Below are positions 1 to 40,358 of a DNA stretch of 40,358 bases, piece by piece (position 1 is the first letter of the stretch; each line of letters starts with the position of its first letter). Source of the stretch: Comamonadaceae bacterium (GTDB lineage: Bacteria; Pseudomonadota; Gammaproteobacteria; Burkholderiales; Burkholderiaceae_C); the NCBI GenBank assembly GCA_023259355.1, contig JAHFQI010000011.1, positions 1 to 40,358 of the forward strand. The letters are read 5' to 3'. Made by a program: the position numbers and the translations under genes. The notes beneath the pieces were generated by a model that saw nothing but the letters and a program-made list of their open reading frames with translations, did not search any database and was not told the DNA's origin.

Positions 1-248
1 TCTGCGGCGACAGCGAAGGCGGCATGTTCGGCTTCTTCCTGCTTGAGGCCTTGCCACAGAACTACCCCCAAGTCATGAAAACCGAGGGCGCGCGCTTCAA
101 CACACTGTTCCACGGCCTGTTGGACCGCGGCGTCTACATCGCGCCGGCGCTCTACGAAGCCGGCTTCGTCAGCGCCGCGCACAGCGACGGGGACATTGCC
201 GAAACCGTGAACGTGGCGCGCGAGGCGTTCAGGCTGCTTCAAAAATAG
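1..248 (+). CDS. hemL: Glutamate-1-semialdehyde 2,1-aminomutase, C-terminal end (partial)
   Basis: This is the last 81 codons of an open frame that enters from the left edge, reading from base 3 to the TAG at 246-248. The residues GDSEGGMFGFFL, then VYIAPALYEAGFVSAAHSDGDI and a final amphipathic helix, fit the C-terminal end of glutamate-1-semialdehyde aminomutase. This PLP enzyme makes 5-aminolevulinate in the cytoplasm for heme synthesis by the C5 route. The PLP lysine and most of the fold lie outside the window, so the call rests only on the tail. A strong hairpin terminator follows 44 bases downstream, and purH converges on it from the other strand. Other class III aminotransferases have different tails, so the assignment is fairly secure. 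Confidence 0.88.
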   Translation, partial: CGDSEGGMFGFFLLEALPQNYPQVMKTEGARFNTLFHGLLDRGVYIAPALYEAGFVSAAHSDGDIAETVNVAREAFRLLQK

Positions 249-291
249 CCGCCGGCAACAACCGGTTCGCGCCGAGGCGGCCAAAAATACC

Positions 292-320
292 AAAAGCGGC
301 TCGTAAGCCGCTTTTTTTTT
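292..320 (+). terminator. Rho-independent terminator between hemL and purH
   Basis: A perfect 10-bp stem (AAAAGCGGCT at 292-301, AGCCGCTTTT at 306-315) closes on a 4-base loop and runs into nine T residues at 312-320. It lies just after hemL. The run of A on the left arm gives a shorter U-tract on the minus strand, so it may also stop purH transcription arriving from the right. Confidence 0.9.
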
Positions 321-356
321 GGTACAAGCGCCGCGCCGTGGCCCGGGCATCCGCTT

Positions 357-1955
357 TCAGTGGCGGAAGTGCCGCACGCCGCTGAACACCATCGCCACGC
401 CACGCTCGTCGGCCGCGGCTATGACCTCCTGGTCGCGCATGGAACCGCCGGGCTGGATCACGCAGCTGGCGCCGTGGTCGATCACCACGTCCAGGCCGTC
501 GCGGAACGGGAAGAAGGCGTCGCTCGCGACCGCCGTGCCCGAAAGGGACAGGCCGGCGTGCTGGGCCTTGATGCTCGCGATGCGCGCCGAATCGAGGCGG
601 CTCATCTGCCCCGCGCCCACGCCCATGGTCATGCCGCCCGCGCAGAACACGATGGCGTTGCTCTTGACGAACTTGGCCACCTTCCAGGCGAACAGCAGGT
701 CCTGCAGCTGCTCGGGGCTGGGCTGTTTCTTCGTGACAACTTTGACTTCGTCGAGCCGCAGCTCATGGTTGTCGGCGGTCTGCAGCAGCAGGCCCGAGCC
801 GATGCGCTTGGCATCGACTGCGTTGTGGCCGCGCTCCCAGTCGCTGTGCCCACCCGGCGGCAGCGCAATCTGCAGCACACGCACATTGACCTTGGACTTG
901 AACACCTCCAGCGCCTCGGCCGTGTAGCCCGGCGCCATCAGCACCTCGACGAACTGCTTGCTCACCGCCTGGGCCGCCGCGCCGTCGAGCGGTCGGTTGA
1001 AGGCGATGATGCCGCCGAAGGCCGAGGTCGGGTCGGTTTGGAAGGCCTTGCTGTAGGCCTCCAGCGGGTCCTTGCCGACGGCCACGCCGCAGGGGTTGGC
1101 GTGCTTGACGATCACGCAGGCCGGCGCGTCGAAACTCTTCACGCACTCCCAGGCCGCATCGGCGTCGGCGATGTTGTTGTAGCTCAGCTCCTTGCCCTGC
1201 AGCTGCTGCGCCGTCACCAGCGAGCCCGGCGCCGGATACAGGTCGCGGTAGAACGCGGCCTGCTGGTGCGGGTTCTCGCCGTAACGCAGATCCTGCAGCT
1301 TGACGAAGCGGCCGTTGGACTGGCCCGGGAACAACTGGCGCGTGGGCACGTAGCCCTCCGTGTTCTTCTCCTCCTCGAATTCGATCGCGGAGAGGTAGTC
1401 GCTGATCGCCCCGTCGTATTGGCTGATACGGTTGAAGGCCGCCACCGACAGCGCGAAGCGGGTCTTGTCGGTCAGCTTGCCGCTGGCCTTGAGTTCGGCC
1501 AGCACGCCTTCGTACTGCGAGGCATCGGTCAGCACGCCCACGTCTTTCCAGTTCTTGGCGGCGCTGCGCACCATGGCCGGCCCGCCGATGTCGATGTTCT
1601 CGATCGCGTCTTCCAGCGTGCAGCCGGCCCTGGCCACCGTGGCCTCGAACGGGTAGAGGTTGACCACCAGCAGGTCGATGGTGTCAATGCCGTGCGCCTT
1701 CAGCGCAGCCATGTGCTCGGGCAGGTCGCGGCGCGCCAGCAGGCCGCCGTGCACCTTGGGGTGCAGGGTCTTGACGCGGCCGTCCAGCATCTCGGGAAAG
1801 CCCGTGAGCTCGGCCACCTCGGTCACGGGCAGGCCCTGTTCGGCCAGCAGCTTGGCCGTACCGCCGGTGGAGATGAGCTTGATGCCCAAGGCGTTCAGGG
1901 CCCGGGCAAATTCAAGGATGCCGGTTTTATCGGAGACGGAAATCAGTGCGTTCAT
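357..1955 (-). CDS. purH: Bifunctional AICAR formyltransferase / IMP cyclohydrolase
   Basis: This 532-residue protein has the usual PurH length. It performs the last two steps of de novo purine synthesis in the cytoplasm: formylation of AICAR with 10-formyl-THF, then ring closure to IMP. The N-terminal MGS-like cyclohydrolase domain (about residues 1-190) starts with [18 protein letters not shown] and carries STGGTAKLL and [13 protein letters not shown]. The transformylase domain follows, with RYGENPHQ at 224-231 and the KHANPCG motif whose Lys284 and His285 are the expected catalytic pair. It is the last gene of dusB-fis-purH and begins 21 bases after the fis stop. A long antisense frame over the same region is only a GC-rich shadow. 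Confidence 0.97.
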
Positions 1956-1976
1956 GGCAGGCGGTGACGGGACGCG

Positions 1977-2213
1977 TCACTTGATGAGTTTGTGTTCGAG
2001 GAGTTTCTTGCGCAGGGTGTTGCGGTTCAGGCCCAGCCATTCCGCGGCGCGGGACTGGTTCTGGTCTGCCTTCTGCATGACCACGTCCAGCAAAGGCTTT
2101 TCCACCGCCTTGACCAGCATCTCGTGCATGCCGGCAGGCTCGGTGCCATGCAAATCCCGGAAGTAGCTTTCCAGGTTGACGCGCACGCATTCTTCTATGG
2201 TCTTGTTGCTCAT
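1977..2213 (-). CDS. fis: Fis-family nucleoid and transcription regulator
   Basis: A 78-residue protein whose C-terminal half is a Fis-type helix-turn-helix (NQSRAAEWLGLNRNTLRKKLLEHKLIK). Fis bends DNA and acts on rRNA, tRNA and supercoiling-related promoters as a homodimer. E. coli Fis has 98 residues. This one is shorter at the N-terminus and lacks part of the beta-hairpin arm used in Hin/Gin recombination; short Fis proteins are usual in this group as far as I know. The ATG overlaps the dusB stop by 4 bases (ATGA), so the two are probably translationally coupled, and purH follows after 21 bases. The dusB-fis link matches the classic enterobacterial operon. Confidence 0.93.
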   Translation of the reverse strand: MSNKTIEECVRVNLESYFRDLHGTEPAGMHEMLVKAVEKPLLDVVMQKADQNQSRAAEWLGLNRNTLRKKLLEHKLIK

Positions 2214-3262
2214 TCAGCGTTTTCCAGTAAGGCTTCGTCCCTGTGTGTTGAGGCGGCGGTCTGCCGCACGGGCAGGCGGTCCATGACATCACCCAAGCCG
2301 TCAAAGTAGTCGGCCACGGCACTCAGTTGTGCCGCGCCATCTTCGAGCGTGAGCATCCGGCTGCGGAAGGCGTCGCCGCCCGGCAGCTCGCGCACGTACC
2401 AGCCAATGTGCTTGCGCGCCGAACGCACGCCGGTGTATTCACCGTACAGCGCGTAGTGGTCCTGCAGGTGTGCCAGCAGCGCGCGCCGGACTTCGGCAAC
2501 CAGCGGCGGGGCCAGGGGCTCGCCCGTTGCCAGGAAGTGGACGATCTCGCGAAAGATCCAGGGCTGGCCCTGCGCGGCGCGGCCGATCATCAGCGCGTCC
2601 GCGCCGGTGGCGGCCAGCACCTCGCGCGCCTTCTGCGGCGAATCGATGTCGCCGTTGGCCACGACGGGCACGCGCACCGCCGCTTTCACCGCGGCGATGG
2701 TGTCGTACTCGGCCTGGCCCTTGTAGCCTTGCTCGCGCGTGCGGCCGTGCACCGTGATCATCTGCACGCCCGCAGCCTCCGCGCCACGCGCCAGTTGCAC
2801 CGCATTCCGCCGCGCATCGCACCAGCCAGTGCGCATCTTCAGCGTGACCGGCACGCCGCGCGGCGCGCAGGCGGCCACCACCGCCTCGACGATCTCGAGC
2901 GCCAGCGGCTCGTCCTGCATCAGCGCGGAGCCCGCCCACTTGTTGCAGACCTTCTTGGCCGGGCAGCCCATGTTGATGTCAATGATCTGCGCGCCGCGGT
3001 CGATGTTGTAGGCAGCGGCCTCGGCCATCATCGGCGCGTCGGTGCCGGCAATCTGCACCGCGATCGGACCCGGCTCACCCTCGTGGTTGGCACGACGCGA
3101 GGTCTTGAGCGAACTCCATAAATCGCGCCGCGAGGTCACCATCTCGCTGACCGCATAGCCCGCGCCGAACTCGCGGCACAGCTGCCGGAACGGCCGGTCC
3201 GTCACCCCCGCCATGGGGGCGACAAACAAGGAATTCGGCAGGACAAACGGACCGATGTTCAT
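2210..3262 (-). CDS. dusB: tRNA-dihydrouridine synthase B
   Basis: This FMN enzyme of 350 residues reduces specific uridines in the tRNA D-loop with NADPH. The TIM barrel begins with LPNSLFVAPMAGVTDRPFRQL, and the INMGCPAKKVCNKWAGSAL stretch carries the expected catalytic Cys100. Later segments include MITVHGRTREQGYKG and VPVVANGDIDS, the phosphate and FMN binding loops. I chose the ATG at 3262 rather than an upstream one at 3292, because the family starts with MNIGPFVLPN-like sequence and the extra ten residues look like leader. It is the first gene of dusB-fis-purH and overlaps fis by 4 bases. A -10-like TACAAT lies about 60 bases upstream at 3322-3327 (minus). Confidence 0.95.
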   Translation of the reverse strand: MNIGPFVLPNSLFVAPMAGVTDRPFRQLCREFGAGYAVSEMVTSRRDLWSSLKTSRRANHEGEPGPIAVQIAGTDAPMMAEAAAYNIDRGAQIIDINMGCPAKKVCNKWAGSALMQDEPLALEIVEAVVAACAPRGVPVTLKMRTGWCDARRNAVQLARGAEAAGVQMITVHGRTREQGYKGQAEYDTIAAVKAAVRVPVVANGDIDSPQKAREVLAATGADALMIGRAAQGQPWIFREIVHFLATGEPLAPPLVAEVRRALLAHLQDHYALYGEYTGVRSARKHIGWYVRELPGGDAFRSRMLTLEDGAAQLSAVADYFDGLGDVMDRLPVRQTAASTHRDEALLENAE

Positions 3263-3321
3263 GAAGACGTGGAATAAGGGAAAAGCGGACACCGGCTGCG
3301 GCGTCGCGAATCAGGACGGTG

Positions 3322-3327
3322 ATTGTA
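3322..3327 (-). promoter_or_regulatory. Possible -10 element of the dusB-fis-purH operon
   Basis: The minus strand reads TACAAT here, 60 bases before the dusB ATG, in the short divergent region between dusB and the YqaA-type gene. The best -35 candidates (TTGCTG or TTCAAT) are at poor spacing, so this is only a weak promoter call. Confidence 0.3.
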
Positions 3328-3394
3328 TCTGCCCAATATTTCAGCAATTGAAATGCCCCGACGCCCGGCACCAAGCCAGGCCCCTCACGGCAGA

Positions 3395-3400
3395 TACACT
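3395..3400 (+). promoter_or_regulatory. -10-like hexamer close to the start of the YqaA-type gene
   Basis: TACACT ends 9 bases before the ATG at 3410. No Shine-Dalgarno sequence precedes that ATG. A transcript starting at the usual distance would have almost no leader. No good -35 is visible. Confidence 0.35.
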
Positions 3401-3409
3401 GGCCCGACC

Positions 3410-3898
3410 ATGGAAGCCTGGATCCAACATTTGCTCACCGTCCTCGCGCTGCCGGAATACGGTCTGAGCACGGTGTTCGTGATTTCGTTCATCTCGGCGA
3501 CACTGCTGCCGCTGGGTTCCGAGCCGGCCGTTTTCGGGCTGGTCAAGCTCAATCCGGAGCTGTTCTGGCCCGCCGTGCTGGTGGCCACCGCCGGCAACAC
3601 GCTGGGTGGCGCAGTGAGTTGGTGGATGGGCTGGGGCGCACACGAGGCCGTGGAAAAGTACTGCCATTCGGTCACACACGTCAAGGCACTGGAATGGCTC
3701 GAAAAGCTCGGCCCCAAGGCCTGCCTGCTGGCCTGGCTGCCCGCCGTGGGCGACCCCCTGTGCGCCGTTGCCGGCTGGCTCAAACTGCCGTTCTGGCCCT
3801 GCCTGGGCTACATGGCCATCGGCAAGCTGGCGCGCTACGTGGTCATGACCAGCAGCCTGATCTGGGTTTTTCCGGGGCGGCTGCCGACATTGGGCTGA
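3410..3898 (+). CDS. YqaA/DedA-like inner membrane protein
   Basis: A 162-residue hydrophobic protein with about four membrane segments. FISATLLPLGSEPAVFGLV and ATAGNTLGGAVSWWMGW, followed by CLLAWLPAVGDPLCAVAGWLKLPFWPC, are the signature stretches of the small YqaA branch of the DedA/VTT superfamily. Larger members are implicated in lipid carrier recycling and membrane homeostasis, but the role of YqaA proteins is not established. The frame extends upstream, but the family normally starts near MEAWIQHLL, so I use the ATG at 3410. It runs divergently from dusB and converges on ychF, so it is probably a single-gene unit. Confidence 0.85.
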   Translation: MEAWIQHLLTVLALPEYGLSTVFVISFISATLLPLGSEPAVFGLVKLNPELFWPAVLVATAGNTLGGAVSWWMGWGAHEAVEKYCHSVTHVKALEWLEKLGPKACLLAWLPAVGDPLCAVAGWLKLPFWPCLGYMAIGKLARYVVMTSSLIWVFPGRLPTLG

Positions 3899-3991
3899 TT
3901 GCCGACAACGGCGGCAAGCCCGCCTGCTCGTCGCCGGATGGACTCATTCCGTCGGGGGGCACAAGCGTTCAGGCCCTGCCCCGAACCTGCA

Positions 3992-5083
3992 TCAGACGTT
4001 GAACAGGAAGTTCATCACATCGCCGTCCTTGACGACGTATTCCTTGCCTTCCGAGCGCATCTTGCCCGCGTCCTTGGCGCCCTGCTCGCCCTTGAAGGCA
4101 ATGAAGTCCTCGTAGGCGATGGTCTGGGCGCGGATGTAGCCGCGCTCGAAGTCGCCATGGATCACGCCGGCGGCTTGCGGGCCGGTGTCGCCGATGTGGA
4201 TGGTCCAGGCGCGCACCTCCTTCACGCCGGCGGTGAAGTAGGTTTGCAGGCCCAGCAGCTTGAAGGCGGCGCGGATCAGGCGGTTCAGGCCGGGCTCGTC
4301 CTGGCCGATTTCGGCAAGGAACATCTTTTTGTCTTCGTCGTCCATCTCGGCCAGTTCGGCTTCGATCTTGGCGCAGATGGCGACCACGGGCGCGCCCTGC
4401 TTGTCGGCATACTCGCGCAGACGGTCGAGGAAGGGGTTGTTCTCGAAGCCGTCTTCAGCCACGTTGGCGACAAACATCGCCGGCTTGGCGGTAATCAGCG
4501 AGAACTGCTTGACCAGCGGCCGGTCTTCCTTGCTGAATTCGAGCGCGCGCACCGGCTGGCCCTGGTTCAGCGCGGCCTGGCATTTCTCCAGCAGAGCCAC
4601 CAGCTTCATCGCGTCCTTGTCGCCGGACCGGGCCGTCTTGGTGTGGCGGTGCAGCGCCTTCTCCACCGTGGACAGGTCGGCCAGGCACAGCTCGGTCTGG
4701 ATCACTTCGATGTCGGAGATCGGGTCCACCTTGCCGGCGACGTGGATGACGTTCTCGTCCTCGAAGCAGCGCACCACGTTCACCGTGGCGTCGGTCTCTC
4801 GGATGTGAGCCAGGAACTGGTTGCCCAGGCCTTCGCCCTTGCTGGCCCCGGCCACGAGACCCGCGATGTCCACGAACTCCACGATGGCCGGCACGATGCG
4901 CTCAGGGTTGATGATCTTGGCGAGTTCCTGCAGACGCGGATCGGGCACCTCGACCACACCCACATTGGGCTCGATGGTGCAGAAGGGGTAATTCTCGGCG
5001 GCGATGCCGGCTTTGGTCAGCGCGTTGAAGAGGGTGGACTTGCCGACGTTGGGCAGGCCCACGATGCCGCATTGGAGGCTCAT
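3992..5083 (-). CDS. ychF: Redox-regulated P-loop ATPase YchF (Obg family)
   Basis: A 363-residue Obg-like ATPase of normal YchF length. The N-terminal G domain has the P-loop GLPNVGKST at residues 9-17 and [25 protein letters not shown] as switch II. The G4 position reads NVAE instead of NKxD, which explains the family preference for ATP. A coiled-coil insertion and a C-terminal TGS domain (from about [10 protein letters not shown]) follow. YchF binds the ribosome and is linked to oxidative stress and start-site selection. The open frame extends 54 codons upstream, but [17 protein letters not shown] is the universal start. It lies 121 bases after the MOSC gene on the same strand. Confidence 0.96.
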
Positions 5084-5204
5084 GGCAGGGCTTTCAGAAA
5101 ATCTGGGGTGAACCTGCGATTTTACCGGGCAGTCCTGGAAGCCCCCACGCTCGGCACTGCGTGTCCTCGCAACCCCTCCGAGAAGGCCTTCGCGCCAGCA
5201 GGAC

Positions 5205-6071
5205 TCAATCGAAGTGGAAGGCTGCGGACACGGCTTGCCCCACACGCAGCACCTGGCCGTCGCCCTGGAGCACGATGGCGTTCATGCCGAAGGTCACGGC
5301 GCCATCGAGCCGCGCGTCCTGCCGGTAGCCTTGAAGGGTGTCGCCCACAGCCGGACTCGATGCCGCCGTGGCAGGGTCGATGTTGGGGATGGGGCAGCGG
5401 GCGCAGGGCTTGACGGGCTTGAGTTCGGCGATGCCGGTTCCGGTGGCAATGCGCAGAACGTCCAGGCGGTCCTCGTCGTGCGCCTCCACGCCGCCGAGCA
5501 CCAGGTTGGGCCGGAAACGCGCCATGTCCACCGCGGCGTGGCCCGCCGCGGCCAGCCGGGCGTTCAGGTCCGCCAGCGAGGCCTCGCTCGCCACGAGCAC
5601 GGGGAAACCGTCGCTGAACTGGTTCGGCGCCTCGACGCCGCCGGTCCATTTCAGGCTGGACAGGCGCCGGTGTTCCGGGTCAAAACGCACCAGCCGCAAG
5701 GGCTGGCCCAGAAAATCCGTGAACCACTGGGCGGCGACCGCCCCCATGTCGTAGGCAGCCACCTCGTCGTCCCACACGCGCACCCGCACCGGCTGCTCCA
5801 CCGCGTCGATCGCCAGGTGCAGCGCCAGCATGCCGGGCGCGCGCAGGATGATCTCAAACGTCTTGAGCTGAGGCCGGATCAGCGCCATGCGCGGCAATTC
5901 GCGCTGGCTGACGAAGTTGCCGTCGGCATCCACCACCATCCAGGCGCGGTCCAGGTCGAGCCCGGCATCGGTCAGCACGGCTTCGTGGACCGGCACGCCC
6001 GCACAGGACTTGACCGGGTACACCACGAGCGCGGCAATGGTGGCGGAGACATCCTGAGGGACAGTGCTCAC
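5205..6071 (-). CDS. MOSC domain protein (YcbX-like, no ferredoxin domain)
   Basis: A 288-residue protein starting with GTG, preceded by a good ribosome site (AAGGGG). The MOSC N-terminal beta-barrel domain ([19 protein letters not shown]) is followed by the MOSC domain with [26 protein letters not shown] and [18 protein letters not shown] proteins bind molybdenum cofactor. The YcbX/YiiM type reduces N-hydroxylated compounds such as base analogues. E. coli YcbX has an extra C-terminal 2Fe-2S domain that is absent here, so this protein would need a separate electron donor. It is divergent from the UbiH-like gene, with 84 bases between them. Confidence 0.88.
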
Positions 6072-6142
6072 GTGGAACCCCTTTGTTGATCACGAATGGC
6101 CGGGAACCCGGCGGGTATTAGCCCCGATTTTGCCCTGCCTCC

Positions 6143-6148
6143 TACAAT
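6143..6148 (+). promoter_or_regulatory. -10-like TACAAT next to the start of the UbiH-like gene
   Basis: TACAAT ends 7 bases before the ATG at 6156. No Shine-Dalgarno sequence fits between them, so a leaderless transcript is plausible. No convincing -35 lies at 16-18 bases upstream. Confidence 0.4.
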
Positions 6149-6155
6149 CCCCGGC

Positions 6156-7280
6156 ATGGCAATCCCCTATGACATCTGCATCCGCGGCGCCGGCATCGTC
6201 GGCCGCGTGCTGGCGCTGCTGCTGGCCCGCGAGCGGCTGCGTGTGGCGCTGGTGGCCCCCGCTGGCGCGGCGCCGTCGTCCGCGACGGGTCACGGCGACG
6301 TGCGCGCCTACGCGCTCAACGCCGCCTCGCGCACGCTGCTGGAGTCGCTGCGCTGCTGGCCGGACGAGGCCGCCGCCACGCCGGTGCTGCGCATGCAGGT
6401 GCACGGCGACGACGGCGGCGCAGTGAATTTCGATGCCGCCGAGCACGCCAGCCCGGCGCTGAACTGGATCGTGGACGTTCCCGCGCTAGAAGCACGGCTG
6501 GCCGAGGCCGTGCGCTACCAGCCCAGGATCGAGGTGATCGAGACCCCCGCACCGGCAGCGCTCACGGTGGTTTGCGAAGGCAAGGCCAGCCGCACGCGAG
6601 CCGAATTCGGCGTGGACTTTGACGTCACGCCCTACCCCCAGCACGCCATCGCCACCCGGCTGACCTGCGAGAAACCCCATAACCAGACGGCCTGGCAATG
6701 GTTTTCGCAAGGTGAAATCCTGGCTTTTTTGCCGCTGGACGGCCCGCAGGGGAACTCCGTGGCGGTTGTCTGGTCTGTCTTGCAGGAACGGGCGCCCGCC
6801 CTGCTTGCCGCCTCACCAGAAGAATTTGCCTTGTTGCTCGAAACCACCAGTCGCCACACGCTCGGCAAGCTCACGCCGCAGGGCGAACGCGCCAGCTGGC
6901 CGCTGCAACTGGCCCGCGCAAACCGCTGGGCGGGGCCGGGCTGGGTGCTGGCGGGTGATGCCGCCCACACAGTGCACCCGCTTTCGGGCCAGGGACTGAA
7001 CTTGGGCCTGGGCGACGCCGCCGAACTGGCGCACGTGCTGCAAGCCCGCGAATACTGGCGCACGCCGGGCGACCTGAAGCTGCTGCGCCGCTACGAACGC
7101 GCCCGCAAGGCCGATGTGCTCTCCACCGGCGTGGCCACCGACAGCCTGCAACAGCTGTTTTCCCTGACAGGCAGCCCGGCGCAGGCCCTGCGCAACTGGG
7201 GCATGAGTGGCTTCGACCGCAGCGGCCCGCTCAAGCAATGGGTGGCGCGGCGCGCCATGGGCGCGAGACCGAACAATTGA
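6156..7280 (+). CDS. UbiH/UbiF/COQ6-family FAD-dependent monooxygenase
   Basis: A 374-residue flavoprotein. The N-terminal dinucleotide fold has GAGIVG at residues 11-16, and the second FAD motif WVLAGDAAHTVHPLSGQGLNLGL carries the Gly-Asp pair at 267-268. This motif is typical of the ubiquinone-biosynthesis hydroxylases, which hydroxylate positions of the polyprenylated ring. Which carbon it acts on cannot be read from sequence, so I give no symbol. The upstream ATG at 6096 adds residues that do not look like the family; MAIPYDICIRGAG is the natural start. It is followed by dsbC after 19 bases, a likely shared transcript. Confidence 0.88.
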   Translation: MAIPYDICIRGAGIVGRVLALLLARERLRVALVAPAGAAPSSATGHGDVRAYALNAASRTLLESLRCWPDEAAATPVLRMQVHGDDGGAVNFDAAEHASPALNWIVDVPALEARLAEAVRYQPRIEVIETPAPAALTVVCEGKASRTRAEFGVDFDVTPYPQHAIATRLTCEKPHNQTAWQWFSQGEILAFLPLDGPQGNSVAVVWSVLQERAPALLAASPEEFALLLETTSRHTLGKLTPQGERASWPLQLARANRWAGPGWVLAGDAAHTVHPLSGQGLNLGLGDAAELAHVLQAREYWRTPGDLKLLRRYERARKADVLSTGVATDSLQQLFSLTGSPAQALRNWGMSGFDRSGPLKQWVARRAMGARPNN

Positions 7281-7299
7281 CACTGACGATGGACACCTG

Positions 7300-8016
7300 A
7301 TGATGAACGCCTTGAAAACCGCGCTAGCCCTGGCCACGCTGACCCTCACCTTCGGCGCCGTTGCGCAGGAAGCGGCCATTCGCAAAAACCTCGCCGAGCG
7401 CATTCCGCAGCTCCAGAAGATCGACGAAGTGACCAAGTCCGCCATGCCCGGCCTGTACGAGGTCCGCGTCAATGGCACGGACATCCTCTACACCGACACC
7501 GAAGGCAACTTCCTGATCCAGGGCAGCCTGATCGACACCAAGCTGCGCCGCAACCTCACGGAAGAACGCGTGGAAAAGCTGACGGCTGTGGATTTCAGCA
7601 CCCTGCCGGTCAAGGACGCGTTCACCATCGTGCGCGGCGACGGCAAGCGCAAACTGGCCGTGTTTGAAGATCCCAACTGCGGCTACTGCAAGCGCTTCGA
7701 GGCCGACCTGCAGAAGGTGAACAACGTCACCATCCACATGTTCCTCTACCCCATCCTGAGCAAGGATTCGGCGGACAAGTCCCGCAACATCTGGTGCGCC
7801 AAGGACAAGGCCAAGGCCTGGACCGACTGGATGCTGCGCGAGGCGTCGCCCGCCCTGGCGAGCTGCGATGCGGCCGCGCTCGCCCGCAACGTTGAATTTG
7901 GCAAGAAGCACAAGATCACCGGCACCCCGACCCTGATCTTCGTCGACGGCTCGCGCGTGCCGGGCGCCATCGGCGCCCAGCAGGTCGAGAAACTTCTGGC
8001 CGAAGCCAAGCCCTGA
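7300..8016 (+). CDS. dsbC: Periplasmic thiol:disulfide interchange protein DsbC
   Basis: A 238-residue protein with a signal peptide (MMNALKTALALATLTLTFGAVAQE, cleavage expected near residue 23). A dimerisation domain follows, with YEVRVNGTDILYTDTEGNFLIQG, and then a thioredoxin domain with the CGYC active site at residues 127-130. GTPTLIFVDGSRVPG supplies the cis-proline loop. DsbC isomerises wrong disulfides in the periplasm and is kept reduced by DsbD. Two adjacent ATG codons (7300, 7303) are equally possible starts. CGYC is the isomerase motif, different from the CPHC of DsbA. It lies 19 bases after the flavin hydroxylase. Confidence 0.94.
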   Translation: MMNALKTALALATLTLTFGAVAQEAAIRKNLAERIPQLQKIDEVTKSAMPGLYEVRVNGTDILYTDTEGNFLIQGSLIDTKLRRNLTEERVEKLTAVDFSTLPVKDAFTIVRGDGKRKLAVFEDPNCGYCKRFEADLQKVNNVTIHMFLYPILSKDSADKSRNIWCAKDKAKAWTDWMLREASPALASCDAAALARNVEFGKKHKITGTPTLIFVDGSRVPGAIGAQQVEKLLAEAKP

Positions 8017-8071
8017 GCCGCGCGCCACCGAATGACGGCGAGGGGTTCCAGCCACCGCCGTCCGCCTTGCC

Positions 8072-8515
8072 ATGCCACAAAACTCGCCCCGCCAACTCAT
8101 TGACCGGCTCGGCTACGCCGGGCTGATCCCGTTCGTCGGCCTCACGCTGCTGCTGTGGCTGGTCAGCGCCGACCTGCACCCCTTCGTCGCGCTGTCATTG
8201 ACGGCCTATGGCGCGGTGATCGTGTCCTTTCTCGGTGGTATCCACTGGGGCATTGGCCTGCGTTACGCCGCCACGGAAACGCCGGGCCACACCTTCCACC
8301 TGATTTGGGCCGTGGCGCCGGCGCTGATGGCCTGGATCTCGCTGCTGATGCCCGCCTACGCCGGCCTGCCGTTGCTGGGCCTGGTCATGGTGGGTTGCTA
8401 TGCCGTGGATCGCAAGACCTGGGCCGATGCCGGCCTGGCGCACTGGCTGCCGCTGCGCTTTCGCCTGACGGTGGTGGCGACGCTGAGTTGCGTGCTGGGC
8501 GCCGCGGGAACCTGA
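8072..8515 (+). CDS. DUF3429 family inner membrane protein
   Basis: A 147-residue membrane protein with four or five hydrophobic segments. RLGYAGLIPFVGLTLLLWL at the start and FLGGIHWGIGLRYA in the middle are the recognisable DUF3429 marks. The function is unknown; the family is widespread in proteobacteria. It starts 55 bases after dsbC and ends 24 bases before the M61 peptidase gene, so it may share their transcript. No clear ribosome site precedes the ATG. Confidence 0.8.
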   Translation: MPQNSPRQLIDRLGYAGLIPFVGLTLLLWLVSADLHPFVALSLTAYGAVIVSFLGGIHWGIGLRYAATETPGHTFHLIWAVAPALMAWISLLMPAYAGLPLLGLVMVGCYAVDRKTWADAGLAHWLPLRFRLTVVATLSCVLGAAGT

Positions 8516-8539
8516 GGGTCGGCTATTCTTGCCGGCACC

Positions 8540-10309
8540 ATGTCGAAAACCATCCCGACCGCCCCCGCCCTCCACTACCTGGTGGAAGTGGCTGATCTGC
8601 ACGCCCACCTGTTTCGCGTCACGTTGACGGTGCCCCAACCCGCCGCGCTGCAGCGCCTGTCGCTGCCGGTGTGGATTCCCGGCAGTTACCTGGTGCGCGA
8701 ATTCGCGAAAAACCTGCAGCGTCTGCAAGCCCGCCAGGGCACCCGCTCGCTGGACGTGGCGCAACTCGACAAATGCAGCTGGGAAGTGGCCTGCCAGCCC
8801 GCGAAGCCGCTGGTGCTGCGCTACGAGGTGTATGCCAACGACGCCTCGGTGCGCACCGCCTGGCTCGACGCCACGCGCGGCTTCTTCAACGGCACCAGCC
8901 TGTGCCTGCGGGTGGACGGCCATGCCCACGCGCCCCACGCGCTGGAATTGCGCGCGCCCAGGGGCATGCCGGACTGGTCGGCCGCCACGGGTCTTGCGGC
9001 GGTCGAGGTCGATGCGAGGGGCTTCGGACGCTACCTCGCCGCCGACTACGACGAACTGGTGGACTGCCCGGTCGAAATGGGTGCCTTCTGGAGCGGCGAC
9101 TTCAAGGCCTGCGGCGTGCCGCACCGCTTCGTCGTGGCGGGCGCCGCCCCCTCATTTGACGGCACCCGGTTGCTGGCCGATGCCCAGAAGATCTGCGAGA
9201 CCAGCATCCGTTTCTGGCACGGCGGCAAGAAACCACCCCACAAACACTATGTGTTCATGCTCAATGCCGTGGACGACAACTACGGCGGGCTGGAGCACCG
9301 CAATTCCACGGCGCTGATCTGCGGCCGCCGCGACCTGCCGCGTCGGGGTGAAGCCAGGACCGGTGAGGGTTACACCACGCTGCTGGGTCTGATCAGCCAC
9401 GAATACTTCCACACCTGGAACGTCAAGCGCCTGCGCCCGGCCGAGTTCAGCCGCTACGACTACACGCAGGAAAACTACACCGCGCTGCTGTGGTTCTTCG
9501 AAGGCTTCACCAGCTACTACGACGATCTGCTGCTGCGTCGTGCCGGCCTGCTCGACGACGCGGCCTACCTCAAGCTGCTCAACAAGACCCTCAACCAGGT
9601 GCTGCAGACGCCCGGGCGCGCGTTGCAGTCGGTGGCGCAGGCCAGCTTTGACGCCTGGGTGAAGTACTACCGGCAGGATGAAAACACCCCGAACGCCACG
9701 GTGAGCTACTACACCAAGGGCGCGCTGGTGGCGCTGTGCCTGGACCTCACGCTGCGCCAGGAGGGCCGCACCACGCTCGACGACGTGATGCGGGCGCTCT
9801 GGGCACGTTGCAAGGCCGGCCCGATGACGGAGGGGGACGTCGCGTCAGTCCTGGCTGAACTCGGCGGCCGCGACTTCGGCGCCGAATTGAAAGACTGGGT
9901 GCATGGCACCGGCGAACTGCCGCTCAAAGCCTTGCTCACAGGCCAGGGTGTCACCGTGTTGGAAGACACACCCCAACCCGCGCAGCGCCTGGGCCTGCGC
10001 GTGGCCGAGAATGGCGGCATCCAGATCAAGGTGGTGTTGCGTGGCGGCGCAGCGGAACGTGCGGGCTTTGCCGCAGGCGATGAATGGCTAGGGGTGGAGA
10101 ACGTCCCTCGCAAGGGCGACGGCTGGCGGCTCCACAAACTCGACGATCTGGCGCTTTATGCCGGTCCCCAGCGCAAGCTCACCGCCTTGGTGTCGCGCGA
10201 CAAGCGCCTGCTGCGGCTGCCGCTGGAGATGCCCGAAGGCGTCACGACCTGGCGACTGGCCCTGCGCGACGCCCGTATCGCCGCGCCCTGGCTCGCTGGC
10301 GCGGCCTGA
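8540..10309 (+). CDS. M61-family metallopeptidase with PDZ domain
   Basis: A 589-residue protein of the M61 (glycyl aminopeptidase) family. The N-terminal beta-rich domain includes LPVWIPGSYLVREFAKNLQ. The catalytic domain has the HEYFH zinc motif at residues 287-291, followed by TWNVKRLRP, and WFFEGFTSYYDDLLLRR, whose Glu321 is the expected third zinc ligand. A C-terminal PDZ-like segment (about 470-560) contains GGAAERAGFAAGDEWLGV. M61 enzymes release N-terminal Gly or Ala from peptides; the natural substrate here is unknown. No signal peptide is evident, so it is probably cytoplasmic. It converges on the Bug receptor gene. TATTCT ends 10 bases before the ATG, a weak -10-like match. Confidence 0.92.
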   Translation: MSKTIPTAPALHYLVEVADLHAHLFRVTLTVPQPAALQRLSLPVWIPGSYLVREFAKNLQRLQARQGTRSLDVAQLDKCSWEVACQPAKPLVLRYEVYANDASVRTAWLDATRGFFNGTSLCLRVDGHAHAPHALELRAPRGMPDWSAATGLAAVEVDARGFGRYLAADYDELVDCPVEMGAFWSGDFKACGVPHRFVVAGAAPSFDGTRLLADAQKICETSIRFWHGGKKPPHKHYVFMLNAVDDNYGGLEHRNSTALICGRRDLPRRGEARTGEGYTTLLGLISHEYFHTWNVKRLRPAEFSRYDYTQENYTALLWFFEGFTSYYDDLLLRRAGLLDDAAYLKLLNKTLNQVLQTPGRALQSVAQASFDAWVKYYRQDENTPNATVSYYTKGALVALCLDLTLRQEGRTTLDDVMRALWARCKAGPMTEGDVASVLAELGGRDFGAELKDWVHGTGELPLKALLTGQGVTVLEDTPQPAQRLGLRVAENGGIQIKVVLRGGAAERAGFAAGDEWLGVENVPRKGDGWRLHKLDDLALYAGPQRKLTALVSRDKRLLRLPLEMPEGVTTWRLALRDARIAAPWLAGAA

Positions 10310-10320
10310 GCGCAACCGGC

Positions 10321-10339
10321 CAGCCCGGCGAGCGGGCTG
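10321..10339. terminator. Hairpin between the convergent M61 and Bug genes
   Basis: CAGCCCG at 10321-10327 and CGGGCTG at 10333-10339 form a 7-bp stem with a 5-base loop in the 39-base gap between converging genes. There is no U-tract on either strand, so it is at best a weak terminator. Confidence 0.3.
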
Positions 10340-10348
10340 TGCGACCGG

Positions 10349-11320
10349 TCATTCCGGTTCGATCTTCGCGTCCTTGACGACCTTGCCCCAGCGCGGCGCT
10401 TCCGACTTGATCAACGCGGCAAATACTTCCGGCGTACCGCCGCCCAGTTCGTTGCCCTGACTCAGGATTTTTTGCCTCAGATCGGGGTCCTGCATGGCCT
10501 TGTTGGCAATGCCGTTGAGTTGCTTGATCAGGTCAGGCGACATGCCCTTGGGCCCAACCAGGCCTTGCCAGTTGAGCACTTCGACCGCCGGGAAACCCGC
10601 TTCAGCCATGGTGGGAATCTCGGGTGCCAGCGGGGAGCGGGTCTTGCTGGTGATGGCCAGCGCGCGCAGTTTGCCCCCCTGGATCGAGGGCATGGCCGCG
10701 TACATCTGTTCAAACATCAGCTGCACCTGGCCCCCCATCAAATCGGTGGCGCCCGCCGAACCGCTCTTGTAGGGCGCGTGAATCATGTCGATCCCGGCCG
10801 CGTGCTCGAACAAGGCGCCGCTCAAATGGTGCGTGCCGCCGATCCCGCCGGAAGCGTAGGCCAGCTTGCCGGGCGCCGCCTTGGCCGCCGCGACCAGGTC
10901 CTTCACCGTTTTGTAGGGCGAGTCGTTGCGCACCATCAGGATCAGCGGGCCCTTCTCGATCAGCATGATCGGCACGATGTCGGTGAAGGGATCGAAGTTG
11001 AGCTTCTTGAACAGCGCGTGGTTCACGGCCAGGGGCGCGAAGTTGCCCATGCCCAGCGTATAGCCGTCCGGCTTGGCGCGCGCAATGGCCTCGGTGCCGA
11101 TGTTGCCCCCCGCGCCAGCCTTGTTGTCGATGATGATGGGTTGCCCCATGAGGCTGCTCATGACCCGCGCCACCTGGCGCGACCGGCTGTCGGCATTTCC
11201 GCCGGCCGCATAGGGGCAAATCCAGGTGATGGGTTTGCTCGGGTACTTGTCCTGGGCAAAGGCCAGGCCCGGCAGGGCGATGGCGGCCGAGCTGGCTTGC
11301 AGTAGGGTGCGGCGTTTCAT
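10349..11320 (-). CDS. Bug-family tripartite tricarboxylate transporter receptor
   Basis: A 323-residue secreted binding protein. The signal peptide (MKRRTLLQASSAAIALPGLAFAQ) is followed by the Bug start YPSKPITWICPYAAGGNADSRSR, and NKAGAGGNIGTEAIARAKPDGYTLGMG completes the family signature. Bug receptors bind carboxylates and other small acids in the periplasm. They usually work with TctAB membrane proteins, but the genes are often orphan and greatly expanded in Burkholderiales. No TctAB genes are in the window. It lies 106 bases after paaK on the same strand. An aromatic acid ligand is a guess from context only. Confidence 0.92.
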   Translation of the reverse strand: MKRRTLLQASSAAIALPGLAFAQDKYPSKPITWICPYAAGGNADSRSRQVARVMSSLMGQPIIIDNKAGAGGNIGTEAIARAKPDGYTLGMGNFAPLAVNHALFKKLNFDPFTDIVPIMLIEKGPLILMVRNDSPYKTVKDLVAAAKAAPGKLAYASGGIGGTHHLSGALFEHAAGIDMIHAPYKSGSAGATDLMGGQVQLMFEQMYAAMPSIQGGKLRALAITSKTRSPLAPEIPTMAEAGFPAVEVLNWQGLVGPKGMSPDLIKQLNGIANKAMQDPDLRQKILSQGNELGGGTPEVFAALIKSEAPRWGKVVKDAKIEPE

Positions 11321-11350
11321 GGAATTCTCCAGTGCGTGATCAAACCCTGC

Positions 11351-11379
11351 ACCTTAAACCATGGCGCAGGCCCTGCCAA
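11351..11379 (-). promoter_or_regulatory. Possible promoter of the Bug receptor gene
   Basis: On the minus strand TTGGCA (11374-11379) is followed after 17 bases by TAAGGT (11351-11356), 30 bases before the ATG. The -35 is good and the -10 poor. If real, the receptor can be expressed apart from paaGIK. Confidence 0.3.
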
Positions 11380-11426
11380 TAAGCGATTACCACAGGCCGC
11401 AGCGGCACCCATGCCGCCTCCAGGGG

Positions 11427-12722
11427 CTAACGGCCACGCAGATCCACCACGCGCTTGGCCTTGCCCTGGCTGCGCTCCACACCACCCTCGGCCCGCAGTT
11501 CGATCTCGACGCTGCTGCCCACATAGACCTTGATCTCGTGCTGCAGCATCTTGGCGGCGGCGCGCGCCTCCAGGCTCTCGGGTGAGAGGCCGGGGCGGGT
11601 TTCCACCGCCACCTTGAGGTTGTCCATCGGCCCCTCGCGCGTGAGGAGGCACTGGTAGTGCGGCGCCAGCTCCGCGCGCTTCAAGATCAGCTCCTCGATC
11701 TGCGTGGGGAACACGTTCACGCCGCGGATGATCATCATGTCGTCGCTGCGGCCGGTGATCTTTTCCATGCGCCGCATGGTGCGCGCCGTGCCAGGCAACA
11801 GCCGCGTCAGGTCGCGCGTGCGGTAGCGGATGATGGGCAGCGCCTCCTTGGTCAGGCTGGTGAAGACCAGCTCGCCCATCTCGCCGTCGGCCACCGGTTC
11901 GCCGGTCTCGGGGTGGATGATCTCGGGATAGAAATGGTCTTCCCAGATGGTCGGGCCGTCCTTGGTCTCGGCGCATTCGCTGGCCACGCCAGGGCCCATG
12001 ACTTCGCTCAGGCCGTAGATGTCCACGGCGCTGATACCCGCACGCGCCTCGATCGCCACACGCATGTCATTGGTCCACGGTTCGGCGCCAAAGATGCCGA
12101 TACGCAGCGACGAATCAGCCGGATCGAGGCCCTGCCGCTCGAACTCGTCGGCAATCGCCAGCATGTAGCTGGGCGTGACCATGATGATGTCGGGCTTGAA
12201 GTCCTGGATCAGCTGCACCTGGCGCTCGGTCTGGCCGCCACCGAACGGCACCACCGTCAGGCCGAGCTTCTCAGCGCCGTAGTGCGCGCCCAGGCCGCCG
12301 GTGAACAGGCCGTAGCCGTAGCTCACATGCACCATGTCGCCGGGCCGGGCACCGGCCGCGCGGATGCTGCGCGCCACCACGCCGGCCCAGGTGTCGATGT
12401 CCTTGAGCGTGTAGCCCACCACCGTGGGCTTGCCGGTCGTGCCGCTCGACGCGTGAATGCGCGCGCAGCGCTCGCGCGGCACGGCGAACATGCCGAAAGG
12501 GTAGCTGTCGCGCAAATCCTTCTTGGTGGTGAAGGGGAATTTCGCCAGGTCCGCCAGCGTCTGGAGATCGTCAGGGTGGACGCCGGCCGCGTCGAACTTG
12601 GCCTTGTAGACCGGCGAGTTGGCGTAGGCGTGCGCCAGCGTGGACTTCAGGCGCTTGAGTTGCAGGCCGCGCAACTCGTCGATGCTGGCCTTCTCGATCG
12701 GCTCCAGTGCGAAGGCGTTCAT
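11427..12722 (-). CDS. paaK: Phenylacetate-CoA ligase
   Basis: A 431-residue adenylate-forming enzyme of normal PaaK length. It activates phenylacetate with ATP and CoA to phenylacetyl-CoA, the entry step of the aerobic hybrid pathway, in the cytoplasm. The nucleotide loop SSGTTGKPT is at residues 92-100. YGLSEVMGPGVASECAE and ITGRSDDMMIIRGVNVFPTQIEE are the later ligase motifs. It is the last gene of paaG-paaI-paaK, and its ATG overlaps the paaI stop by 4 bases. The tight coupling and the operator upstream of paaG suggest control by a phenylacetyl-CoA-responsive repressor. Confidence 0.96.
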   Translation of the reverse strand: MNAFALEPIEKASIDELRGLQLKRLKSTLAHAYANSPVYKAKFDAAGVHPDDLQTLADLAKFPFTTKKDLRDSYPFGMFAVPRERCARIHASSGTTGKPTVVGYTLKDIDTWAGVVARSIRAAGARPGDMVHVSYGYGLFTGGLGAHYGAEKLGLTVVPFGGGQTERQVQLIQDFKPDIIMVTPSYMLAIADEFERQGLDPADSSLRIGIFGAEPWTNDMRVAIEARAGISAVDIYGLSEVMGPGVASECAETKDGPTIWEDHFYPEIIHPETGEPVADGEMGELVFTSLTKEALPIIRYRTRDLTRLLPGTARTMRRMEKITGRSDDMMIIRGVNVFPTQIEELILKRAELAPHYQCLLTREGPMDNLKVAVETRPGLSPESLEARAAAKMLQHEIKVYVGSSVEIELRAEGGVERSQGKAKRVVDLRGR

Positions 12723-13222
12723 GGCTGGTCTCCAGGGTTTGTCGTTTCGGGAATCACCGTGCCCTGAATCTGGGCGCTCTTGCCCCTGAACAAGGCAATC
12801 ACCTGGCCGCGCTGGTTGCTGACCTTCATGTCGTAGATGCCGTGTCGGCCGCTCAACGTCTGCTCGACACCTTCACAGGTCAGCACGTCGCCCAGATGCC
12901 CGGGCTTGAGGAATTCAATGCTGCAGCCGGCGGCCACGGCGTTCTTGTTGTAGCTGTTGCAGGCGAAGGCAAAGGTGGAATCGGCCAGCGTGAAGATGAA
13001 ACCGCCGTGGCAGATCTGGTGGCCATTGAGATGCAATTCGCGCACCGTCATGCGCATCACGGCGCGGCCGGGCTCGCAGCTCACAAGTGCCATGCCCATG
13101 GTGTCTTTCGAGGCCGTGTCCACGGCAAACATGGTTTCGCCCACGCGGCGGGCGAGATCGCGGGCCTCTTCCGGTGACGGTGCGTGGCCGTGCGCGGTCA
13201 GTGTGTGCGGACTCATCGTCAT
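12719..13222 (-). CDS. paaI: Hydroxyphenylacetyl-CoA thioesterase PaaI
   Basis: A 167-residue hotdog-fold thioesterase. The core helix and its approach read NGHQICHGGFIFTLADSTFAFACN, including the HGG turn and the acidic residue expected for the catalytic site. PaaI hydrolyses dead-end hydroxyphenylacetyl-CoA species and so frees CoA trapped by the pathway. It sits between paaG and paaK with 4-base overlaps on both sides, which is strong context. An alternative ATG two codons further in (MSPHTL) is possible. Confidence 0.93.
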   Translation of the reverse strand: MTMSPHTLTAHGHAPSPEEARDLARRVGETMFAVDTASKDTMGMALVSCEPGRAVMRMTVRELHLNGHQICHGGFIFTLADSTFAFACNSYNKNAVAAGCSIEFLKPGHLGDVLTCEGVEQTLSGRHGIYDMKVSNQRGQVIALFRGKSAQIQGTVIPETTNPGDQP

Positions 13223-14013
13223 GCGCCCTTGAACTGGGCGGGGCGTTTTTCAAGGAACGCCGTCACACCTTCAATGTAGTCGTGCGTCTGGCCCATGGCG
13301 GATTGGGTGTCGCGCTCGACATCGAGTTGCTGGTTCAGCGTGCGCGTCGCGCCATCCCGTAGCAGTTGCCGGGTGGCCACCAAGGCTTTGGTGGGCATGA
13401 CGGACAGCTTCCCGGCCATGGCGAGGGCCGCGGCAAGAGGGTCTTCAGCCACGTCCCAGATCATGCCCCACTCCAGCGCCCGCGCAGCGGACAGCTTGTC
13501 GCCGGTCATGGCCAACGCCGTGGCGCGCGCCAGACCCAGCCGCTCGACCAGAAACCAGCTGCCGCCCGCGTCGGGAATCAGGCCGATCTTGCTGAAGGCC
13601 TGGATGAAACTCGCGCCGGGCGCGGCAATCGCGATGTCGCAAGTCATGGCGAGCGAGGCCCCAGCGCCCGCCGCGACGCCGTTCACGGCGGCAATCGTTG
13701 GCACGCGCAAGGCCTGAAGACGGCGCACCGTCGGGTTGAAGGCCTGGTCGATCACCGGGCCGGGATCGGCGCGTTTGACCAGGTCCGGACCGGGTGCAAA
13801 GTCGAATTCGGCCAGGTCGGCCCCGGCACAGAAGCCACGCCCCGCGCCGGTGATGACCAGCGCGCGGATCTCCGGATTGGCTTCCACGCGGTCGAGCGCG
13901 GCCCACAGGTCGCGGTGCATCTGACGGGTAAAGCTGTTGAGGGCTTGCGGGCGGTTGAGGGTGGCAATGGCCACGGCGCCGCGCTCCTCATATAGAACGG
14001 TGGTTTCGGTCAT
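13219..14013 (-). CDS. paaG: 2-(1,2-epoxyphenyl)acetyl-CoA isomerase PaaG
   Basis: A 264-residue crotonase-fold protein. PaaG turns ring-1,2-epoxyphenylacetyl-CoA into the seven-membered oxepin-CoA. The oxyanion-hole regions are FCAGADLAEF and VNGVAAGAGASLAM. The first hydratase glutamate is replaced, and the second position is Asp148 in LIPDAGG, as expected for the isomerase and not for a hydratase. AGGAG lies a few bases before the ATG. It is the first gene of paaG-paaI-paaK and faces the enoyl-CoA hydratase gene across a 128-base region with a palindromic operator. Confidence 0.93.
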   Translation of the reverse strand: MTETTVLYEERGAVAIATLNRPQALNSFTRQMHRDLWAALDRVEANPEIRALVITGAGRGFCAGADLAEFDFAPGPDLVKRADPGPVIDQAFNPTVRRLQALRVPTIAAVNGVAAGAGASLAMTCDIAIAAPGASFIQAFSKIGLIPDAGGSWFLVERLGLARATALAMTGDKLSAARALEWGMIWDVAEDPLAAALAMAGKLSVMPTKALVATRQLLRDGATRTLNQQLDVERDTQSAMGQTHDYIEGVTAFLEKRPAQFKGA

Positions 14014-14038
14014 GGTGTCTCCTGAGGCAGGAATTTAC

Positions 14039-14066
14039 CATTAACCGACCGATCGGTTGGTTAATG
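14039..14066. promoter_or_regulatory. Palindromic operator between divergent paa genes (PaaR-type candidate)
   Basis: A 28-base inverted repeat with 13 of 14 pairs matching, centred between 14052 and 14053 on GATC, with core ACCGACCGATCGGTTGGT. The only mismatch is G14047 against T14058. It lies 25 bases before the paaG ATG and 75 before the hydratase ATG. Long GC-centred palindromes of this kind are typical of TetR-family sites. Betaproteobacterial phenylacetate genes are known to be controlled by a TetR-type PaaR, so that is the likely ligand. No regulator gene is in the window. Confidence 0.75.
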
Positions 14067-14141
14067 TTTTCCCTTGGTTAGGCCCTTGGTTATAGTCAAA
14101 GGCTGCGTCAAACCATTTCAACAGGAAACCGGAGAAAGCCC

Positions 14142-14921
14142 ATGGCTTATGAACTGATCGAGGTGCGCACCGAAGGCGAAAAAGTGGGCGTCATCACGCT
14201 GAACCGCCCCAAGGCACTGAACGCGCTCAACAGCGCCCTGATGGACGAGCTCGGCGCGGCGCTCAAGGCCTTCGACGCCGACGAGGCCATCGGCTGCATC
14301 ATCATCACCGGCAGCGAAAAAGCCTTCGCCGCCGGCGCTGACATCGCCGCAATGGCGAAGTACAGCTTCTCCGACGCCTACCGCGGCGACTTCATCACCC
14401 GCAACTGGGAGACCATCCGCGCCATCCGCAAGCCGGTGATTGCGGCCGTCGCTGGCTTCGCCCTGGGCGGCGGCTGCGAGCTGGCGATGATGTGCGACTT
14501 CATCATCGCCGCCGACAACGCCCGATTCGGCCAGCCGGAAATCAAGATCGGCATCATCCCCGGCGCCGGCGGCACCCAGCGCCTGCCACGCGCCGTGGGC
14601 AAGTCCAAGGCCATGGACCTGGTGCTGACGGGCCGCATGATGGACGCCGCCGAAGCCGAGCGCGCCGGCCTGGTGAGCCGCGTGGTGCCGCTCGACAAAC
14701 TCATGGACGAGGCCCTCGGTGCCGCGCTGGTGATCTGCGGCTACGGCCAACTGGCGACCATGGCCGCGAAGGAAAGCGTGAACCGCGCGTTTGAAGGCGG
14801 ACTCTCCGACGGCATCATGTTCGAGCGCCGGCTGTTCCATGCCCTGTTTGCCACCGCCGACCAGAAGGAAGGCATGGATGCGTTCCTGAACAAACGCGCC
14901 CCGGGGTTCACCCACCGTTGA
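14142..14921 (+). CDS. paaF: Enoyl-CoA hydratase, probably phenylacetate pathway (PaaF-like)
   Basis: A 259-residue crotonase with both catalytic glutamates of true hydratases: Glu113 in [10 protein letters not shown] and Glu133 in [19 protein letters not shown], spaced 20 apart. It would hydrate a trans-2-enoyl-CoA; the PaaF role (2,3-dehydroadipyl-CoA hydration) is inferred from the shared divergent operator with paaGIK. A general short-chain fatty acid hydratase is the main alternative. GGAGAAAG is the ribosome site. A -10-like TATAGT is at 14091-14096, downstream of the operator. The stop codon overlaps the -35 of the following tRNA gene. Confidence 0.85.
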
Positions 14922-14947
14922 GAACGGTCCCAACTTTTCGCTATAAT
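14918..14947 (+). promoter_or_regulatory. Promoter of tRNA-Met
   Basis: TTGAGA (14918-14923) and a consensus TATAAT (14942-14947) are 18 bases apart. The -35 overlaps the stop codon of the hydratase gene. Transcription would start about 4 bases before the mature tRNA 5' end. Confidence 0.7.
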
Positions 14948-14957
14948 TTGAAAATCC

Positions 14958-15034
14958 GGTGATATAGCTCAGTCGGTTAGAGCGCAGCATTCATAATGCT
15001 GATGTCGGTGGTTCAAATCCACCTATCACCACCA
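14958..15034 (+). tRNA. tRNA-Met (CAT anticodon), elongator type
   Basis: A 77-base cloverleaf with CCA encoded at 15032-15034. The acceptor stem pairs GGTGATA with TATCACC, the anticodon stem is CAGCA/TGCTG around the loop TTCATAA, and the T arm is GGTGG-TTCAAAT-CCACC. It is not the initiator, because the first pair is G-C and the anticodon stem lacks three G-C pairs. A CAT anticodon could also mark tRNA-Ile2 modified by TilS, but the C4-G69/C5-G68 pairs known as Ile2 identity elements are absent (here G-C then A-T), so elongator Met is preferred. Confidence 0.95.
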
Positions 15035-15046
15035 GATTTTCAAGAG

Positions 15047-15076
15047 CCCGCACGAGCCTTCCCTCTGCGGGTTTTT
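15047..15076 (+). terminator. Terminator after tRNA-Met
   Basis: CCCGCA (15047-15052) and TGCGGG (15066-15071) pair, extended inward by GAG/CTC with one bulged C, and are followed by five T residues. It begins 13 bases after the tRNA. Confidence 0.75.
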
Positions 15077-15163
15077 GCATTTTCGGGCCGGGTGCTAGAC
15101 TTTTCGCACGCATTCGGCTGGCCAGAAAAGGCCCTTTTTCACCACAGCCTCTGGACATACACC

Positions 15164-15619
15164 ATGAACCGCTGCCTGAGATCTTTACTGAGCCCGCTGG
15201 CGCTGGCCATTCCGGCCTTTTTCCCCGCCGCAGCGCTGGTGGTCGCGCCCCATGCCGCCGCCCAGACCCTGCAGCGCACCTTCCCGGCCAAAGCCCTGCG
15301 CGGCACGCTCGTGGTGCAGGCGCCCCCCGTTGTGCTGCTGGATGGCAATGCCGACCGGCTTTCGCCCGGCGCGCGCATCCACGACGCACGGGACATGCTG
15401 GCCATGTCCGGCGCGCTGGCGGGCCAGACGCTGCTCGTGAATTACCTGCGCGACGGCGCCGGACTGATTCACGAAGTCTGGGTCCTGACCGCCGACGAAG
15501 CCGCTGAAAAGCGCTCGGGTGCCAAGACCGGTTTCAGCTTCGGTTCGAGCGCCGACAACGTCAAGCGCGACGACGGCAAGACGCCGTTCAATCAGTTGCC
15601 CGTCTTTCCGAAGCAGTAG
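15164..15619 (+). CDS. Predicted exported protein of unknown function
   Basis: A 151-residue protein. The first 34 residues form a signal peptide (SPLALAIPAFFPAAALVV core, cleavage expected near HAAAQ). The mature part has ALRGTLVVQAPPVVLLDG, a beta-rich stretch, and a hydrophilic Lys/Asp tail ending NQLPVFPKQ. I do not recognise a named family. It lies between a tRNA terminator and miaB, 138 bases upstream of the latter. No cysteine is present in the mature part, so it has no disulfide. The longer open frame upstream runs into the tRNA and is not coding. It is probably periplasmic. Confidence 0.75.
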   Translation: MNRCLRSLLSPLALAIPAFFPAAALVVAPHAAAQTLQRTFPAKALRGTLVVQAPPVVLLDGNADRLSPGARIHDARDMLAMSGALAGQTLLVNYLRDGAGLIHEVWVLTADEAAEKRSGAKTGFSFGSSADNVKRDDGKTPFNQLPVFPKQ

Positions 15620-15757
15620 AACGACGTGGTCTGCCACAGCCCCATGGCGGGCGCTGCGCCAGCGCAGCAGGTCCGGCTGATCCGTTGACCCGCTTTCCAG
15701 CCGGAACCCCGCGCCCAGTATCTTTCGGGCGCACCTTGATTCAACAGAGAGTTCGCC

Positions 15758-17101
15758 ATGAGCAAAAAAGTCTTCATCAAAACCTTCGGCTGCCAGATGA
15801 ACGAGTACGACTCGGACAAGATGGCCGACGTGATGAACGCCGCGCAGGGCTACGAGCCCACCCAGAACGTGGACGAGGCCGACCTGATCCTGTTCAACAC
15901 CTGCTCGGTCCGTGAAAAGGCGCAGGAGAAGGTCTTCAGCGACCTGGGCCGAGTGCAGCACCTGAAGAAAAAGGGCGTGCTGATCGGTGTGGGCGGCTGC
16001 GTGGCCAGCCAGGAAGGCGCCGAGATCATCAAGCGCGCGCCCTATGTGGACGTGGTGTTCGGCCCGCAGACCCTGCACCGCCTGCCCGAATTGCTGGCCG
16101 CGCGCGAGCGGCAGGCACGTCCCCAGGTGGACATCAGCTTCCCCGAGATCGAAAAGTTCGACCACCTGCCCCCCGCCCGGGTCGAGGGCGCGTCGGCCTT
16201 CGTTTCCATCATGGAAGGCTGCTCCAAATACTGCAGCTACTGCGTGGTGCCGTACACGCGCGGCGAGGAAGTCAGCCGCCCCTTCGATGATGTGCTGGTC
16301 GAGATCGCCGGCCTGGCCGACCAGGGCGTGAAGGAGATCACGCTGCTGGGCCAGAACGTGAACGCCTACCGCGGCAGGATGGGCGATACGGCTGAGATCG
16401 CCGACTTCGCGCTGCTGATCGAGTACGTAGCCGAGATTCCCGGCATCGAGCGCATCCGCTACACCACCAGCCACCCGAACGAATTCACGCAGCGTCTGAT
16501 CGACGTGTACGACAAGGTGCCCAAGCTGGTCAGCCACCTGCATCTGCCCGTGCAGCATGGCAGCGACCGCATCCTGATGGCCATGAAGCGCGGCTACACC
16601 GCCATGGAATATAAGAGCACGGTGCGCAAGCTGCGCGCCATCCGACCCGACATGGCCATGAGCAGCGACTTCATCGTGGGTTTTCCCGGCGAGACCGAGG
16701 AGGATTTCGGCAAGATGATGAAACTGATCGCCGACATTCACTTCGACAACAGCTTCAGCTTCATCTTCAGCCCGCGCCCCGGCACGCCCGCGGCCAATCT
16801 GCACGACGACACCCCGCACGAGGTTAAGCTGCGCCGGCTGCAGCAGCTCCAGGCGGTGATCGAGGCCAACATCCGCAGCATCAGCGCCACGCGCCTGGGC
16901 ACGGTGCAGCGCATCCTGGTGGAAGGCCCGTCACGCAAGAATCCGGACGAACTCATGGGCCGCACCGAGTGCAACCGCGCCGTCAACTTCCCGGGCGGCC
17001 CTCATGCGGCGCGCCTGGTCGGCCGGATGATCGATGTGAAAATCACCCAGGCCATGGCGCATTCACTGCGCGGCGAGGTGCTGATGACGGCCGAAGCTTG
17101 A
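15758..17101 (+). CDS. miaB: tRNA-2-methylthio-N6-isopentenyladenosine synthase
   Basis: A 447-residue radical-SAM methylthiotransferase. It adds the methylthio group to i6A37 of tRNAs reading UNN codons. The N-terminal UPF0004 domain binds one 4Fe-4S cluster through Cys12 ([10 protein letters not shown]), Cys49 (NTCSVRE) and Cys81 (GGCVASQ). The radical-SAM cluster is held by Cys155, Cys159 and Cys162 in [18 protein letters not shown]-terminal TRAM domain follows (from about [12 protein letters not shown]). Length and motif order are standard. It converges on ffh, with only 4 bases between the two stop codons. Confidence 0.97.
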
Positions 17102-17105
17102 CCGC

Positions 17106-18479
17106 TCAGAACGGCATCTTGGGCATGCCGCCCATGCCCTTCATGCCGCCCATGCGTTTCATCATCTTCATGAGGCCGCCGCCCTTCATCTTCTTCATCA
17201 TGTCCTGCATCTGCTCGAACTCCTTGAGCAGGCGGTTCACCTCCTGAACCTGGACACCCGCGCCGGCGGCAATGCGGCGCTTGCGCGTGGCCTTGAGGAG
17301 TTCGGGCTTGCGGCGCTCCTGCGGCGTCATGCTGTGGATGATGCCCTGCTTGCGGACGATGTCCTTTTCGGCGCGTGACAGGTCGGCCTCGCTGGCCTTC
17401 GCCGCCATCTGGGTCGGCAGCTTGTCCATCAGGCTCGACAACCCGCCCATCTGCTTCATCTGCTGGATCTGCGCCAGGAAGTCGTTGAGGTCGAAGCCAG
17501 CACCACTCTTGACCTTGGCGGCCAGCTTCTGCGCCGCTTCCATGTCCACGCCGGCCGTGACCTGCTCGACCAGCGCGACGATGTCACCCATGCCCAGGAT
17601 GCGGCCCGCATGGCGTTCGGCGTCGAACACTTCCAGGCCGTCGATCTTTTCGCTGACGCCGGCGAACTTGATCGGCGCGCCGGTGATCTGGCGCACCGAG
17701 AGCGCCGCACCGCCGCGCGAATCACCGTCGGTCTTGGTCAGGATGATGCCGGTGAGCGGCAACGCGTCCTTGACAGCTTTCGCGGTGTTGGCCGCGTCCT
17801 GGCCCTGCATGGCATCCACCACGAACAGGGTTTCAACCGGCTTGAGTTCGGCGTGCAGCTCCCGGATTTCCCGCATCAGCGCTTCGTCGATCGCCAGACG
17901 GCCGGCGGTATCGACCAGCAGCACGTCGAAGTAGTGCTTGCGCGCGTAGTCGATGGCGGCGCGTGCGATGTCGATCGGCTTCTGGTCGGGCGTGCTCGGA
18001 AACCATTCGGCGCCGGCTTGCGCCGTCACGGTCTTGAGCTGCTCGATGGCGGCCGGGCGGTACACGTCGCCGGACACCGTGAGCACCTTTTTTTTGCGTT
18101 TTTCGATCAGGTGTTTGGCCAGCTTGGCGGTGGTGGTGGTCTTGCCCGCGCCCTGCAGGCCGGCCATCAGGATGACAGCCGGCGGCTGGGCCGCGAGGTT
18201 GATATCGGAGACCCCTTCGCCCATCGTCGCCGCCAGCTCGCGGTTGACGATGCCCACCAGCGCCTGGCCTGGCTTGAGGGAGCCCATGACCTCCTGACCC
18301 AGGGCTTTTTCCTTGACACGGGCGATGAAGTCGCGCACCACGGGCAGGGCCACGTCGGCCTCCAGCAGGGCCATGCGCACCTCGCGCAGCATGTCGGTCA
18401 CATTGGACTCGGTGATGCGGGCCTGGCCGCTGATCTGTTTGACGAGGCGGGAAAGTTTGTCGGTAAGGGCGGAGGCCAT
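17106..18479 (-). CDS. ffh: Signal recognition particle protein Ffh
   Basis: A 457-residue SRP54-type GTPase. It binds 4.5S RNA and signal sequences and brings ribosomes to FtsY at the membrane. The order is N domain (1-85), G domain with P-loop GLQGAGKTT at residues 107-115, VDTAGR and TKTDGDSRGGAALS, then the M domain with its methionine-rich tail FEQMQDMMKKMKGGG and several Met/Gly repeats. The length matches the family. It is divergent from the CcsA-like gene, with 88 bases between them, a common neighbourhood in proteobacteria. Confidence 0.97.
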   Translation of the reverse strand: MASALTDKLSRLVKQISGQARITESNVTDMLREVRMALLEADVALPVVRDFIARVKEKALGQEVMGSLKPGQALVGIVNRELAATMGEGVSDINLAAQPPAVILMAGLQGAGKTTTTAKLAKHLIEKRKKKVLTVSGDVYRPAAIEQLKTVTAQAGAEWFPSTPDQKPIDIARAAIDYARKHYFDVLLVDTAGRLAIDEALMREIRELHAELKPVETLFVVDAMQGQDAANTAKAVKDALPLTGIILTKTDGDSRGGAALSVRQITGAPIKFAGVSEKIDGLEVFDAERHAGRILGMGDIVALVEQVTAGVDMEAAQKLAAKVKSGAGFDLNDFLAQIQQMKQMGGLSSLMDKLPTQMAAKASEADLSRAEKDIVRKQGIIHSMTPQERRKPELLKATRKRRIAAGAGVQVQEVNRLLKEFEQMQDMMKKMKGGGLMKMMKRMGGMKGMGGMPKMPF

Positions 18480-18555
18480 AAGAAGTGTCCCGTCGGGTGA
18501 AAACCAGCTTTCTCGCGGGCCGGAAGCCGGCGGGCGCCGGCCATGTGCAAAACGC

Positions 18556-18561
18556 TAAACT
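18556..18561 (+). promoter_or_regulatory. -10-like hexamer next to the start of the CcsA/YpjD-like gene
   Basis: TAAACT ends 6 bases before the ATG at 18568, with no ribosome site between. The -35 region is unconvincing. It fits the leaderless pattern seen at other starts in this window. Confidence 0.35.
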
Positions 18562-18567
18562 GTACCC

Positions 18568-19374
18568 ATGATTTTAGCCAGTGCGTCCCCCGCCAGCATT
18601 GTGCTGGCCCTTGCCGCAGCGTCCGCCTATGCTGTGCCGGCCGCCGCCGCCTCGCGGCTCAGTGTCCAGGCAGCGCGGCTGACACTGCTGGTCGCATGGC
18701 TGCTGCATGGCCTGATGCTGGCCGCCGGACTGCTGGGGACTCCCGCGCGTTTCGGCTTTGCGCCGGCGCTGTCCATCACCGCCTGGCTGGTGCTCACGGT
18801 GTACGCGGTGGAGAGCCACGTGTTTCCCCAGTTCAAGGCCCGCTGGGCCTTGGCCGGCTTGGGCGCCGCCGCGGTCTTGATGGCGCTGCTGTTTCCCGGC
18901 ACGGCGCTGCATGCCGCAGCCTCGCCCTGGCTGCCCCTGCATTGGGCGCTGGGTATTGCCTCGTACGGGCTGTTCGCCGCCGCCGTGGTGCATGCCGGAC
19001 TCATGACTCGCGCGGAGAAACAGATCCGCCTGGCGGCCGACCCGCACAGCGGCATCCCGCTGCTGACGCTGGAGCGGCTCACCTTCCGCTTCGTTGCAGC
19101 GGGTTTCGTGCTGCTGACCGCGACGCTGCTCGCGGGCTGGATTTTTGGTGAACATCTTTATGGCGCGGCCGGTGCCCGCTGGAAGTGGGACCACAAGACC
19201 GTCTTCTCGGTGCTGTCGTGGCTGGCGTTTGCCACCTTGCTGATCGGACGCTCCCGGTTTGGCTGGCGCGGGCGGCGCGCCGTCCGGGTGCTTTATATCG
19301 GCGCTGGATTGCTGCTGCTCGCCTATGCGGGCTCACGCTTCGTCCTGGAAGTGGTTCTGGGGCGCGCCGCGTGA
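18568..19374 (+). CDS. CcsA/YpjD-like cytochrome c assembly family membrane protein
   Basis: A 268-residue protein with about eight hydrophobic segments. It carries the Trp-rich signature near the C-terminus (GARWKWDHKTVFSVLSWLAF) of the HemX/CcsA/YpjD superfamily, some of which handle heme for cytochrome c maturation. Its gene is divergent from ffh, as ypjD is in many proteobacteria. The role of YpjD-type proteins is not firmly known, so I give only the family. The PP0621-like gene begins on a GTGA overlap with its stop codon. Confidence 0.85.
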   Translation: MILASASPASIVLALAAASAYAVPAAAASRLSVQAARLTLLVAWLLHGLMLAAGLLGTPARFGFAPALSITAWLVLTVYAVESHVFPQFKARWALAGLGAAAVLMALLFPGTALHAAASPWLPLHWALGIASYGLFAAAVVHAGLMTRAEKQIRLAADPHSGIPLLTLERLTFRFVAAGFVLLTATLLAGWIFGEHLYGAAGARWKWDHKTVFSVLSWLAFATLLIGRSRFGWRGRRAVRVLYIGAGLLLLAYAGSRFVLEVVLGRAA

Positions 19375-19607
19375 AAGCCCTGATCATCCTGCTGGCTGTG
19401 CTGGCGGGCGTCTGGCTCTGGCGCAATGGCCGCCAAAAGGCGCTGGACGCACGCAAGCCGCCGAAGGAGCGCGCCAAGCCGGACGGCGGTGTCCAAGAAA
19501 TGGTCAGCTGCCCGGTCTGCGGCGTCCATTTGCCCCGTTCCGACGCCGTCGCCGGAACGCAGGGCCTTTATTGCAGCGCCGCGCACCGCCAGCAGGCCGA
19601 GGGCTGA
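19371..19607 (+). CDS. PP0621-like small membrane-anchored zinc-ribbon protein
   Basis: A 78-residue protein beginning with GTG that overlaps the preceding stop by 4 bases. Residues 2-17 are a membrane helix (KALIILLAVLAGVWLW). A charged linker and a zinc-binding pattern follow: Cys47 and Cys50 (CPVC), then Cys68 and His72 (YCSAAH). The function is unknown. Its stop is immediately followed by the pilS ATG (TGAATG), and the same order next to pilSR is familiar from other proteobacteria, which suggests a common transcript. The longer frame from 19185 is not preferred because it covers the upstream gene. Confidence 0.8.
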   Translation: MKALIILLAVLAGVWLWRNGRQKALDARKPPKERAKPDGGVQEMVSCPVCGVHLPRSDAVAGTQGLYCSAAHRQQAEG

Positions 19608-21350
19608 ATGACCAGCGCCCACGAAGCGGAGGCCCCTTCGTCCTGGTTTGGCGATCATGGCCTCCCGCCGGCCTACCGCATGCCGGCGATCACGGGCGAG
19701 GCCGCTTCCGGCCGCCTGTGGCACGGATTCATGACCGCCCGCGTGATGATTGCACTGGTGCTGCTGGTGCTGCAGGCGTCCGCCTACCTGCTGGGGCAGG
19801 CGGTGTCCTTCTGGCTCATGGGCTTGTGCACCTTGTACCTGGTGACCACCCTGGGGGTGCGCCTGCTGGCCAGCCCCCAGGCACCCGGTCAGACCTTTGA
19901 CCCGCAGTGGGTCGCGACCATCGGCGTGGACGTGGCCGTTTTTTCCGTGCTGCATTTCCTGCACGGCGGCAACATCAACTACACGCCGCTGTTTGCCCTG
20001 CCGGTGCTGATGGCCGCGGTACTGGGTTCGCTACCGCTCGCGCTGGGCACCACGGCCGCGGTGACATTGTTGCTGCTGACTGACGCGTGGTGGATGTCGC
20101 TGCGTGCACCGGCCGAAACAACCTCGCGCTTCCTTCAGGCGGGGCTGACGGGTTCCGGCCTGTTCATCGTCGCCTTCCTGACCAACCAGCTGGCCATTCG
20201 GCTGTCCCGCGAAGAGGAAACCGCGCGACGCAACGAGCGGGAGGCACGCATCCAGACCCTGGTCAACGAACTGGTGATTGAAAGCCTGACCGACGGCGTG
20301 CTGGTGATTGACCACGACAACGTCGTGCGCGCTGCCAACCCTTCCGCGCGGCAGATGGTGGGCCGCGAGTATCCGACCCGGTACGCGCCCTTCTTGCTGG
20401 AAAGCGAGCCCGGCTGGCAACCCCTGGCCGAGCTGGCCCGCATGACCTTCGCGCAAGGCGGCACCCAGACCACGGAAATCGATCTGCACCATCCGGGCCT
20501 GCCGCGCTGCTGCCTGCAGGTGCGGACCCGGCTGACCGCCACCCTGACCGACGGGGCTGAAAGCCTGTGCGTGATGTTCCTGCAGGACCGGCGGGAGATG
20601 GAAGCCAGGGTGCGCACCGAAAAACTCGCGGCGATGGGGCGCATGTCCGCCGCCGTGGCGCACGAAATCCGCAATCCGCTGGCGGCGATCGCTCAGGCCA
20701 ACGCGCTGCTCGACGAGGAATTGACGGACACAACCCAAAAACGGCTGACGCTCATGGTGCAACAAAACACCCAGCGGCTCGCGCAGATCGTGGACGAGAT
20801 CCTGGATATTGCCCGCGTCGAGCACCTGGGAACAGGCTCGGCCGGCAACCGGCTGGTGCTTGACGAGGCGGTGCAGACCATGTGCAGCGACTGGCTGAAA
20901 CAGGTCGGCAACAAGACCCCCCTCAGCCTGGCGCTGGCGGCAGGCACCGGCGTGGCGTGGTTCGCCGCCGACCATTTGCGGCGCGTGCTGGTGAACCTTC
21001 TCGACAACGCCCGGCGGTATTCAGGCCATGCAGCGCCGATTCACATTTCCACCAGCATGATCCACCCAGGGCAGCTCATGCTGCGCGTCTGGAGCGATGG
21101 CCCCCCACTGGAGCAGGCCGTGGAGCGGCATCTGTTCGAACCTTTTTTCTCATCGGAAAGCCGCTCCAGCGGCCTGGGGCTCTACATCTGCAGCGAGCTG
21201 TGCGAGCGCCATGGCGCGGTGATCGCCTATGAAAGAACCTCCCGCGCCCACCAAGGCAGGGACATCGGCGGCAACGAGTTCTCCGTGATTTTCAACATGG
21301 CCGGCACCCACGGTACCACCGGCACCGCAGCGCCCTTGCTCACCCACTGA
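19608..21350 (+). CDS. pilS: Two-component sensor histidine kinase PilS
   Basis: A 580-residue membrane kinase. About six hydrophobic segments in the first 190 residues are followed by a PAS-like region and a kinase core. The H box AVAHEIRNPLAAI has the phospho-acceptor His352, and SSGLGLYICSEL is the ATP-lid G box. PilS senses pilin in the membrane in Pseudomonas and passes phosphate to PilR. Here it lies directly upstream of pilR (2 bases between stop and start), so they form a pair. No pilin genes are in the window, so the target regulon must be elsewhere. Confidence 0.93.
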   Translation: MTSAHEAEAPSSWFGDHGLPPAYRMPAITGEAASGRLWHGFMTARVMIALVLLVLQASAYLLGQAVSFWLMGLCTLYLVTTLGVRLLASPQAPGQTFDPQWVATIGVDVAVFSVLHFLHGGNINYTPLFALPVLMAAVLGSLPLALGTTAAVTLLLLTDAWWMSLRAPAETTSRFLQAGLTGSGLFIVAFLTNQLAIRLSREEETARRNEREARIQTLVNELVIESLTDGVLVIDHDNVVRAANPSARQMVGREYPTRYAPFLLESEPGWQPLAELARMTFAQGGTQTTEIDLHHPGLPRCCLQVRTRLTATLTDGAESLCVMFLQDRREMEARVRTEKLAAMGRMSAAVAHEIRNPLAAIAQANALLDEELTDTTQKRLTLMVQQNTQRLAQIVDEILDIARVEHLGTGSAGNRLVLDEAVQTMCSDWLKQVGNKTPLSLALAAGTGVAWFAADHLRRVLVNLLDNARRYSGHAAPIHISTSMIHPGQLMLRVWSDGPPLEQAVERHLFEPFFSSESRSSGLGLYICSELCERHGAVIAYERTSRAHQGRDIGGNEFSVIFNMAGTHGTTGTAAPLLTH

Positions 21351-21352
21351 CC

Positions 21353-22843
21353 ATGCCAGCCCCTGCACCTCCAACATCGCCCCTGGTTCTCGTCATCGAC
21401 GACGAGCCGGATCTGAGAACACTGTACGAACTCACGCTGTTGCGCGAAGGCTATCGCGTCGAAGCCGCGGGCACGCTGGCGGAAGCCTGGCCGCTGCTGG
21501 AACAGGCCCGCTATGACGCGGTGATCACCGACATGCGCCTGCCCGATGGACTCGGACTGGACATCTTGCACAGCATGAACACACGTCAGCGCCCGGAGCG
21601 CTGCATCGTGATGACGGCCTACGGGTCGGCTGAAAATGCGGTGGAAGCCCTCAAGGCAGGAGCCTTTGACTACCTGACCAAACCTGTGGACCTGAAGCAG
21701 TTCCGCGCGGTGGTGGCCTCGGCGATCCATGACAGCCAAAGCGCCAGGGGCGCGGACAAGCCGGCTGCGTCCCAGCGCGGCCCGCGCGCCGGCCCGAGCA
21801 GCGCCCCCGAATCCGGCGCGGCCGGACCAGCCGGGCCCGCCGCGCTGAGCCGGCTGGTCGGCGAGTCGGAAGCGCTGCAATCCGTCAAGCGGCGCGTGGG
21901 GAAGGTGGCACGCAGCATGGCCCCCGTGCTGGTGCGCGGCGAATCGGGCACCGGTAAGGAGCTTGTGGCGCGCGCGGTCCATGCCTGCAGCCACCGGGCG
22001 GACGGCCCCTTCGTCGCGGTGAACTGCGGCGCCATTCCCGAAAATCTGCTCGAGGCGGAGTTCTTTGGCGCGAAGAAGGGCTCCTACACCGGCGCAGTGC
22101 ATGACCGTGAGGGTTATTTCCACGCTGCGCAGGGCGGCACGCTGTTTCTGGACGAAATCGGTGACTTGCCGCTGGCGATGCAGTCCAAACTGCTGCGTTC
22201 GATCCAGGAGCGCCGGATCCGATCGCTCGGGTCCAACCAGGAAGACGTGGTCGATGTGCGGATCGTCAGCGCGACCCACAAGGACCTGGCCGGCGACGTG
22301 CAGGCGGGGCGCTTCCGGCAGGACCTGTATTACCGGCTCAATGTCATTGAAATTGTCGTGCCGCCGCTGCGTGAGCGGCGCGAAGACCTGCCGGCCCTGT
22401 GCCAGGCGCTGCTGACCCGCATCGCCCGGGAGTCAGGCACGATCACGCCCGTGATGTCCCCGCATGCCCTGCAGCTGCTCCAGAACCATCCGCTCGATGG
22501 CAACGTTCGCGAGCTCGAAAACCTGCTGCACCGCGCACTCGCCTTGAGCGATGGCGGGGAGCTGCATTTCGACGATCTGGACATGCCCTCCGCGCGCCCC
22601 ACTGTGGCGAACGTGAAGGCACCAGCGCCCGATGCCCAGGGCGCAACGCCGACCGACCTGCAGGCCTGGCTCGACCAGCAGGAACGCGACATCATTACCC
22701 GTGCGCTGATTGAAACAGGCTTCAACCGGACCGCCGCCGCGGCACGCCTGGGCATCAACCTTCGTCAAATGCGCTACCGCATGTCCCGACTGGCCATCGT
22801 GGCCCCATCACCCGCCGGAAGCGAAACCGATGACCCCGTCTGA
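21353..22843 (+). CDS. pilR: Sigma-54-dependent response regulator PilR
   Basis: A 496-residue NtrC-type regulator. The receiver domain has the phospho-acceptor Asp60 (VITDMRLPDG). The AAA+ domain has Walker A GESGTGKE at 196-203 and the sigma-54 contact loop GSYTGA at 243-248, a conservative variant of GAFTGA. A Fis-type HTH (TGFNRTAAAARLGINLRQMRYRM) ends the protein. A low-complexity Ala/Gly/Pro linker separates receiver and AAA+ domains. It would activate RpoN promoters, typically pilA. The last 14 bases overlap the ampD start. Confidence 0.94.
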   Translation: MPAPAPPTSPLVLVIDDEPDLRTLYELTLLREGYRVEAAGTLAEAWPLLEQARYDAVITDMRLPDGLGLDILHSMNTRQRPERCIVMTAYGSAENAVEALKAGAFDYLTKPVDLKQFRAVVASAIHDSQSARGADKPAASQRGPRAGPSSAPESGAAGPAGPAALSRLVGESEALQSVKRRVGKVARSMAPVLVRGESGTGKELVARAVHACSHRADGPFVAVNCGAIPENLLEAEFFGAKKGSYTGAVHDREGYFHAAQGGTLFLDEIGDLPLAMQSKLLRSIQERRIRSLGSNQEDVVDVRIVSATHKDLAGDVQAGRFRQDLYYRLNVIEIVVPPLRERREDLPALCQALLTRIARESGTITPVMSPHALQLLQNHPLDGNVRELENLLHRALALSDGGELHFDDLDMPSARPTVANVKAPAPDAQGATPTDLQAWLDQQERDIITRALIETGFNRTAAAARLGINLRQMRYRMSRLAIVAPSPAGSETDDPV

Positions 22844-23435
22844 GCCCTATCCCGGGTTGTGGCGGGAGGGCTGGTACCGTTTCGCCCGCCCCCTGCTGTC
22901 GCCGAATCATGGCCCCCGCCCCACGGGCACCAGCATCGACCTGATCGTGGTGCATTCGATCAGCCTGCCGCCCGGCCAGTACGGTGGAGAAGAGGTGCAG
23001 CAACTCTTCTCCAACCAGCTGGACTGGGACGCACACCCCTGGTTTGACCAGATCCGCGGCCTGCAGGTGTCAGCCCATTTCTACATCCGGCGCCAGGGCG
23101 AACTCTGGCAGTTCGTGAGTTGCGATGACCGCGCCTGGCACGCGGGGCAGTCCTGCTACCTCGGTCGCGGCAACTGCAACGACCATTCCATCGGCATTGA
23201 ACTTGAAGGCCTTGAAGGCGACAGTTTCGAGCCCGCGCAATATGAATCCCTGGCCAGCCTCTGCGCCGCCATCGCGCAGCAGTACCCCGTAGGCCATGTG
23301 GCGGGCCACGAGCATGTCGCGGCGGGGCGCAAGCAGGACCCGGGCAGCGGCTTTGACTGGCCATTGCTGCAGCGCACACTGGGCTGGCCACCCCCGTGTT
23401 TTCCCTCTGGTGTTTTGAAGCATCCGGATCAATGA
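22830..23435 (+). CDS. ampD: 1,6-anhydro-N-acetylmuramyl-L-alanine amidase
   Basis: A 201-residue cytoplasmic zinc amidase of the AmpD type. It cleaves the lactyl-alanine bond of anhydro-muropeptides during peptidoglycan recycling, and its loss can raise AmpC beta-lactamase in species that carry AmpR. The expected zinc ligands are His42 (LIVVHSIS), His160 and Asp170 (GHEHVAAGRKQDPG). Glu124 (SIGIELEG) and Lys168 are the expected catalytic residues. The ATG at 22830 lies inside pilR, 14 bases before its stop. The 394-base region after it holds the nrdA control signals. Confidence 0.94.
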   Translation: MTPSEPYPGLWREGWYRFARPLLSPNHGPRPTGTSIDLIVVHSISLPPGQYGGEEVQQLFSNQLDWDAHPWFDQIRGLQVSAHFYIRRQGELWQFVSCDDRAWHAGQSCYLGRGNCNDHSIGIELEGLEGDSFEPAQYESLASLCAAIAQQYPVGHVAGHEHVAAGRKQDPGSGFDWPLLQRTLGWPPPCFPSGVLKHPDQ

Positions 23436-23692
23436 CCTGTCGATGAAGCGACTGGCCGGCCCCCCGCGTCCGCAAGCGCTGCAGTGGCATCCGGCCCCGC
23501 GCATCAAGGCTGCACGGGGCCCGGCAGGCCAAAACCCCTCGCAGCGCCCGATTTCTCTGGGTTCAAGCCGGCAAAGCCTTTGCCGACAAGGCTCCTCGCG
23601 GCGTGGCGGACCTTGCCCGGACCCAACCCAGTCACCGGGGCTTTTCAGGGGTTTTTTGTTGCATCGAGCCTGACCATCGCAAACCGCCGGAT
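23436..23692. other. Intergenic stretch with no recognisable gene
   Basis: Between ampD and the first NrdR box I see no supported gene. Small frames here (for example 76 codons from 23443) have Arg/Pro-rich, GC-shadow composition and no homology that I recognise. Weak hairpins such as AGCCTT/AAGGCT (23575-23593) lack U-tracts. No ampD terminator is clear. Confidence 0.6.
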
Positions 23693-23708
23693 ACACTACC
23701 GGTAGTGG
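23693..23708. promoter_or_regulatory. NrdR-type box 1
   Basis: ACACTACCGGTAGTGG, with a perfect 14-base inner palindrome (23694-23707), resembles the NrdR consensus acaCwAtATaTwGtgt. It ends directly before the -35 of the nrdA promoter. Its start is 32 bases from the start of box 2, about three helical turns, the usual arrangement of paired NrdR boxes. Confidence 0.7.
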
Positions 23709-23709
23709 C

Positions 23710-23738
23710 TTGAAATGCACCGAGACACCATATATAGT
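23710..23738 (+). promoter_or_regulatory. nrdA promoter
   Basis: TTGAAA (23710-23715), a 17-base spacer and TATAGT (23733-23738) form a good sigma-70 promoter. The second NrdR box covers the -10 and the first abuts the -35. The expected start is near 23745, giving an 85-base leader. Confidence 0.75.
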
Positions 23739-23740
23739 GC
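23725..23740. promoter_or_regulatory. NrdR-type box 2
   Basis: ACACCATATATAGTGC matches the NrdR consensus closely, including the central ATATAT. It overlaps the nrdA -10 hexamer. NrdR is the ATP/dATP-sensing repressor of ribonucleotide reductase genes; binding here should block RNA polymerase. Confidence 0.85.
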
Positions 23741-23829
23741 CCATCACTGCAGCAGCCCTTGACGAAATCTGCGTGGTTCCCATCTGCCGAACCCGCCCTG
23801 TCTCCCCAAAATTGTAGAAAGAGGAAGCA

Positions 23830-26745
23830 ATGCAAATCGCTTTGAACACACCTTCGGCCCCCTCCAGCCACTTCACTGGCGCCACCGACGCCGGCATCGC
23901 CGGGCAGGCTGCCAGCCCCTCGCTGGCGAACTACCAGATCATTCGCCGCAACGGCGCGGTCGTGCCGTTTGCCCCCGACAAGATTGCGATCGCGATGATG
24001 AAGGCTTTCCTGGCCGTTCATGGCACCCAGGGCGCAGCCTCGGCCAGCGTGCGCGAGGTGGTGGACAACCTGACCCAGGCGGTGGTGCGCGCGCTGATGC
24101 GCTCGCGTCCGGGTGGCGGCACGTTCCACATCGAAGACGTGCAGGACCAGGTCGAACTCGGGCTGATGCGCGGTGGCCACCACGAGATCGCCCGCGCCTA
24201 TGTGCTGTACCGCGAACGCCGCACCCAGGAACGTGCCCACCAGGCCACCACCGAGGCCGCTCGCACGCCCACGCCCACGCTACACGTGATGGATGGCGGC
24301 CAGCGTGTCGCACTCGACCTGAACCAGCTCAAGGGCTTGATCGAGTCGGCCTGCGCCGGCCTCGGCGCCGACGTCAAGCCCGACCCCATCGTTTCGGAAA
24401 CCATGCGCAACCTGTATGACGGCGTGCCCATGGACGAGGTCTACAAGGCGTCAATCCTGGCCGCCCGGACACTGATTGAAAAAGACCCTGACTACACCTA
24501 CGCGACCGCGCGCCTGCTGTTGCACACCATCGCCAAGGAAGTGCTCGGCGCCGACGTGATCCAGGGCGGCCTGGCCGAGCGCTACGCGGACTATTTCCCG
24601 CAGTTCATCAAGAAGGGCGTGGACAACGAGTTGCTGGACGAGAAGCTGCTGCAGTTTGACCTGCAGCGCCTGGGCGCGGCGCTCAAGGCCGACCGTGACC
24701 TGAAGTTTGACTACCTCGGTCTGCAGACGCTCTACGACCGCTACTTCCTGCACGTGCGCAAGACCCGCATTGAATTGCCTCAGGCCTTCTTCATGCGCGT
24801 GGCCATGGGCCTGTCGCTCAATGAAGTCGACCGCGAGGCGCGCGCCATCGAGTTCTACGAGGTGCTGTCGAGCTTCGACTTCATGTCCAGCACACCCACG
24901 CTGTTCAACGCCGGCACGCTGCGCTCGCAGCTGTCGTCCTGCTACCTGACCACCGTGCCCGACGACCTGGACGGCATCTATGAGTCGATCAAGGAAAACG
25001 CACTGCTGTCCAAGTTCGCCGGCGGCCTGGGCAACGACTGGACCCGTGTGCGCGCCCTGGGCTCGCACATCAAGGGCACCAACGGCGAGTCGCAGGGCGT
25101 GGTGCCGTTCCTGAAAGTGGTCAACGACACGGCCGTGGCGGTGAACCAGGGCGGCAAGCGCAAGGGTGCAGTCTGCACCTACCTCGAAACCTGGCACCTC
25201 GACATCGAGGAGTTCCTGGAGCTGCGCAAGAACACCGGCGACGACCGCCGCCGCACGCACGACATGAACACGGCCAACTGGATTCCCGACCTGTTCATGC
25301 GCCGCGTCATGGAAAAGGGCGAGTGGACGCTGTTCTCCCCGTCCAATGTGCCCGACCTGCACGACAAGTTTGGCGCCGACTTCGAGAAGGCCTACGTGGC
25401 CTACGAAGAGAAGGCGCGCCGTGGCGAGATCAAGCCCAGCAAGACGGTGCCCGCCACCGACATGTGGCGCAAGATGCTGTCGATGCTGTTTGAGACCGGC
25501 CATCCCTGGATCACCTTCAAGGATGCCTGCAACGTGCGTTCGCCGCAGCAGCATGTGGGCGTCGTGCACTCGTCCAATCTGTGCACCGAGATCACGCTCA
25601 ACACCAGCGACACCGAAACCGCCGTCTGCAACCTCGGCTCGATCAACCTGCTGCAGCACATCAAGAACGGCCAGATCGACCACGCGAAGCTCCAGAAAAC
25701 CGTAACCACGGCCATGCGCATGCTGGACAACGTCATCGACATCAACTACTACGCCGTCAAGAAGGCCCGCGACTCGAATCTGCGCCACCGCCCCGTGGGC
25801 CTCGGTCTCATGGGTTTCCAGGACAGCCTGTACGAACTGCACACGCCCTACGCCTCCGCTGAAGCCGTGGCGTTCGCCGACCAGTCCATGGAAGCCATCT
25901 GCTACTACGCGTACTGGGCCTCGACCGAACTGGCCCGCGAGCGCGGCAAGTACGCCAGCTACAAGGGCTCGCTGTGGGACCAGGGCATCCTGCCGCTCGA
26001 CACGCTCGATCTGCTCGCGCGGGAGCGCGGCGGCTATGTCGAAGTGGACCGCAGTGCAACGCTCGACTGGGATGCGCTGCGCAAGAAGATCGCCCAGGAC
26101 GGCATGCGCAACTCCAACTGCGTGGCCATCGCCCCCACCGCCACGATCTCCAACATCATCGGCGTGGACGCATCCATCGAGCCCTGCTTCGGCAACCTGT
26201 CGGTCAAGTCCAACCTGTCGGGCGAGTTCACGGTCATCAATGGCTACCTCGTGCGCGACCTCAAGCGCCTGGGCCTGTGGGACGACGTGATGGTCATGGA
26301 CCTCAAGCACTTCGACGGTTCGCTGCGTCCCATCGACCGTGTGCCCCAGGAGATCAAGGCCCTCTATGCCACCGCGTTCGAGGTCGAACCGCAGTGGCTC
26401 GTGGAGGCCGCGGCACGGCGCCAGAAATGGATTGACCAGGCGCAGTCGCTCAACATCTACATGGCTGGCGCCTCCGGCAAGAAGCTCGACGACACCTACA
26501 AACTGGCCTGGGTCAGCGGGCTGAAGACCACCTACTACCTGCGCACCATGGGTGCGACCCACGCAGAGAAATCCACCGTGAAAGCAGGGCGCCTGAACGC
26601 CGTGTCATCGGGCGGCGAATCTCAAGGCGGGGTCAGTGCACTGGAAGCCGCCGCAGCGGCCGCGCAAGCCCAGATGAATGCAGCGCCCGCGACCGACATC
26701 AAGTTCTGTGCGATCGATGACCCGGGCTGCGAAGCCTGTCAGTGA
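23830..26745 (+). CDS. nrdA: Class Ia ribonucleoside-diphosphate reductase, alpha subunit
   Basis: A 971-residue NrdA, longer than E. coli NrdA (761). The extra N-terminal part looks like two ATP-cone regions: the first about residues 37-130 (IIRRNGAVVPFAPDKIAIAM), the second about 155-245 with LHVMDGGQRVALDLNQLK, as in Pseudomonas NrdA. The catalytic barrel has SQLSSCYLTTVPDDLDG and SSNLCTEITLNTSDTETAVCNLGSIN with the active-site Cys and Glu. The C-terminal shuttle cysteines are Cys967 and Cys970. The enzyme reduces NDPs to dNDPs. GAGGA precedes the ATG. Two NrdR boxes control the promoter, and nrdB follows. Confidence 0.96.
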   Translation: MQIALNTPSAPSSHFTGATDAGIAGQAASPSLANYQIIRRNGAVVPFAPDKIAIAMMKAFLAVHGTQGAASASVREVVDNLTQAVVRALMRSRPGGGTFHIEDVQDQVELGLMRGGHHEIARAYVLYRERRTQERAHQATTEAARTPTPTLHVMDGGQRVALDLNQLKGLIESACAGLGADVKPDPIVSETMRNLYDGVPMDEVYKASILAARTLIEKDPDYTYATARLLLHTIAKEVLGADVIQGGLAERYADYFPQFIKKGVDNELLDEKLLQFDLQRLGAALKADRDLKFDYLGLQTLYDRYFLHVRKTRIELPQAFFMRVAMGLSLNEVDREARAIEFYEVLSSFDFMSSTPTLFNAGTLRSQLSSCYLTTVPDDLDGIYESIKENALLSKFAGGLGNDWTRVRALGSHIKGTNGESQGVVPFLKVVNDTAVAVNQGGKRKGAVCTYLETWHLDIEEFLELRKNTGDDRRRTHDMNTANWIPDLFMRRVMEKGEWTLFSPSNVPDLHDKFGADFEKAYVAYEEKARRGEIKPSKTVPATDMWRKMLSMLFETGHPWITFKDACNVRSPQQHVGVVHSSNLCTEITLNTSDTETAVCNLGSINLLQHIKNGQIDHAKLQKTVTTAMRMLDNVIDINYYAVKKARDSNLRHRPVGLGLMGFQDSLYELHTPYASAEAVAFADQSMEAICYYAYWASTELARERGKYASYKGSLWDQGILPLDTLDLLARERGGYVEVDRSATLDWDALRKKIAQDGMRNSNCVAIAPTATISNIIGVDASIEPCFGNLSVKSNLSGEFTVINGYLVRDLKRLGLWDDVMVMDLKHFDGSLRPIDRVPQEIKALYATAFEVEPQWLVEAAARRQKWIDQAQSLNIYMAGASGKKLDDTYKLAWVSGLKTTYYLRTMGATHAEKSTVKAGRLNAVSSGGESQGGVSALEAAAAAAQAQMNAAPATDIKFCAIDDPGCEACQ

Positions 26746-26777
26746 TTCACGATGCGATAGCGCAACAAAGCGGGCGG

Positions 26778-26809
26778 CGATGTGAATGAACCCTTTGCAA
26801 TTCACATCG
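26778..26809 (+). repeat. Hairpin between nrdA and nrdB
   Basis: CGATGTGAAT (26778-26787) and ATTCACATCG (26800-26809) form a perfect 10-bp stem with a 12-base loop. It has no real U-tract, so it could be an RNA stability or processing element, or a DNA operator across the nrdB -35. Confidence 0.6.
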
Positions 26810-26822
26810 TTGCTTTCATAAT
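26795..26822 (+). promoter_or_regulatory. Possible separate nrdB promoter
   Basis: TTGCAA (26795-26800), 16 bases and CATAAT (26817-26822) lie just upstream of nrdB; transcription would start about 13 bases before the ATG. The right arm of the hairpin at 26778-26809 overlaps the -35. This is a candidate only. Confidence 0.4.
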
Positions 26823-26841
26823 TTGACCACTGGAATTTTCT

Positions 26842-28059
26842 ATGTTGACCTGGGACGAAGAAGTCACACCGTCGTTGCAACCTGCACTGCAACCCCCCCT
26901 CATCAGCGGCAGCGCCAACCACCGCTCGCCGGAGTTCCCGTCACTGTCTCCTTCCCTGCCTTCCGCCACCCGGACGCTTGACGATGGCGCCACTGTCGCC
27001 GCGCATCCAGCCGCCGGTGAGGTGAGCCCCACGCAGGCACCGCGCCGTGTCAGGGCCGCCGACAAGCGCATCATCAACGGCCAGACCGACGTCAACCAGC
27101 TGGTGCCGTTCAAGTACAAGTGGGCTTGGGAAAAGTACCTCGCCACCTGCGCCAATCACTGGATGCCGCAGGAAGTGAACATGAACCGCGACATCGCACT
27201 CTGGAAAGACCCGAACGGTTTGACCGAAGACGAGCGTCGCATCATCAAGCGCAATCTGGGCTTCTTCGTCACCGCCGATTCGCTGGCCGCCAATAACATT
27301 GTGCTCGGCACCTACCGCCACATCACGGCGCCCGAGTGCCGCCAGTTCCTGCTGCGTCAGGCCTTTGAGGAAGCCATCCACACGCACGCCTACCAGTACA
27401 TCGTGGAGTCACTCGGCCTGGATGAAGGCGAGATTTTCAACGCCTACAACGAAGTGCCGTCGATCCGCAACAAGGACCAGTTCCTGATCCCCTTCATCGA
27501 GGCGATCATGAATCCGGACTTCAAGACCGGCACGATGGAAAACGACCAGACGCTGCTCAAGTCGCTGATCGTGTTCGCCTGCCTGATGGAAGGCCTGTTC
27601 TTCTATGTCGGCTTCACGCAGATCCTGGCGCTGGGCCGGCAGAACAAGATGACGGGTGCCGCCGAGCAGTACCAGTACATCCTGCGCGACGAGTCCATGC
27701 ACTGCAACTTCGGCATCGACCTGATCAACCAGCTCAAACTGGAAAACCCCCAGCTGTGGACGCCCGAGTTCAAGGCCGAGATCAAGGCCTTGTTCATGAA
27801 GGCCGTCGAGCTGGAATACCAGTACGCCGAAGACACCATGCCGCGCGGTGTTCTCGGCATGAACGCGTCCATGTTCAAGGGTTACCTGCGCTACATCGCC
27901 AACCGGCGCGCGACGCAGATCGGGCTGGAAGCCCTGTTTCCCAATGAGGAAAATCCCTTCCCGTGGATGAGCGAAATGATTGACCTGAAGAAAGAGCGCA
28001 ACTTCTTCGAAACCCGGGTGCTGGAGTACCAGTCGGGTGGCGCGCTTTCATGGGATTGA
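26842..28059 (+). CDS. nrdB: Class Ia ribonucleoside-diphosphate reductase, beta subunit
   Basis: A 405-residue NrdB. It houses the diiron centre and tyrosyl radical that start reduction in NrdA. Residues 1-75 are a low-complexity Pro/Ser extension not seen in E. coli NrdB. The core has [12 protein letters not shown] with Glu177 and His180 as iron ligands and Tyr184 as the radical tyrosine (spacing as in E. coli E115, H118, Y122), and DESMHCNFG for the second iron. It follows nrdA with a 96-base gap and is probably cotranscribed, with a possible promoter of its own. Confidence 0.95.
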
Positions 28060-28085
28060 TGAATTGAATATGGCTTCAAGACATG

Positions 28086-28128
28086 CACAGAGCCCGAACC
28101 GCACCGCAGAGTGCCGGTCTGCTCTGTG
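28086..28128 (+). terminator. Hairpin after nrdB, weak terminator
   Basis: CACAGAGC (28086-28093) pairs with GCTCTGTG (28121-28128), and the loop contains a further nested stem (ACCGCAC against GTGCCGGT with one bulge). Only a short T-containing stretch follows, so termination may be partial. Confidence 0.45.
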
Positions 28129-28136
28129 TTTCCGTG

Positions 28137-28170
28137 TTCATGGTGTTGGGTTTGCGCCCAGCACCATGAA
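28137..28170 (+). repeat. Long hairpin between nrdB and the histone-like gene
   Basis: The 14-base arms 28137-28150 and 28157-28170 pair completely (one G-T), with a 6-base loop. The core is CATGGTGTTGGG/CCCAGCACCATG. No U-tract follows. It lies 72 bases before the histone-like ATG. Confidence 0.7.
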
Positions 28171-28242
28171 TCGCTTTGTGCGGTCCAACAGGCACGAAGT
28201 GTTTCCCCCTGTTGATATGTCAACTTGATCAAGGAGAAAACC

Positions 28243-28683
28243 ATGGCAACTGCGAAGAAAGCCGCCGCACCGGCGAAGAAAGCTGCACCGGCGAAGAAAG
28301 CCGCCGCACCAGCTAAGAAAGCCGCACCGGCGAAGAAGGCTGCTGCGCCAGCCAAGAAAGCTGCACCGGCGAAGAAGGCTGCTGCACCAGCTAAGAAAGC
28401 TGCACCGGCGAAGAAGGCTGCTGCACCAGCTAAGAAAGCCGCACCGGCGAAGAAGGCTGCTGCACCAGCTAAGAAAGCCGCACCGGCGAAGAAGGCTGCC
28501 CCGGCGAAGAAGGCCGCCGCCGCCAAAAAGCCCGCAGCGACCAAGCCCGCCGCCAAGAAAGCAGCCAAAAAGCCGGCTGCGAAGAAAGCCGCGAAAGCAC
28601 CCGCTGCCCCTGCCGCTCCGGCCGCGCAAACCACGCTGAACCCGCAGGCCGCATGGCCATTTCCCACGGCCAGCAAGCCCTGA
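28243..28683 (+). CDS. Histone H1-like Ala/Lys/Pro-repeat DNA-binding protein
   Basis: A 146-residue, highly basic protein made almost wholly of alternating AAAPAKK and AAPAKK units, followed by AAKKP-type repeats and a non-repetitive tail (TTLNPQAAWPFPTASKP). Such proteins resemble the C-terminal tail of eukaryotic histone H1 and bind DNA by charge; in Burkholderiales they are common nucleoid proteins. AAGGAG lies 6 bases before the ATG, which decides this start over one 18 bases upstream. A strong terminator follows. The repeat is a 39-base DNA unit, so copy number may differ between strains. The antisense frame over the repeats is an artefact. Confidence 0.9.
   Translation: MATAKKAAAPAKKAAPAKKAAAPAKKAAPAKKAAAPAKKAAPAKKAAAPAKKAAPAKKAAAPAKKAAPAKKAAAPAKKAAPAKKAAPAKKAAAAKKPAATKPAAKKAAKKPAAKKAAKAPAAPAAPAAQTTLNPQAAWPFPTASKP
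28261..28494 (+). repeat. Six tandem 39-bp repeats inside the histone-like gene
   Basis: Six in-frame copies of the 13-residue unit AAAPAKKAAPAKK. Copies differ mainly at third codon positions (GCC/GCT, CCG/CCA, AAA/AAG). A partial AAPAKK copy follows at 28495-28512. Confidence 0.9.
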
Positions 28684-28704
28684 GCTTGAGCGTTCGATCG
28701 CGTC

Positions 28705-28735
28705 AAACCCGGTGTCGAAAGGCACCGGGTTTTTT
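28705..28735 (+). terminator. Rho-independent terminator of the histone-like gene
   Basis: AAACCCGGTG (28705-28714) and CACCGGGTTT (28723-28732) form a 10-bp stem with an 8-base loop, and a run of T residues covers 28730-28735. It lies 21 bases after the stop codon. Confidence 0.92.
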
Positions 28736-28766
28736 CATTGGGCCACCCGTGTAGGGCGCCACGCCG

Positions 28767-29660
28767 TCAGTCGTTCAGGATGACGCTGTAGTTTTGGGGT
28801 CCGCGCTGGGCAATCTTGAGGGCGCCGATGCGGTTGCCCAATGCCGCGCATTCCGGCAAGGCCCATCCCAGTTCCAGCCCATACAGCAGCGCCCCCCGCC
28901 AGGCATCACCGCAACCGGTCGGATCGACCACGGCGGCCGCCTTGACCGGTGGCACATGGATCTTCTCGCCGTCCGTCCAGACTTCACAGCCCTCCGCGCC
29001 CAATGTCACCACCAGCCCGCGCGCGCGGCGCGAAATTTCCGCCAGGCTCAAGCCCGTGCGCTCGCACAGCATCTTGCCTTCGTAGTCATTGACGGTCACC
29101 CATGTCGCCTGCTCGATGAAACGTGCGAGCTCCGGTCCATCAAACATGGGCAGCCCCTGCCCGGGATCAAACACAAAGGGAATGCCTGCCGCCCGGAACT
29201 GCTCGGCATGCTGCAACATCGCATCGCGACCATCGGGAGAGATGATGCCCAGCTTGATGTCGCCGCGCGGCGCAATCTGGGTGACATGTGCCTGCATCAT
29301 GGCACCGGGGTGGAACGCGGTGATCTGGTTGTTGTCGCGGTCCGTCATGATCATGGCCTGCGCCGTGTAGGTGTCAGTGACCTCGCGAACGAACTCCGTG
29401 CTGATGCCCAGGGTCTCCAGGCGCTGCCGGTAATCGGCGCCATCGTTACCCAGGGTCGCCATGGGCAGAGGGGTTCCCCCCAGGGCCTTCAGGCTGTATG
29501 CGATGTTGCCGGCGCAGCCGCCGAAGTCGCGGCGCAAGCCCGGGACGAGAAAGGACACATTGAGGATGTGTAGCTGGTCGGGCAGGATCTGCTCGGCAAA
29601 CCGGCCCTCGAACGTCATGATGGTGTCAAAAGCCAGAGAGCCGCAAATCAAAGCTGCCAT
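28767..29660 (-). CDS. PfkB/ribokinase-family sugar or nucleoside kinase
   Basis: A 297-residue kinase. FGGCAGNIAYSLKALGG is the N-terminal PfkB signature, and DPTGCGDAWRGALLYGLELGW near the C-terminus carries the catalytic Asp and anion hole. The usual GAGD is GCGD here, an unusual but conservative change. Substrates of this branch include adenosine and other nucleosides; Burkholderia proteins of this general type are known as broad nucleoside kinases, so that is my first guess. The gene follows the DUF3426 gene by 35 bases on the same strand and converges on the histone-like gene. Confidence 0.85.
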   Translation of the reverse strand: MAALICGSLAFDTIMTFEGRFAEQILPDQLHILNVSFLVPGLRRDFGGCAGNIAYSLKALGGTPLPMATLGNDGADYRQRLETLGISTEFVREVTDTYTAQAMIMTDRDNNQITAFHPGAMMQAHVTQIAPRGDIKLGIISPDGRDAMLQHAEQFRAAGIPFVFDPGQGLPMFDGPELARFIEQATWVTVNDYEGKMLCERTGLSLAEISRRARGLVVTLGAEGCEVWTDGEKIHVPPVKAAAVVDPTGCGDAWRGALLYGLELGWALPECAALGNRIGALKIAQRGPQNYSVILND

Positions 29661-29695
29661 AAGTTGGTCGGGTTGAAATCAACCGGGTTGAAAAA

Positions 29696-30718
29696 TCAGG
29701 GATAAAAAGCCAGCAGACGGTAACCCGAGACACGGCCGGCGCCATTGGCATCCACGCTCATGTTCAGCACCGCGTTCCATTCACCGCGGGATGCCAACGA
29801 AGGGCCGGCACCAGCCTCCTCGGGCCGGAACACCCGACGCAGCACGGGCTGATCCTGGGTGTCCGTCAGCGTGAGTTCCAGGGCCGGCGTCGCCACCTCG
29901 ACGCCTGAAGTGTTCCGGATGGTGAACCCGAGACGGAACACATCGTTGCGCACCTTGTTGAAAGTCGAACTGTCGATCACCACCGACTCGATCTGTCGGG
30001 GCACGGCGATCGTGCAGCCCAACTGACCGCAAAGCCGCGCCAGCCAGGGCTTGAGCTCGGGCTCCAGCGCCGCCAGCCGGTCACGCTCATGAACCGCCAC
30101 CTGCACCACCAGAACTCCCGTCAGCAGCAAGGCACACGTGGCCAGCGCGATACGGACCACCGGCCGGCGCCAGAGCGCCTTGCGCCGCGCCTCGCGGACA
30201 AACGACACATCCTCGTCCAGGATCGAGTCCGGCACCGATATCACGGCCGCGGACGCCCCATCCCTATCGCGCTGCGCTTCCAGACGACGGCGGACGTCAT
30301 CGTCTGGCGAGTCGTCGCTGTATGGGGAAGAAGGCTCGAACTGGGATTCCGGGTTGACCAGCATGGCACCGGACGACACCGGCACCTCCAGGACGGGTTC
30401 GTCCGGCATCGATGCCAAAGGCGCTTCTTCGGGGACGACATCCGCATCGAGATGCACCTTCGCCAGCTCATCGACTGAACCTTCGGCCGCCACCGTGCCG
30501 GCGTCCACCTCGGCAATCTGGAGCGCCTGATCCTGTTCAACGGACGGCGGGGGTGGCGCTGGCGGCTCGCCCAGCGGACTCAAGGTCTGCAGATGACTTT
30601 GCGCATCAAACACTTCGCTGCAGTGTCCGCAGCGCACCCAGCCCTCGGAAATCCTGAGCTGATCGGGAACGACTTTGAACATCGTCCCGCAGGCAGGGCA
30701 GCGTGTGATCAGGCTCAT
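29696..30718 (-). CDS. DUF3426 zinc-ribbon membrane protein
   Basis: A 340-residue protein of three parts. The N-terminal MJ0042-type zinc ribbon has Cys7, Cys10, Cys30 and Cys33 (TRCPACGTMFKV and VRCGHCSEVFD). A long acidic, Pro-rich linker follows (about 41-180). One membrane helix spans 187-208 (VVRIALATCALLLTGVLVVQVA). The DUF3426 domain lies behind it, probably in the periplasm, with VVIDSSTFNKVRNDVFRLGFTIRN. The function is unknown. It follows prmA by 46 bases. A -10-like TACAAT lies 9 bases before the ATG. Confidence 0.88.
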   Translation of the reverse strand: MSLITRCPACGTMFKVVPDQLRISEGWVRCGHCSEVFDAQSHLQTLSPLGEPPAPPPPSVEQDQALQIAEVDAGTVAAEGSVDELAKVHLDADVVPEEAPLASMPDEPVLEVPVSSGAMLVNPESQFEPSSPYSDDSPDDDVRRRLEAQRDRDGASAAVISVPDSILDEDVSFVREARRKALWRRPVVRIALATCALLLTGVLVVQVAVHERDRLAALEPELKPWLARLCGQLGCTIAVPRQIESVVIDSSTFNKVRNDVFRLGFTIRNTSGVEVATPALELTLTDTQDQPVLRRVFRPEEAGAGPSLASRGEWNAVLNMSVDANGAGRVSGYRLLAFYP

Positions 30719-30727
30719 GTACGACGG

Positions 30728-30733
30728 ATTGTA
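30728..30733 (-). promoter_or_regulatory. -10-like TACAAT near the DUF3426 start
   Basis: The minus strand reads TACAAT ending 9 bases before the ATG at 30718. No ribosome site is present. The -35 is weak. It may give the gene its own leaderless transcript. Confidence 0.35.
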
Positions 30734-30764
30734 GGGTCTGGCCAGCCGCCCAAAGGCCCCGCGC

Positions 30765-31646
30765 TCAGCGGGTGGCGGTCATCAGGATCCAGCCGTCTTC
30801 GCAATCACTGACATCCAGCTTGACGTAGGGCGCGTAGGCGGCCTTCAACTCGTCGGCCTGGCGCTCCAGGATGCCGGCCAGCACCAGCGAGCCCCCTTCA
30901 GCGACGTGTGCGCACAGCAGCGGCGCCAGTACCTTGAGCGGCGTCGCCAGGATGTTGGCCAGGACGGTCTGGTACAGGCCCTGAGCCTGGTCCGGCAAGC
31001 CCGCTTTCAATTGCACGCCGTTGGCCTGCGCATTCAGGCGCGTGGACACCACGGCCGCCTCGTCAATGTCCACGGCATCGATGTCGGCCGCCCCGTATTT
31101 CGCGGCGCCAATCGCCAGGATGCCGGAGCCGCAACCATAGTCCAGCACCCGGCCCAGCGGGCTGGAGTGGCGCGCGATCCAGCGCAGGCACATGCGGGTG
31201 GTGGGGTGGGTGCCGGTACCAAACGCCAGTCCAGGGTCCAGCCGGATGATCTGCCGCGCCTGCGCCGGAACCTCGTGCCAGGTGGGCACGATCCAGAACT
31301 CAGGCGTTACTTCCACCGGGGCGAACTGCGACTGCGTCAGCCGCACCCAGTCCTGGTCGGGCACTTGCGTCACACCGAGCACCTGACAGCCCGCGAAGAA
31401 GTCCTGCGCGGCCAGCAGGGTCGCCGCCTCGCGCGCGGCCCCGTCCGTCGGGAACAGCGCCAGCATGCGTGAGCGCTGCCAGCCGTCCTTGGGCGGCGGC
31501 ATGCCGGGTTCGCCAAACAGCGCCTGCTCGGCATCGGTCTGGGCGTCGGCATCCTCCACCGAGACGCTCAACGCATCCAGCGCGTCCAGTGCATCACTGA
31601 CCGCTTCGACGCGGTCTTCCGGGCACATGAGGCAAAGCTCAAACAT
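30765..31646 (-). CDS. prmA: Ribosomal protein L11 methyltransferase
   Basis: A 293-residue SAM-dependent enzyme that trimethylates L11. The C-terminal Rossmann domain has LDPGLAFGTGTHPTTRMCL, VLDYGCGSGILAIGAAKYGA and NILATPLKVLAPLL, the last including the N-x-L-x-x-P-type substrate motif. The N-terminal substrate-binding domain begins MFELCLMCPEDRVEAVSD, which decides the start at 31646; 16 codons upstream are open but not family-like. It lies between accC (90 bases upstream) and the DUF3426 gene. The accBC-prmA order is common in beta- and gammaproteobacteria. Confidence 0.95.
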   Translation of the reverse strand: MFELCLMCPEDRVEAVSDALDALDALSVSVEDADAQTDAEQALFGEPGMPPPKDGWQRSRMLALFPTDGAAREAATLLAAQDFFAGCQVLGVTQVPDQDWVRLTQSQFAPVEVTPEFWIVPTWHEVPAQARQIIRLDPGLAFGTGTHPTTRMCLRWIARHSSPLGRVLDYGCGSGILAIGAAKYGAADIDAVDIDEAAVVSTRLNAQANGVQLKAGLPDQAQGLYQTVLANILATPLKVLAPLLCAHVAEGGSLVLAGILERQADELKAAYAPYVKLDVSDCEDGWILMTATR

Positions 31647-31736
31647 GAGGGGAACTCCCGTCGGCACGCCGTTGCGCGCCGGACCAGCCGTCAATGCCCG
31701 GCCGGCACGATCCGACCACCCCGATGGACGCCCGCA

Positions 31737-33086
31737 TCATCGGGCGCGGTGGCTCAACCACTCTTCCAGATAATGGATGTTGGTGCCGCCGGTCATGAAC
31801 TTGGCGTCCACCATCAGCTCGCGGTGCAGCGGGATGTTGGTGTTGATGCCTTCGACCACGGTCTCCAGCAACGCCGTCTGCATGCGCGCCAGCGCCTGTT
31901 CGCGCGTGTCGCCATGGACAATGATCTTGCCGATCATCGAGTCGTAGTTGGGCGGCACGAAATAGTTGGTGTACACATGGGAGTCCACACGCACGCCGGG
32001 ACCACCCGGCGGATGCCACATGGTGATGCGGCCGGGCGAAGGAACGAACTTCCACGGGTCCTCGGCGTTCACCCGGCATTCGATGGCGTGGCCCCGAATT
32101 TCAATCTGGCGCTGGGTGAACGGCAGCTTTTCGCCGGCAGCGACCATGATCTGCGTGCGCACGACGTCCACGCCGGTAATCAACTCCGTGACCGGATGCT
32201 CCACCTGCACGCGGGTGTTCATCTCGATGAAGTAGAACTCGCCGTTTTCGTAGAGGAACTCAAACGTTCCCGCGCCGCGATAACCGATTTTCTTGACCGC
32301 GGCCACGCAGCGCTCGCCAATTTTCTCGATCAGTTTGCGCGGGATACCCGGCGCCGGCGCTTCCTCGATGACCTTCTGGTGGCGGCGCTGCATGGAACAG
32401 TCACGCTCGCCCAGATAGACCGCGTTCTTGTACTTGTCCGCCAGGATCTGGATTTCGATGTGCCGCGGGTTCTGGAGAAATTTCTCCATGTACACCGCCG
32501 GATTGCCAAACGCCGCACCGGCCTCGGCCTTGGTCATCTGCACCGCATTGATCAGCGCCGCCTCGGTGTGCACCACGCGCATGCCGCGGCCACCGCCGCC
32601 GCCGGCCGCCTTGATGATCACCGGATAGCCGACCGTCTTGGCAATGCGGCGGATCTGCACCGGATCATCGGGCAGTTCGCCTTCCGAGCCCGGCACGCAG
32701 GGCACGCCCGCGCGGATCATGGCCTGCTTGGCCGAAACCTTGTCACCCATGATCCGGATGGACTCGGGTGTCGGGCCGATGAACTGGAATCCGCTTTTCT
32801 CCACCCGTTCGGCAAAGTCGGCATTTTCGCTGAGGAAACCATAACCCGGGTGAATCGCCTCGGCGTCAGTCACTTCCGCCGCCGAAATGATGGCCGGCAT
32901 ATTGAGGTAGCTCAGCGGCGACGCCGCCGGACCAATGCAGACGGCCTCTTCGGCGAGTTTGACGTACTTGGCATCCCGATCGGCTTCGGAATAGACCATC
33001 ACCGCCTTGATGCCCAGTTCGCGGCAGGCGCGCTGGATTCGCAGGGCGATCTCCCCCCGGTTGGCGACAAGTATTTTCTTGAACAT
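31737..33086 (-). CDS. accC: Acetyl-CoA carboxylase, biotin carboxylase subunit
   Basis: A 449-residue ATP-grasp enzyme of standard length. It carboxylates the biotin on AccB with bicarbonate and ATP, the first half-reaction of malonyl-CoA synthesis. Motifs include [25 protein letters not shown], the glycine-rich ATP loop [29 protein letters not shown] and [14 protein letters not shown], with the catalytic Glu and Arg. It is 35 bases after accB in the usual accBC operon. Confidence 0.97.
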
Positions 33087-33121
33087 GCTGTGCGGTGAAG
33101 TATTGGCAGGTCGATCGGGAA

Positions 33122-33571
33122 TTATTCGATCATGAAAAGCGGCTGACCATATTCAACCGCCTGGCCGTTTTCACCCAGAATCTGGGTGACCGTGCCGGAC
33201 TTGTCGGCCTCAATCTCATTGAGGATCTTCATCGCTTCAATGATGCAGATGGTTTCGCCTTCCTTGACCTGGCTGCCAATCTCCACAAAGGCCTTGGCCC
33301 CGGGGCTGGCGGCACGGTAGAAAGTGCCTACCATCGGCGACTTGACCACGTGGCCCGTGGCAACCGGCTCGGCGGCCACGACAGGCTGCGCCACGGCGGC
33401 TGGCGCTGCAACGGCCGGGGCCGCCATGACCATGGGAGCGGCCACCGCCTGCATCAAGGCACCGCCGCCTTTGACAATACGGACCTTGCCTTCGGCTTCC
33501 GTAATTTCGAGTTCCGAAACGTTCGATTCAGACACGAGATCGATCAAGGTCTTGAGTTTGCGCAAATCCAT
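33122..33571 (-). CDS. accB: Biotin carboxyl carrier protein of acetyl-CoA carboxylase
   Basis: A 149-residue protein. The N-terminal helix ([22 protein letters not shown]) is followed by an Ala/Pro-rich flexible linker (about 40-72) and the biotinyl domain, with the biotin-accepting Lys115 in [15 protein letters not shown]. Biotin is attached by BirA. The protein carries carboxybiotin between AccC and AccAD. GGAG precedes the ATG. A palindrome lies over the predicted promoter just upstream. Confidence 0.96.
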
Positions 33572-33600
33572 GGGGTCTCCAGCAAGGGAAAACGGGGAAT

Positions 33601-33627
33601 GTGCGAATTTACCTTAAATTCACACAA
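33601..33627. promoter_or_regulatory. Operator-like palindrome upstream of accB
   Basis: GAATTTA (33606-33612) and TAAATTC (33616-33622) are perfect inverted arms around CCT, extended outward by TGTG/CACA with one mismatch to 12-base arms. It lies 29 bases before the accB ATG and covers the predicted -10 region. The binding protein is unknown. Confidence 0.55.
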
Positions 33628-33638
33628 CTTCCGTCAAG
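33610..33638 (-). promoter_or_regulatory. Possible accBC promoter
   Basis: On the minus strand TTGACG (33633-33638) stands 17 bases before AGGTAA (33610-33615). The -35 is close to consensus and the -10 is poor; TAAATT a few bases further on is an alternative with long spacing. A palindrome overlaps the -10. Confidence 0.4.
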
Positions 33639-33717
33639 TTCACTTTATTTTGTATTAATTTCACCCAGCCCACAGCCCATCCCGGCTTGAAAGAAGAGGT
33701 GCCGGCCGGTAGTGCAG

Positions 33718-34299
33718 TTACCTCAGTGACGCCCAAAGCGTCAGGTCGGCGGCTGAAACACGGCCCATTTTACGGTGCAACACGGCGCCCTGCGAACCCA
33801 GCACCACGGAAAACGGCAAGCCGCCGCCCTGATTGCCGAGGGATCGGCCCAGCTCCGTGCCACCGAGCCCGGCCATGCCAACGGGAAAGCTCAATGGGAT
33901 TTTCTGCAAAAAGCTGCGCACCGCACTCGGCTGATCAATCGCCAGACCGACAACTTGCCAGCCTTTGGCGGAATTTTCACGGTAGAAGCGATCCAGTAGC
34001 GGCAACTCTTCCACACACGGCGGGCACCAGGTCGCCCAGAAGTTGAGCAGCAAGGGCTTGCCTTGCAGCGACCGCATCACCAGCGCGCCACCACCTGGTT
34101 TTTCGAACGTCTGCGACCACAGCGTCCCCGCATCGCCCAAAGTCCCGGTCGCCACCTCGCGAGGCTCGAACTTCCGCCAAGCCAGCCCCGCGCCGCCCAA
34201 GGCCGCCACGGCGGCCACGCCCGCAACCAGCGCGCGGCGTCGAACCACCGCGCCGGCGGGGGGCGCAGAACCCGGAATTTCAGGCGGAATCTCGTTCAT
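33718..34299 (-). CDS. TlpA-family membrane-anchored thioredoxin
   Basis: A 193-residue thioredoxin-like protein. The N-terminal Pro-rich part is followed by an uncleaved membrane anchor (residues 21-40, RRALVAGVAAVAALGGAGLA), and the redox motif CPPC is at 92-95 in NFWATWCPPCVEELPLL. TlpA/ResA-type proteins reduce apo-cytochrome c or copper-site cysteines in the periplasm. The partner here is not known. I use the ATG at 34299 rather than a TTG at 34317. It begins 7 bases after the preceding gene and lies 146 bases before accB. Confidence 0.9.
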   Translation of the reverse strand: MNEIPPEIPGSAPPAGAVVRRRALVAGVAAVAALGGAGLAWRKFEPREVATGTLGDAGTLWSQTFEKPGGGALVMRSLQGKPLLLNFWATWCPPCVEELPLLDRFYRENSAKGWQVVGLAIDQPSAVRSFLQKIPLSFPVGMAGLGGTELGRSLGNQGGGLPFSVVLGSQGAVLHRKMGRVSAADLTLWASLR

Positions 34300-34306
34300 G
34301 CCGGCA

Positions 34307-34900
34307 TCATGCCCCAATCAGGGCCCGAACGGCGGCCAAGTCACCTCGGGGAGAACGGCCTTTGGTGTCAGGACGCAACGCGCCCCGCAGGTCGTCGTGG
34401 TCATAAACCATCAGGTGCACCCCAATGGTTTCGCCAAGCTCGGGGCATTTGCTGCGCAGGCTCAAGGCCTCCACGGCGTCCCCGTGCAAACCGGACATGG
34501 TGCGGGGTTCGTAATCCACATCGTGGTCAATCAGCGCAATTTCAGCCGATTTGGAATCATCACAGAACAACTGGATATAGATGTCGGAAAGCCGGGTCGC
34601 CGTGCCATGCCACACCGCACCGCCGAGATGAGGGCGAAAAACGGACAAGCGCTCCATCCACGTCAGCGCCAGCTTGCGCAGCGCCGCCAGTTCAGCGGGC
34701 TGCGTGTCGGCGCAAAACAGCTCGATGTAGTCGATGACGGCCTCTTCCACCTCGTCGTTGCCCGGCAGCGCAGTCCGCGCGGGCAAGCCCATCTGTTTGA
34801 CCGCGCGGCGCTTGGCCGGCCCGTATTCCAGGCCTTCCTCCACCACCATGCGCGCCGCAGCAGCGGCGATTTCCGACTTCAGACTGTCCATGCGAGACAT
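34307..34900 (-). CDS. Conserved hypothetical protein, possibly nucleotidyltransferase-like
   Basis: A 197-residue protein that I do not recognise with certainty. The first third is helical (SLKSEIAAAAARMVVEEGLEYGPAKRRAVKQMG). The middle has GGAVWHGTATRLSDIYIQLFCDD, which recalls the GS-x(n)-DhD pattern of nucleotidyltransferases but with Asp-Ile-Tyr in place of DhD, so an active enzyme is doubtful. The ATG at 34900 is preferred because the 31 codons upstream look unlike a conserved protein. It forms a unit with the TlpA-like gene 7 bases downstream and is divergent from mpl. Confidence 0.75.
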   Translation of the reverse strand: MSRMDSLKSEIAAAAARMVVEEGLEYGPAKRRAVKQMGLPARTALPGNDEVEEAVIDYIELFCADTQPAELAALRKLALTWMERLSVFRPHLGGAVWHGTATRLSDIYIQLFCDDSKSAEIALIDHDVDYEPRTMSGLHGDAVEALSLRSKCPELGETIGVHLMVYDHDDLRGALRPDTKGRSPRGDLAAVRALIGA

Positions 34901-34956
34901 TTTCCATGGATTGCCGGTGCACCTGCCCCGGCTGTGCGGAAAACCACGCGGAGGCC

Positions 34957-35054
34957 GCTTTCCGGCCTGACGCCAAGCGGTGCCCAGCGACATTATTTCG
35001 CTACGTTTTCAATAGCAATCAACAGCCATCCCGCTGCGCGACAGGCCGGAAAGC
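34957..35054. repeat. 13-bp inverted repeat upstream of mpl
   Basis: GCTTTCCGGCCTG (34957-34969) is the exact reverse complement of CAGGCCGGAAAGC (35042-35054), 72 bases apart, in the divergent region between the hypothetical gene and mpl. It could be two sites for one regulator or a long-range stem. The right arm ends 14 bases before the predicted mpl -10. Confidence 0.6.
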
Positions 35055-35068
35055 CCCTGAAACCTCCC

Positions 35069-35074
35069 TAAAAT
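35069..35074 (+). promoter_or_regulatory. -10-like TAAAAT next to the mpl start
   Basis: TAAAAT ends 6 bases before the mpl ATG at 35081. The spacing leaves no room for a ribosome site. The -35 region (CCGGAA) does not match consensus. Confidence 0.4.
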
Positions 35075-35080
35075 CGCCGC

Positions 35081-36490
35081 ATGCACATTCATATTCTGGG
35101 TATTTGCGGCACCTTCATGGGCGGCCTTGCCGCGCTCGCGCGCGAAGCAGGTCACAAAGTCACAGGTTGCGACGCCGGCGTGTACCCACCCATGAGCGAC
35201 CAGTTGCGCGCGCTCGGCATCGAACTGATCGAGGGCTTTGGCGCCGACCAGATGGCGCTGCGCCCAGACATGTTCGTGATCGGCAACGTGGTCAGCCGCG
35301 CCCATCTGCCCGACGGCACGCCCAAATTTCCGCTCATGGAAGCCATTCTGGACGCGGGCGCGCCCTACACCAGCGGCCCGCAGTGGCTTGCCGAGCATGT
35401 GCTGCAGGGCCGGCATGTGCTGGCCGTGGCCGGCACCCATGGCAAAACCACGACCACGTCCATGCTGGCCTGGATTCTGGAATGCGCCGGGCTGCAGCCC
35501 GGCTTTCTGGTCGGCGGCGTGCCGGTGAATTTCGGCGTGTCCGCACGACTGGGTTCGCCCGTGCGCCCTGAGAGCACCGACGGCGCAGCGGGGCGCTCGC
35601 TGTTCGTGATCGAGGCCGACGAGTACGACACGGCATTCTTCGACAAACGCAGCAAGTTCGTCCACTACCGGCCCCGCACCGCCATTTTGAACAACCTGGA
35701 GTTCGATCACGCCGACATTTTTGACGATCTGGCGGCCATCGAACGGCAGTTCCACCACCTGGTTCGCACCGTGCCGCGCGCCGGCCGGGTGGTTGTCAAC
35801 GGGCTGGAGGAAAGCCTGACCCGCGTCCTCCATGCGGGCTGCTGGAGCGAGGTGCGCAGTTTTGGCGCGACCGTGAGCGACTTCAGCGCCGTGGGCGAGC
35901 CCGACCGTTTCGACGTGCTGCAGCATGGGCAACAGGTGGCCTGCGTGGACTGGCGTCTCGGTGGCGTGCACAACCAACTGAACGCACTGGCGGCCCTTGC
36001 GGCGGCGGACCATGTGGGCGTGCCGCCGGCCATCGCGGCGCAGGCGCTGGCCGGCTTCCAGAACGTCAAGCGCCGCATGGAAGTGCGCGGCAGCGTGAAC
36101 GGCATCACAGTCTATGACGACTTCGCCCACCACCCCACGGCGATCCGTACCACGGTGGACGGGCTGCGGCGGCAGACCGGCAAAGGCGCCCGCATCCTCG
36201 CCGTGTTCGAGCCACGCAGCAACACCATGAAACTCGGCACCATGAAAGCCCAGTTGCCCTGGAGCTTGGACGACGCGGACCTGGCCTTCTGCCATGCCGG
36301 CGGCCTGGACTGGGATGCGCGGGCGGCACTGGCGCCCATGGGCGCGCGCGCGCAGGTGGCCGATGACATTGACACGCTGGTCGGGCAAGTCACGGCCGCG
36401 GCCAAGCCGGGCGACCACATCCTCTGCATGAGCAATGGCGGCTTTGGCGGTGTGCACGCCAAGCTGCTGCAATCACTGCAAACCCTGTAG
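35081..36490 (+). CDS. mpl: UDP-N-acetylmuramate:tripeptide ligase Mpl
   Basis: A 469-residue Mur-ligase family enzyme. It re-attaches the recycled tripeptide L-Ala-gamma-D-Glu-meso-DAP to UDP-MurNAc. The N-terminal MurC-like domain begins MHIHILGICGTFMGGLAALAREAGHKVTGCD. The ATP loop GTHGKTTT is at 118-125, and later motifs include EADEYDTAFFDKRSKF and DDFAHHPTAI. It fits with ampD in this window as the second peptidoglycan-recycling gene, though the two are about 12 kb apart. No ribosome site precedes the ATG. It converges on thpR. Confidence 0.96.
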   Translation: MHIHILGICGTFMGGLAALAREAGHKVTGCDAGVYPPMSDQLRALGIELIEGFGADQMALRPDMFVIGNVVSRAHLPDGTPKFPLMEAILDAGAPYTSGPQWLAEHVLQGRHVLAVAGTHGKTTTTSMLAWILECAGLQPGFLVGGVPVNFGVSARLGSPVRPESTDGAAGRSLFVIEADEYDTAFFDKRSKFVHYRPRTAILNNLEFDHADIFDDLAAIERQFHHLVRTVPRAGRVVVNGLEESLTRVLHAGCWSEVRSFGATVSDFSAVGEPDRFDVLQHGQQVACVDWRLGGVHNQLNALAALAAADHVGVPPAIAAQALAGFQNVKRRMEVRGSVNGITVYDDFAHHPTAIRTTVDGLRRQTGKGARILAVFEPRSNTMKLGTMKAQLPWSLDDADLAFCHAGGLDWDARAALAPMGARAQVADDIDTLVGQVTAAAKPGDHILCMSNGGFGGVHAKLLQSLQTL

Positions 36491-36531
36491 CTGACGGAGC
36501 CCTGCTCGCCCACATTTGCCAGGGTTGGCGC

Positions 36532-37089
36532 TCAGCCGCAAGGATAGTCCCGCAACACGCGGTAGCCGCCCTGTGGTCCGAGCGTGGATTCCATGAGTGC
36601 GTAACCCGTCACAGGCCAACGCAAGGTGGGCTCTGCCACAGGCGGCACAGCCCCTGCCGCCCGCCGCGCCAGCGTCACATGCGGATGAAATGCCCGTGGA
36701 TCACAGGGCAGTTCCTGGCGCCGCAGCGCTCCGCCCAGCGCCTGATGCAGGTGCACAAGACCGGGACATGAGCGCCTGGGGGACAACACCGCAACGCCAT
36801 GCGGCCAGAGCACGGGGACGCCCATTTCCAGATCGAAAGGATCGAAGGGGACTTGCAGATCCGGCTCCAAAAGCGGCAACCGGGCACGAGAGACAGGGCC
36901 GATGAAGCGCAGCGTCAAATGCAACTGCGCCGTTCGAACCACCGATGCACCCGCGTTCCAGCGCCAGGCGTCACGGTGGCGCGCCAGCGAGGCACGCACG
37001 CCGGCATCGGGCCACAACGCCAGAAACAGGCGTGCAGAACCCGTTGCCGTTTCGGCGGCATCACGGTGGGCATCGCCTGACCGAGTCAC
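36532..37089 (-). CDS. thpR: RNA 2',3'-cyclic phosphodiesterase (2H phosphoesterase)
   Basis: A 185-residue protein with the two HxT motifs that define the 2H family: His57-Leu-Thr59 in LHLTLRFIG and His137-Val-Thr139 in HPHVTLAR. ThpR opens 2',3'-cyclic phosphates to 2'-phosphates and can ligate tRNA halves in vitro; its cellular role is uncertain. The first 18 residues are variable and may be partly leader. The gene lies 39 bases after the small unknown gene on the same strand and converges on mpl. Confidence 0.9.
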   Translation of the reverse strand: MTRSGDAHRDAAETATGSARLFLALWPDAGVRASLARHRDAWRWNAGASVVRTAQLHLTLRFIGPVSRARLPLLEPDLQVPFDPFDLEMGVPVLWPHGVAVLSPRRSCPGLVHLHQALGGALRRQELPCDPRAFHPHVTLARRAAGAVPPVAEPTLRWPVTGYALMESTLGPQGGYRVLRDYPCG

Positions 37090-37128
37090 GCTCGGATTCC
37101 CAGATTTCCCTCGGGAATCGGCCGAAAA

Positions 37129-37440
37129 TCAGTAGGACACACTCATGGTCGTGACGTCCACGGCAATCACGGGCTTGGCCAGGGCGGCGCTGGCGGCCCG
37201 GGCAAACTCGCCGCCCCAAGCCGGATCACCCAGCAACCTGGCACCGGCCGCCTGCGCCACCACCAACACTTTGTCGGCGAGCAGCACCTTGCCGCTGGCG
37301 CGCAGCGGTTCGCAATCGAGCGCGGTGAACTGCTGGTCCAGCCACTGGCGGGCCGCCTCGTGCGGCATGGGCTGCACCTCCTCCAGGTCAAAACTGAACT
37401 CCTGATTCCCGTCAATCAACACCCTGACTGCGCTGTGCAT
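37129..37440 (-). CDS. Small protein of unknown function
   Basis: A 103-residue protein, MHSAVRVLIDGNQEFSFDLE at the start, with a compact alpha/beta look and no signal peptide or membrane helix. I recognise no family. AGAGGTG lies directly before the ATG, so it is probably translated. It is located between aroG (63 bases upstream) and thpR (39 bases downstream), all on the minus strand, so it may be part of the aroG transcript. Confidence 0.7.
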   Translation of the reverse strand: MHSAVRVLIDGNQEFSFDLEEVQPMPHEAARQWLDQQFTALDCEPLRASGKVLLADKVLVVAQAAGARLLGDPAWGGEFARAASAALAKPVIAVDVTTMSVSY

Positions 37441-37503
37441 GGTTCACCTCTGAAGCTGTGTTCGGTCCATTATCCCGCCACTTTCAACCGCCTCGACACT
37501 GCC

Positions 37504-38628
37504 TCAAAGGCTGCGGCGCACCTTCACCGCATCGGCCAGCACCTGCAGCACGGTCAAGGAGTCGTCCCAGCCGATGCAGGCATCGGTGATGCTCTTGCCG
37601 TATTCGAGCTTGCTGACATCGTCCTTGCCGGGGGTGAACTTTTGCGCGCCCCCGTTGATGTGGCTTTCCACCATCAGACCAAAAATGTGGCGCGACCCCC
37701 CTGAGAGTTGTGCGGCAATGTCCCGCGCCACATCGACTTGCCGTTCATGCTGCTTGGAACTGTTGGCGTGGCTGCAGTCCACCATCAGGGTGGCGGGCAG
37801 CTTGGCCGCTTCGAGTTCCTTGCAGGCCGCGGCCACGCTGGCCGCGTCGTAATTGGGGGCCTTGCCGCCGCGCAGGATGACGTGGCAATCCTTGTTGCCA
37901 TTGGTCTGCACGATGGCGACCTGGCCGTTCTTGTGCACCGACAGGAAGTGGTGGCCGCGCGCGGCCGCCTGGATCGCGTCGGTGGCGATCTTGATGTTGC
38001 CGTCGGTGCCGTTCTTGAAGCCGATCGGCGCCGACAGGCCCGAAGCCAGCTCGCGGTGCACCTGGCTTTCCGTGGTGCGCGCGCCGATCGCGCCCCAGGC
38101 GATCAGGTCGCCGATGTACTGCGGCGAGATCACGTCGAGGAACTCGCTGCCCGCCGGCAGGCCCAGGCGGTTGATCTCGATGAGCAGTTGGCGCGCGATG
38201 CGCAGGCCCTCGTCGATGCGGTAGCTCTCGTCGAGGTAGGGGTCGTTGATCAGGCCCTTCCAGCCCACCGTGGTGCGCGGCTTTTCGAAGTAGACGCGCA
38301 TCACGATCTCCAGCGTGTCGGCGTACCGGTCGCGCAGCGGCTTGAGGCGCCGGGCGTAGTCGAGCGCGGCCGCAGGGTCATGGATCGAGCACGGGCCGAT
38401 CACCACGAGCAGGCGGTCGTCCTTGCCGGCCATGATGTTGTGAATCGCCTTGCGGGTGCCGTTGATCAGCGATTCAACAGGGGTTCCGCTGATCGGGAAG
38501 AACCGGATCAAATGTTCGGGAGGGGGCAACACGGTGATGTCCTTGATGCGTTGGTCGTCGGTCTGGCTGGTTTTGTCGACGGGACGCTGGTACCAGGCAT
38601 CGCTGGCTTGGGTGGATTTCGTGTTCAT
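37504..38628 (-). CDS. aroG: 3-deoxy-7-phosphoheptulonate (DAHP) synthase, class I
   Basis: A 374-residue enzyme of the AroF/G/H type. It condenses phosphoenolpyruvate and erythrose-4-phosphate, the first committed step to aromatic amino acids. Visible motifs include VVIGPCSIHDPAAALDYARRLK, MRVYFEKPRTTVGWKGLINDP, AIGARTTESQVHRELASGLS and VDCSHANSSKQ. Which amino acid feeds back cannot be decided from sequence. AAGGAG precedes the ATG. A leader peptide, alternative hairpins and a terminator lie upstream, so expression is probably set by attenuation. Tail extensions distinguish it little from E. coli AroG (350 residues). Confidence 0.96.
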   Translation of the reverse strand: MNTKSTQASDAWYQRPVDKTSQTDDQRIKDITVLPPPEHLIRFFPISGTPVESLINGTRKAIHNIMAGKDDRLLVVIGPCSIHDPAAALDYARRLKPLRDRYADTLEIVMRVYFEKPRTTVGWKGLINDPYLDESYRIDEGLRIARQLLIEINRLGLPAGSEFLDVISPQYIGDLIAWGAIGARTTESQVHRELASGLSAPIGFKNGTDGNIKIATDAIQAAARGHHFLSVHKNGQVAIVQTNGNKDCHVILRGGKAPNYDAASVAAACKELEAAKLPATLMVDCSHANSSKQHERQVDVARDIAAQLSGGSRHIFGLMVESHINGGAQKFTPGKDDVSKLEYGKSITDACIGWDDSLTVLQVLADAVKVRRSL

Positions 38629-38668
38629 CGTGGGCTCCTTGGAAAGTTGATCGGGACTGTCAGGGCAT

Positions 38669-38704
38669 AAAAAAACCGCCGGGCTGTGAGGCTCCGGCGG
38701 TTTT
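38669..38704 (-). terminator. Attenuator terminator in the aroG leader
   Basis: On the minus strand AAAACCGCCGG (38704-38694) and CCGGCGGTTTT (38682-38672) form a perfect 11-bp stem with an 11-base loop, followed by seven T residues (38675-38669). It lies 40 bases before the aroG ATG, so it would stop most transcription from upstream unless disrupted. Its 5' arm CCGCCGG is also complementary to a segment in the leader peptide coding region. Confidence 0.92.
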
Positions 38705-38723
38705 CAGTGAGGGGTTCGGGTGC

Positions 38724-38795
38724 TTACACGCTCGCCTCTCGTCCGCCGGGGACTGAGAACCAAAAGTAAAAGTAAAAAGCGATGCGCGTTTGCAT
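38724..38795 (-). CDS. aroG leader peptide, aromatic-rich (attenuation peptide)
   Basis: A 23-codon open frame from ATG at 38795 to TAA at 38724. Residues 6-13 are AFYFYFWF, seven aromatic codons in a row after the Ala (four Phe, two Tyr, one Trp). The frame then runs through PGG at 16-18 and ends before the terminator hairpin. Such runs are the hallmark of leader peptides that sense the charged tRNA of the end product. It has no Shine-Dalgarno sequence; a -10-like TACATT lies 8 bases upstream, so the mRNA may be leaderless. A GTG six codons earlier is an alternative start. The frame was too short to appear in routine predictions. Confidence 0.85.
   Translation of the reverse strand: MQTRIAFYFYFWFSVPGGREASV
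38735..38759 (-). promoter_or_regulatory. Pause hairpin and antiterminator segment in the aroG leader
   Basis: On the minus strand TTCTCAGTCC (38759-38750) pairs with GGACGAGAGG (38744-38735), with one bulged A, around the loop CCGGC. The segment CCGGCGG (38749-38743) is complementary to CCGCCGG at 38700-38694, the 5' arm of the terminator. Pairing of these two would prevent termination. This gives the classic 1:2, 2:3 and 3:4 scheme. Confidence 0.75.
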
Positions 38796-38803
38796 AGAAG
38801 CGG

Positions 38804-38812
38804 AATGTAGCA
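38804..38812 (-). promoter_or_regulatory. Possible extended -10 of the aroG leader transcript
   Basis: The minus strand reads TGC followed by TACATT (38809-38804), an extended -10 pattern, 24-29 bases after the tldD stop codon. It is 8 bases before the leader ATG. No -35 is visible. Read-through from tldD is the alternative source of the transcript. Confidence 0.35.
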
Positions 38813-38832
38813 CAGGTTCCGTGACGGGCCGC

Positions 38833-40293
38833 TTACGCCGTGCCCCCAACCGTCAGCCCTTCGATGCGCAAGGTCGGCTGGCCCACGCCCACGGGCACGC
38901 TCTGGCCTTCCTTGCCACAGGTGCCGACGCCGCTGTCGAGCCGCATGTCGTTGCCGATCATCGTGACCTTCTTGAGCGACTCGGGGCCGCTGCCAACGAT
39001 GGTGGCGCCCTTCACCGGGTACTGGATCTTGCCGTTTTCCACCCAGAAGGCCTCGCTCGCGCTGAAGACGAATTTGCCTGAGGTGATGTCCACCTGGCCG
39101 CCACCGAAGTTGGTGGCGTAAAGCCCCTTCTTGATGCTGGCCACGATGTCCTGCGGGTCCTGGCTGCCGCCCAGCATGTAGGTGTTGGTCATGCGCGGCA
39201 TGGGCACATGGGCATAACTTTCACGCCGGCCGTTGCCGGTGGGTTTGACGCCCATGAGGCGGGCGTTCATCGAATCCTGGAGGTAGCCCTTCAAGATGCC
39301 GTCCTCGATCAGCACGTTGCGCTGCGACGCATGGCCTTCGTCGTCCACGTTGAGCGAGCCGCGGCGGTCGGCAATGGTGCCGTCGTCAAGCACGGTGACG
39401 CCCTTGGCCGCCACGCGCTGGCCGATGCGCCCGCTGAAGGCGCTGGAGCCCTTGCGGTTGAAGTCGCCCTCAAGCCCGTGGCCGATGGCCTCGTGCAGCA
39501 GGATGCCGGGCCAGCCGGGGCCGAGCACCACGGTCATCTCGCCGGCCGGGGCCGGGCGGGCTTCGAGGTTGGTGAGCGCGGCCTTCACGGCATCATTCAC
39601 GTACTCGGCAATTTTTGCGTCGTCAAAATACGCCAGGCCAAAGCGGCCACCGCCACCGCCCGAGCCCATCTCGCGGCGACCCTTGTCCTCGGCGATCACC
39701 GTAACCGACAGGCGCACCAGCGGCCGCACATCGGCGGCCAGCGTGCCATCGGCGCGCGCCACCATGACCACGTCGTACTCGCTGGCCAGGCCCGCCATCA
39801 CCTGCGCGATGCGCGGGTCCCGGGCGCGGGCCATTTTTTCGACCCGCCCCAGCAGATCCACCTTGGCCGTGCTGTCCAGCGTGGCGATTGGGTCCAGGCC
39901 GCCGTACAGCGAGCGGCTGGTGGCAATTTTTCGGGTCGGCGTCTTCACGCGCCGGCTCTGCGCCGCAGCGGATATCGAGCGCACGGTGCGCGCCGCGTCC
40001 ATCAGCGAATCCAGTGAAATGTCGTCCGAGTAGGCAAACGCCGTCTTCTCGCCGGCCACCGCGCGCACGCCCACGCCCTGGTCGATGCTGAAGCTGCCGG
40101 TCTTGACGATGCCCTCTTCCAGGCTCCAGCCCTCGGAGCGGGTGTACTGGAAATACAGGTCGGCGTCGTCCACCTGGTGCGCCGTGATTTCGGCCAGCGC
40201 GCGCGACAAGTGCGACTCGGTCAGGCCGAAAGGCGCGAGCAGCAGGGATTGGGCCGTGGCCAGGCGTTCAAGGGTGGGTTCGCGGGAGATCAT
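38833..40293 (-). CDS. tldD: Metalloprotease TldD
   Basis: A 486-residue protein of normal TldD length. TldD and TldE form a zinc protease that degrades unfolded peptides and, in some species, matures microcins or removes the CcdA antitoxin. The metal motif is HEAIGH at residues 267-272, in LLHEAIGHGLEGDFNRKG. N-terminal sequence DADLYFQYTRSEGWSLEEGIVKTGSFSIDQGVGVRAVAGE is also family-like. The ATG at 40293 is preferred over one 39 bases upstream. A TACAAT lies 6 bases before it. The gene ends 37 bases before the aroG leader peptide ATG. No tldE gene is in the window. Confidence 0.96.
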   Translation of the reverse strand: MISREPTLERLATAQSLLLAPFGLTESHLSRALAEITAHQVDDADLYFQYTRSEGWSLEEGIVKTGSFSIDQGVGVRAVAGEKTAFAYSDDISLDSLMDAARTVRSISAAAQSRRVKTPTRKIATSRSLYGGLDPIATLDSTAKVDLLGRVEKMARARDPRIAQVMAGLASEYDVVMVARADGTLAADVRPLVRLSVTVIAEDKGRREMGSGGGGGRFGLAYFDDAKIAEYVNDAVKAALTNLEARPAPAGEMTVVLGPGWPGILLHEAIGHGLEGDFNRKGSSAFSGRIGQRVAAKGVTVLDDGTIADRRGSLNVDDEGHASQRNVLIEDGILKGYLQDSMNARLMGVKPTGNGRRESYAHVPMPRMTNTYMLGGSQDPQDIVASIKKGLYATNFGGGQVDITSGKFVFSASEAFWVENGKIQYPVKGATIVGSGPESLKKVTMIGNDMRLDSGVGTCGKEGQSVPVGVGQPTLRIEGLTVGGTA

Positions 40294-40299
40294 GGATGG

Positions 40300-40305
40300 A
40301 TTGTA
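40300..40305 (-). promoter_or_regulatory. -10-like TACAAT next to the tldD start
   Basis: The minus strand reads TACAAT, then six bases, then the ATG at 40293. There is no ribosome site. No good -35 is present at standard spacing. The remaining bases to 40358 show no recognisable gene. Confidence 0.4.
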
Positions 40306-40358
40306 GGCAGCACACGCGGCAAAGACCGCCACATGGCTTTTGCCACCAATTCAGGCGC

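Follow-up and report, generated by a model that had tools for sequence, protein, structure and literature searches.

The aroG gene of the 40,358-nt stretch of Comamonadaceae DNA analysed here (hereafter the window) is very probably, at roughly 0.88 by our estimate, controlled by a ribosome-mediated transcription attenuator that senses the charging of Phe-, Tyr- and Trp-tRNA. The gene (37504..38628, minus strand) encodes a DAHP synthase of 374 aa (TIGR00034, 543 bits, over the cut-off) and thus acts on the pathway of the amino acids specified by the control codons; against the AroG equivalog NF006723 it scored 548 bits, below the cut-off of 568. An earlier note on this DNA had proposed ribosome-mediated attenuation for the aroG leader, a reading supported by the computations reported here through codon conservation, arm changes across the order and linkage to aroG. 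Read from the sequence, the case consists of a leader ORF, its codon-level conservation, alternative RNA arms with their co-variation, the link with aroG and a promoter element.

Organization of the aroG leader

All elements of the site lie on the minus strand. The leader ORF (MQTRIAFYFYFWFSVPGGREASV, 23 codons; 38724..38795, stop included) carries its control codons, FYFYFWF, at codons 7 to 13 (38757..38777), that is, four Phe, two Tyr and one Trp. Upstream, the sequence contains a promoter-like extended -10 element (TGCTACATT, 38804..38812), whose last T is located 8 nt before the leader ATG. The preceding gene, tldD (NF008006), is on the same strand and ends at 38833, 38 nt before this ATG. 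Folding delimited arm 1 (TTCTC, 38755..38759), which overlaps codons F13 and S14 and pairs with GAGAG, as well as arm 2 (CCGGCGG, 38743..38749) and arm 2b (GAGAGG, 38735..38740). The partner of arm 2b is either arm 1, within the small hairpin 1:2 (38759-38735), or the CCTC (38709..38712) before arm 3, which came out of folds with ribosome masking as its second, antiterminator partner. Arm 3 (AAAACCGCCGG, 38694..38704), the 5' strand of the terminator, contains CCGCCGG at 38700-38694 and pairs over 11 bp with arm 4 (CCGGCGGTTTT, 38672..38682), the 3' strand, and the terminator T7 tract is found at 38669..38675. In the free leader, the minimum-energy fold also predicted a pairing, P0, between a start-proximal segment (ACGCGCATCGC, 38779..38789) and positions 38726-38735. 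The gene itself is preceded by a Shine-Dalgarno sequence, AAGGAG (38635..38640). Coordinates previously given for the ORF, CCGGCGG, CCGCCGG, the small hairpin, the 11-bp stem and the seven T residues all proved exact, on the minus strand.

The 11-bp terminator stem is uninterrupted and closes a loop of 11 nt. The A-U pairs of this stem, four in number, take up four of the seven U residues, which leaves a G+C-rich part of 7 bp. A pattern scan for terminators over the window did not list this hairpin because the scan takes only loops of 3 to 8 nt. Similarly, a promoter scan listed none at the leader, since it searches for a -35 hexamer and would pass over an element of the extended -10 type.

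Selection on the leader ORF

The leader ORF is under selection as a coding sequence, its aromatic codons being kept as amino acids with silent third-base change. When the 250 nt before aroG were shuffled 5,000 times with dinucleotides preserved, no short ATG ORF reached seven aromatic codons per 10, and the highest count, six, was obtained once. Among 250-nt segments taken every 50 nt over the 40 kb on both strands, more than four aromatics were found only in four segments overlapping the aroG leader. We then numbered the codons of 93 family representatives back from the last aromatic one, position 0 being aromatic by construction. Positions -1, -2, -3, -5 and -6 were aromatic in 87, 86, 82, 79 and 77 of these leaders, respectively, and position -4, often Gly, Ala or Ser, in 46. 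Within the run, codons hardly vary at the first base but do so at the third.

A broader set of 154 leaders was assembled from 105 nearest-locus leaders and 49 from wider relatives. Phe codons were present in all 154, Tyr codons in 148, Trp codons in 123 and all three kinds in 120. The leaders contain 4 to 9 aromatics per 10 codons, with Phe, Tyr and Trp varying in order and number, and the commonest ending of the run, YFWF, occurs in 71 of them. The earlier suggestion that the enzyme answers to Phe and Tyr agrees with the presence of both codon kinds but was too narrow, as Trp codons also belong to the sensor in most relatives. The GGCGG kept after the run falls into different frames among lineages (SVPGGREA, SHRPADGE, PLAEG, SPTAVK), indicating that this stretch is kept as RNA and not as peptide. 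Of note, Phe in the run is mostly encoded by TTT (287 vs. 57 TTC in 105 leaders, last codon omitted), the opposite of the preference in 110 aroG genes (185 TTT vs. 742 TTC). This TTT bias may increase sensitivity or help the control region stay free of structure.

Distribution of the leader

The nearest-locus set comprised the best 80 of 593 named aroG loci and 30 loci from 60 relatives, 56 of which have aroG; Limnohabitans, Polaromonas, Hydrogenophaga, Acidovorax and Variovorax were among the genera of the nearest records listed, and on these names the family is taken to be Comamonadaceae. In 109 of 111 loci, aroG is preceded by a short ORF containing 4 to 9 aromatic residues per 10, the two loci with no leader call (L016 and L043) having too little upstream DNA and two entries (L001 and L082) both being the window. 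The earlier note had asked whether the aromatic codon run recurs in the aroG leaders of relatives, and it does so in these loci and in the family and order matches described below. Removal of L001, L016, L043, L027 (no T-run in the stretch cut) and two duplicates left 105 distinct leaders for structural analysis. In every one, a T-run follows a hairpin, whose energy ranges from -12.5 to -25.9 kcal/mol (median -19.0). The leaders of the 154-leader set likewise have a hairpin ahead of a T-run.

A covariance model, R1, was built from 66 of the 105 leaders. Within the family, it matched 146 of 150 sampled genomes, including 131 of the 133 that are near-complete; some of the 150 supplied rows to R1, and leader-built models match their own leaders by construction, with 108 matches among the 112 genomes first drawn for this search. 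Two of the four negative genomes have, respectively, no aroG match and an aroG fragment ended at residue 239 by the contig end. The other two are a genome with a 60% aroG copy start-cut by the contig end and a 55%-complete genome whose only copies are 63% and 46% identical. At the level of the order, R1 matched 47 of 200 genomes (33 of 109 genera), including the window's own. At 46 of these 47 sites, under 14 family labels, aroG follows a leader ORF in which 4 to 9 of 10 residues are aromatic, and the match in G079 (E 0.0097) was rejected, with no aroG match in the stretch examined.

With model R3, 64 of the 200 order genomes passed E 0.01, the 46 just described at 2.9e-7 or better and 18 others at 9.4e-6 or worse; the four of these 18 examined (G079, G089, G152, G109) had no aroG at the match. 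In the class, 26 of 274 genomes passed the same threshold, five at 5.3e-10 or better and 21 at 1.1e-4 or worse. Of the five strong matches, three belong to Comamonadaceae and two to another order, both of the latter before an aroG homologue at 62% identity. The three weak class matches examined among the 21 (G413, G297, G358) were discarded, having no aroG and at most four aromatics in 10, and weak second R1 matches in family genomes G555, G006 and G012 were hairpins with no aromatic leader.

Some individual loci are worth recording. In G152 (L213, G152:C20:48232-48355, minus strand; R3 E 1e-4), an ORF with six aromatics in 10, MVTFSVVYNVYFYWYRSSGGAKGC, is followed by a GGCGG-type hairpin and then by a 204-aa ORF that is not aroG. 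The same leader as in the family was seen before aroG genes of 80% and 84% identity in a record titled Solimonas sp. SE-A11 (L077) and a Desulfovibrionaceae MAG (L071), which may reflect transfer, mislabelling or a foreign contig. Tandem aroG copies follow a single leader at G057:C1:2636369-2638684, the first reading through one TGA.

As controls, we inspected 13 aroG genes from order families without an R1 match and found no upstream short ORF with more than four aromatics in 10. Among 18 further aroG copies, including the second one of the window's genome, the upstream count was at most four in 10 for 17 and five for L193; two true order leaders (L154 and L157) have only four aromatics in 10, so at that level the two groups cannot be told apart by count alone. 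No aromatic-rich short ORF was found in the roughly 390 nt upstream of pheA in the window's genome. A second leader, MFIQRTSPAACLSGLQGWGAWPWRKPAKVRN, with three Trp codons close together, was noticed in this genome before trpE (L205 from about 1203, G000:C141). The sequence TGCTACACT lies 9 nt before its ATG, suggesting that the trpE leader is probably also leaderless.

A probable leaderless start

The leader mRNA of the family is probably leaderless, as judged from an extended -10 box 6 to 9 nt before the AUG and no Shine-Dalgarno sequence. The motif TGnTAnAnT was found before 100 of the 105 distinct leaders, with gaps to the ATG of 6, 7, 8 and 9 nt in 17, 51, 28 and 4 cases, respectively. 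Across 113 family leaders, TAnnnT was present in 109 and TGnTAnnnT in 107 (8.4% and 0.5% in shuffles). As transcription usually starts some 7 nt past the -10 box, the 8-nt gap in the window would put the start of the transcript on or beside the leader AUG. No Shine-Dalgarno sequence was seen before the leader AUG in the 113 family leaders, where the median anti-SD energy was +0.4 and only two leaders were at -4 or below; the median at 74 aroG starts was -5.9.

Outside Comamonadaceae, TAnnnT was located near the leader AUG in only 17 of 41 leaders and the extended form in 9 of 41, indicating that the leaderless layout is not general. By eye, six leaders from other families (L123, L126, L129, L132, L133, L153) seem to have a -10-like box about 20-35 nt before the leader ATG. 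The transcript 5' end may have shifted relative to the leader AUG during evolution. Leaderless mRNAs with a promoter motif just upstream have been mapped in B. cenocepacia (PMC4603805).

Co-variation of the alternative arms

On comparative evidence, the best supported helix of the leader is 3:4. Arm changes on both sides, which the earlier note had proposed to look for among relatives, were found for all three helices in an order-wide alignment of 53 diverse leaders (A2) but for none in a family-only alignment (A1), whose core arms are invariant and in which no covariation was seen. We compared each A2 helix with 500 shuffles, which do not preserve relatedness and whose counts are not probabilities. 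For 1:2 (TTCTC:GAGAG), 81.0% of cells were paired and 21 cells had changed on both sides (0/500 shuffles as high). The corresponding values were 91.0% and 13 cells for 2:3 (1/500) and 95.4% and 19 cells for 3:4 (0/500). In cells paired and covariation score, each helix stood above all slid registers. Other measures were less discriminating: the number of double-change pairs for 1:2 was reached by 71/500 shuffles and one slid register, and the number of pair types by 150/500 shuffles for 2:3 and 498/500 for 3:4. At one A2 column, arm 2/arm 3 is C:G in 24 leaders and T:A in 11, and arm 3/arm 4 is G:C in 32 and A:T in 15, indicating that the three arms shift together. In L172, arm 2 (GCCCCATTAGCGG), arm 3 (CCGCTGGTGGGGC) and arm 4 (GCCCCACCAGCGG) depart jointly from the other leaders.

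We also performed swap tests on 49 order and 52 family representatives, scoring duplex energy and reversing the 3' segment to control for composition. Helix 3:4 gave z -8.6 in the order (control 0.8) and -7.2 in the family (control -1.7). The 2:3 core reached -5.2 in the order (control -0.8) and was no better than its control in the family (-1.3 vs. -1.4). Pairing of GAGAG with the CUC in the stretch before arm 3 gave -3.5 (control 0.4) and -1.8 (control 0.2), and 1:2 gave a weak -2.2 in the order (control -1.7) and -1.9 in the family (control -0.3). For P0, the values were -5.2 in the order and -3.6 in the family (control -1.2), and the order control was itself at -3.0, so the P0 signal is partly one of composition. 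Cruder cuts were made on 153 leaders (L007 was dropped, as its core motif is missing) with 2,000 permutations and 132, 44 or 16 representatives. Helix 3:4 was never reached, 2:3 was reached 0, 1 and 376 times and 1:2 was reached 1,166, 143 and 300 times. Taken as whole hairpins, 1:2 was reached 1, 116 and 93 times with 119, 46 and 16 representatives. Helix 1:2 is therefore favoured by the pair counts but weak in the swap tests. An extra small hairpin, GCGT..ACGC or ACGT..ACGT, was noticed by eye between the leader stop and arm 3 in leaders such as L002, L050, L083, L085 and L094, and it seems to have changed on both sides in one subgroup.

Ribosome-masking folds and proposed mechanism

To model a translating ribosome, RNA was hidden to 12 nt past the A site, an assumed footprint, and the downstream RNA was folded. 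For ribosome positions at codons 6-12, the antiterminator came out as the best predicted fold before arm 4 is made (-20.4 to -21.3 kcal/mol). It weakened to -14.9 kcal/mol at codon 13, and at codon 17 (-5.3) it was gone. YFWF is placed such that a ribosome stalled there would hide arm 1 but not arm 2. Once arm 4 was present, none of the ribosome positions tried gave a minimum-energy fold other than the terminator; the switch would therefore have to be kinetic, as in other attenuators. Folding of both states, which the earlier note had called for, thus yielded a predicted antiterminator before arm 4 and a terminator after it. The antiterminator pairing of CCGGCGG with CCGCCGG formed as the note had named it, but the predicted helix is longer than those 7 bp.

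We propose that RNA polymerase would start at the extended -10 promoter, giving an mRNA with its 5' end at or within about 2 nt of the leader AUG, and that ribosomes would load on this bare 5' AUG. With Phe-, Tyr- and Trp-tRNA charged, a ribosome would run through FYFYFWF. The ribosome would then mask arm 2 and GAGAG, or the 1:2 hairpin would sequester them, leaving arms 3 and 4 to form the terminator and transcription to stop at the T7 tract. With any of the three tRNAs uncharged, the ribosome would stall in the run and cover arm 1, arm 2 and GAGAG would pair with arm 3 and the preceding CCTC, the terminator would not form in time and aroG would be transcribed. In this scheme, we infer from the sequence the start site, translation, stalling, readthrough and each amino acid as an effective signal.

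Alternative explanations

The position of the hairpin behind tldD raises the question of whether it is only the terminator of that gene, with the ORF being incidental. The two genes share a strand, the gap to the leader ATG is short and tldD precedes the leader in 97 of the 154 loci. However, the leader is kept in 37 loci that show no tldD match in 700 nt or more of upstream DNA (20 other loci are too short to tell), showing that it goes with aroG and not with tldD. Together with codon-level conservation and a promoter box between tldD and the leader, this makes a mere tldD terminator highly improbable. We find it just as hard to credit that the ribosome is arrested as in TnaC, by a free aromatic amino acid bound to the nascent peptide and not by an empty tRNA. 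The frequent YFWF ending would fit such an arrest, but Phe, Tyr and Trp codons differ in number and arrangement from leader to leader (4 to 9 in 10), and the peptide past the run changes frame and sequence among lineages with GGCGG kept as RNA. The sign would also be wrong, as aroG is expected to rise on starvation.

Control of aroG through translation, reinitiation or Rho instead of an intrinsic terminator would draw on the Shine-Dalgarno sequence that aroG has of its own and on the ability of leader ORFs to act by reinitiation (PMC4833913). A stable hairpin nevertheless stands before a T-run in all 105 distinct leaders and in the 154-leader set, and 3:4 is the best supported helix; we regard such control as very unlikely. 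Scarcely more likely is a system whose chief product would be the terminated leader RNA or the peptide, acting in trans like rnTrpL/peTrpL of S. meliloti. The leaderless layout resembles that of rnTrpL, which begins at the trpL ATG (PMC7298713), but conservation here is concentrated in the control codons and alternative arms, and the peptide ends and inter-arm RNA vary. Transcription attenuation by a ribosome reading the aromatic codons is thus our preferred explanation. A broader picture, which we put forward as speculation and consider rather unlikely, is that a leaderless three-amino-acid attenuator is ancestral for DAHP synthase in the order, serving in the place of a repressor, that P0 folds over the 5' end behind the first ribosome and limits each transcript to a single reading, and that the released leader RNA of about 127 nt or the peptide has further trans targets.

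Comparison with known systems

With Rfam 15, no family reached the gathering score at the leader, in the window or in the loci of ten relatives; hence, it matches no catalogued leader family. Weak matches (ftsZ-DE the best, and Bp2_287 on the opposite strand) were far below threshold, fell on the terminator palindrome and were set aside. The window's only Rfam match at gathering score is a tRNA gene (14958-15031, plus strand). The literature searched contained no report of an aroG attenuator in this group, supplementary tables, an attenuator database and subscription papers being outside its scope. An earlier listing of the aroG leader is possible, for example among the 82 short 5'UTRs that B. 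cenocepacia work places in a supplementary table (PMC5688073) or in Merino's attenuator database, cited in PMC1173090. Each element is known somewhere, and the combination at aroG across a whole family is absent from the searchable literature; the leader looks uncatalogued and widespread. In 146 of the 150 sampled family genomes, it represents an additional short gene. We predict that entry into the aromatic pathway in the family, and in members of 13 further family labels of the order, is set by joint sensing of Phe-, Tyr- and Trp-tRNA and not by TyrR. The leader would be a compact three-input starvation sensor and could serve as a test of leaderless translation coupled to attenuation.

The enterobacterial trp, pheA and pheST attenuators combine end-product codons in a short ORF, alternative helices and an intrinsic terminator. 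In E. coli, the ilvGMEDA and thr attenuators are multivalent, with codons for several end products in one leader. The aroG leader is like trp, pheA and pheST in its end-product-codon ORF, three predicted alternative helices, intrinsic terminator and downstream biosynthetic gene, but differs in controlling DAHP synthase, in having three kinds of aromatic codon and probably in having no 5' UTR. With ilvGMEDA and thr it shares multivalency, applied here to three aromatics at the common first step of their pathway. The general model of ribosome-mediated attenuation is set out in PMC1183508. For S. meliloti trpL/rnTrpL, PMC7298713 describes a mapped 5' end at the leader ATG, trans functions and the sensing of Trp only, at trpE(G). 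The likeness is an attenuator RNA starting at the leader ATG, with no repressor needed, the start of the aroG leader being deduced from its -10 box; unlike trpL as described there, the aroG leader has Phe, Tyr and Trp codons. In gammaproteobacteria, DAHP synthase genes have been described as under TyrR/TrpR control (PMC5343134). These systems have the same gene function and signal, but rely on DNA-binding repressors and not on ribosome-mediated attenuation.
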